A DNA stretch of 29,179 nt from a virus: the IMG/VR virus record IMGVR_UViG_3300009703_000077, positions 1-29,179 of that record. One strand, written 5' to 3'. The notes beneath the pieces were generated by a model that saw only the letters and a list, made by a program, of their open reading frames with translations, had not been told where the DNA came from and ran no database searches. This document shows, one piece after another, positions 1 to 29,179 of this stretch; within the stretch, counting starts at the first letter, position 1; every line of letters starts with the position of its first letter. The position numbers and the translations under genes were made by a program.

Positions 1-257
1 CCAGTCATCGTGCCACCAGATAATGGCAATACTGTGCTAAAGAATGAGGCATTGTCATTCATAGCTGCTGCTAACTCATTTAGTGTGTTTAAGCTAGATG
101 GTGCAGAGTCAACCAAGTCTGATACCGCAGTAGTAACAAAAGCAGTAGTCGCAACTCTTGTTGTGTTGTTTCCTGCTGATTGTGTAGTTGTAGTAGGATT
201 ACCTGCTAAAGCTACATCATCTATTATTTGTTCACTGCTTACTTTAGTATTCGCCAT
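1..257 (-). CDS. Tail fibre-like protein, N-terminal part (runs off window)
   Basis: The reading frame starts with ATG at 257-255, immediately after the TAG stop (260-258) of the giant fibre gene, and stays open to the window edge (85 complete codons). The peptide begins MANTKVSSEQIIDDVALAG and contains TTQSAGNNTTRVATTAF, a motif I recognise from the N-terminal part of many phage tail fibre and collar proteins. It ends with LPLSGGTMTG, typical of the start of a fibre shaft repeat. By position it is the next gene of the virion operon and probably a second fibre or receptor-binding protein. The C-terminal tip and any chaperone domain lie outside the window, so specificity cannot be judged. Confidence 0.7.
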   Translation of the reverse strand, partial: MANTKVSSEQIIDDVALAGNPTTTTQSAGNNTTRVATTAFVTTAVSDLVDSAPSSLNTLNELAAAMNDNASFFSTVLPLSGGTMT

Positions 258-3200
258 CTATGCGTCCTCTAATGTTTTGATTCTTGCTTCTAATTCTTGG
301 ATTGCTTTAACAAGCATAGGTACTAAGAATTTTTCCCTTACTGTTAATGGGTTTTCAATAACTTTATCATCTACCTTTACTGATGAACCATCACCAAAAG
401 ACTCTACGATATCAGGGGAAACCTTTTGTACCTCTTGTGCTACAAAACCATATAGTGTTTTATCATTTTCCGATTCTGAAAAATTGTCTATCCAATTAAA
501 TTTAACAGGGTTTAGATTTTTAATCGTTTCTAATGAATTATCTAAAGAAGTAATATTCTTTTTGAGTCTTTCATCTGATGCGTTATAAATATTTGTTCCT
601 GTTGGCGCACCTATGTTTCCAGAGCCATCAATAGTCATTCTGTGACCAGTATTGTCTGTGAAAAACTTTAGACTACTAATACCACTACTAAATGCTCTTA
701 TATAAGGACCATCACTAGCATCATATCCAATTTCACAAGCTCTATTATTATTACCCTCACCACTTACTCTTATTGAAGCTGTACTACTACCATGATAAAC
801 GTGAAGTTTTTCTTGTGGTGATGAAGTTGATATACCCACGTTTCCATTATTAGCAATAGTCATAGCTGTAGCTGGTGCGCCATTGTCTGATACTTGGAAA
901 AGTATTTCCCCTTTACGAGAGCCACCGTCACCAGAGCCTTGTTGCATTTTTATATTAGCTACTGATTGGTCTGTTGATGCACCATCTGTATTGAATGTAA
1001 TATTTGCACTTCCTTCTGAGCTTCCTGAGTCTGCAAATAAAGTTTGTGTTAGTGCTGTGCCAGCACCGCTTAACTTTGCATCACCTACTGTATCAATCTT
1101 GAATCTTTCTGTGCTACCACCTGTGCTAACCACAAAGTTAGCTTGAGCTCTAATAGCTAGATCAGCAGCAGTACCACTTGCTATAAGGGCTTGAGAATCA
1201 CCTATATAACCAGTAAGTGAACCCGCACCTCCACTGTCACTTAGTTGAAGTTCTATATATCCACCATCTCCATGTGTGCTTTCAACAAGCATCGGAGAAT
1301 TAGTTGATGTATTAATATGTAAAGAAGCTGCAGGACTTGTGGTTCCTATACCAACATTTCCACCATTTTTAACAGTAAGTAAAGTATTATAAGTATCGTC
1401 GCCATAGGCAGTATCTTGTGCACCAACATCTATAGTAAAAGCAGCATCTACATTTTCTTGTGCTGCTATTCTCCAGTTATAATGATTTCCTGTAGTGCCG
1501 AAATAAAGCTCAGGAGAACCATTGTTGATAGCTACATCATCTGTAAAAGTTGCTGATGTTGCCGTAATACCTGCATTAAAAGTAGCTGCTCCTGCTTCTG
1601 ACATATCAAGAGTAAGAGCATCAACAGCAGAACCATTATCATCTCCTCTCAAGATTAAATCATTGTCTGTTACATTAGATTTAATAATAAAACTAGATGA
1701 GGCATGTCTAAACTGACCAATAGCTGTTCCACCATCTTTAAACCAGATATCACCACCATCTGCATCAAGAGTAATGTCTCCTGCTACATCTACTGTTAGG
1801 TCTCCAGAAGATAAATCTATCTCTGTGCCAGATATAGTTAGGTTGCCTTTGACTATGTTTCCTGCGAATGTTGCGTTTTCACTACTATCAAAGGTCAAAG
1901 CTACTGCATCTGCTGCAGAAGTAATACTGACCGCTGTAGCCATGATATCGTCAACATCTGCTTTTTTGAGTGCGCTATCTGTAGCATCAAGAATCATCAT
2001 CTTGTCGCCAGATACTGGTGTTACTTCAGTTAAGCCTGAGATTACATTCGCATTAAGGTGAGCAGCATCTATTGAGCCATCTGTATAGTGTTCACTATCT
2101 ACTGCGTTGTCTGCAAGTTTCGCACCTGTTATGGCATCTGCTGCAATCTTCCCTGTCGTGACATTAAGGTCAACTAGCTTGGCGGTTGTGATAGTGTCGT
2201 CAACTGGCACATTTATATCTGTTTGTGTAAATGTATTTACTTCTAAAATTGCACCATTTGCAGGTGCTGTGTCCATAGTTAAAGTAGTACCGCTTACTGC
2301 ATAATCTGTTTTTTGTTGATAGACACCATCTAAGAATACCTGTGTATTCTTTTCATCTACTGGTGCTATGGTTAAAGTAAACGCAGTTGTTGAGCCATTA
2401 CAAGTGAACTGGTCATTGTTTAAGTTGCTACCTGATACTGCTGCTCTGACAGAATAAACGATAATCCTTGTGCCACTTGGTGGTGCTTCATCAAGTGTTA
2501 GGGTAGTCCCATTGAGCGTATAATCATTAGGATTCTGGAATACCCCACCGACAAATACGAATAAGTTATCTTCACTATTTGGTGTTTGACTTAATGTGAA
2601 CGCTGTTGTTGAGTTATTAGCTGTTGTGTAGTTATCAACAGAGAATGTGTTAGTACCGCCACCACCAATCTCGCCCCAAGCATCTGTATATCCTTCAAAA
2701 CGACCTAGTGTAGTGTTATATCTGAATACACCTGCTGCTCCAGTAGGTCTTTGTGCAGTAGTTCCTTTTGCTATCAAAATACCATCTGTGGCAGTTCCGA
2801 CATCTAATGTATAACTTGGCGATGCAGTTTTTACACCTACTCTATTGTTTGTTGTATCTACCTTAAGAACATTGGTATTGACTGTTAAATCATTAGTTAT
2901 TGCCAATGATGTTAATGTTCCAAGACTAGTAACATTTGTTTGTGCTGCTGTTTGTAATGTTCCTGTTAAGTTTCCTGAGAAACCTGTTGATGTTAGCAGT
3001 CCAGTAGATGGGTTATAGGTTAAACCAGTATCAGTTTCTGCGCCTTGCGTCCCAGTAGCACCATCTACGAATACTGGATAAACTGTTTCGTCTGTGCTGT
3101 TATTAGCACTAACAGTTATTGAAGTGGCTAAAGCTGCAGTTCCTGAGGTGTCTTGGTTTAGCGTAGCGATTACGAAGTCTAAGGTATTATCACTATCATC

Positions 3201-6200
3201 ATAAGATACAGTAATCCCTGTTTCCGTATTTGAACCTACCATCGCACCGACTGTGTCGGCTATGGTTTCAGATAAAGTAGTACCATTGATAGTTAAAGCA
3301 TCTGTTTCTAGTGTGCCATCTATATCAACATTTCCAGAAATATCTAAAGTCGCTGCAACTAATTCACCGCCTATCGTTAAATCACCGCTTGATGGGTTGT
3401 AAGTAAGTCCTGTATCTGTTTCTATTCCTTGCGTTCCTGTCGCACCATCAACAAAGGTCAAATAAACAGTTTCATCAGTAGAATTATTAGCAGAAGCTGT
3501 AATGTTTGTCGCTTCTGTTGATAATGCTACCGCTATATTGCTAGTTCCATCAAAGCTAGTGCCACCAATGGTTCTCGCTGTTGCTAATGCTGTTGCTGTA
3601 GCTGCATTTCCTGTCGTATCTTGGTTCAATGTTCCAATAACGAAATCAAGCGTGTTATCAGAGTCTTGATATGTGACTGTAATGCCTGTTTCGGTATTAG
3701 AGCCAACCATACCGCCTATGATGTCGGCAATCCTTTCTACATTGATAGTGACATCACCGCTTGATACTGAGAAATCAGTACCATCAAATGTGGCTACACC
3801 TGCATTAGTTTCTGTTGCAAGTTCTGCTGCGATAGTTATTGTGTCGTCAGATACAGTAGTATCAATACCTTCGCCACCTGTAAATGTTAATGTTCCGCCT
3901 GTTGCGAATGTGTCGTTAGAACCGCTATCTGCTGATAAAGTAAATGATGTTGATATATTGTTGGTAGAAATTGATGTAATTCTACCTTTTGCATCTACAG
4001 TCACTGCAGGGATAGCTGTAGCAGTCCCATAAGAGCCTGCAGACGCTCCTGAATTAGAAAGTGCTACAGCACCACTACTTACACTGAAATCGCTTCCAAA
4101 TGAAGCAATCCCTTTGTTTGACGATGTGGCATCTTCTCCTGCTATCGTTAGAGTTCCTGAACTTTCTGTTATATCTACACCTTCACCTGCTGTGTAGGTT
4201 ATTGTTCCGCCTAACGCAATCGCTGTGGTGTTACTACCATCAGAAACAGTTATTGCTGAATTTGCTAATTTGGCATTAGCTATAGAACCTGCCAACATAG
4301 CGTTAGTTATATCGCCAGAGCCTATAACCAAATCTATGGTTCCATCGCCATCTTCATATGTTGCTGTGATACCAGTTTCAGTATTACTACCGAACATAGC
4401 ACCTACTGTATCTTGCACAACCTCAGATAAATCTATATTGGCAGTACCATCAAAACTGACACCATGAATTGTTCTGGCAGTTTCAAGTGCTGTAGCTGTC
4501 GCTGAGTTTCCTGTTGTGTCCTGATTGAGTGTGCCGATTACTAAATCAATGGTATTGTCGCTGTCTTGGTAAGTTGCAGTAATTCCAGTTTCTGTGTTGG
4601 AACTGAACATTGCACCGACTGTATCTGATATAACTTCAGACAGGTCTATATTAGCCGAACCATCAAAGCTAACACCATGTATAGTTCTCGCTGTTTCTAA
4701 AGCAGTAGCAGTAGTAGAATTACCAGTTAAAGCACCTACTAAAGAAGCTGCATAAAATGTTTTATTAGAAGATAATCTAGAGTTTCCATTGTCCCATGTT
4801 ATAGTCGGTTTTCCGCTAGAAGCACCAAACTCTAGTCCTGCGCCATCTGTATTAGCTAATGTGGTAGCACCTTTGCCTACTCTGATGGTTAAATCTTCTA
4901 CTGTAAGCGTTGAAGTGTTTAGTGTTACTGTATCTCCATTTACAGTTAAATCACCTGTTACTGTTAAATCATTTCCAATTGTTACATCATCAGGTAGCGA
5001 GATAGTCACTGCTGCAGTTTCTGAACCTGAGCCTGAAACAGTTATCTCGTTTGAGGTACCTGCTATCGTGGCAATATAATTACCAGTTGATTGTGTTCCT
5101 AGTGCGACAGCATTGTTTGCAATTTGATCTGTGCCTATAGCATCGTCTGTAATGTTTAAAGTGATAGCTGCATTTTCAGAGCCTGAGTTAGCTACAGTTA
5201 TATGTGAATTACCTGCATCAGCTATAGTTGCGACATAATTTCCTGTGGTATCAGTACCTAAAGCTACCGAATCCGCTGCGACTGTTAGTGCAATAGATGT
5301 ATTGCCTAAATTAGTCATAGTGCCTGAGCCAGTAACATCTCCTGTAAATGTTAGTGTCGGGTCAGCTACATTGAAGTCTAAAGTGCCATCACCATCTTCA
5401 TAAGTGACTGCTATGCCTGATTCAGTATTAGAACTGACCATCGCACCAACAATGTCTTGAACTCTTTCTGCATTAAGTGTTACATCGCCACTAGAAACTG
5501 TAAAATCTGTTCCATCAAAAGTAGCTATACCTTTGTTAGTTTCAGTAGCATCTTCAACACTAACTGTTATCGTGGCATTCTCTGAACCGCCACCAGAAAC
5601 ATCAATACCTTCACCTGCGGTCAAATCAGCTACATAATTTCCTGTTGTGTCTGTTCCTAATGCTATTGAGTTAGCTTGTATTGTGGTCGTTATTGTTACA
5701 TCACCAAGATTGGTCATTGTCGCACTACCTGCAACATCACCGCTCAAGGTTATAACTGGGTCACTAACATTGAAGTCAAGTGTTCCATCGCTATCTTCGT
5801 ATGTTACTGCGATACCGCTTTCGGTGTTGGAAGATACCATTGCACCGACTAAATCTTGTATTCTTTCTGTTTGTAGTGTTACTGCACCGCTAGATACAGA
5901 GAAGTCAGTAGCATCAAAACTTGCAATACCTTTATTGCTGTCTGTTGCATCTTCTGCGCTTATGGTAATCGTAGCTGTTTCTGAGCCACCGCCACTTACA
6001 TCTATGCCCTCTCCTGCTGTAAGGTCGGCTACATAGTTTCCAGTAGTATCTGTGCCTAAAGCAACTGAATTAGCTTGTATGGTTGCTGTGAGCGTTCCTG
6101 AAGCCAAATCAGTTATTGTTACTGAACCACCTAAATCTCCTGCTAGAGTTATAGTGAAGTCAGCAACATCAAAATCTAATGTGTTGTCTGAATCTTGATA

Positions 6201-7235
6201 AGCTACAGTTATACCGCTTTCGGCATTACTGCTTACCATAGCACCTACAGTATCAGATATAAATTCGTCTAAAGCTGTTCCATCAACAGTTATCGCATCA
6301 GCTTCTAAAGTTCCATCTATATCGGCATTGCCTGATACATCTAATGAAGCTGCATCTAATTCGCCAGTTAAGGTTATATTTCTAAATCCTGTTATGTCTT
6401 TATCGCTATCTACCGCAAGGACTTTAGAGGCAACTACTGTTCCTAGAGTTGTGCCATCAAGATAGTTTATTTCTGTAGTTGATAGAGTCGCTCCATCAAG
6501 TATTTCTAATTCTGCTTCATTTATATCGGCACTACCTATAACGAAACTCGTTCCAGTTATTGCAGTACCTGTTATGGTAGTCCCTGTTATAGCTGCTGCT
6601 GTATTTGCACCTATTATTGAGTTATCTATAGCTGAACCAGTTATAGTTCCGCCATCTAAATCAGGGTTATTTATATCACCTGTGTTTATAACTGGTGATG
6701 TAAGTGTTTTATTCGTTAATGTTTGTGTTCCTGTGAGCGTAGCTACAGTGCTATCAATACTTATAGTGACTGCGTTGCTTGAACCTACTGATGCTAGACC
6801 AGTACCGCCTGCGATAGTCAATGTTTCAGAGTTTATTGTTACGCTTTGCGCACCACCTGTATCGCCTTGAAAATTAACTGCTTGTGCTGCATTTTGAACA
6901 TCTACATAAGATTTAATTGATTGTTGTGTAGCTAACCCAGTATTACTGTTGCTACCCATATTATCTTCGTCATAAATCTGTGTTACTGATGCACCACCAG
7001 ATGTGAACTGTAGATTGTATAGTTTAGCTGTTAGGGATTGTGATCTTGTTGATTGACTATCTTCCCATTGCGTATTAGCGTGGTCATATACAAGCAAAGA
7101 ACCAGAAGTTCCTGCTGTTGATGTGGCAACACTTCTACCTAGAATAGTATTCGGACCTGCTACACCTTGAGTTCCTGCTGTTACTACAGATATATTACTG
7201 GTATCTGTTATTGTTATAGAGTTTACAGTGCTCAT
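258..7235 (-). CDS. Giant repetitive tail fibre protein with C-terminal peptidase S74 chaperone domain
   Basis: This 2325-aa structural protein is very rich in Thr, Ser, Gly, Ala and Asp and almost free of Cys. The N-terminal part carries the fibre motif TGTQTLTNKTLTSPVI. The middle is built from degenerate repeats, of which the clearest unit reads roughly VGAMVSSNTESGITVTYQD and occurs seven times. Two related modules near residues 1530-1670 share the pattern NNSTTAFTL followed by VFVGGVFQ or VFLDGVYQ. The last 106 residues, from Ser2220, match the peptidase S74 intramolecular chaperone family: SDERLKKNI, then YGFVAQEV, ending in a short coiled coil (AIQELEARIKTLE). In characterised S74 fibres this domain assists trimerisation and cleaves itself off at the Ser-Asp junction. 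The ATG overlaps the upstream gene by 4 bp. Receptor binding at the tail or baseplate is the inferred role. Confidence 0.85.
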   Translation of the reverse strand: MSTVNSITITDTSNISVVTAGTQGVAGPNTILGRSVATSTAGTSGSLLVYDHANTQWEDSQSTRSQSLTAKLYNLQFTSGGASVTQIYDEDNMGSNSNTGLATQQSIKSYVDVQNAAQAVNFQGDTGGAQSVTINSETLTIAGGTGLASVGSSNAVTISIDSTVATLTGTQTLTNKTLTSPVINTGDINNPDLDGGTITGSAIDNSIIGANTAAAITGTTITGTAITGTSFVIGSADINEAELEILDGATLSTTEINYLDGTTLGTVVASKVLAVDSDKDITGFRNITLTGELDAASLDVSGNADIDGTLEADAITVDGTALDEFISDTVGAMVSSNAESGITVAYQDSDNTLDFDVADFTITLAGDLGGSVTITDLASGTLTATIQANSVALGTDTTGNYVADLTAGEGIDVSGGGSETATITISAEDATDSNKGIASFDATDFSVSSGAVTLQTERIQDLVGAMVSSNTESGIAVTYEDSDGTLDFNVSDPVITLSGDVAGSATMTNLGDVTITTTIQANSIALGTDTTGNYVADLTAGEGIDVSGGGSENATITVSVEDATETNKGIATFDGTDFTVSSGDVTLNAERVQDIVGAMVSSNTESGIAVTYEDGDGTLDFNVADPTLTFTGDVTGSGTMTNLGNTSIALTVAADSVALGTDTTGNYVATIADAGNSHITVANSGSENAAITLNITDDAIGTDQIANNAVALGTQSTGNYIATIAGTSNEITVSGSGSETAAVTISLPDDVTIGNDLTVTGDLTVNGDTVTLNTSTLTVEDLTIRVGKGATTLANTDGAGLEFGASSGKPTITWDNGNSRLSSNKTFYAASLVGALTGNSTTATALETARTIHGVSFDGSANIDLSEVISDTVGAMFSSNTETGITATYQDSDNTIDLVIGTLNQDTTGNSATATALETARTIHGVSFDGTANIDLSEVVQDTVGAMFGSNTETGITATYEDGDGTIDLVIGSGDITNAMLAGSIANAKLANSAITVSDGSNTTAIALGGTITYTAGEGVDITESSGTLTIAGEDATSSNKGIASFGSDFSVSSGAVALSNSGASAGSYGTATAIPAVTVDAKGRITSISTNNISTSFTLSADSGSNDTFATGGTLTFTGGEGIDTTVSDDTITIAAELATETNAGVATFDGTDFSVSSGDVTINVERIADIIGGMVGSNTETGITVTYQDSDNTLDFVIGTLNQDTTGNAATATALATARTIGGTSFDGTSNIAVALSTEATNITASANNSTDETVYLTFVDGATGTQGIETDTGLTYNPSSGDLTIGGELVAATLDISGNVDIDGTLETDALTINGTTLSETIADTVGAMVGSNTETGITVSYDDSDNTLDFVIATLNQDTSGTAALATSITVSANNSTDETVYPVFVDGATGTQGAETDTGLTYNPSTGLLTSTGFSGNLTGTLQTAAQTNVTSLGTLTSLAITNDLTVNTNVLKVDTTNNRVGVKTASPSYTLDVGTATDGILIAKGTTAQRPTGAAGVFRYNTTLGRFEGYTDAWGEIGGGGTNTFSVDNYTTANNSTTAFTLSQTPNSEDNLFVFVGGVFQNPNDYTLNGTTLTLDEAPPSGTRIIVYSVRAAVSGSNLNNDQFTCNGSTTAFTLTIAPVDEKNTQVFLDGVYQQKTDYAVSGTTLTMDTAPANGAILEVNTFTQTDINVPVDDTITTAKLVDLNVTTGKIAADAITGAKLADNAVDSEHYTDGSIDAAHLNANVISGLTEVTPVSGDKMMILDATDSALKKADVDDIMATAVSITSAADAVALTFDSSENATFAGNIVKGNLTISGTEIDLSSGDLTVDVAGDITLDADGGDIWFKDGGTAIGQFRHASSSFIIKSNVTDNDLILRGDDNGSAVDALTLDMSEAGAATFNAGITATSATFTDDVAINNGSPELYFGTTGNHYNWRIAAQENVDAAFTIDVGAQDTAYGDDTYNTLLTVKNGGNVGIGTTSPAASLHINTSTNSPMLVESTHGDGGYIELQLSDSGGAGSLTGYIGDSQALIASGTAADLAIRAQANFVVSTGGSTERFKIDTVGDAKLSGAGTALTQTLFADSGSSEGSANITFNTDGASTDQSVANIKMQQGSGDGGSRKGEILFQVSDNGAPATAMTIANNGNVGISTSSPQEKLHVYHGSSTASIRVSGEGNNNRACEIGYDASDGPYIRAFSSGISSLKFFTDNTGHRMTIDGSGNIGAPTGTNIYNASDERLKKNITSLDNSLETIKNLNPVKFNWIDNFSESENDKTLYGFVAQEVQKVSPDIVESFGDGSSVKVDDKVIENPLTVREKFLVPMLVKAIQELEARIKTLEDA
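3174..6250 (-). repeat. Region of seven degenerate repeats inside the giant fibre gene
   Basis: The encoded protein contains seven copies of a unit with the pattern (V/I)G(A/G)M(V/F)(S/G)SN(T/A)E(S/T)GI, followed by a YxDxDxTxD segment. They lie near 6250-6170, 5860-5780, 5460-5380, 4630-4550, 4410-4330, 3725-3645 and 3251-3174. Longer blocks containing TGNYVADLTAGEGIDVSGGG or TARTIHGVSFDG are also repeated between them. The DNA copies have diverged at many third positions, so this looks like old internal duplication under protein-level selection rather than recent slippage. Repeats of this kind build elongated beta-structured fibre shafts. Confidence 0.8.
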
Positions 7236-7585
7236 CTACTTGTGTTTCCCCTAACGCTATAAGTTCCTTCCATAATTCTATAAACATTACCACTGGAATT
7301 GCCTATCTCCAAGTCATAGTGACCATCGCCAACTGATAATGCTGCTGTTTCTGATGGTGTTAGGGTTAGAGTTACTGTTCCTGCAGTACCGCCTAAAGCG
7401 ATTCTGCTATTAGCAACTGTGAGTGTTAGTGTTGTCGTGCTGCTTTCTGGATTGTCTCTTAAATCCATTTCTGCAGAATTGTAGCCAGTAAGGTTAACTA
7501 AAGCGTCGTCAGAGTCTTTGAGCGTTAGCGTCTGCCCAAATGTTGCTCCTTGTTCTATTATAAAATGATGATAACCTGCACTCAT
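7232..7585 (-). CDS. Small beta-rich tail-associated protein (unknown)
   Basis: This 117-aa protein begins MSAGYHHFIIEQGATFGQTL, a start I recognise from small proteins that precede fibre genes in many phages. The rest alternates hydrophobic and Thr/Ser residues (LTLKDSDDALVNLTGY, later GTVTLTLTPSETAAL, then DGHYDLEI), which suggests an immunoglobulin-like or BppU-type beta sandwich. Its TGA stop overlaps the ATG of the giant fibre by 4 bp, so the two are probably translationally coupled. A role in anchoring or building the tail fibre is an inference from position only. No catalytic motif is visible. Confidence 0.65.
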   Translation of the reverse strand: MSAGYHHFIIEQGATFGQTLTLKDSDDALVNLTGYNSAEMDLRDNPESSTTTLTLTVANSRIALGGTAGTVTLTLTPSETAALSVGDGHYDLEIGNSSGNVYRIMEGTYSVRGNTSR

Positions 7586-7660
7586 TAAAACATATTCCTA
7601 TAGTTTGCGTGGTATCTACCATCTCAAAGCATCTGCTTGTGTTTATCTTACCACTTTTTA

Positions 7661-8032
7661 CTATGAAGATGCTTTCTTTGTGCTTTTCTTCGCAGTCTTT
7701 TTTGTGGTTTTCTTCTTAGTTGTTTTCTTAGCGGTTTTTGGTGCTTCTCCACCTTCCCACGCTTCATTTACATCAGGTGTGTCAGGGTTATCGCCTACTA
7801 ATTGTCCTTTATCATTTCTTGCTCTAACAGGCTCTGCTTGTTCTACATCAGAAGTGTTTTCTACTTTCACTTCCATCGCCCATTGATTTTCAACAAATGC
7901 TGACATTAATTCTTTTTGCCAGTCCTCTTTTGCTTCTACAATTTCATTATGAACATATAGTTTTGTATCTGTGCCTGTTTTATTAGCCGAACCAACTTTT
8001 GGGACAACAATTTTATAACTTTTACCTGCCAT
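7661..8032 (-). CDS. Virion-operon protein with lysine-rich C-terminal tail (unknown)
   Basis: This 123-aa protein has an N-terminal domain of about 95 residues (MAGKSYKIVVPKVGSAN...) with no family I can name. It ends in a tail of about 23 residues made almost only of Lys, Thr, Ser and Ala in KK(T/S) repeats, like the tails of histone H1-like proteins. The tail could bind DNA, another acidic virion protein or the cell surface. A GGAGG ribosome-binding site lies about 7 bases before the ATG. The gene follows the hairpin at 8046-8081 and lies between head and tail genes, so a virion role is likely but unproven. Confidence 0.6.
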   Translation of the reverse strand: MAGKSYKIVVPKVGSANKTGTDTKLYVHNEIVEAKEDWQKELMSAFVENQWAMEVKVENTSDVEQAEPVRARNDKGQLVGDNPDTPDVNEAWEGGEAPKTAKKTTKKKTTKKTAKKSTKKASS

Positions 8033-8045
8033 AAAAATCCTCCAT

Positions 8046-8081
8046 TAAAATGAGAGGGTAGGAATACACCTACCCATCTCA
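8046..8081 (-). terminator. Probable intrinsic terminator or attenuator between head and tail genes
   Basis: GGGTAGG at 8056-8062 and CCTACCC at 8069-8075 form a perfect 7-bp stem around a 6-base loop. The stem extends with TGAGA (8051-8055) pairing TCTCA (8077-8081) around a single bulged A at 8076. In the minus direction the stem is followed by TTTTAA (8050-8045). The short T run makes it a weak terminator, which would fit partial read-through from the highly expressed capsid genes into the tail genes. Confidence 0.6.
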
Positions 8082-8093
8082 AAGTTAAAGCAT

Positions 8094-8558
8094 TTAAGCA
8101 TCATGTGCTGTAAAAGCATTGTCTGCACTATGTCTAGCATCTCCTCTAACAATCATAGCACCCAAAGGTGTTCCGTTAGAATGAGTTCCAGTTTTAGCGA
8201 GGACGACTCTCAAATACCTCTTACCGCCAACATAACCTACTCGGTATATTTCACCTGCGGTATCAGGGTTTCCACCTGCAGTACCATCAAGTTTAAGGAA
8301 TATACCACCAGCAGAGATAGTGCCATCTACGATATCTGCTTGTGCGCAGTCAGTGTATGTGGAGTTATCATCAGAATGCTCTAATGAAACTTCAAAATAT
8401 ACTGAACTAGAGAGAGTATCTCCTTCCGCACCAACTTCTACCATAGCAGTTGCACTTTCGTACCCTTGTAGGTCAACGCCAGTACCATTAGCTGCTGCAG
8501 TTTTAACTGCGTTGATAATGCTGACAGCAGGATTGATATTATTTGATAAATCTTTCAT
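8094..8558 (-). CDS. Probable head decoration or minor virion protein
   Basis: This 154-aa protein lies directly downstream of the major capsid gene. It has an alternating beta-rich composition, and the segment GGKRYLRVVLAKTGTHSNGT resembles small proteins found next to HK97-type capsid genes in many phages and prophages. There is no signal peptide, membrane segment or catalytic motif. A decoration, head-completion or tail-tube role would each fit the position; decoration/head is my preference because the next gene downstream lies beyond a terminator-like hairpin. A GGTAGGTG ribosome-binding site precedes the ATG. Confidence 0.6.
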   Translation of the reverse strand: MKDLSNNINPAVSIINAVKTAAANGTGVDLQGYESATAMVEVGAEGDTLSSSVYFEVSLEHSDDNSTYTDCAQADIVDGTISAGGIFLKLDGTAGGNPDTAGEIYRVGYVGGKRYLRVVLAKTGTHSNGTPLGAMIVRGDARHSADNAFTAHDA

Positions 8559-8570
8559 ATTTCACCTACC

Positions 8571-9785
8571 TTATGTTGAACATTTTTGTTTAACGATAGC
8601 CTCAGCTTGAACCACTTGACCACCAACTCGCCTTCTTGCAACATATCTAACATTGCCTGAAGTAGCTTGTGTAAATGGGTCACGCAAGACCGCCATGCTG
8701 ACTCTGTCAACAATCATGTATGCTCTACGGAAATCACCGAATGCTACTGGATAGGTATTGCTACCCTCAGATGGCATATCAGTCGCTTCCACATAAGCAT
8801 GACCGAGAACAGTATTAGTCACTCCGCCTTGCAACGACATTCCTGCTTGGAATACATATTGCCCTGCGGTGTCTTTCAGCTTTCTGATGCTAGAAAGTGA
8901 AGTTCTGTTGAAAACAAATACTCCATTTCTTGCGTACTCAGACTTGATGCCATGCACCAAACTGATTAGACCATCAGCAGTAAGAGCAGCAGCACTACCT
9001 GAAACGACTTCACCAACATCTCCATTGGTCATAAATCCTTCTGGTTTTCCTACAGCGTCACCACTAACGAATGCTGCACCTTCTGCTTTTGCCATTTGTT
9101 CAGCAAACTCAGACTGCATTTCAGCTTCTAGGTCAAAAACTGTGTCTTCAAGGTCTTGTTCAGAAATGTCCACAAGTGCATAATGCTCATGTGCAGGGAT
9201 TTCTTCTAATCCTACTTGCCAACCAGTTGTTTCACTTCTTGTTCCGCTTTCTGCGACCCAAGATGCTGAGAATTGTCCAGTTCTTTTAGGGACTTGGATG
9301 CTTCTCTGACCTGTTGAGCGGATTCTAGCTATAGTCCTAATAGGCGAGATTTCTGTTACTGTTTTGAGCAACTCTCTCACATATTCAGGCGGTGCTAAAT
9401 ATCCACCAGTTGTATCGTTAGATACAGTTAATGCTTTCTTCTCTATGTCCGTCAGTCCTTCCAGACCTTTACGACAATAGACTTCAAAAGCCGAACAAGT
9501 ATCGTCAACAGATTTAGTATCATAGGCTGATTCTGGTCTTTTCATCACAGTTTCAAGCTGTTCTACCTTTTCTGCTACACCCTCTTGTTGCGATTTGGTG
9601 CTGTCAATTTGTGCTTTGACATCTTCCAACGAATCAAGTTTTGACTCTATCTTCGCTAGTTTCTCATCAAGCATTCCATCGTTAACACCTTTTTCAAGGT
9701 TCTCAAGTTTCTCGTCATTTGCTTTTTTGAATTCCTCAAAAGCCTGACCAAACTCTTGCATAACCTTTTTCACATCTTCCGACAT
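8571..9785 (-). CDS. Major capsid protein, HK97 family
   Basis: This 404-aa protein has the layout of HK97-family major capsid proteins. Residues 1-110 are a highly charged, coiled-coil region (many Glu/Lys, for example QAFEEFKKANDEKLENLE), which matches the scaffolding delta domain that the prohead protease removes. The capsid fold starts near residue 125, with TGGYLAPPEYVRELLKTV and then SPIRTIARIRSTG, and ends with RDPFTQATSGNVRYVARRRVGG. The protease gene is immediately upstream in the operon. The start has the strongest ribosome-binding site seen in the window, TAAGGAGG on the minus strand (9798-9791), which also contains the stop codon of the protease gene and suits very high expression. 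Confidence 0.93.
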   Translation of the reverse strand: MSEDVKKVMQEFGQAFEEFKKANDEKLENLEKGVNDGMLDEKLAKIESKLDSLEDVKAQIDSTKSQQEGVAEKVEQLETVMKRPESAYDTKSVDDTCSAFEVYCRKGLEGLTDIEKKALTVSNDTTGGYLAPPEYVRELLKTVTEISPIRTIARIRSTGQRSIQVPKRTGQFSASWVAESGTRSETTGWQVGLEEIPAHEHYALVDISEQDLEDTVFDLEAEMQSEFAEQMAKAEGAAFVSGDAVGKPEGFMTNGDVGEVVSGSAAALTADGLISLVHGIKSEYARNGVFVFNRTSLSSIRKLKDTAGQYVFQAGMSLQGGVTNTVLGHAYVEATDMPSEGSNTYPVAFGDFRRAYMIVDRVSMAVLRDPFTQATSGNVRYVARRRVGGQVVQAEAIVKQKCST

Positions 9786-9795
9786 AATTGCCTCC

Positions 9796-10776
9796 TTATG
9801 ATGTATTTTTAAGGGTTAATGTTAAGTTTTTTAAGGCATCTACCAATTCAGCACTTGATTCTATAACATCTAGCGTCTCGCTATGTGTAGTAAAGTCAAA
9901 CGCATCGTGAACTGCTTTTGCAGCCACTTTCGCTTCTGAACGAGATAACGAGAAAGCATCTCGCATTCCATTTTCCCATTCTCTAATAGTCACCTCTGTT
10001 CCTTTCACACTACGAATCTTCGCTTGAGGATTCATAGGGAAAGTCACTAAAGAGATTTCCATTAAATCTACTTCTCCGATTAAGCGTTTGTTTGTCCGCT
10101 TATCGTATGAAACTTCTTCAGGGTTTGCTCTAAATCCAATAGACATTGCATCTAGTGCACCCATTTTTAATAATTCGTATGCTTCCTGACCTGCCTGTGT
10201 TTTAAGTGCCAATGTTCCTTTTACATAAAGACCATTATCATCTTCTTTTATAGAGTCAAAGACACCGATAGGCATATCGGACTTATGTTGATATAAAAGT
10301 TTTACTCCTTTTACACCTCTTTTGCGCAAACTTTTTTTGAAAGCACCAGTCTTAATGACATCATTGCCTAAATCTGTGTTTTCAAAAACAGACGCATATC
10401 CCTCAAACTTACCATATTCTTCTTCATCGCCTTCCTCATTATACGCTTTGATATCAGACTGGAATTCTATGTAATCGTTTTCTTCGGATTTTTGTTTGGG
10501 TTTTTTAGGTTTATAACCTTCTACTTCACGACCTGTTAATTCTGTATATGCTTCGTGTGATTCACATGGCATATATACAGTGTTGCCATCTTCGTCGTGC
10601 GAATGAGTACCATCGCAACCTATTTCTTGCGCTCTTTCCTCTGCTTCACTTTCCGTAGTGAATACATCTTCTCTTATTTCTTCTTTCGTATCATTCTCAA
10701 TAGAACCTTCTTCCGAAGTGAACAAGTTTGTTCTGACAGCGAGTATATTCTCGGCTTCTGTATATTCAGTAGTCAT
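9796..10776 (-). CDS. HK97-family prohead protease (peptidase U35) with N-terminal extension
   Basis: Residues 120-255 match the HK97 prohead protease family. The expected catalytic residues are visible: His164 in LLYQHKS, Ser212 in DAMSIGF, and an acidic residue at Glu240 in EVDLMEISLV, followed by TFPMNPQAKI. The enzyme should cleave the delta domain of the capsid protein encoded just downstream. The first 95 residues are an extra domain with a possible metal-binding pattern: Cys54, His58/His60, Cys71 and His74 in the GCDGTHSH and YMPCESHE segments. The C-terminal 60 residues are helical. The stop codon lies inside the ribosome-binding site of the capsid gene. Confidence 0.9.
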   Translation of the reverse strand: MTTEYTEAENILAVRTNLFTSEEGSIENDTKEEIREDVFTTESEAEERAQEIGCDGTHSHDEDGNTVYMPCESHEAYTELTGREVEGYKPKKPKQKSEENDYIEFQSDIKAYNEEGDEEEYGKFEGYASVFENTDLGNDVIKTGAFKKSLRKRGVKGVKLLYQHKSDMPIGVFDSIKEDDNGLYVKGTLALKTQAGQEAYELLKMGALDAMSIGFRANPEEVSYDKRTNKRLIGEVDLMEISLVTFPMNPQAKIRSVKGTEVTIREWENGMRDAFSLSRSEAKVAAKAVHDAFDFTTHSETLDVIESSAELVDALKNLTLTLKNTS

Positions 10777-10817
10777 ACGCTATCCTCATTTGCTTACATA
10801 TAGTAATGCATTGTTAA

Positions 10818-11663
10818 TCATAGCACAATATCTTGCGAATCTGCATAAACAATTACACATCTACAATTCACATTGTTTTTTGCGCCACCATTTGGGTCAC
10901 CTGCATGCATCATCGCAGTTCCACCCACTTCAAATGGTTCGTCCATTTGTCTTATTTGCCCATTTGCATCAATATGTGCAGACCTTGTTCTCAAGTCGCT
11001 AGTTGCAACCCACTTTTTCATCATATTGATATCTAAATCTTTTTTCAATATTTCATGATATTGATGATTGGCGAAAGAAGCTGCGTTATGTGTTTCTGTC
11101 CTTGCTATGAGTGCTGCTCTACTTCTCCCTATAGGTAATACTTTATCGCTAATTTTTTCAGCTAATTGCGTTAGACTCAACCCTTCCTCTCTGCCTTCTG
11201 TTATAATTCTTTCTATTCGCTTCGCCATAGATACGGATATGTTAGTTAAATACAATAGTCTGTTTCTATTATAAATATCAATTAAATCTTCAATATCCAT
11301 GTTTCGTCCGAATACTAATGCTTCTTCTGATTTCTTGATTTTGTCGTAATTGTTTTCGTTCATAGAGAATATAGTTCTATAAACTTTTTTGTAATGCATA
11401 TACATAACAGGCAAAAGTTCCGCATCTAAATCTCTTGTGGCTGTATCAACATCGTATAGGTTGAATTCTTTTATTAGATACGCTTGTGTGTTTACGAACT
11501 TACTGAACACCGCTCTGATTTGTTTGAATGCCAATCTTTCTAAGTTTCTCCTTATTACATTTTGACGGACAAATTCTTTTCGTGTGTTTATTCTGCCTTG
11601 TCTAAAGTCCCGCAATCCTTTGTGTTCATTCCTGTGGACTATTTTGAGATTTGTTTTTGGCAT
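10818..11663 (-). CDS. Phage head morphogenesis protein, SPP1 gp7 / Mu gpF-like
   Basis: This 281-aa protein has a basic helical N-terminal half. Its C-terminal domain is of the MuF (SPP1 gp7-like) type: IARTETHNAASFANHQY, then KKWVATSDLRTRSAHIDANG, and finally NVNCRCVIVYA. These ARTE, DxRTRxxH and NCRC elements are the hallmark of the family. In characterised phages the protein is a minor head component associated with the portal and may enter the cell with DNA. The ATG starts directly after the portal stop with no gap, so the genes are probably coupled. Confidence 0.85.
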   Translation of the reverse strand: MPKTNLKIVHRNEHKGLRDFRQGRINTRKEFVRQNVIRRNLERLAFKQIRAVFSKFVNTQAYLIKEFNLYDVDTATRDLDAELLPVMYMHYKKVYRTIFSMNENNYDKIKKSEEALVFGRNMDIEDLIDIYNRNRLLYLTNISVSMAKRIERIITEGREEGLSLTQLAEKISDKVLPIGRSRAALIARTETHNAASFANHQYHEILKKDLDINMMKKWVATSDLRTRSAHIDANGQIRQMDEPFEVGGTAMMHAGDPNGGAKNNVNCRCVIVYADSQDIVL

Positions 11664-13361
11664 TTAAGATGATTCGGCTTTGCTTTCGTTTTCTATCTGG
11701 TCTCTTTTCTTTTTTGACCAACTATATCCTGCATCACCACCCCACAATGCCCATGCTATTCTTCCATTAGATGGATAACCTTTTTCTCCTTGTTTAAATC
11801 CTTCTGCTTGTTTATCTACTTCATGTCTTGAGAAAAAACTATACATTCGTTTTACTGTGTCTGGTGATAGGTTTTGTCTTTTCACTAACTGACTGGCTCT
11901 GGTTGAGCCTACATTAGTTCCGCCTCTGCCAAACTCTTTCCGCCAATCTAATCCTCTTTGTGCTTCTTCCGCCATACTTGCTGTCGGTTTAAAGTCAATA
12001 TCTGCTATAGCTTTTGAACCAACAATACCATCCCAAAACTTGTCATCTTCCACTTCATCATAATCTTCTAAATCTTCTTCATTGTCAGGTATCTCTGGTT
12101 CAGGCGGACTATCACTTCCTAATGGGAACAAAGAAGCGTTTATATATATCTCGTCTCCCCCATCTATTGGACTTAGACCAATTTGCTCTCTAGCTTCATT
12201 CCTAGTCATAATGCCTTCTCTTACAGCACTAGTAATGTTTTCGTATGTTTTCCTTTTCCTTTCTGCTAATGCAGGAATAGATTCAGTATCAAATTCTATG
12301 TAATACCTTTCGTCAAACATAGGCAACAACCATTCGTTTAGGTCAGACTCTAAAAGTCTTATGTGTGGTATTATCGTTTCTTCATACAATGCTAGTCTGG
12401 CTTCTGCTACATTCGCATAAGTTTGTGCATCAGGCACACCGACTAACTGACTAGGCACACCAAAACACATAGCAATATCTGTAGCACTCATGTGTTTTAA
12501 GTTAATGAAATCCATATCTTTAGGAGATAATCCCATCTCTTTCCAGTCAAAATCTCCTTCAAGAAGCATTGGTCTGCCTGCATTAGATGTCCCACTAAAC
12601 CTGTTATTCAAATCAGTTAGTAATTGTTGTCTTTGTGATTCGCTTAGATTAACTGAATAACCTGCATCGTCTTTTGGTTTAAATACAACAGCACCACTAG
12701 GTCTTGCGCCATTGTTTAACAAGTTGATGTTGTGACGACTAGATAAATTGTGTTGGTCAACTTCTACTGCTGCTGCTGATAAAGGTGAACACCCATAATA
12801 ATCATCTGTTGGGTTCCATAGCTTGATGTGTTTCAAGTCGCTTTCGCCAGTATCTGGATTTACAGGGTATGTATTGACTACTTTTCCATTGATGATGTAG
12901 TCGTATCTCTGCGGTATAGGGTTTCCGCTTCCTTTTATTTGAACTCTATCAGGTCTTAACAAATGCAGTTCTCTAGGTCTGCCACCCTCTGCACCGCTTT
13001 TAATGATATAAGCATTACCGCTTAATAATAGATAACCAAATATGGCTTGGAAAAATTCGCTGTATGATTGTAATGGGTTAGGTTTGTGGAGCAAATCAAT
13101 AACTGGGTGTTGCTCTATAACATCGTCTGCTACTTTTAAATTGAAATCTACTGAACTTGCGCCTTTTGCTATTTCGTTAACACATCTATATACAATAGCG
13201 TTCTTTTTATATCCTTCTTCCGCAAGGTCTTTGTATTTATATTCTTTGCTGCCATCACTAACACCAAAGAAACCTACCATGCTGCCTTCTCGCTTCTGTT
13301 CTGCCATTGGTCTGTTGAGCAGTCTCTGCATAAAAGTTCGGTTGTCTTTTCCTTCTGCCAT
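11664..13361 (-). CDS. Portal protein, HK97 family, with C-terminal extra domain
   Basis: The first ~400 residues match HK97-family portal proteins: NAIVYRCVNEIAKGAS, HPVIDLLHKPNP, FGYLLLSGNAYI, the region around MSATDIAMCFGVPSQLVGV, and the terminal LTRNEAR-like segment (MTRNEAREQIGLSPI). The portal forms the dodecameric DNA gate at one capsid vertex and docks the terminase. An acidic linker near residues 435-455 leads to an extra domain from about residue 463, with DWRKEFGRGGTNVG, MYSFFSRHEVDKQ and GRIAWALWGGDAG. I recall this domain in other phages as a recurrent head-protein appendage of unknown function. The gene abuts the terminase and MuF genes with zero-base gaps. Confidence 0.9.
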   Translation of the reverse strand: MAEGKDNRTFMQRLLNRPMAEQKREGSMVGFFGVSDGSKEYKYKDLAEEGYKKNAIVYRCVNEIAKGASSVDFNLKVADDVIEQHPVIDLLHKPNPLQSYSEFFQAIFGYLLLSGNAYIIKSGAEGGRPRELHLLRPDRVQIKGSGNPIPQRYDYIINGKVVNTYPVNPDTGESDLKHIKLWNPTDDYYGCSPLSAAAVEVDQHNLSSRHNINLLNNGARPSGAVVFKPKDDAGYSVNLSESQRQQLLTDLNNRFSGTSNAGRPMLLEGDFDWKEMGLSPKDMDFINLKHMSATDIAMCFGVPSQLVGVPDAQTYANVAEARLALYEETIIPHIRLLESDLNEWLLPMFDERYYIEFDTESIPALAERKRKTYENITSAVREGIMTRNEAREQIGLSPIDGGDEIYINASLFPLGSDSPPEPEIPDNEEDLEDYDEVEDDKFWDGIVGSKAIADIDFKPTASMAEEAQRGLDWRKEFGRGGTNVGSTRASQLVKRQNLSPDTVKRMYSFFSRHEVDKQAEGFKQGEKGYPSNGRIAWALWGGDAGYSWSKKKRDQIENESKAESS

Positions 13362-14669
13362 TTAACTTATTCTCCAATTTACTTGTCCTTTTGATTTGCT
13401 TAATTCGGATAAACCCCAAACCATCGCATCTAATCTGTCAGGACTAGTTTTTATATCTCCTGTGTAAGTGCACATCTGCGACTCTAACTCAGGAAAACTA
13501 CCAACATGGTGAACTCGCTTCTGCTCATATAATGCTGCTATTGGTTCTGCTCTTACTAGCTTACCTCTAGTAGCATGGACTGACCTGTAGGGAATATCAG
13601 TATCTATATTCCTCAATAGTCTTTCCACCAAGTCGCCACCATTGTTCACTTCTGCGACAACTCTATCTGCTTCCCACTCATAATAGGCTCGTACTGCCAT
13701 TCTACCCCATTTATCTGCAGAATACTTCCCTGATATATCTTCTAATACATAATATTCATTATTTGCATCTTTGCCAACTACAATTATACCAGTCTCATCG
13801 CTATTTTCATTCGCTGTCACTGCAGGGTCTATCGCTACTATTATGTTAGTTAATTCTCTTTCTTCATTTGCACTCAATCTTGTTTCGTCTATCATATCAC
13901 TTCTCCACAAAGCACCTTCAAGATTATCTACTATTTCTGCATAAAGTTCTTGGCGACCCATTGTTGTGCCTTCATATCTTTCTTTAAGCATCGCCAATGC
14001 ACTTTCAGCTAGGTTTTCTTCATTCTCAAATGTGTTTCCTTTAGTAACATGAACATCATCTCTCTCAACTAACTCTTTAATCAGCTTTGTCGGTTTAGGT
14101 GTTGTGGTAATTACGCATTGTGGATTATTGCCAAGACGAAGTCCGAACATTAACTGGTCAAATGTTTCTGGATATCTCCAAGCTGCTAACTCATCACACC
14201 ATGCTCTATGGAACTGAGGACCACGCAATCTATCAGGTTCTTGTGCTGCAAATCCTGATATTTTAGAACCATTGAATAATCGTATTTCAGATGTTGATGA
14301 TGAATAACCTTTGTAATCTCTAGACTTGGCGAAACATTCTTTGGGTATGATAGATAACAAACCACTAGGACCACCGAAACATACTCTACGCAAGTCACCA
14401 TGAGTTGGTGCAACTACAGCACATTGACTGTTTGGATTTCTTAATGCATACAATACAATGTCTTGTGCGCCTGTCCTAGTTTTACCCCAACCACGACCTG
14501 CTAGTATTAGCCATATATAATGATTCCCTTCAGGTGCTACTTGTTTTGCTCTAGCAGTCTTCAGCCAACTAGTGTAAAGACTTATCGTCTGCTTGTTGCT
14601 TTGTTCTTGCAACTTCGTCAAGCAATTCCATAGCATCTCTGAAGGCTCTTTCTTCAGTGATGTTTGCAT
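13362..14669 (-). CDS. terL: Terminase large subunit (packaging ATPase and nuclease)
   Basis: This 435-aa protein has the two domains expected of a large terminase. Walker A is GRGWGKT at residues 58-64, Walker B is AWCDE with Asp159-Glu160, and the coupling motif follows as VITTTPKP (187-194). The nuclease domain begins with VAIDPAV (Asp281) and ends with PDRLDAMVWGL, where Asp411 or Asp414 would complete the metal site. It pumps DNA through the portal encoded next door. The ATG used here overlaps the small subunit by 101 bp; an internal ATG at residue 12 is an alternative start and would still overlap. Confidence 0.93.
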   Translation of the reverse strand: MQTSLKKEPSEMLWNCLTKLQEQSNKQTISLYTSWLKTARAKQVAPEGNHYIWLILAGRGWGKTRTGAQDIVLYALRNPNSQCAVVAPTHGDLRRVCFGGPSGLLSIIPKECFAKSRDYKGYSSSTSEIRLFNGSKISGFAAQEPDRLRGPQFHRAWCDELAAWRYPETFDQLMFGLRLGNNPQCVITTTPKPTKLIKELVERDDVHVTKGNTFENEENLAESALAMLKERYEGTTMGRQELYAEIVDNLEGALWRSDMIDETRLSANEERELTNIIVAIDPAVTANENSDETGIIVVGKDANNEYYVLEDISGKYSADKWGRMAVRAYYEWEADRVVAEVNNGGDLVERLLRNIDTDIPYRSVHATRGKLVRAEPIAALYEQKRVHHVGSFPELESQMCTYTGDIKTSPDRLDAMVWGLSELSKSKGQVNWRIS

Positions 14670-15138
14670 TTAATTCCACATTATGTGTTGTTTCTCCTAA
14701 CGCTAATTTTGCCAGTCTTTGTGCTGAAAGTGCAGCATTAGCTAAAGCATTTATTTGTGAAGGTATGAAACCTTTCTTGCCACCATTTATATCATCTGTG
14801 TTCTTTCTTATGTTCTGACCTACAGTAGCCATAAGTGCTTTTGCCAAATTGAGACTAGTATTGTCAAACTTCTTTGATTCTTCGGTTAGGTTTTTGCTAC
14901 GCTCTACATCTAGTTTGTGTAAATACTCTGCTTGGAATTGTTCTTTTTCATGCTTCCAGTTTTCTTTGTTAGCTACCCTGTAAAGTGTTGATTTTGCTAC
15001 CTTATGTTTCTTGTGCAGTTCTTCTAAGGTAAATACCACTCTTGCGCCACTATCATCTGTAATACCTTGCACAAACTCATTCCTTATTTTGAGTTTTAGC
15101 GTGTCAGTTAGTTTTAGATTTCTAGTTTTTTTGGTCAT
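14569..15138 (-). CDS. terS: Terminase small subunit
   Basis: This 189-aa protein begins the minus-strand virion operon directly before the large terminase, the usual place for the small subunit. The N-terminal 80 residues contain a helix-turn-helix: LEELHKKHKVAKSTLYRVAN, followed by WKHEKEQF. The C-terminal part is helical and charged (for example RAFRDAMELLDEVARTK), which suits oligomerisation and contact with the large subunit. It would recognise the packaging site and load the large subunit. No strong ribosome-binding site is seen; GTGAGA lies just upstream of the ATG. Function is assigned from HTH content plus position. Confidence 0.8.
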   Translation of the reverse strand: MTKKTRNLKLTDTLKLKIRNEFVQGITDDSGARVVFTLEELHKKHKVAKSTLYRVANKENWKHEKEQFQAEYLHKLDVERSKNLTEESKKFDNTSLNLAKALMATVGQNIRKNTDDINGGKKGFIPSQINALANAALSAQRLAKLALGETTHNVELNANITEERAFRDAMELLDEVARTKQQADDKSLH

Positions 15139-15159
15139 TTTTTCTCACTTATTCTCACA

Positions 15160-15188
15160 AATATAATGCAGAATGGTATATAAATCAA
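15160..15188 (-). promoter_or_regulatory. Candidate sigma70-type promoter for the virion operon
   Basis: Read on the minus strand, TTGATT (plus-strand 15188-15183) is followed by 17 bases and TATATT (15165-15160). The predicted transcript would start about 15 bases before the small terminase ATG at 15138. It lies back to back with the plus-strand promoter at 15208-15250. No copy of the ATTCC-N5-GGGTT element is seen in this orientation, so late-gene control may differ from early-gene control. Confidence 0.45.
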
Positions 15189-15207
15189 AATATAACACAT
15201 TAAACTT

Positions 15208-15250
15208 ATTCCGAACAGGGTTTTCTTTTTGCATATATTTAGGTTATGCT
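15208..15250 (+). promoter_or_regulatory. Phage promoter with ATTCC-N5-GGGTT element (copy 1)
   Basis: ATTCC at 15208-15212 and GGGTT at 15218-15222 are separated by five bases (GAACA). A TTTTCT -35-like box (15221-15226) overlaps the right half-site and TATGCT (15245-15250) is 18 bases further on. A TTGAAGGAG ribosome-binding site and ATG follow. The same arrangement recurs at 15517, 17309, 28536 and 28956. Confidence 0.65.
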
Positions 15251-15275
15251 TAATCTTTAAATTGAAGGAGTTAAA

Positions 15276-15539
15276 ATGAAAAAATTAATCTACACACAAT
15301 GTTATCCAGTTGAAGTCAGTCAAAAATTAATGAGCAATGTGCCTGTGGTTGTTAGCTACTACGCTTTCAGTTCTTCTACCGAAATGCGAATAAATGTTCG
15401 TGATAACGCTCACGAGGTTGTGCATGTTGAAAAGTTTGCAAAAAACTTAACACAAACCGAATGTAAAGCTCATTTCAAAAAAATACTAAAAGAAGATAAA
15501 GAATACTGTAATAGTTATTCCGAAAAGGGTTGTTTTTAG
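15276..15539 (+). CDS. Small early protein (unknown)
   Basis: This 87-aa protein is the first gene of the rightward arm. It starts with MKKLIYTQCYPVEVSQKL and has an N-terminal beta-rich half followed by a charged helical half (KAHFKKILKEDKEY). I do not recognise a family. The start is supported by AAGGAG six bases before the ATG and by the promoter at 15208-15250. Its last codons (YSEKGCF and stop) are the same bases as the promoter element of the next gene (15517-15539), so the C-terminus is constrained by regulation. A host-takeover role would be a guess from the early position. Confidence 0.65.
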   Translation: MKKLIYTQCYPVEVSQKLMSNVPVVVSYYAFSSSTEMRINVRDNAHEVVHVEKFAKNLTQTECKAHFKKILKEDKEYCNSYSEKGCF

Positions 15540-15558
15540 ATCAAAAATATGTTATGAT
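15517..15558 (+). promoter_or_regulatory. Phage promoter with ATTCC-N5-GGGTT element (copy 2)
   Basis: ATTCC (15517-15521), five bases GAAAA, then GGGTT (15527-15531). The -35 box TTGTTT (15530-15535) is 17 bases from TATGAT (15553-15558). The element lies inside the 3' end of the preceding gene and drives the 55-aa gene at 15595, which has the shared leader TTGAAGGAAATAAAATG. Confidence 0.7.
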
Positions 15559-15594
15559 ATGTCTTGTAATAAATAATAAATTGAAGGAAATAAA

Positions 15595-15762
15595 ATGAAA
15601 ACAATGAATCTCTACGCTTTAGGTGAAACCCCAATAGCTGAAAAAACTACCGAAGAACTTATTGACACTCTAGTAAGCATCGCTCTTAAAGGTGCTACCG
15701 ATAAAGGCGATATGTTCTTGTTGTTTCGTGTTGAAGAAGAACTAAAAAAGAGGTGTGCGTAA
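15595..15762 (+). CDS. Very small early protein, 55 aa (unknown)
   Basis: An ATG at 15595 preceded by TTGAAGGAAATAAA opens a 55-codon frame ending with TAA at 15760-15762. The product begins MKTMNLYALGETPIAEK and is mostly helical and acidic (TEELIDTLVSIALKGA, then RVEEELKKRC). It is supported by its own promoter (15517-15558) and by the same leader as three other genes in the window. I do not recognise a family. Confidence 0.6.
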   Translation: MKTMNLYALGETPIAEKTTEELIDTLVSIALKGATDKGDMFLLFRVEEELKKRCA

Positions 15763-15768
15763 GCGCAC
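15755..15768 (+). other. Small GC-rich hairpin around a stop codon
   Basis: GTGCG (15755-15759) and CGCAC (15764-15768) form a perfect 5-bp stem with the loop TAAG, which holds the TAA stop of the 55-aa gene. It is followed by TTCTTT, a poor T tract, and then the ribosome-binding site of the next gene. It could be a weak terminator, an mRNA stability element, or chance. Confidence 0.3.
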
Positions 15769-15785
15769 TTCTTTAGGAGTATAAA

Positions 15786-16595
15786 ATGAAGATAATAAAA
15801 AATACCTCTGGCTTTGAAACCAAAAAACTGAAATCACTTTACTGTTATATCCATGCTTTAATGTCAAAAGCTGAAGGACGACTACCGCAATGGAAAACAC
15901 TTAAAGTAGAAATAAGGTCTAAGTCTTTTGGGTATAGTGGTCGTGCCTATCTTGGAAAAGTTTTTGGAACTGGTTGGGATATGTTCTTATCAATGAGTAA
16001 TAGATTGAGCATTGAGGAAATAAGCCAGTTGTTTGCCCACGAACTAATGCATAGCTACGGATATGAACATAACCAATATCGTACTAACCCACTTGATGAC
16101 AAACAAATTGAATTGATTAAGAGTAAATACAATGTTGAAGATTTACTAATAAAAGATTCGCCTAAAGAAACGCAAGTCAATGTTGTAGCTAAAAACTATA
16201 AACAGCTAAAACTACGAAAAGCTAACTTGCTCAAAAAACAAAAACAGTATCAGTCTAATCTAAAGCGTATTGATAACAGTATGAAAAAGGTTGAGCGTTC
16301 AATAGCACAGTATGAAAAGAAATACGACAATGAACGATTGGTAGCCGAGCGTGTGCCAATGACCCAACGCAAAAAAGGTAAACACCCAAAACAAGTATGC
16401 AAAGAATTGTGTGAGAAACATGATTGGCTTCATATCTATCACGATGATTGGTTTGAAGACGAATTAGTCATTGAAGTCTATGACAAAGATAACTATGACG
16501 ATAGTAATGGAGTTGATTGGGACGATAGATACGAAACATGGAAACAAGCAAAAGAAGTAGCGTTGAAACTAATCAAGGAAAAGAACAATGCGTAA
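15786..16595 (+). CDS. Putative zinc metallopeptidase (metzincin motif) with coiled-coil tail
   Basis: This 269-aa protein carries HELMHSYGYEH at residues 85-95, which fits the HExxHxxGxxH zinc signature of metzincin-type peptidases, with His85, His89 and His95 as ligands and Glu86 as catalytic base. Residues 1-80 form a compact alpha/beta segment, as in small archaemetzincin- or SprT-like proteins. Residues 145-185 are a Lys/Gln-rich coiled coil, and the C-terminus is acidic with many Tyr, Trp and Asp. No signal peptide or membrane segment is seen, so it would act in the cytoplasm. TAGGAGT precedes the ATG. The substrate is unknown. The motif is clear; peptidase activity is inferred. Confidence 0.7.
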   Translation: MKIIKNTSGFETKKLKSLYCYIHALMSKAEGRLPQWKTLKVEIRSKSFGYSGRAYLGKVFGTGWDMFLSMSNRLSIEEISQLFAHELMHSYGYEHNQYRTNPLDDKQIELIKSKYNVEDLLIKDSPKETQVNVVAKNYKQLKLRKANLLKKQKQYQSNLKRIDNSMKKVERSIAQYEKKYDNERLVAERVPMTQRKKGKHPKQVCKELCEKHDWLHIYHDDWFEDELVIEVYDKDNYDDSNGVDWDDRYETWKQAKEVALKLIKEKNNA

Positions 16596-16890
16596 ATTAG
16601 AAACTTGGGAAGTAGCTATACAAAGGTTTACAGAAACCGCAAATAAAGAATTCGGTGAGGACTACGATAAAATTCCTAGTAGGGAGTTATCTTCCTCAAG
16701 AATGGGTGGTTGGCTAATCAAAGACACTGAAGACATGATGATTGGCTTTGTGCCAATACTTGGTCATGTGAATGTTTATGATTACGAACCACAAACGAGT
16801 GAAACTGTTAAAGAAAACAGATATTACTCAGCTTTGGCAGAAGAAAACGAAAACCAGTCAAGACAATGGGAGAACATTGAAGATGAATGA
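16588..16890 (+). CDS. Small acidic early protein (unknown)
   Basis: This 100-aa protein begins MRKLETWEVAIQRFTETANK and overlaps the end of the metalloprotein gene by 8 bp, which suggests translational coupling. A helical N-terminal half is followed by a short beta-rich segment (MMIGFVPILGHVNVYDYE) and a Glu/Asn-rich tail. No family, signal peptide or membrane segment is recognised. It belongs to the same operon as the genes at 15786 and 16883. Confidence 0.55.
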   Translation: MRKLETWEVAIQRFTETANKEFGEDYDKIPSRELSSSRMGGWLIKDTEDMMIGFVPILGHVNVYDYEPQTSETVKENRYYSALAEENENQSRQWENIEDE

Positions 16891-17152
16891 TGATAAATTG
16901 AAGATTGAGCATAACATTGAAATGCCTTATTCAAAGCATGGTGGCAAAAACAAAAAGTGGGACAACATAAGAAAAACCATTTTGTTAATGCAAGTAGGCG
17001 ATAGTGTCGCCTTTACTAATAGGCATGAGGCTATGCGCTTTAGGACTAGGGCATACACAATGAGCAAGACACAGGAAGTCACAGGTAAATGGGTTATAAG
17101 GACATTGCATGATGCTGAACCAGTAGCTTGGCGAGTATGGAGAGTAGAATGA
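16883..17152 (+). CDS. Small basic protein with VGDSV and WRVE motifs (unknown)
   Basis: The frame is open from 16772, but ATG at 16883, overlapping the previous gene by 8 bp like its neighbours, is the better start and gives 89 aa. The protein has the pattern LLMQVGDSVAF, a basic helical stretch (RHEAMRFRTRAYTMSK), and the end VWRVWRVE-like WRVWRVE. I recognise this layout from many small phage early proteins of unknown function. The basic helix after a short beta strand could bind nucleic acid. Function remains unknown. Confidence 0.6.
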   Translation: MNDDKLKIEHNIEMPYSKHGGKNKKWDNIRKTILLMQVGDSVAFTNRHEAMRFRTRAYTMSKTQEVTGKWVIRTLHDAEPVAWRVWRVE

Positions 17153-17307
17153 CAAGATTGCGTGTAAAGAACAAATGTATTTTTGGAGCATTCTTGGGTT
17201 ATACCGATGAAACAAAAAAGAAAGTGCGGTTTCTTGACGAAGAAACAAATGAAATCGTGGTCTATAAATCAAACCGAGTAGAGAAAACTTATGATAAATG
17301 GAACTAG
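17149..17307 (+). CDS. Very small early protein, 52 aa (unknown)
   Basis: ATG at 17149 overlaps the previous stop in the form ATGA, and the frame runs 52 codons to TAG at 17305-17307. The product begins MTRLRVKNKCIFGAFLGYTD and is Lys-rich with alternating hydrophobic residues, which suggests a small beta-barrel-like fold. I recognise no family. The 4-bp overlap with a supported gene and lack of competing frames support it. Its stop is directly followed by the promoter element at 17309. Confidence 0.5.
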   Translation: MTRLRVKNKCIFGAFLGYTDETKKKVRFLDEETNEIVVYKSNRVEKTYDKWN

Positions 17308-17308
17308 T

Positions 17309-17349
17309 ATTCCGATAAGGGTTTTCTTTATAGAGTAAGGAGTTATACT
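17309..17349 (+). promoter_or_regulatory. Phage promoter with ATTCC-N5-GGGTT element (copy 3)
   Basis: ATTCC (17309-17313), five bases GATAA, then GGGTT (17319-17323). The -35-like TTTTCT (17322-17327) is 16 bases from TATACT (17344-17349). The start codon of the replication gene is only six bases after the -10 box, unlike the other copies. AAGGAG (17337-17342) lies before the -10 box, 13 bases from the ATG. Confidence 0.65.
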
Positions 17350-17355
17350 TAAATT

Positions 17356-18000
17356 ATGTCTATAAAATGTCTTAATCAAGCACTAAACCAACAAGGACTA
17401 ACACCAACAAAGAAATTTATATTAGTAATACTAGGCAATTACGCTGACGAACAAGGCACTTGCTATCCATCTTACAGACACATAGCAGATATAGTCGGAC
17501 TTGCCGACACCAAAGGTGTTCAAAGAGCCATAAAGGAATTTGAGCAAATGGGTTTGCTATACATAGAGCATCGTAAAGCTGAAAATGGCGGAAACACTAG
17601 CAATAGATACCATTTGCGGTTAGGTGAGGGTGTAGAAACCCCCAAGGGTGCAAAAGCGTGGAAGGAGAGGGTGGAGAAACCCACCAATACTAAAGATAAT
17701 ACTAAAGATAAATATAATGATGCGTTTCTAGAGTTTTGGTCTTTATATCCAAGAAAGCTAGGAAAGAAGATGGCTTATAAATCGTTTATCAAGTTTGATG
17801 AAAAACATTACAACAAGATTGTTTATGGTGCAGGTAGATTTGCAGAAAGTCAAAAAGCGACAGAAGTAAGATTTATACCGCACCCTACAACATGGTTGAA
17901 CCAAGAGAGATGGCTTGATTGGTTCATAACTGATGAGTATGGGTATGTAATACGACCTAAAGAAGATAAAACCAAAGGAGCAAATCAGCTTGCAGGATAA
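17356..18000 (+). CDS. Winged-helix replication protein (replication initiator / helicase-loader type)
   Basis: Residues 1-85 form a winged helix-turn-helix of the kind found in phage replication proteins: LTPTKKFILVILGNYADE, then YPSYRHIADIVGL and VQRAIKEFEQMGLL. A Lys/Thr/Asn-rich linker follows (about residues 90-120). The C-terminal domain has LEFWSLYPRKLGKKMAYKSF and FIPHPTTWLNQERW, a pattern I recognise from the C-termini of phage replication organisers. The primase-helicase gene follows 12 bases later, which supports a role in origin binding or helicase loading. See the promoter entry at 17309 for the unusual start context. Confidence 0.75.
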   Translation: MSIKCLNQALNQQGLTPTKKFILVILGNYADEQGTCYPSYRHIADIVGLADTKGVQRAIKEFEQMGLLYIEHRKAENGGNTSNRYHLRLGEGVETPKGAKAWKERVEKPTNTKDNTKDKYNDAFLEFWSLYPRKLGKKMAYKSFIKFDEKHYNKIVYGAGRFAESQKATEVRFIPHPTTWLNQERWLDWFITDEYGYVIRPKEDKTKGANQLAG

Positions 18001-18012
18001 CAGGAGAGTAAA

Positions 18013-19710
18013 ATGAAGCAAGAAACACCAGAAGAACATGGTATAAAATTGAAGAAATATGACTACGGAACACAAAAGGTTAAGTGTCCACAATGTCAAC
18101 CACCACACAACATGAAAGACAATCCTTTATCGGTGACCATCAATGAAGAAGGAACAGTTTGGTTCTGTCATCATTGCGACTGGAAAGGCTCATACTATAA
18201 AAACACAGATAGGTATTATGTGCCAAAGAAACCTGTATATCAAAAACCTATAACACCGAAATTGAGCAAGAATCAAAGAATGTATGATTACTTCAACAAG
18301 CGTGGCATAACTAATACTATCGTTGATGAATTCAAAATCTTTGATGAAAAAGGGTGGTATGGATTTCAGTATTTCAACTTGAACAATGAATTAATCAACA
18401 TCAAATACCGAAACGAAAACAAAGAGTTCAGGCAAACGCAAGGTGCAGAACAGATACTTTACAATTATAAAAATGTAGCAAAACAAGAAGTGGTGGTATT
18501 CACTGAAGGCGAGATGGATGTATTGAGTATTGCTGAAGTAGGCTACCAAGCTACAACATTGCCTAATGGTGCACCAAAAGAAGCTAAATTCAACAAAAAC
18601 GATGCTAGATACAAAGCATTAGCTAATTGCCCTTTAGATGCTAAGAAGATTATATTGTTCACTGACAACGATGTTGCAGGAAAAGCATTACACAAAGAGT
18701 TGCTACACAGGTTCGGTAAAGATGTTTGTTGGTTTGTTAGAATGCCGAAAGACTGCAAAGATGCAAACGACATACTAAACATACATGGTGCGGTAGAGTT
18801 AAAACGAATACTAGACGAAGCTGAACCATACCCAATAGATGGTCTATATACCGCTAACGACTATTATTCTCAGATACAAGACCTTTATGATGGGAATTAT
18901 GAAAGACCTATAGAAATAGGCATGAAAGGTCTAGATGATATATATAAGATTATGACTGGGACATTCCACACGATAACAGGCATACCAAATCATGGTAAAA
19001 GTATTTTCCTAGACCAAATACTGCTTAAATTGGCTATCAATCACGATTGGAAGTTCGCAGTCTTTTCGCCTGAACACTCAACCAGTATGCACATACGCAG
19101 ATTAACGCAAATGTTTACGCAGAAAGGTTTTGACATCGGCTTTGATAACAGAATGGATAAAGATGACTTAAACAAAGCATTAAAGTTTATACATAAACAT
19201 TTCTATTTTATAGAAACCAGAGATAGTGTGCCGACTATAGATACTATATTAGATATAGCTAAGAGTAGTATCTTCAAGTATGGCATAAATGGTTTAGTCA
19301 TTGACCCTTATAACGAAGTTGACGCAAAACGCACAGGAAACGCTAGAGAAGATGAGCATATAAGAGATTTTATTTCACTATGTAAAAGATTTTCAAGGAT
19401 ATACGAAATAGTGACATGGGTGGTCGCACACCCTACCAAGTTGCCTAAGAGTAATGATGGTGGCTATTTACCGCCTACTGCCTATGATATTAGTGGTGCA
19501 GCACATTGGCACAACCAAGCTGACGCAGTATTAACAATTCATAGAGATTTTGACGAAAACACTACTAGCGTTATAACAAGGAAAATAAGGGAACAAGACT
19601 TGTATGGTAAAATCGGTGAGGCAAAGTTCCAATACAATTTCAAAACTAGGGATTTCCAACCATACGAAAAAAAGATTAGCGATACAGATTGGGCAAAAGA
19701 GTCATGGTAG
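18013..19710 (+). CDS. Primase-helicase (T7 gp4 / Twinkle type)
   Basis: This 565-aa protein combines primase and helicase. A zinc ribbon uses Cys25, Cys28, Cys52 and Cys55 (CPQC and CHHC). The TOPRIM domain follows, with TEGEMD (Glu165) and FTDND (Asp218, Asp220). The RecA-like DnaB-type helicase domain begins near residue 300, with Walker A GIPNHGKS at 323-330, Walker B in GLVIDPYNEVD, and an AAHWHNQADAV segment near the end that matches motif 4 of the family. It would unwind DNA and make primers at the phage replication fork. A CAGGAG ribosome-binding site precedes the ATG. No DNA polymerase gene is in the window. Confidence 0.9.
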   Translation: MKQETPEEHGIKLKKYDYGTQKVKCPQCQPPHNMKDNPLSVTINEEGTVWFCHHCDWKGSYYKNTDRYYVPKKPVYQKPITPKLSKNQRMYDYFNKRGITNTIVDEFKIFDEKGWYGFQYFNLNNELINIKYRNENKEFRQTQGAEQILYNYKNVAKQEVVVFTEGEMDVLSIAEVGYQATTLPNGAPKEAKFNKNDARYKALANCPLDAKKIILFTDNDVAGKALHKELLHRFGKDVCWFVRMPKDCKDANDILNIHGAVELKRILDEAEPYPIDGLYTANDYYSQIQDLYDGNYERPIEIGMKGLDDIYKIMTGTFHTITGIPNHGKSIFLDQILLKLAINHDWKFAVFSPEHSTSMHIRRLTQMFTQKGFDIGFDNRMDKDDLNKALKFIHKHFYFIETRDSVPTIDTILDIAKSSIFKYGINGLVIDPYNEVDAKRTGNAREDEHIRDFISLCKRFSRIYEIVTWVVAHPTKLPKSNDGGYLPPTAYDISGAAHWHNQADAVLTIHRDFDENTTSVITRKIREQDLYGKIGEAKFQYNFKTRDFQPYEKKISDTDWAKESW

Positions 19711-19723
19711 TAAGGGAGGAAGC

Positions 19724-19939
19724 ATGAATAAAACATTAGAAGCAGTAAGGGAAGCTAGTATATCTATAGCTTGTTTGTTAGATGATGTTGCAGTTAATGA
19801 TAGTAGTGAACTAAACTTATCTGAATTGCAAAAAGATATAGAACACATACAGGACAAGATAACGATTATAGAAAACTTTTTAGAACCTTTTGTAATTGAA
19901 GAATTTGAAAACATGAAAACGACAAACGAGGAAGCATGA
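19724..19939 (+). CDS. Small helical protein (unknown)
   Basis: The frame is open upstream within the helicase gene, but ATG at 19724 with GGGAGGAA in front is the clear start, giving 71 aa. The product (MNKTLEAVREASISIACLLD...) is helical and acidic, with a probable coiled coil in the second half (LQKDIEHIQDKITIIENFLE). No family is recognised. It ends at the boundary of the plus-strand replication arm, and its last codons overlap a possible small downstream frame at 19936. Confidence 0.55.
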   Translation: MNKTLEAVREASISIACLLDDVAVNDSSELNLSELQKDIEHIQDKITIIENFLEPFVIEEFENMKTTNEEA

Positions 19940-20046
19940 ACATATTTTATTTTAATGACTGGATATATCTAGCCAATCATTTAGTTCTTTCGCCAAAGAC
20001 TCAGTTTCTTTCGGTGTGTTCAAAGAATAATGTTCTATGTTTTTAG
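19936..20046 (+). pseudogene. Possible truncated gene start at the junction with the modification operon
   Basis: An ATG at 19936 overlaps the previous stop (ATGA) and is preceded by GAGGAAGC, almost the same context as the start at 19724 (GGAGGAAGC). The frame has only 36 codons (MNIFYFNDWIYLANHL...) and from 19952 runs antisense through the 3' end of the kinase gene. A good start signal leading to a very short frame suggests a gene cut off when the oppositely oriented cassette was placed here. It could also be a real micro-protein or chance. Confidence 0.3.
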
Positions 20047-20494
20047 CTAGTCTTTGATTAGTGCATATATTGTTTATCTTTGTTATTCTTGATTTCTTGA
20101 ATTTTTCTGATTGATTGTCGCCTCTGTGATTATGCCTAAAGTCTAGCGTTTCAGGTATATTCTCTAACACTATAATTCTTGTGTCATAAGAATTACATAA
20201 TTTCTCTAAGTTTGTGCCAGTAAATAACCTATCACCCTCAAACAGTATGTTCTTTTCAAACTTATCTATGTATTTATCAAAGTCGCTTTGAACCGCCATA
20301 GAAAGTTTATCTGTCCCTGCGAACACTTCTTGTCTTTCGTATATACCTAAAATACTGATATTCCTTTTAGTTTCAACATATCCACGCAACAAACCATACT
20401 TAAATTTTGTTTTCGGTTGTATAAACCCCAATAAAGACCTAACTAGTGTTGTCTTACCAGTTGCAGGGACACCGCCTATAGCTACGCATTTCAT
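19952..20494 (-). CDS. P-loop kinase, likely 5-hydroxymethyl-pyrimidine DNA kinase
   Basis: This 180-aa protein has a Walker A motif GVPATGKT at residues 8-15, a central ILFEGDRLF strand that would carry the Walker B-like acidic residue, and a basic FRHNHRGDNQ segment like the lid of small-molecule kinases. By itself it would be called an AAA_33/zeta-type kinase. Its ATG overlaps the aGPT-Pplase-like gene by 4 bp and it is the last gene of the modification operon. In known thymidine-hypermodified phages a P-loop kinase phosphorylates 5-hydroxymethyluracil in DNA before amine transfer, so that role is inferred here. Substrate is not provable from sequence; a free nucleotide kinase is the alternative. 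Confidence 0.68.
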   Translation of the reverse strand: MKCVAIGGVPATGKTTLVRSLLGFIQPKTKFKYGLLRGYVETKRNISILGIYERQEVFAGTDKLSMAVQSDFDKYIDKFEKNILFEGDRLFTGTNLEKLCNSYDTRIIVLENIPETLDFRHNHRGDNQSEKFKKSRITKINNICTNQRLAKNIEHYSLNTPKETESLAKELNDWLDISSH

Positions 20495-21468
20495 AATGTT
20501 CCATACTCCAATGTTCCTGTATCTAAGAAAACCTCATATAATTCTTTCCTTATAGCTTTGCTTTCATGTAATGGTTGTTCAAGCGTTTCTTCTCTTGCGT
20601 CCCAAAACACTTGCCAATCTATACCTGCCCAATCATCAGCTTCTACTTTCTTAATTTCTTCTGCTTGTCTATCTAGATAATACCCTAAATATCTACCTTG
20701 TTTTTTTCTAAATATCTTTTTGAAGCTACACAAAAGAGTTTCCATTTGGTATAAATCCATATCCACTTTGTATTCTTTTCCAATTTCTTCTCTAATTCTT
20801 AATGCCTGTATTTCTAAGTGCTGTGTAGTTATAGGTTTTAGTTTTTTATTAATAAGTTCATCGTGGCACAAAGCATATAACAATCCATTACGATGCGACT
20901 TGCTACCGCTATAATCAGATAGTTTTAAGTTATCAGGTAAGACATTTACACCCACACAATCTTTCAATGTTTGCAAATAATACCAAGTAGAGTATCTGCC
21001 GAACTTGTGCATATTGAGAATTATGCTTTGCCAAACGAAATCAAAAGACTTTTCTTGTAGCTTATCAAACCTATGTCGCTGTGTTTTCTCTGGGTTATTG
21101 TGCATAATCCATCGTTTATAACTGGCAAATTGGTCTGGTAAATGCCCTTTATTCCATTTCGTGTCAGTTTGATAACGCAACCTGTGATAGTTTTCATTGT
21201 TCCATTTTTTTAATCTGTTTTGGTCAACCAACTCAAAATCAGGGAACTCATTCCATATAATCCAAGCTGTAGGCAAATGATAAGTAGTGCCATATATCCA
21301 AGCTATCCAATACTTTTGTTCTATATTGTGCTCATACCTGTCAAATAAATAATTCAACAACCACAATGCAGGGTCGCAGTCTTTGTGTTCTATAGACCAA
21401 ACGCACCATTCTTTGAATGCTAATTCTCTATTTTCCTGCAACCTATAATCCACGATACCCTGACTCAT
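20491..21468 (-). CDS. aGPT-Pplase-like amino acid:DNA transferase
   Basis: This 325-aa protein is Trp/Tyr-rich and helical, with HKFGRYSTWYYLQTLKD (about 154-170), GLLYALCHDE (195-204), METLLCSFKK (242-251) and GRYLGYYLDRQAEEI (258-272). I recognise this set as resembling the alpha-glutamyl/putrescinyl thymine pyrophosphorylase family, also called amino acid:DNA transferases, which have a DNA glycosylase-like helical fold. In hypermodified phages they replace the phosphorylated hydroxymethyl group on the base with an amine or amino acid. Coupling to the kinase (4-bp overlap) strongly supports this. ATG at 21468 is used here; a TTG directly before it is possible. The family call is from memory of motifs, so subfamily is uncertain. 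Confidence 0.7.
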   Translation of the reverse strand: MSQGIVDYRLQENRELAFKEWCVWSIEHKDCDPALWLLNYLFDRYEHNIEQKYWIAWIYGTTYHLPTAWIIWNEFPDFELVDQNRLKKWNNENYHRLRYQTDTKWNKGHLPDQFASYKRWIMHNNPEKTQRHRFDKLQEKSFDFVWQSIILNMHKFGRYSTWYYLQTLKDCVGVNVLPDNLKLSDYSGSKSHRNGLLYALCHDELINKKLKPITTQHLEIQALRIREEIGKEYKVDMDLYQMETLLCSFKKIFRKKQGRYLGYYLDRQAEEIKKVEADDWAGIDWQVFWDAREETLEQPLHESKAIRKELYEVFLDTGTLEYGTL

Positions 21469-22021
21469 CAAATACTTTTATACAACCGCCTCGCCCATTT
21501 TTATAAACAGCAGAATTGATAACAGGGTCTTTTATGTCATATATACCATCAGAGAAAGTTTTACCTGCTATAAGGAACATTGATAACTGACTTTTAGATT
21601 TTTGCTCACCTAACATTATGAAACCTATATTCTTATAAAAATCTACCGCTTCAGGCTCTGCTGATACTCTGAAATATCTAGCTTTATTTTGAATGGCATA
21701 CAAAAGACTGTAATTGCAGAGTTTCCTAGCTACACCTTTCCTGCGATGTTTAGCAAAAGTGTGTAGTAGTTGTAAATTAGCTACTTTTGGCTCTTTTTTA
21801 GATATGGTTGTTATAATCGCACCACACAATTCGTTATCTTCTGAATAACCAACACACCTGTTCCAATACTTACCCATGTTAGCTTTAGAAACGAATGTAT
21901 GTGCAAATTTATCAGCAACATCTTCTGTAATTGATTCACAGAATGCTTTTTTACTACACCTTGATAAACTCACGAACTTTATTGCCTCTGCTTTTATCAT
22001 GTTTGGTCTTTTGCCAACCAT
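21443..22021 (-). CDS. GNAT-family N-acyltransferase
   Basis: This 192-aa protein has the acetyl-CoA-binding motif A of GNAT enzymes, KHRRKGVARKL (Arg93-x-x-Gly96-x-Ala98), after a beta strand (LQLLHTFA), and motif B near residues 117-135 (FRVSAEPEAVDFYKNIGF). It sits in the middle of the modification operon, so acylation of an amino group on the modified base or a small precursor is a fair inference; protein or metabolite acetylation is possible. The start is uncertain: ATG at 22021 overlaps the amidoligase by 68 bp and ATG at 22000 by 47 bp. Both are unusually long overlaps for this operon. Confidence 0.8.
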   Translation of the reverse strand: MVGKRPNMIKAEAIKFVSLSRCSKKAFCESITEDVADKFAHTFVSKANMGKYWNRCVGYSEDNELCGAIITTISKKEPKVANLQLLHTFAKHRRKGVARKLCNYSLLYAIQNKARYFRVSAEPEAVDFYKNIGFIMLGEQKSKSQLSMFLIAGKTFSDGIYDIKDPVINSAVYKNGRGGCIKVFDESGYRGL

Positions 22022-22829
22022 TGTATTCTTTAATATCCCACACGAATGGTGGGAATTTATAGTCGTAAGAACTCAATATCTCATATACATTGGGTCCATC
22101 ATTCAGTGCAGCATCAATGAAGTTTTCAGCAAATTTGAATTGGTCATGTATTTCCCTTTTGTTAGTTGTAGAGCGAAAGCACCTAAATTCAATAGTTTCA
22201 GTATGTTTTAAACAATAAGTATTGATTGCATATCTGAAAGGTCTGCCCATAGAAACACCATCTTTTCCTGCAGCGTGTAATTTAATGTAATGTTCAAAGT
22301 TTTCAGCTAAATTTATAATGTTGTTGCACATATATGGTGGCATTTCTCTACCGCCATCATATTTAAGATACATCTTGGCTCCTTTTGACTTTTGCATAGC
22401 TATTCCTGCATCGTAGAAGTTATAAAGCGTAGCTATAGTAAGTGCTTGGTTAGACATAATGTATTTGGTTAGTCGTTTCAACGCTTCTATGTCGTTTATC
22501 AATTCAGGCACATGAACATGAAGGTGACCATGATTAACACAAGCAGCAGTCGGTGTGTCGCCCTTCTCAACGAAAAAATTGAACAAATCCATAATAAGTT
22601 CTACTTGTTCTTGCCAAGTAGCTGTGGGTTTTGTATTTATCTCACCGCCCATGTGTGGAGTTTCACCTAATGGGTCACATGCAACATATTGAAAAGGTTC
22701 TATAATGTTTACTATATCGGTTTCAGCATATTCCCATTTACCAAACTTTTCAGGTATCTCATGTTTCCTGTTTATATCACCCCATTCAACCTCATATCCC
22801 CATGTAAATTTCTTTTTGTCGTAATTCAT
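21954..22829 (-). CDS. Amidoligase (COOH-NH2 ligase) family enzyme
   Basis: This 291-aa protein shows the pattern of the Amidoligase_2 family, which shares the glutamine synthetase-like ATP-dependent ligase fold. GYEVEWGD (Glu13, Glu15) begins the active site, GGEINTKP (Glu63) follows, then NHGHLHVHV (His100, His102, His104, His106), and YAIN plus TIEFRCFRS (Glu214, Arg216) near the end. The enzyme would form an amide or peptide-like bond using ATP. Its ATG overlaps the glutamine amidotransferase stop by 4 bp, so the amidotransferase probably supplies ammonia. In this operon the acceptor may be an amino acid attached to a DNA base. Confidence 0.85.
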   Translation of the reverse strand: MNYDKKKFTWGYEVEWGDINRKHEIPEKFGKWEYAETDIVNIIEPFQYVACDPLGETPHMGGEINTKPTATWQEQVELIMDLFNFFVEKGDTPTAACVNHGHLHVHVPELINDIEALKRLTKYIMSNQALTIATLYNFYDAGIAMQKSKGAKMYLKYDGGREMPPYMCNNIINLAENFEHYIKLHAAGKDGVSMGRPFRYAINTYCLKHTETIEFRCFRSTTNKREIHDQFKFAENFIDAALNDGPNVYEILSSYDYKFPPFVWDIKEYNGWQKTKHDKSRGNKVREFIKV

Positions 22830-23491
22830 TGTAAATCCTCAATAACATCTCTAATTCTTATTTGTTTTAAAGCGTTATTCTGTATAACATAATCAACACA
22901 AGACTCGGTTTTTTCTATTCCGAACCCACTAATACCTGCTCTTTCCAATATATCTTTAGTACTTGCTATGAATGTATCTTTGTTCGTTTGTGCATAATAT
23001 AAAGGTCTTTGTTCGTTTCTAAAGAAATGCATAGAAGCTGTGCCTCTTGCATCTATAACTACTGCTGACATAGAACCTTCTAACCACAAAGCATGAGATT
23101 GGTTTTCCCATGCACGCAAGATAATTTCACTATCGCATTTCGTTTCAAATTTGTAGTTGTAGGTATCTTCCCATGTGCTAGGGTCTGCCTGTGTTATCAC
23201 ACCATTATGAACAACAGCTATATCTTGACTAACTATGGGTTGATTCCACTCAATATCGGAAGTGCTATAACGACAATGCGCTATCAGCATTTTTGTATAT
23301 ATATTATCAGGTATATCAAATGCATCAGCTGATTTAGGCAAAATGAAATGTTTTATTTTATTAGCATCTTTGTAGTCTATATAAGCTAGTCCAGTAGCGT
23401 GTTTGCCTCTTATCATTGACTGGTCTAATAGTTTTCTAAATGAATCTATATCTACTCCATCGTTATTATGGACACCTATAACTGCACACAT
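22826..23491 (-). CDS. Class II glutamine amidotransferase
   Basis: This 221-aa protein is a stand-alone class II (Ntn-type) glutaminase domain. After Met removal the nucleophile would be Cys2 (MCAVIGV). Other family elements are in order: IRGKHATGLAY, AHCRYST (Arg74), VVHNGVI (His95-Asn96-Gly97, oxyanion region) and KCDSEII (Asp120, glutamine binding). The domain releases ammonia from glutamine for a partner synthetase. It lacks the synthetase domain of GlmS, PurF or AsnB, and the amidoligase overlapping its 3' end is the obvious partner. All recognisable active-site residues are present, so it is likely active. Confidence 0.9.
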   Translation of the reverse strand: MCAVIGVHNNDGVDIDSFRKLLDQSMIRGKHATGLAYIDYKDANKIKHFILPKSADAFDIPDNIYTKMLIAHCRYSTSDIEWNQPIVSQDIAVVHNGVITQADPSTWEDTYNYKFETKCDSEIILRAWENQSHALWLEGSMSAVVIDARGTASMHFFRNEQRPLYYAQTNKDTFIASTKDILERAGISGFGIEKTESCVDYVIQNNALKQIRIRDVIEDLQ

Positions 23492-23499
23492 ATAATCCT

Positions 23500-24420
23500 C
23501 TACTTATCTATTAGACTTTCACCCTTTTGTCTAGTTTGTGCTCTTTCTATTTCCGCATCTGCGTCTAAACAATGGTGCATTTTTTCTCTGTAATAACAAA
23601 CGATTGATATTCTTTCGTATGCTAGTTTTGCTTTAGTTTCTGTATTAGCGTGGTATTCGTGAACATTGAAGAAACAAACATCGCCTGAACGAACATCAAA
23701 CGCTACTCTGTATCTTGGTATTACTGTGTAAGCACCTTCATATTGACCTGCTTCTAATACAGCTAAATTTCCTAAACCTTCTGCATAATCTCCTGCATCT
23801 ACATGCAATGCAGTTCTGAAGTTTTTGTTAACAGTTATAGTCGTGAATACAGTATCTTTGATAAGAAAATCTTTGCTTGTTTTTTCTGCCATAGCTTTTT
23901 GATTGGCATATCTTTCAGGACAGGCTTCTGCAAAAAGTTTATCTATATAGTGTATGTATGGATAAGCGTCTTTGAACTGTTGAAAATTCTTTTCATACCA
24001 AGATGTTTGTCGGCAGTAAGGAAACCTAGCGTTCCTATCAAAAAACCCTACAACACCTGAGTTTACTGTATTGGCTCTTGAGGTATTGCTCAAAGTTCCA
24101 TCTTTTTTGATACCGCTAAACCTTATTTTACTTAAATCGCCTATGTCCCAATCGGTTTTGGTTTGTTCAGATATTATTCCGCCTGCAGCACCTCTGTTGT
24201 TAGTTGGCGCAGCAGCATTTCTTAATGCTTTCCATGCATCTTTGCATAAACTAGAAGGTATTTTGTTTTTTCTGAAAAAAAATAATGGCTCACCATTTTC
24301 ACCATAGGCATCACAATCATCTCTTATGACTGTGTCGTAGTCTTTTTCTGTTATCCACTCTCCTTTACGCTTTGCTATCTCTTGTTTTGTGTAGTGTGGT
24401 TTTAAATTATAAACTTTCAT
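23500..24420 (-). CDS. TET/JBP-family Fe(II)/2-oxoglutarate DNA base dioxygenase
   Basis: The C-terminal half of this 306-aa protein has a double-stranded beta-helix dioxygenase pattern: TALHVDAGD (His206-x-Asp208), a central LEAGQYEGAYTVIPRYR, FDVRSGDVCFFNVHEYHANT (distal iron ligand His257, less likely His254), and YERISIVCYYRE (Arg270 for 2-oxoglutarate). The spacing and the GNLAVLEAG, HEYHANT and ISIVCYYR elements match the TET/JBP branch rather than AlkB or prolyl hydroxylases. An upstream SRANTVNSGVVGFFDRN segment (114-130) is also typical. Such enzymes oxidise the methyl of thymine (JBP) or 5-methylcytosine (TET) in DNA. The gene overlaps the ParB-like gene by 14 bp. No methyltransferase is in the window, so the base is undecided. 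Confidence 0.83.
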   Translation of the reverse strand: MKVYNLKPHYTKQEIAKRKGEWITEKDYDTVIRDDCDAYGENGEPLFFFRKNKIPSSLCKDAWKALRNAAAPTNNRGAAGGIISEQTKTDWDIGDLSKIRFSGIKKDGTLSNTSRANTVNSGVVGFFDRNARFPYCRQTSWYEKNFQQFKDAYPYIHYIDKLFAEACPERYANQKAMAEKTSKDFLIKDTVFTTITVNKNFRTALHVDAGDYAEGLGNLAVLEAGQYEGAYTVIPRYRVAFDVRSGDVCFFNVHEYHANTETKAKLAYERISIVCYYREKMHHCLDADAEIERAQTRQKGESLIDK

Positions 24421-25033
24421 CTTTATAACACTTCTCCACAGCCATATATATTGTGTCTGTGAGGTTTTCTTGACCCCACTTTTCTTTCAATCCTGCGACC
24501 ATTTCCTGAAATACTGGCTCTGTTTCTTGTGTTAAAAAGATATTGACCATACGGACATTGCTCGTTTGTATATCGTCAAAGTCAGCAATATTAGTTTCTG
24601 TTATTATTTCTTCTGGTTCTGTGAACTCTATTAAGTTTTCAGTTAATTTTTCTATTTCTCTAAAATCAAATCCAGTTAAATCCATATCAAAATTAGCTTC
24701 TGCTAGTTTCGCAAATTCTTCTGATAACATTTCTGTGTCCCACTCAGACGAGTCTTGGCTTTTGTTGTCCATTATCCTGTAAGCAGTTTTTTGTGCTTCT
24801 GTCAGACCTTTTGCTATATGAACAGGTACTTCTTCCATTTCCAACAATCTTGCAGCTTTAATTCTAGTGTGCCCTGCTAGTATCACATTTTCTTCATCTA
24901 CGATAATCGGCACTTTCCAACCGACTTCTTTGATGCTCATAATAACTTTCTCAACAGACTCTTTATTTATACGAGGGTTATTCTCATATTCTTTTAATGC
25001 CTCTGTTTTCATCATTTGAACATCGTATGCCAT
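24407..25033 (-). CDS. ParB-like N-terminal domain protein
   Basis: The frame is open to 25057, but ATG at 25033 is chosen because it follows GGAG at a good distance and lies one base after the regulator stop, giving 208 aa. Residues 5-85 form a ParB/Srx-like domain: ALKEYENNPRINKESVEKVI, then IIVDEENVILAGHTRIKAAR with the GHTR motif at 54-57. The rest is acidic and helical. Known members bind or hydrolyse nucleotides or cut DNA, and ParB-like genes are frequent beside phage base-modification genes. It may link the modification machinery to DNA. It is not a partition system: no ParA is present. Confidence 0.85.
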   Translation of the reverse strand: MAYDVQMMKTEALKEYENNPRINKESVEKVIMSIKEVGWKVPIIVDEENVILAGHTRIKAARLLEMEEVPVHIAKGLTEAQKTAYRIMDNKSQDSSEWDTEMLSEEFAKLAEANFDMDLTGFDFREIEKLTENLIEFTEPEEIITETNIADFDDIQTSNVRMVNIFLTQETEPVFQEMVAGLKEKWGQENLTDTIYMAVEKCYKDESL

Positions 25034-25034
25034 A

Positions 25035-25244
25035 TTATTTCTCCAAATAAAAATCATTGGGCGACACTTGTTCTTTGGTCGCTATGTAGATTATGTTTAA
25101 TTCCTTCTTTCTAGGTATGCGTTGACCTAGAATGTATTTAGCTAATGTGCCTTGTGGTAGCGTGTGCCCTGTTTGCTCTTTCACTTCTTTTATAAAGGCA
25201 GACTGGGTGTATTTATTGTCTTTTAAATATTCTGTTAAAGTCAT
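25035..25244 (-). CDS. Small Xre/Cro-like helix-turn-helix regulator
   Basis: This 69-aa protein has a helix-turn-helix over most of its length: YTQSAFIKEVKEQTG, then LPQGTLAKYILGQRIPRKKEL, followed by a short C-terminal beta/helix segment. It is the first gene of the leftward modification operon and faces the recombination arm across a 110-bp control region containing two tandem promoter-operator units. A Cro-like repressor of its own operon and of the divergent genes is the natural reading. It may also bind the ATTCC-N5-GGGTT elements elsewhere, which is untested. The last codons (LEK and stop) contain the ribosome-binding site of the ParB-like gene. Confidence 0.75.
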   Translation of the reverse strand: MTLTEYLKDNKYTQSAFIKEVKEQTGHTLPQGTLAKYILGQRIPRKKELNIIYIATKEQVSPNDFYLEK

Positions 25245-25252
25245 GTTTTCAC

Positions 25253-25309
25253 TTGCTTATATTCCAATAAGGGATTATACTTGCTTTATTCCTAAATGGA
25301 ATTATAGTT
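25253..25309. promoter_or_regulatory. Divergent control region with two tandem promoter-operator units
   Basis: On the plus strand, TTGCTT (25253-25258) is 17 bases from TATACT (25276-25281), and TTGCTT (25281-25286) is 16 bases from TATAGT (25303-25308). Each spacer contains an operator-like site: ATTCC-AATAA-GGGAT (25261-25275) and TTCC-TAAAT-GGAA (25290-25302), the latter a perfect inverted repeat. On the minus strand TATAAT (25279-25274) overlaps the first plus-strand -10 box and could serve the regulator/modification operon. The ~28-bp unit looks tandemly duplicated. Confidence 0.65.
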
Positions 25310-25354
25310 AAGAACATTAAATTCGTCAAATGATATTAAAATGAGGAGAATAAA

Positions 25355-26146
25355 ATGAACGATCCATTTCAAATTCATGAAATAGAACACCTTTCCCCAT
25401 CGTCTATCAATACTTTTATTGATGATGTGCCTATGTGGATAATGCGTTATCTTTTTAAGTACAGACATGGTGGAAATCCTGCAATGTGGAGAGGAACTGT
25501 CGTTGACCACGCTGTAGGGAACTTGTATGGCTATAATGAGAAGAATAAGCACCTAACCATACCTGAAGCGTTAAAAGAGTCTGAGAGAGAGTTTAAGACG
25601 CTTAAACACTACTGTAAAAAAGAATACCCTTCACAAACGATAGACGACACAAAATATAAGCGTGAAGGAGCAACAGTAAGCACTTATGCAAAAACTGCGC
25701 TAGATTTCTATAAGAAGATGGGTAAACCTACTGCTTATCAGAAACAAGTAAACCTATTCATTGAAGATATACCTGTTCCAATTATGGGTTATATAGACCT
25801 TCAATACCAAGACATTATTAGGGATATAAAGACCACAGGTCGTTTGCCTAGTAAAGTATCTGACGCTCATGCTAGACAGGTTTCTGTCTATGCTAAAGCA
25901 GAAGGATGTTCGCCAGTATTAGACTATGTCTATGTTTCATCTAAGGGAAACGAAGTTGTTACTAGACCTGTTGATAATGTTGATGAACATATAAATGTGG
26001 TAAGAAAAGTATCATTAGCAATAATGAATTTCTTATCTTTTTCAAATGATAAATATGTTTTAGCACAATCTGTTTATCCAAATTTTGACGATTGGAAATG
26101 GTCAGAAGATGAAATCAAATTCGCTAAAACAATATGGAGTAAATAA
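25355..26146 (+). CDS. PD-(D/E)XK nuclease of RecB/Cas4-like exonuclease type
   Basis: This 263-aa protein carries the motifs of RecB-family nucleases in order: LSPSSINTF near the start, RGTVVDHAVG (His52), GYIDLQYQD (Asp148), IIRDIKTTGR (Asp157, Lys159), and HARQVSVYA (Gln175, Tyr179). These form the metal site of PD-(D/E)XK exonucleases. The gene is followed one base later by a single-strand annealing-type protein, the usual exonuclease/annealase pairing of phage recombination systems, so it probably resects double-stranded ends. ATGAGGAG precedes the start. Two tandem promoters at 25253-25309 would drive it. Confidence 0.85.
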   Translation: MNDPFQIHEIEHLSPSSINTFIDDVPMWIMRYLFKYRHGGNPAMWRGTVVDHAVGNLYGYNEKNKHLTIPEALKESEREFKTLKHYCKKEYPSQTIDDTKYKREGATVSTYAKTALDFYKKMGKPTAYQKQVNLFIEDIPVPIMGYIDLQYQDIIRDIKTTGRLPSKVSDAHARQVSVYAKAEGCSPVLDYVYVSSKGNEVVTRPVDNVDEHINVVRKVSLAIMNFLSFSNDKYVLAQSVYPNFDDWKWSEDEIKFAKTIWSK

Positions 26147-26147
26147 A

Positions 26148-26825
26148 ATGAACGATACATTATTAAATTGTATAAGTGAGATAGCTAACCTTACCAACGC
26201 TGATAAGGTTAATATCAAAGGCAAGTTCTACACTACTGTTGACACTAGGGTAGATATTTTTAGAAAACATTTCGGCACGAATGCTTTTGTTCTAACCGAA
26301 ATAGTCACTGACGACCTAGAGCGTGTTGTTGTGAAAGCTACAATATCGGTTAAAAACGATGGTGTATATCACGAGATAGGAACTGGTTTTGCAGAAGAAT
26401 TCAGAGGTGTAGGAATGGTCAATAAGACATCTGCCTTAGAAAACTGCGAAACATCTGCTATCGGCAGAGCATTAGCTTCTTGTGGTCTTGGTGGTGGTGC
26501 GTATGCTTCCTCTTTTGAAGTTGACAATGCTATTAATAACAAAGAAGAAGCACCTGACCTTTCTAGTGGTTATGTGTTAAGACGACCAAGCGGAACTGTA
26601 TTGCAACATTGTGTTGATGAAAAGTTGTTCCTTAAGACTTTGAGAGAGTTTTTAGGCGACCCAACAAATGACGAACACAGAGCATTATATGAAACTAATG
26701 CTAGTGAGATACAAAAAGCGTCCGAACACGCTACATTAAAGAAAGATAAAGATGCCTATGCAAAACTCATCTCTCTTTATGATGATGCGAACCAAGCACC
26801 AGAAGAAAATGAACAAAGCAAATAG
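26148..26825 (+). CDS. Rad52/ERF-like single-strand annealing protein (putative)
   Basis: An upstream in-frame start exists, but ATG at 26148 follows the nuclease stop by one base with GGAG eight bases before it, giving 225 aa. Residues 20-135 contain KGKFYTTVDTRVDIFRKHFG, VVVKATISVKNDG, and SALENCETSAIGRALASCGL followed by GGGAYASSFEV. The ETSAIGRALA and GG-AYAS elements are typical of phage ERF/Rad52-like annealases. The C-terminal third is charged and helical. With the adjacent nuclease it would form a recombination pair. The exact family is not certain; a ssDNA-binding protein is the alternative. Confidence 0.68.
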   Translation: MNDTLLNCISEIANLTNADKVNIKGKFYTTVDTRVDIFRKHFGTNAFVLTEIVTDDLERVVVKATISVKNDGVYHEIGTGFAEEFRGVGMVNKTSALENCETSAIGRALASCGLGGGAYASSFEVDNAINNKEEAPDLSSGYVLRRPSGTVLQHCVDEKLFLKTLREFLGDPTNDEHRALYETNASEIQKASEHATLKKDKDAYAKLISLYDDANQAPEENEQSK

Positions 26826-27081
26826 CATAACTGATTATGTGTTTTTGTGTATGCGAGATGGTTCTTGGTGGACTTTTTGGGATTTGCAAAGCGTCATAAA
26901 CGACAAAACTGGCAAATTCTATGGAGAACCCTCTATATCTGCAGCTATACGAGATTTAAGGAAACAACCTTATAGAGTCAAGTATAGTTTGCCGATGTTG
27001 AGGGAAATTGTAGAAAAAAAAAGAATAACTGGTAAGAAAGGTTATAAATATAGACTTATAGTAGGAGAAGATTATGTCTGA
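26809..27081 (+). CDS. Small winged-helix-like protein (unknown)
   Basis: The frame is open from 26752, but ATG at 26809 gives a 90-aa protein with only a 17-bp overlap and is more likely. It begins MNKANSITDYVFLCMRDG and has a pattern of short helices and a basic wing: WWTFWDLQSVINDKTG, then SISAAIRDLRKQPYR, and a Lys/Arg-rich end GKKGYKYRLIVG. This suggests a winged helix-turn-helix that binds DNA. It could regulate the recombination arm or assist the annealase. No close family is recognised. Confidence 0.55.
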   Translation: MNKANSITDYVFLCMRDGSWWTFWDLQSVINDKTGKFYGEPSISAAIRDLRKQPYRVKYSLPMLREIVEKKRITGKKGYKYRLIVGEDYV

Positions 27082-27496
27082 TAAATTTGAAATGAAAAAT
27101 AATACTGGTAGTTTCTTTCACGAAACTAGCGTCACTGTGCCACGCAAGGGTAAATTCAAACTAAACGAAGTGGAGCGTTATGGTGCTATTCTTAAGTATG
27201 AGGATAGGAATGGCAACGAAAAATACGAACTAGTTCAATCTTTGGGACTATTGCATTACAACGCACCAGAAGATAAACAGCATGAACGCACCCCAGATAT
27301 TGGCGGTAAAATTACGCTTATTGACTCTGTTGATGAAAATAGCAAAGTGTTTAAGTGTGGCGGATATGCCAACCAAACACAGCAAGGTGTTGATTTCACA
27401 AAACTGTTATTCACACCTTACGATAGTGAAGGCAATTTGCAAATACCAGACCGCAAAGACAACGATGGAAATGTAGATAAAAAACCTGCATTCTGA
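27074..27496 (+). CDS. Hypothetical protein in recombination arm
   Basis: This 140-aa protein overlaps the previous gene by 8 bp and the next by 1 bp. It is polar and beta-rich: FFHETSVTVPRKGKFKLNE, KYEDRNGNEKYELVQSLG, GGKITLIDSVDENSKVFKCG. The C-terminus is acidic and Lys/Asp-rich (DRKDNDGNVDKKPAF). The strongly charged strands and acidic tail would suit a single-stranded DNA-binding protein of OB type, whose acidic tails contact partners, but no motif proves this. An AGGAGAAG ribosome-binding site precedes the ATG. Confidence 0.55.
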   Translation: MSDKFEMKNNTGSFFHETSVTVPRKGKFKLNEVERYGAILKYEDRNGNEKYELVQSLGLLHYNAPEDKQHERTPDIGGKITLIDSVDENSKVFKCGGYANQTQQGVDFTKLLFTPYDSEGNLQIPDRKDNDGNVDKKPAF

Positions 27497-27834
27497 TGAG
27501 TATAGAAACTGAGTCATGGATGCACCAAATAAGGTCTTTGGCAGAACCAATACAACAAGCGGAATATGAAGTCTTTGAAGCAGAAGCTAATGTAAAGAAA
27601 ACTATAGCTAGATTAAAGCTAGAAGCAACGCACAAAGGCAAAACCACAGTATCTGCACAAGAAGTGTATGCTGAAAATACAGAACAGCTTCATGCAGCAA
27701 GATTAAATGTTGGTCTTAAAAGAGGGCAATTAAGTGGGTTAAAGGTTAAACTAGATGCTATAAAAATTGGTTTTGAAGAATGGCGAACTAAAATGGTAAA
27801 CCATAGAGAAGAAAAAAAGAGGTATGGTGCATAA
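27496..27834 (+). CDS. Coiled-coil protein (unknown)
   Basis: This 112-aa protein starts on the last base of the previous stop (TGATG), which suggests coupled translation. It is almost entirely helical with heptad-like spacing, for example PIQQAEYEVFEAEANVKK and LHAARLNVGLKRGQLSGLK, and ends in a charged tail. It is probably a small coiled-coil oligomer. Its place in the recombination arm suggests an accessory of the annealase or nucleases, but no family is recognised and there is no catalytic motif. Confidence 0.55.
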   Translation: MSIETESWMHQIRSLAEPIQQAEYEVFEAEANVKKTIARLKLEATHKGKTTVSAQEVYAENTEQLHAARLNVGLKRGQLSGLKVKLDAIKIGFEEWRTKMVNHREEKKRYGA

Positions 27835-27843
27835 CTGATATAA

Positions 27844-28179
27844 ATGAAACCTAGTAGCGCAAAGGCGAAAGGAAGATTATTGCAACAATGGTTTGCAGAT
27901 ATGTTAGTGCGTGTCCTGAATATAAACCCAGAAGATTTAGAATCACGACCTATGGGTAGTGGCGGTGAAGATATCATACTAGGTGTTGAATCACGCAGAA
28001 AATTCCCTATGAGTATTGAGTGTAAGAACCAAGAAAGAGTTAATGTTTGGGAAGCGTATAGCCAAGCTGAAACTAATTGTAAGGGTTATGAACCTTGTTT
28101 AGTTATCAAAAGAAATCGCCATAAACCTTTAGTTGTTGTAGATGCTGAATTTTTTGTTGAGTTATTTAACGAAAAATGA
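27844..28179 (+). CDS. PD-(D/E)XK nuclease, Holliday junction resolvase-like (putative)
   Basis: This 111-aa protein has AKAKGRLLQQWFADML at the start, SRPMGSGGEDIILG (Asp43) and FPMSIECKNQE (Glu59, Lys61), followed by VWEAYSQAE. The GGEDI strand, the E-x-K strand and the following QAE helix are the layout of small Hjc-like/VSR-like PD-(D/E)XK nucleases. A junction resolvase in this recombination arm is the preferred reading; a structure-specific or nicking nuclease is possible. Its stop overlaps the ATG of the HNH gene by 4 bp (ATGA). Confidence 0.7.
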   Translation: MKPSSAKAKGRLLQQWFADMLVRVLNINPEDLESRPMGSGGEDIILGVESRRKFPMSIECKNQERVNVWEAYSQAETNCKGYEPCLVIKRNRHKPLVVVDAEFFVELFNEK

Positions 28180-28496
28180 AAGGCAGAAATCCAACAGTAG
28201 CAGAAAAGAAACACATGGACTCGGTTAGAGAACTTGGCTGTATTGTATGCAGACTACAAGGAAAAGGCATAAGACCATGCGAAATACACCACATTGAAGG
28301 CAAAACCAAACCTAACGCACACTTCTTAGTATTGCCTTTATGCTATGAGCATCATCGTATGGGTAGCGACAAAGAACCTATTAGCAGACACCCTTATAAA
28401 AAAAGATTTGTAGAAGCGTATGGGACAGAGCAAGAATTACTAAAACAAGTAGAAGAATTGCTACAAATAGATTATGCCGACACATTACCTTTTTAA
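28176..28496 (+). CDS. HNH nuclease, P1 Ref-like
   Basis: This 106-aa protein has a Cys22-x-x-Cys25 pair (GCIVCR), then CEIHHIEGK (His38-His39), PNAHFLVLPLCYEHH (His49, Cys56, His59-His60), and an Arg/Lys-rich end. This zinc-supported His-rich core matches the Ref (recombination enhancement function) type of HNH nuclease, which in phage P1 is a RecA-dependent nuclease. It is coupled to the Hjc-like gene by a 4-bp overlap. Generic phage HNH nuclease is the cautious alternative. Confidence 0.78.
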   Translation: MKGRNPTVAEKKHMDSVRELGCIVCRLQGKGIRPCEIHHIEGKTKPNAHFLVLPLCYEHHRMGSDKEPISRHPYKKRFVEAYGTEQELLKQVEELLQIDYADTLPF

Positions 28497-28535
28497 ATAC
28501 TTGCTGAAATTACTTGTTAAAATAAGCTAATTATT

Positions 28536-28576
28536 ATTCCAAAAAGGGTTGTTTTTTATCTAAAACTTGTTATAAT
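28536..28576 (+). promoter_or_regulatory. Phage promoter with ATTCC-N5-GGGTT element (copy 4)
   Basis: ATTCC (28536-28540), five bases AAAAA, then GGGTT (28546-28550). TTGTTT (28549-28554) is 16 bases from a perfect TATAAT (28571-28576). Because the -10 box lies here, the in-frame ATG at 28579 would be at or before the transcript start, so ATG at 28612 is the translation start of the following gene. Confidence 0.75.
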
Positions 28577-28611
28577 ATATGTATATAAAACATAAAATGA
28601 AGGAAAATAAA

Positions 28612-28956
28612 ATGACTAAAATTAACGATAAAATGAAAGATAAAATGAAACTAGCTGAACTTCGTTTGCGTAAGAAAATGAATAAAATAGAAGTTATTCT
28701 AGAAGCTAGAGATGAAAATGACCCAATACTTTCTAAGTATATAAACATGGGTTTTGTTAATACTCCAGAAGAAGTTGACACTCTAATTGATACTTATGCA
28801 GAGCAGTTTCTACTTTTGGTTGAGCAAAATAGCGACTTGATGTGTGATTTCGGTATGGAGATTGAACATCTAACACCATGCCCTGTAATACAGAACTGGG
28901 AAGGAAGTCATGCTATTTTGGTTAAATACCCTAATGGAAATGTTGAGATACTTTAA
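28612..28956 (+). CDS. Small acidic early protein (unknown)
   Basis: ATG at 28612 follows TGAAGGAAAATAAA, the same leader as at 15595 and 29024, and gives 114 aa. An earlier in-frame ATG at 28579 is rejected because it lies on the promoter. The N-terminus is Lys-rich and helical (NDKMKDKMKLAELRLRKKMN), and the remainder is acidic with EEVDTLIDTYAEQFLLLVEQ. The end has beta character (SHAILVKYPNGNVEIL). No family recognised. It is transcribed from its own promoter and followed immediately by another. Confidence 0.6.
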   Translation: MTKINDKMKDKMKLAELRLRKKMNKIEVILEARDENDPILSKYINMGFVNTPEEVDTLIDTYAEQFLLLVEQNSDLMCDFGMEIEHLTPCPVIQNWEGSHAILVKYPNGNVEIL

Positions 28957-28997
28957 TTCCAAAAAGGGTTGTTTTTAGTATAGATAAATGTTATAAT
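28956..28997 (+). promoter_or_regulatory. Phage promoter with ATTCC-N5-GGGTT element (copy 5)
   Basis: ATTCC (28956-28960), five bases AAAAA, then GGGTT (28966-28970). TTGTTT (28969-28974) is 17 bases from TATAAT (28992-28997). The first A is also the last base of the previous stop codon. A TTGAAGGGGAATAAAATG leader follows. It is nearly identical to the element at 28536 over the first 22 bases. Confidence 0.75.
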
Positions 28998-29023
28998 ATA
29001 AGTATAAATTGAAGGGGAATAAA

Positions 29024-29179
29024 ATGAAAAAAAATGAAGTGTTCAAAAAAATCCAAACTAAGATTTTAGAACTGATGGAAACTGAAGGTACTAATTGGAC
29101 TAAATCTTGGCTCGGTTGTGGTCGTCCGACCAACGCTATAACTAAAAGACAATACAGAGGTATGAACCACTTTTGGTTA
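29024..29179 (+). CDS. ArdC-like antirestriction / ssDNA-binding protein, N-terminal part (runs off window)
   Basis: ATG at 29024 opens a frame that stays open for 52 codons to the window end. The peptide has KKIQTKILELMETEG, NWTKSW and GRPTNAITKRQYRGMNHFW, which matches the N-terminal domain of ArdC-type proteins (formerly DUF1738), where a W..PW-like segment is followed by a GxPxNaxTxxxYRGxN motif. ArdC-type proteins bind single-stranded DNA and can counter type I restriction. The metalloprotease-like C-terminal domain, if present, lies outside the window, so only the N-terminal assignment is supported. Confidence 0.7.
   Translation, partial: MKKNEVFKKIQTKILELMETEGTNWTKSWLGCGRPTNAITKRQYRGMNHFWL

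Follow-up and report, generated by a model that had tools for sequence, protein, structure and literature searches.

The phages M6, ViI, phiW-14 and PaMx11 hypermodify thymidine with a 5-hmdU DNA kinase, an amino acid:DNA transferase (ADDT, earlier named aGPT-PPlase) that acts on 5-phosphomethyl-dU, and swappable tailoring enzymes. In the base J pathway of kinetoplastids, JBP1/2 oxidise thymine in DNA and a glucosyltransferase is also involved. A TET-based C5-cytosine hypermodification (Pfam TAGT) is said to have been described from phage metagenomes by Burke in 2021. The 5hmdU and kinase steps are given as common to thymidine hypermodification in one account (PMC6449724), and a five-gene putative thymidine-hypermodification set with a ParB-TET-ADDT-kinase core has been published for Rhodococcus phage Tonitrus (PMC11955845). 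Here, we describe an operon of a marine phage that combines these families with three further enzymes, and we consider it quite probable that the operon is a TET-initiated variant of thymidine hypermodification, running after replication from oxidation to tailoring.

The window, the whole 29,179-nucleotide stretch of DNA that was analyzed, is 99.96% identical to part (positions 4420-33598) of a 53.8 kb contig that comes from this phage. Seven overlapping or nearly overlapping genes occupy 19952-25057 on the minus strand and encode a ParB-like protein, a TET/JBP dioxygenase, a class II glutamine amidotransferase (GAT-II), an amidoligase, a GNAT acyltransferase, an ADDT and a P-loop kinase. The preliminary description had claimed seven tightly packed minus-strand genes of these families; all seven open reading frames were found, and the family assignments are supported by Pfam profiles, by catalytic residues and, for two of the proteins, by structure models. 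An eighth gene (25035-25244, minus strand; HTH_3 0.009, below cut-off) precedes the ParB gene and is kept as the first gene in the nearest relatives; its product, a 69-aa HTH protein, is a possible autoregulator of the operon. A promoter-like site, TTGACG-17-TATAAT (25301-25329, read from 25329 to 25301 on the minus strand), agrees with 11/12 consensus positions and is a putative promoter by consensus match only. Neither Rfam nor tRNA searches gave any match in the window. By terminase, the closest relatives among named phages are phages of Microcystis, Roseobacter and Brevundimonas; these hosts were not conclusive, and the host was therefore left unassigned. GTDB genomes were searched for a culturable host carrying the complete operon in a prophage, and only two MAG contigs turned up.

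The ParB-like protein (24407-25033, minus strand) matches ParB_N (4.2e-7), phrog_620 (8e-51) and phrog_498 (DNA methyltransferase, 2e-44). Although its open frame reaches 25057, translation probably starts at the ATG at 25033, giving 208 aa; this start, proposed previously, is favoured by an upstream GGAGAA and by the lengths of the relatives, mostly 200-210 aa. The TET/JBP dioxygenase (23500-24420, minus strand; Tet_JBP 1.9e-24) retains an intact active site: across 83 sequences H206, D208 and H257 are invariant and R270 is 99% conserved, and these residues are interpreted as ligands of Fe(II) and 2-oxoglutarate. Searching by sequence for solved structures related to the TET, the kinase and the amidoligase gave no useful match.

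The P-loop kinase (19952-20494, minus strand; 180 aa; AAA_18 5e-4, below cut-off) is predicted to be a 5-hydroxymethyl-base DNA kinase. It carries the Walker A motif GVPATGKTT, and G13, K14, G50, G60, D62 and E86-G87 are invariant in 75 sequences. A profile built from IMG/VR loci only retrieves P-loop kinases beside ADDT or TET genes in Cr30 (3e-43) and Melnitz (3e-36), as well as in Terij, Montesquieu, Magpie and Simon. The protein, itself below HMUDK cut-offs, is thereby linked to the ADDT-adjacent kinases of Magpie (Ploopntkinase3) and Simon (HMUDK-like). Its PHROG label, 'terminase small subunit' (phrog_800), looks like a misannotation. The ADDT (20491-21471, minus strand; 326 aa, with a start that may instead be the ATG at 21468) matches Pfam ADDT (PF18724, 1e-20) and phrog_3271 (3e-51). 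Its structure model (pLDDT 94) has as top PDB match 8z2n/8z2m (probability 1.00, TM 0.54/0.60), the solved 5-phosphomethyl-dU (5-PmdU) glycinyltransferase gp46/PUGT of a Pseudomonas phage. Neither the 180-aa nor the 326-aa protein thus falls in an unrelated family, the former grouping with kinases beside ADDT or TET genes and the latter being an ADDT by both profile and model.

The substrate of the TET enzyme was assessed from the company it keeps. The cytosine-C5 methyltransferase family PF00145 was found in 0/105 IMG/VR operon records, some of them contigs of 53-168 kb, with a search that was able to find such an enzyme, since it detected the one in Methylophilales phage Melnitz. The dUMP-hydroxymethylase family PF00303 was above cut-off in 0/43 TET-operon records and was absent from this phage's own 53.8 kb contig, whereas it was present in 5/5 TET-less ADDT phages. 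As TET-operon phages have neither family, the TET probably oxidises thymine in DNA, and the modified base is probably thymine rather than cytosine. Two genes of large-contig phages were also considered as methyltransferase candidates and rejected: a gene of ~469 aa just upstream of TET, taken as a possible C5-methyltransferase, encodes a DnaB-like helicase, and the gene of ~430-515 aa before ADDT, taken as a possible DNA methyltransferase, belongs either to a family with a ParB_N-like domain (hhalign 7e-7) or to another family without it.

Alternatively, 5mC made by a host or unrecognised phage C5-methyltransferase could be oxidised by TET to 5hmC and carried through kinase, ADDT and tailoring to a hypermodified cytosine. 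Phage TETs assayed so far reportedly use 5mC from a co-encoded C5-methyltransferase, and a supply of 5mC by host methyltransferases is conceivable. In Melnitz the kinase, TET and C5-methyltransferase genes are neighbours, so the kinase alone is no proof of thymine, and sister operons carry a TET-associated glycosyltransferase (TAGT). However, the lack of PF00145 across all operon records, the way in which TET stands in for the dUMP-hydroxymethylase family among ADDT phages, and the substrate of the solved ADDT relative, 5-phosphomethyl-dU, all count against a cytosine route, which we regard as improbable.

The remaining genes are those of the tailoring group. The GAT-II (22826-23491, minus strand), an Ntn glutaminase domain, matches GATase_6 (3.1e-12); its family profile matches PurF, GlmS and AsnB chains, and the N-terminal Cys nucleophile, C2, together with residues R74, N96-G97 and D120 is kept except in one type (L062). 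The amidoligase, a glutamine-synthetase-like COOH-NH2 ligase (21954-22829, minus strand), matches Amidoligase_2 at 0.011, below cut-off, but 13/14 of its relatives match this family (best 2.1e-8), the motifs GxExE, GGExN, HxH, RxxxN and ExR are invariant, and its model (pLDDT 85) resembles glutamine synthetase/gamma-GCS folds. The GNAT acyltransferase (21443-22021, minus strand; Acetyltransf_10 6.7e-14) is of a type that we call a; a type b GNAT found in the same slot elsewhere is 16-21% identical to it.

Many of the records compared are fragments, and neighbours were counted only where the contig allowed. With 80 amidoligase loci forming 34 clusters at 90% identity, the seven-enzyme operon exists in at least 34 distinct versions among environmental phages; GAT-II lies directly upstream of the amidoligase in 76/76 loci, and ADDT (43/43), kinase (43/43) and TET (52/53) accompany it. 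Gene content in 64 TET loci is perfectly nested, amidoligase < GNAT < GAT-II < ADDT < kinase < TET: every amidoligase locus has both GNAT and GAT-II (11/11), every GAT-II locus has ADDT (42/42) and every ADDT locus has the kinase (52/52). In three pairs of close relatives, amidoligase plus type a GNAT is exchanged for type b GNAT. The ParB-TET...kinase frame stays constant while the ADDT subtype and its partner vary, the subtype tracking whether the partner is GAT-II, an FAD enzyme, a PLP enzyme or a methyltransferase. Loci with the FAD enzyme either lack GAT-II or have a GAT-II with active-site residues missing (four cases), as would be expected if both routes yield 5-aminomethyl-dU.

The following pathway is suggested. 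Oxidation of the 5-methyl group of thymine in phage DNA by the TET/JBP enzyme, perhaps with the ParB-like protein as its guide, would give 5-hydroxymethyl-dU, a step replacing the dUMP hydroxymethylase of phages such as ViI and M6; the kinase would then form 5-phosphomethyl-dU, the ADDT would swap the phosphate for a nitrogen nucleophile, and GAT-II, amidoligase and GNAT would supply the final group. The first three steps are based on family membership and genomic complementarity, and the fourth on nesting and module swaps. A stepwise pathway had been put forward in the preliminary description; it is supported by the nesting, the swaps and the co-occurrence of the operon families in >100 phage records, with catalysis predicted. 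The final base is most likely a nitrogen-linked, amidated or acylated thymine, and the product probably protects the phage genome against host nucleases.

For the last steps, we tentatively prefer an order in which ammonia from GAT-II serves as the ADDT nucleophile to give 5-aminomethyl-dU, whose amine is then acylated by amidoligase and GNAT. In the loci compared, GAT-II is coupled to the ADDT itself and not to the amidoligase alone. The ADDT counts against this order in retaining the fold of a glycine-using, not an ammonia-using, enzyme. The complete scheme, in which TET oxidises thymine and not 5mC in finished DNA, GAT-II and ADDT deliver ammonia in a PurF-like manner, and the GS-like ligase and GNAT acylate the base on DNA, is possible but doubtful. 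We know of no earlier case in which an amidotransferase and an amidoligase act in this way on a DNA pyrimidine.

The glycinyltransferase-like fold of the ADDT instead favours the addition of an amino acid to 5-phosphomethyl-dU. GAT-II and amidoligase would next work on the carboxylate of this amino acid as asparagine synthetase does, amidating or extending it, and GNAT would cap the amine. Pairing GAT-II with a carboxylate ligase is a textbook arrangement, and the two genes are overlapping neighbours throughout the amidoligase loci, as this order would have it. Yet the amidoligase is missing in 31/42 GAT-II loci, GAT-II is tied to one ADDT subtype, and phage Simon has the FAD enzyme and an amidoligase without GAT-II, so that adding an amino acid first seems unlikely. 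Far less probable still, GAT-II, amidoligase and GNAT would share only the operon with the other genes and would modify peptides or small molecules as a system of their own. Such phage sets were reportedly predicted by Iyer in 2009 to have peptide or cell-wall roles, and in LUZ24 a RimK-domain gene is found close to a GAT-II gene, in a neighbourhood that has no annotated ADDT; against this stand the perfect nesting, the coupling to ADDT subtype, and the presence of amidoligase relatives together with ADDT in TET phages, in Simon, which is a TS-type phage, and on a MAG contig of WOR-3.

If the preferred pathway is correct, phage TET/JBP enzymes include thymine oxidases that start post-replicative hypermodification beside the nucleotide-level route, which bears on how base J and the TET enzymes originated; the ammonia-first order would mean a new DNA base. 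The modification appears to be carried by many environmental phages, some with large genomes. Among GenBank/INPHARED phages the amidoligase has only two homologues, both distant and neither in a TET phage, so the modification is apparently unsampled. The gene set offers testable DNA-modifying enzymes, including a predicted GS-like ligase and glutaminase acting on DNA, and the tailoring swaps (amidoligase plus type a GNAT against type b GNAT, FAD, PLP, methyltransferase) are matched pairs for assigning enzyme to group.

Compared with the known systems, the operon resembles M6, ViI, phiW-14 and PaMx11 in placing a kinase before an ADDT, its own ADDT being closest in structure to PUGT gp46. In those phages, however, 5-hmdU is made before replication by a TS-family dUMP hydroxymethylase; this enzyme is absent here and TET/JBP takes its place, so we class the operon as a TET-fed variant rather than a standard member. 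GAT-II and amidoligase are unmentioned in the available parts of the accounts of those pathways, and Iyer 2013 and Lee 2021 may describe them in TET operons. The ParB-TET-ADDT-kinase core, already known from Tonitrus, is shared with Tonitrus and Mycobacterium phage Magpie/Bane1, TET, ADDT and kinase with Caulobacter phage Cr30, and ParB-TET-kinase with Microbacterium phage Terij, whereas GAT-II, present here, has no match in Magpie or Terij and is not named for Tonitrus; whether the GAT-II and amidoligase additions are new is in doubt, depending on their absence from Iyer 2013 and Lee 2021. As in the reported cytosine system, a phage TET would oxidise a 5-methyl pyrimidine in DNA with tailoring afterwards, but the operon has a kinase and an ADDT in place of a C5-methyltransferase and TAGT. 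With base J it shares a TET/JBP enzyme predicted to oxidise thymine in DNA; glucosylation follows there, whereas phosphate and nitrogen chemistry is predicted here.

The same phage is also represented by a 53.8 kb contig that contains the IMG/VR virus record (29,179 bases) at 99.96% identity and on which terminase, portal, capsid and tail genes were read among the ORFs. On the minus strand at 19952-25244, eight close-set genes encode, in order, HTH, ParB, TET/JBP, class II glutamine amidotransferase (GAT-II), amidoligase, GNAT, amino acid:DNA transferase (ADDT) and P-loop kinase proteins, and a promoter-like site ahead of them matched 11 of 12 consensus positions. The preliminary description had proposed a seven-gene operon for stepwise DNA base hypermodification, and its assignments of TET/JBP, ADDT, GAT-II, GNAT and ParB were borne out by Pfam matches above cut-off. 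Residues conserved across the TET (H206, D208, H257, R270) and GAT-II (C2, R74, N96-G97, D120) families, and the Walker A motif conserved across the kinase family, are those we take to be catalytic, from what is established for these families. Several TETs are labeled "SNF2 DNA repair protein". Elsewhere on the contig (~37.4–41.8 kb, spanning the end of locus L158 and the start of L159), ORFs resembling a CsgG lipoprotein, curlin-like repeats and CHASE2 were recognized by eye only.

Pfam calls for the amidoligase and kinase were weak when the window protein was taken singly. At the family level, 13 of 14 amidoligase members matched Amidoligase_2 (best 2.1e-8), and the motifs GxExE, GGExN, HxH, RxxxN and ExR were invariant. 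An amidoligase model built from twelve relatives (pLDDT 85, pTM 0.87) matched glutamine synthetases and gamma-glutamylcysteine synthetases in the PDB (best E 4.8e-4). The ADDT model (pLDDT 94) matched best 8z2n and 8z2m, structures of gp46/PUGT, a Pseudomonas phage enzyme that acts as a 5-phosphomethyl-dU glycinyltransferase (probability 1.00, TM 0.54/0.60); 8-oxoguanine DNA glycosylases followed, far weaker. A kinase profile made from IMG/VR loci only matched P-loop kinases adjoining ADDT or TET in phages Cr30, Melnitz, Terij, Montesquieu, Magpie and Simon; the Magpie kinase is Pfam Ploopntkinase3, and that of Simon is closest to HMUDK_HMUD1. The label "terminase small subunit" given to this family in PHROG phrog_800 and the RefSeq Cr30 record (NC_025422, 51812-52318) is probably a misannotation.

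IMG/VR loci were collected by a TET search (70 loci) and by further ADDT and kinase searches. Among the 64 with an assessable operon end, gene content was perfectly nested: TET 64, kinase 56, ADDT 52, GAT-II 42, GNAT 36 and amidoligase 11. Nesting of ADDT within kinase and of GAT-II within ADDT also held when only the unbiased loci of the TET scan were counted (Fisher p 1.6e-5 and 1.7e-4, respectively), values that are optimistic because related loci are not independent. On the TET tree, amidoligase presence required at least five changes; the gene has therefore been repeatedly gained or lost, yet never outside this gene set. A profile-level search gave 378 confirmed amidoligase matches. Grouped at 90% identity, the best 80 of the 378 fall into 34 clusters, and their contigs reach 168 kb. 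Among these 80, GAT-II lay directly upstream in 76/76 and GNAT directly downstream in 73/75, and where contigs were long enough, ADDT (43/43), kinase (43/43) and TET (52/53) were nearby.

The same enzymes also occur without TET. Phage Simon carries ADDT, an FAD enzyme, amidoligase, a low-molecular-weight (LMW) phosphatase and kinase together, with a gene of the thymidylate synthase-type (TS) family and neither TET nor GAT-II. On a WOR-3 MAG contig, consecutive genes encode GAT-II, ADDT, an amidoligase fused to an LMW phosphatase, and a radical SAM protein, and no TET was found in that genome. Thus, amidoligase and GAT-II accompany ADDT even in the absence of TET. An LMW phosphatase is fused to, or follows, the amidoligase in L176:7992-9371 and L078:6986-8396.

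Regarding the modified base, cytosine C5-methyltransferase (PF00145) was looked for three times in a total of 105 IMG/VR operon records and not found; the same search detected that of Melnitz, which adjoins TET and kinase. In the Melnitz locus, the C5-methyltransferase, TET, a 427-aa protein of no assigned family and a kinase of the operon type are consecutive, likely a cytosine version with the same kinase type. The dUMP hydroxymethylase family (PF00303) was present in all five TET-less ADDT phages (Cygsa01, Vibrio 1.255.O, Maynard, Simon and Montesquieu) and was above cut-off in none of 43 IMG/VR TET or ADDT-operon records, a set comprising many fragmentary contigs and excluding the large-contig amidoligase phages, with one sub-threshold match in record G004. 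On this pattern, TET seems to take the place of the hydroxymethylase, which would indicate thymine as the base. Six loci (L034, L035, L037, L043, L046 and L048) have ParB-TET followed by a TET-associated glycosyltransferase (TAGT in L034 and L043) and no C5-methyltransferase in their searched records; they are candidates for base-J-like glycosylated hydroxymethyluracil in phages.

Within the operon, modules were exchanged. Three close phage pairs (L003/L004, L100/L102 and L096/L099) differ in what lies between GAT-II and ADDT: amidoligase plus one GNAT type (GNAT-a, as in the window) in one phage and a second type, GNAT-b, in the other. The ParB-TET...kinase frame also held an FAD oxidoreductase (L018, L019 and L062) or an N6/N4-methyltransferase-like gene (L050 group). 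In L124:5866-8001 and L130:2063-4195, the TET-operon ADDT carries a fused domain, a homologue of the Montesquieu ACC-deaminase-like protein and probably a PLP domain; the sister operons L034 and L043 carry the glycosyltransferase instead. The ADDT tree split GAT-II, FAD, PLP and methyltransferase types, even though some of their TETs are close kin. GAT-II ADDTs separated from the rest with support of only 70/61 with the WOR-3 sequence present, and 96/99 for those of TET operons alone. In five loci of large-contig phages (L180, L196, L239, L252 and L175), GNAT and ADDT are separated by a ~440-aa gene whose product has a ParB_N-like domain (hhalign 7e-7) and, weakly and by eye, a GIY-YIG-like N-terminus; other loci have an HNH-looking 500-aa gene in this slot. 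A Dam-like N6-adenine methyltransferase (PF05869, 9.9e-16) lies between TET and GAT-II at L015:10919-11335.

The assigned families, their conserved residues, the modelled folds, co-occurrence and the module swaps support a pathway in which TET would oxidize thymine, the kinase would phosphorylate, a nitrogen nucleophile would displace the phosphate at ADDT, and GAT-II, amidoligase and GNAT would tailor the product. ADDT might instead add an amino acid first, whose carboxylate GAT-II and amidoligase then amidate or extend. We consider that order less likely and prefer that ammonia from GAT-II would feed ADDT to give 5-aminomethyl-dU, because 31 of the 42 loci with GAT-II had no amidoligase, GAT-II has a matching ADDT subtype, and precisely those operons that carried the FAD enzyme had a decayed GAT-II or none. 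The PaMx11 FAD enzyme gp47 reportedly makes 5-aminomethyl-dU. PurF, which pairs a GAT-II with a reaction where ammonia displaces a phosphate group, may serve as an analogy for the GAT-II/ADDT step.

In TS-type phages, tailoring by swappable enzymes is established. The ParB, TET-like, aGPT-PPlase2 and 5-hmU kinase genes of phage Tonitrus have been described as a thymidine-hypermodification system (PMC11955845). Some of the present findings may have been foreseen in Iyer 2013. As far as the literature was checked, what the operon adds to these systems is the complementarity of TET and hydroxymethylase, the nesting of gene content, the extension by GAT-II, amidoligase and GNAT together with its own ADDT subtype, the cassette swaps and the breadth of distribution.

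Follow-up and report, generated by a model that had tools for sequence, protein, structure and literature searches.

The window, by which we mean the whole stretch of DNA analysed (29,179 bases, an entire virus record and a 29.2 kb genome fragment of a marine virus of bacteria), encodes a TET/JBP dioxygenase that likely oxidises thymine in DNA, which would feed a post-replicative thymidine hypermodification through a kinase, an amino acid:DNA transferase (ADDT) and tailoring genes and would replace the TS-type hydroxymethylase. This reading, in which we have good confidence, is drawn from comparison of sequences and is based on two patterns in the records examined: ADDT and a C5-methyltransferase never co-occur, and ADDT pairs with either TET or a divergent TS, not with both. 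Direct oxidation of thymine had been raised as a possibility in a first-pass annotation of the window, and the co-occurrence patterns of ADDT, TET, TS and C5-methyltransferase support it. The idea itself is not new. Iyer et al. reportedly predicted in 2013 that hydroxymethyl-pyrimidines derived from phage TET/JBP enzymes serve as starting points for further modification, and the cassette is already in print for the phage Tonitrus.

The TET/JBP gene and its operon

The 306-residue product matches the Tet_JBP family (PF12851) with an E value of 1.9e-24 (86.2 bits against a curated cut-off of 34.9) and phrog_24024 at 3e-77. Its AlphaFold2 model (pLDDT 92, pTM 0.89) is matched by TET2 (Z 21.1, 258 residues, 3.2 Å) and NgTet1 (Z 19.4, 224 residues), and both matches to this predicted structure span almost the entire chain; the best non-TET row has a Z of 13.7, and AlkB-type enzymes score far lower than TET2 and NgTet1. 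The residues that bind the metal and 2OG are all kept, namely H206, D208 and H257 of the HxD...H motif and the 2OG-binding R270. The profile match, the fold matches and the intact residues bear out the first-pass annotation, which had called the gene a TET/JBP enzyme, and judged by sequence and modelled fold it is unambiguously a TET/JBP dioxygenase of full length whose active site is intact. In a Pfam scan Tet_JBP alone exceeds its cut-off, and the SNF2 domain of JBP2 and the J-binding domain of JBP1 are absent. All fold matches are 5mC (or 6mA) enzymes, including CcTet with 6mA DNA (7w5p); because JBP oxygenase-domain structures are absent among the rows, these matches cannot discriminate the substrate. 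A sequence search of the PDB with an alignment of the TET type found in phage Melnitz returned zero matches. Phage TET genes are frequently misnamed in public records, as SNF2 DNA repair protein, DnaJ or queuine tRNA-ribosyltransferase (the last for LilMcDreamy gp02 and phrog_6059).

The gene lies among eight minus-strand genes (from 25244 down to 19952) that overlap or almost abut, with gaps of -68 to +8 bases, and the order of the operon is that of Table 1.

Table 1. Genes of the operon around the TET/JBP gene, in order of transcription (positions in the window)
Product	Position	Strand	Evidence
Small helix-turn-helix-like protein, 69 aa; operon's first gene, probable regulator	25035..25244	-	Weak HTH_3
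ParB N-terminal domain (ParB_N) protein, 216 aa	24407..25057	-	PF02195 E 4e-7; phrog_620 8e-51
TET/JBP 2OG-Fe(II) dioxygenase, 306 aa	23500..24420	-	PF12851, fold matches, active-site residues
Class II glutamine amidotransferase domain protein, 221 aa, N-terminal Met-Cys	22826..23491	-	PF13522 E 3e-12
Amidoligase-like protein, 291 aa	21954..22829	-	PF12224 16.1 bits, below cut-off 22
GNAT N-acyltransferase, 192 aa	21443..22021	-	PF13673 E 7e-14
ADDT, amino acid:DNA transferase (aGPT-PPlase2 type), 326 aa, TTG start as called	20491..21471	-	PF18724
P-loop kinase, 180 aa, Walker A GVPATGKT	19952..20494	-	AAA_18 20.9 bits, below cut-off 29.4

The helix-turn-helix-like gene (HTH_3, 16.5 bits, under the cut-off of 23) is present in 18 of 78 loci. 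The ParB gene overlaps the TET gene by 14 bases and accompanies it in 49 of 51 non-redundant loci of the window clade versus none of the 91 loci of the Melnitz clade, in which TET is linked to a C5-methyltransferase; its product is likely a DNA-binding or recruiting partner of TET. The amidotransferase, a predicted ammonia source, is found in 28 of the 78 loci, 21 of which have ADDT. Of 22 loci with a GNAT-like gene, all have the amidotransferase and 21 have ADDT; the start called for the window GNAT, which gives an overlap of 68 bases with the preceding gene, may be too far upstream. The amidoligase is rare (4 of 78 loci, two being one phage), and that it ligates a carboxylate with ammonia or an amine is speculative.

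ADDT matches PF18724 at 1e-20 (74.9 bits, cut-off 26.2), and its tblastn matches in ViI-like phages cover 96% with an identity of 27-29%. Relatives of the kinase match Ploopntkinase3 (PF18751) at 44 and 199 bits, and the P-loop is kept in all 41 family members; the window kinase itself, like the amidoligase, falls under the Pfam cut-offs, so that both names rest on motifs and relatives. The kinase is a predicted 5-hydroxymethyl-pyrimidine DNA kinase. Elsewhere in the window, the gene of a 2325-aa tail protein contains an internal repeat of 455 bases (5230-5684 and 5629-6083, 69% identity).

Partner genes of TET and TS

The IMG/VR collection was scanned with the window TET (70 loci) and with the Melnitz TET (71 loci), and further loci were taken from two more scans and a scan with the TET of the Gordonia phage Wooper. 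One locus was kept per identical last 450 bases of the TET gene, which left 234 non-redundant loci, many of them on truncated contigs. ADDT and a C5-methyltransferase occur together in none of the 234 (Table 2). Pfam scans of representatives agree with the labels, with the exception of the Melnitz-type kinase, which is under the Ploopntkinase3 cut-off.

Table 2. Partner genes in the non-redundant TET loci (number of loci with each gene)
Group	Loci	C5-methyltransferase	ADDT	Kinase	ParB	TAGT
Window clade	51	0	25	28	49	12
Melnitz clade	91	83	0	25	0	15
Cr30/DLP6 clade	70	1	44	40	1	6
Wooper clade	13	0	2	7	12	8
Phage records	9	1	1	4	3	4

The C5-methyltransferase abuts TET in 83 of the 91 Melnitz-clade loci, with a median gap of -3 bases. 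A profile built from the Melnitz enzyme finds it in 66 of the 71 Melnitz-type loci and in none of the 70 window-type loci, and the former figure indicates that the absence from the latter is not a failure of detection. When only loci with at least 2.5 kb upstream and at least 4.5 kb downstream of TET are counted, the 22 loci of the window clade comprise 14 with ADDT and kinase, three with the kinase only and five with a TAGT glycosyltransferase, none having a C5-methyltransferase, which is present in 13 of the 14 Melnitz-clade loci so filtered. At one Cr30-type locus, L338, TET is accompanied by TAGT and by a C5-methyltransferase 5 kb away from it.

In a tree of 59 TET cores (55 of the 229 usable sequences and four actinophage TETs), the ADDT label occurs in three clades and changes 16 times, at least 12 of these changes being forced by supported branches, and the C5-methyltransferase label changes twice. 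The repeated changes of the ADDT label imply that the downstream module has been swapped repeatedly on TETs without a methyltransferase partner, although part of the apparent ADDT losses is due to truncated contigs. For the C5-linked TETs, partner gene and phylogeny are confounded, as those sampled are one clade.

Two other genes were considered as markers of thymine modification and rejected. The first-pass annotation had described both the kinase and ADDT as being of the thymidine-pathway type; the description holds for ADDT and fails for the kinase, relatives of which are found in 25 of the 91 loci of the C5-linked clade. TAGT likewise follows C5-linked TETs (15 of 91), and phage T6 uses it on cytosine, the substrate there being described as glucosyl-hydroxymethylcytosine (PMC13216743).

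Other genes occupy the same neighbourhood in some relatives. In Melnitz, a 427-aa protein with no Pfam match at E 0.01 is encoded between TET and the kinase (L078, 6269-7552) and is possibly a transferase for modified cytosine. In the Pelagibacter phage HTVC112P, the gene right after TET encodes an FkbM-type methyltransferase instead of ADDT or TAGT (L072, 8497-9195). An N6_N4_Mtase-like gene lies between TET and ADDT in L051, L054, L055-L059 and L061, and a DAO-type flavin enzyme follows a short ADDT in L063.

The window was also compared with a longer relative, G001 (53,802 bases), in which the window's 29,179 bases recur with 12 mismatches. G001 has a terminal direct repeat of 163 bases with one mismatch, as in a closed genome, and is thus an apparently complete phage genome of 53.8 kb. 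Profile searches with PF00145 (C5-methyltransferase), PF00303 (TS) and PF02511 (ThyX) gave no match in the window, as expected from the first-pass annotation, which had seen no methyltransferase or hydroxymethylase gene there. That annotation had named a C5-methyltransferase elsewhere in the genome, together with activity on 5mC only, as what would count against thymine oxidation, and had proposed a search of the remaining genome for TS homologues and hydroxymethylases; across all 53,802 bases of the near-identical G001, none of the three profiles has a match. A Pfam scan of ten G001 proteins encoded outside the window likewise found no methyltransferase; it identified ArdC, lysozyme, CHASE2-cyclase, CsgG and CsgF, and the remaining ORFs on that part of G001 were inspected as translations. 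The ArdC-type anti-restriction protein, with a zincin domain (33428-34321 of G001, L100:13428-14321), is a second possible counter-defence gene of this genome. The Curli (type VIII) secretion genes CsgG and CsgF lie with the CHASE2-cyclase at 37382-42182, and T8SS clusters resembling them are reported in pelagiphages (PMC9599517).

PF00145, PF00303 and PF18724 were also searched in 40 of the 70 window-type IMG/VR records, together with the window and seven phages, and PF00145 was found in one of these 48 records, that of Melnitz. The other 30 loci, which are shorter, were checked with the custom C5-methyltransferase profile and a motif scan. One PF00303 match, in G004 (13.1 bits, cut-off 24.3), is weak and was treated as chance.

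The relation between TET and TS was followed in 20 complete cultured genomes, a non-random sample chosen by hand to span genera, out of 376, 273 and 71 tblastn matches plus the TET matches, 18 for an ADDT-like gene and two (Margaery and Ottawa) for TET. PF18724 is above its cut-off in 18 of the 20. PF00303 is found in 13, of which 12 are divergent (27-65 bits) and one, in Cr30, is an ordinary-looking ThyA (373 bits). PF12851 is detected at E <= 0.01 in eight genomes, those of Wooper, Margaery, Ottawa, Tonitrus, Phelemich, Kozie, LilMcDreamy and Cr30; the seven actinophage matches (19-33.5 bits) are below the cut-off of 34.9, and the Tonitrus and Wooper genes are annotated as Tet-like J-binding. 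PF00145 has no match in any of the 20, including all 18 with ADDT.

The 18 ADDT genomes divide into 12 with a divergent TS and no TET, five with TET and no TS, and Cr30, which has TET and ThyA. Without Cr30, the 19 genomes form a perfect 12:7 split, with a chance of about 2e-5 if they were independent, which they are not, so that the split is to be read as a pattern and not as a test. The divergent-TS set includes PhiW-14 and ViI-like phages, and thymidine modification is described as established in PhiW-14, ViI- and M6-type phages (PMC6449724, PMC5977210); pelagiphages with TS plus aG/PT-PPlase1 are also reported (PMC9599517). The simplest reading of these gene contents is that one transferase is supplied with one and the same 5-hydroxymethyluracil by either of two enzymes, TET or the dUMP hydroxymethylase, and TET seems to replace the pre-replicative hydroxymethylase in this role.

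Alternative substrates and base-reading positions

The main alternative is that the window TET oxidises 5mC laid down by the host or by an undetectably divergent phage methyltransferase, and that the kinase and ADDT act on 5-hydroxymethylcytosine. The phage TETs assayed by Burke et al. reportedly act on 5mC (Burke 2021). The top fold matches are 5mC enzymes, the kinase family adjoins a C5-methyltransferase and TET in Melnitz-type phages (25/91), and the phage TETs studied to date are described as 5mC enzymes (PMC12730594); activity of ADDT on a cytosine adduct is also conceivable. However, none of the 51 window-clade loci has the C5-methyltransferase, which 83 of the 91 Melnitz-clade loci have; none of those 91 loci has ADDT, and the 20 cultured genomes, 18 of which have ADDT, lack a PF00145 match. 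Additionally, methylation by the host would be expected to limit the modification to a few host sites, and the window clade shows no depletion of GpC. We consider this explanation unlikely.

The odds of GpC are 0.79 in the Melnitz clade (64 loci, depleted) and 1.25 in the window clade (40 loci), and they are 1.21 in each of the pelagiphages HTVC010P and HTVC019P, which were taken as TET-less from their annotation and their absence among the TET tblastn matches. Among the TET clades, GpC depletion is restricted to loci whose TET abuts a C5-methyltransferase (L116-L186, L203-L263). CpG is also depleted in the window phage (0.60-0.63), and this was dropped as a sign of CpG methylation, since HTVC010P (0.31) and HTVC019P (0.46) are equally or more depleted.

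Oxidation of thymine as a nucleotide (dTMP or dTTP), with hydroxymethyluracil entering the DNA at replication as in the classical pathway, would explain the mutual replacement of TET and the divergent TS equally well. To our knowledge, the characterised TET/JBP enzymes act on polynucleotides, which speaks against this possibility, as do the complete TET fold of the model, a fold known from DNA complexes, and the ParB-type gene that overlaps TET in almost all window-clade loci; we regard it as very improbable. That TET acts outside the ADDT pathway on another base or methyl group, such as the N6-methyladenine suggested for CcTet, is hardly to be expected: the CcTet structure was solved with 6mA DNA (7w5p) and an N6_N4_Mtase gene adjoins TET in some relatives (8 loci, cluster 30), but the window operon has no N6_N4_Mtase-type gene, the relatives that have one also have ADDT, or ADDT and the kinase, next, and both the operon layout and the exchange of TET for TS link TET to ADDT.

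For thymine oxidation in DNA, D211 (three residues after the HxD motif) and R278 are candidate base-reading residues on the evidence of the alignment. Position 278, eight residues past the 2OG-binding Arg, aligns with a His of NgTet1 and TET2 that presumably contacts the base. Among the readable rows it is Arg in all 50 of the window clade and all 70 of the Cr30 clade, Leu in all 13 of the Wooper clade, and Asp in 84 and Gly in three of the 87 of the Melnitz clade. The HxD+3 Asp together with Arg278 could be a fit for thymine, and a second Asp in place of the Arg could accommodate the amino group of 5mC. Taken as a single-residue rule, Arg278 for thymine is weakened by the Leu of the actinophage TETs that accompany ADDT, on account of which it is not general, by Gly in three rows of the C5-linked clade and by L338, which has Arg along with a C5-methyltransferase.

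Proposed pathway and comparison with known systems

The genes, the intactness of their active sites, their order and the pattern of their partners are observed; from these we infer the following substrate, order of reactions, product and protective role. The window TET would hydroxylate thymine in already replicated phage DNA at the 5-methyl group, yielding 5-hydroxymethyluracil, like kinetoplastid JBP, and would thereby take the place of the TS-like dUMP hydroxymethylase that begins the classical pathway. The P-loop kinase would then phosphorylate the hydroxymethyl group, and ADDT would put an amino acid in the place of the phosphate. Trimming or capping of that amino acid may follow, carried out by the amidotransferase, GNAT and, in this phage, the amidoligase, and probably consists of carboxylate amidation and amine acylation. 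The phage DNA would thus acquire a thymidine hypermodification after replication, which would shield it from host nucleases. The exact product is proposed tentatively, because the amidoligase is present in only four of 78 loci and relatives use other tailoring genes, such as the DAO-type flavin enzyme.

A wider proposal, which we put forward tentatively and regard as doubtful in its entirety, is that phage TETs fall into two classes by substrate, one oxidising 5mC and the other truly thymine, the latter being an independent post-replicative replacement of the hydroxymethylase in marine phages, large myophages and actinophages; that the window product is a thymidine hypermodification of a new kind, its amino acid being amidated by the amidotransferase and amidoligase as a pair and N-acylated by GNAT; and that Asp211 and Arg278 read N3-H and O4 of thymine.

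The titles and opening lines of abstracts in the literature searched mention no phage TET assayed for oxidation of thymine, although such a report could have been missed; restriction digests of DLP6 are published (PMC5349666). If the thymine reading is true, bacterial viruses hold DNA thymine hydroxylases, a reaction so far tied to kinetoplastid JBP, which bears on the origins of JBP and TET, and phages make 5-hydroxymethyluracil in two unrelated ways, before and after replication, for one transferase. Post-replicative oxidation could be site-selective and could provide a thymine-specific DNA-modifying tool, and cultured phages with the cassette, along with their hosts, exist.

The closest known arrangement is that of Tonitrus, a Rhodococcus phage whose cassette is described as a five-gene thymidine hypermodification system (PMC11955845). 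In Tonitrus and Wooper, ParB, a Tet-like J-binding protein, aGPT-PPlase2 (ADDT) and the kinase stand together in one run at the genome start, with no C5-methyltransferase or TS genome-wide, and the same combination is found in the window and G001. However, the window TET is only about 19% identical to that of Wooper, whose type has Asn and Leu where the window has Asp and Arg, and the window operon differs in gene order and adds the amidotransferase, amidoligase and GNAT.

The classical systems of ViI, YuA/M6 and PhiW-14 all share ADDT (PF18724) with the window phage, but they have a divergent TS-family hydroxymethylase and no TET, whereas the window phage shows the reverse, TET without TS. 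Tailoring in thymidine hypermodification reportedly includes flavin enzymes and acetyltransferases as known classes (Lee 2022), and the acetyltransferase of the window and the flavin-enzyme class of its relatives fit these. The Melnitz-type TETs are PF12851-related and have the same HxD...H...R core, and some share the kinase family or TAGT; unlike the window TET, they are abutted by a C5-methyltransferase, lack ADDT and ParB, and have Asp at the position of Arg278. Finally, the window TET resembles kinetoplastid JBP1 and JBP2 in its predicted conversion of thymine to 5-hydroxymethyluracil in DNA, and in some of its relatives a TAGT glycosyltransferase replaces ADDT after TET, which is reminiscent of base J; unlike JBP1 and JBP2, with their J-binding and SNF2 domains, it consists of the oxygenase domain only.
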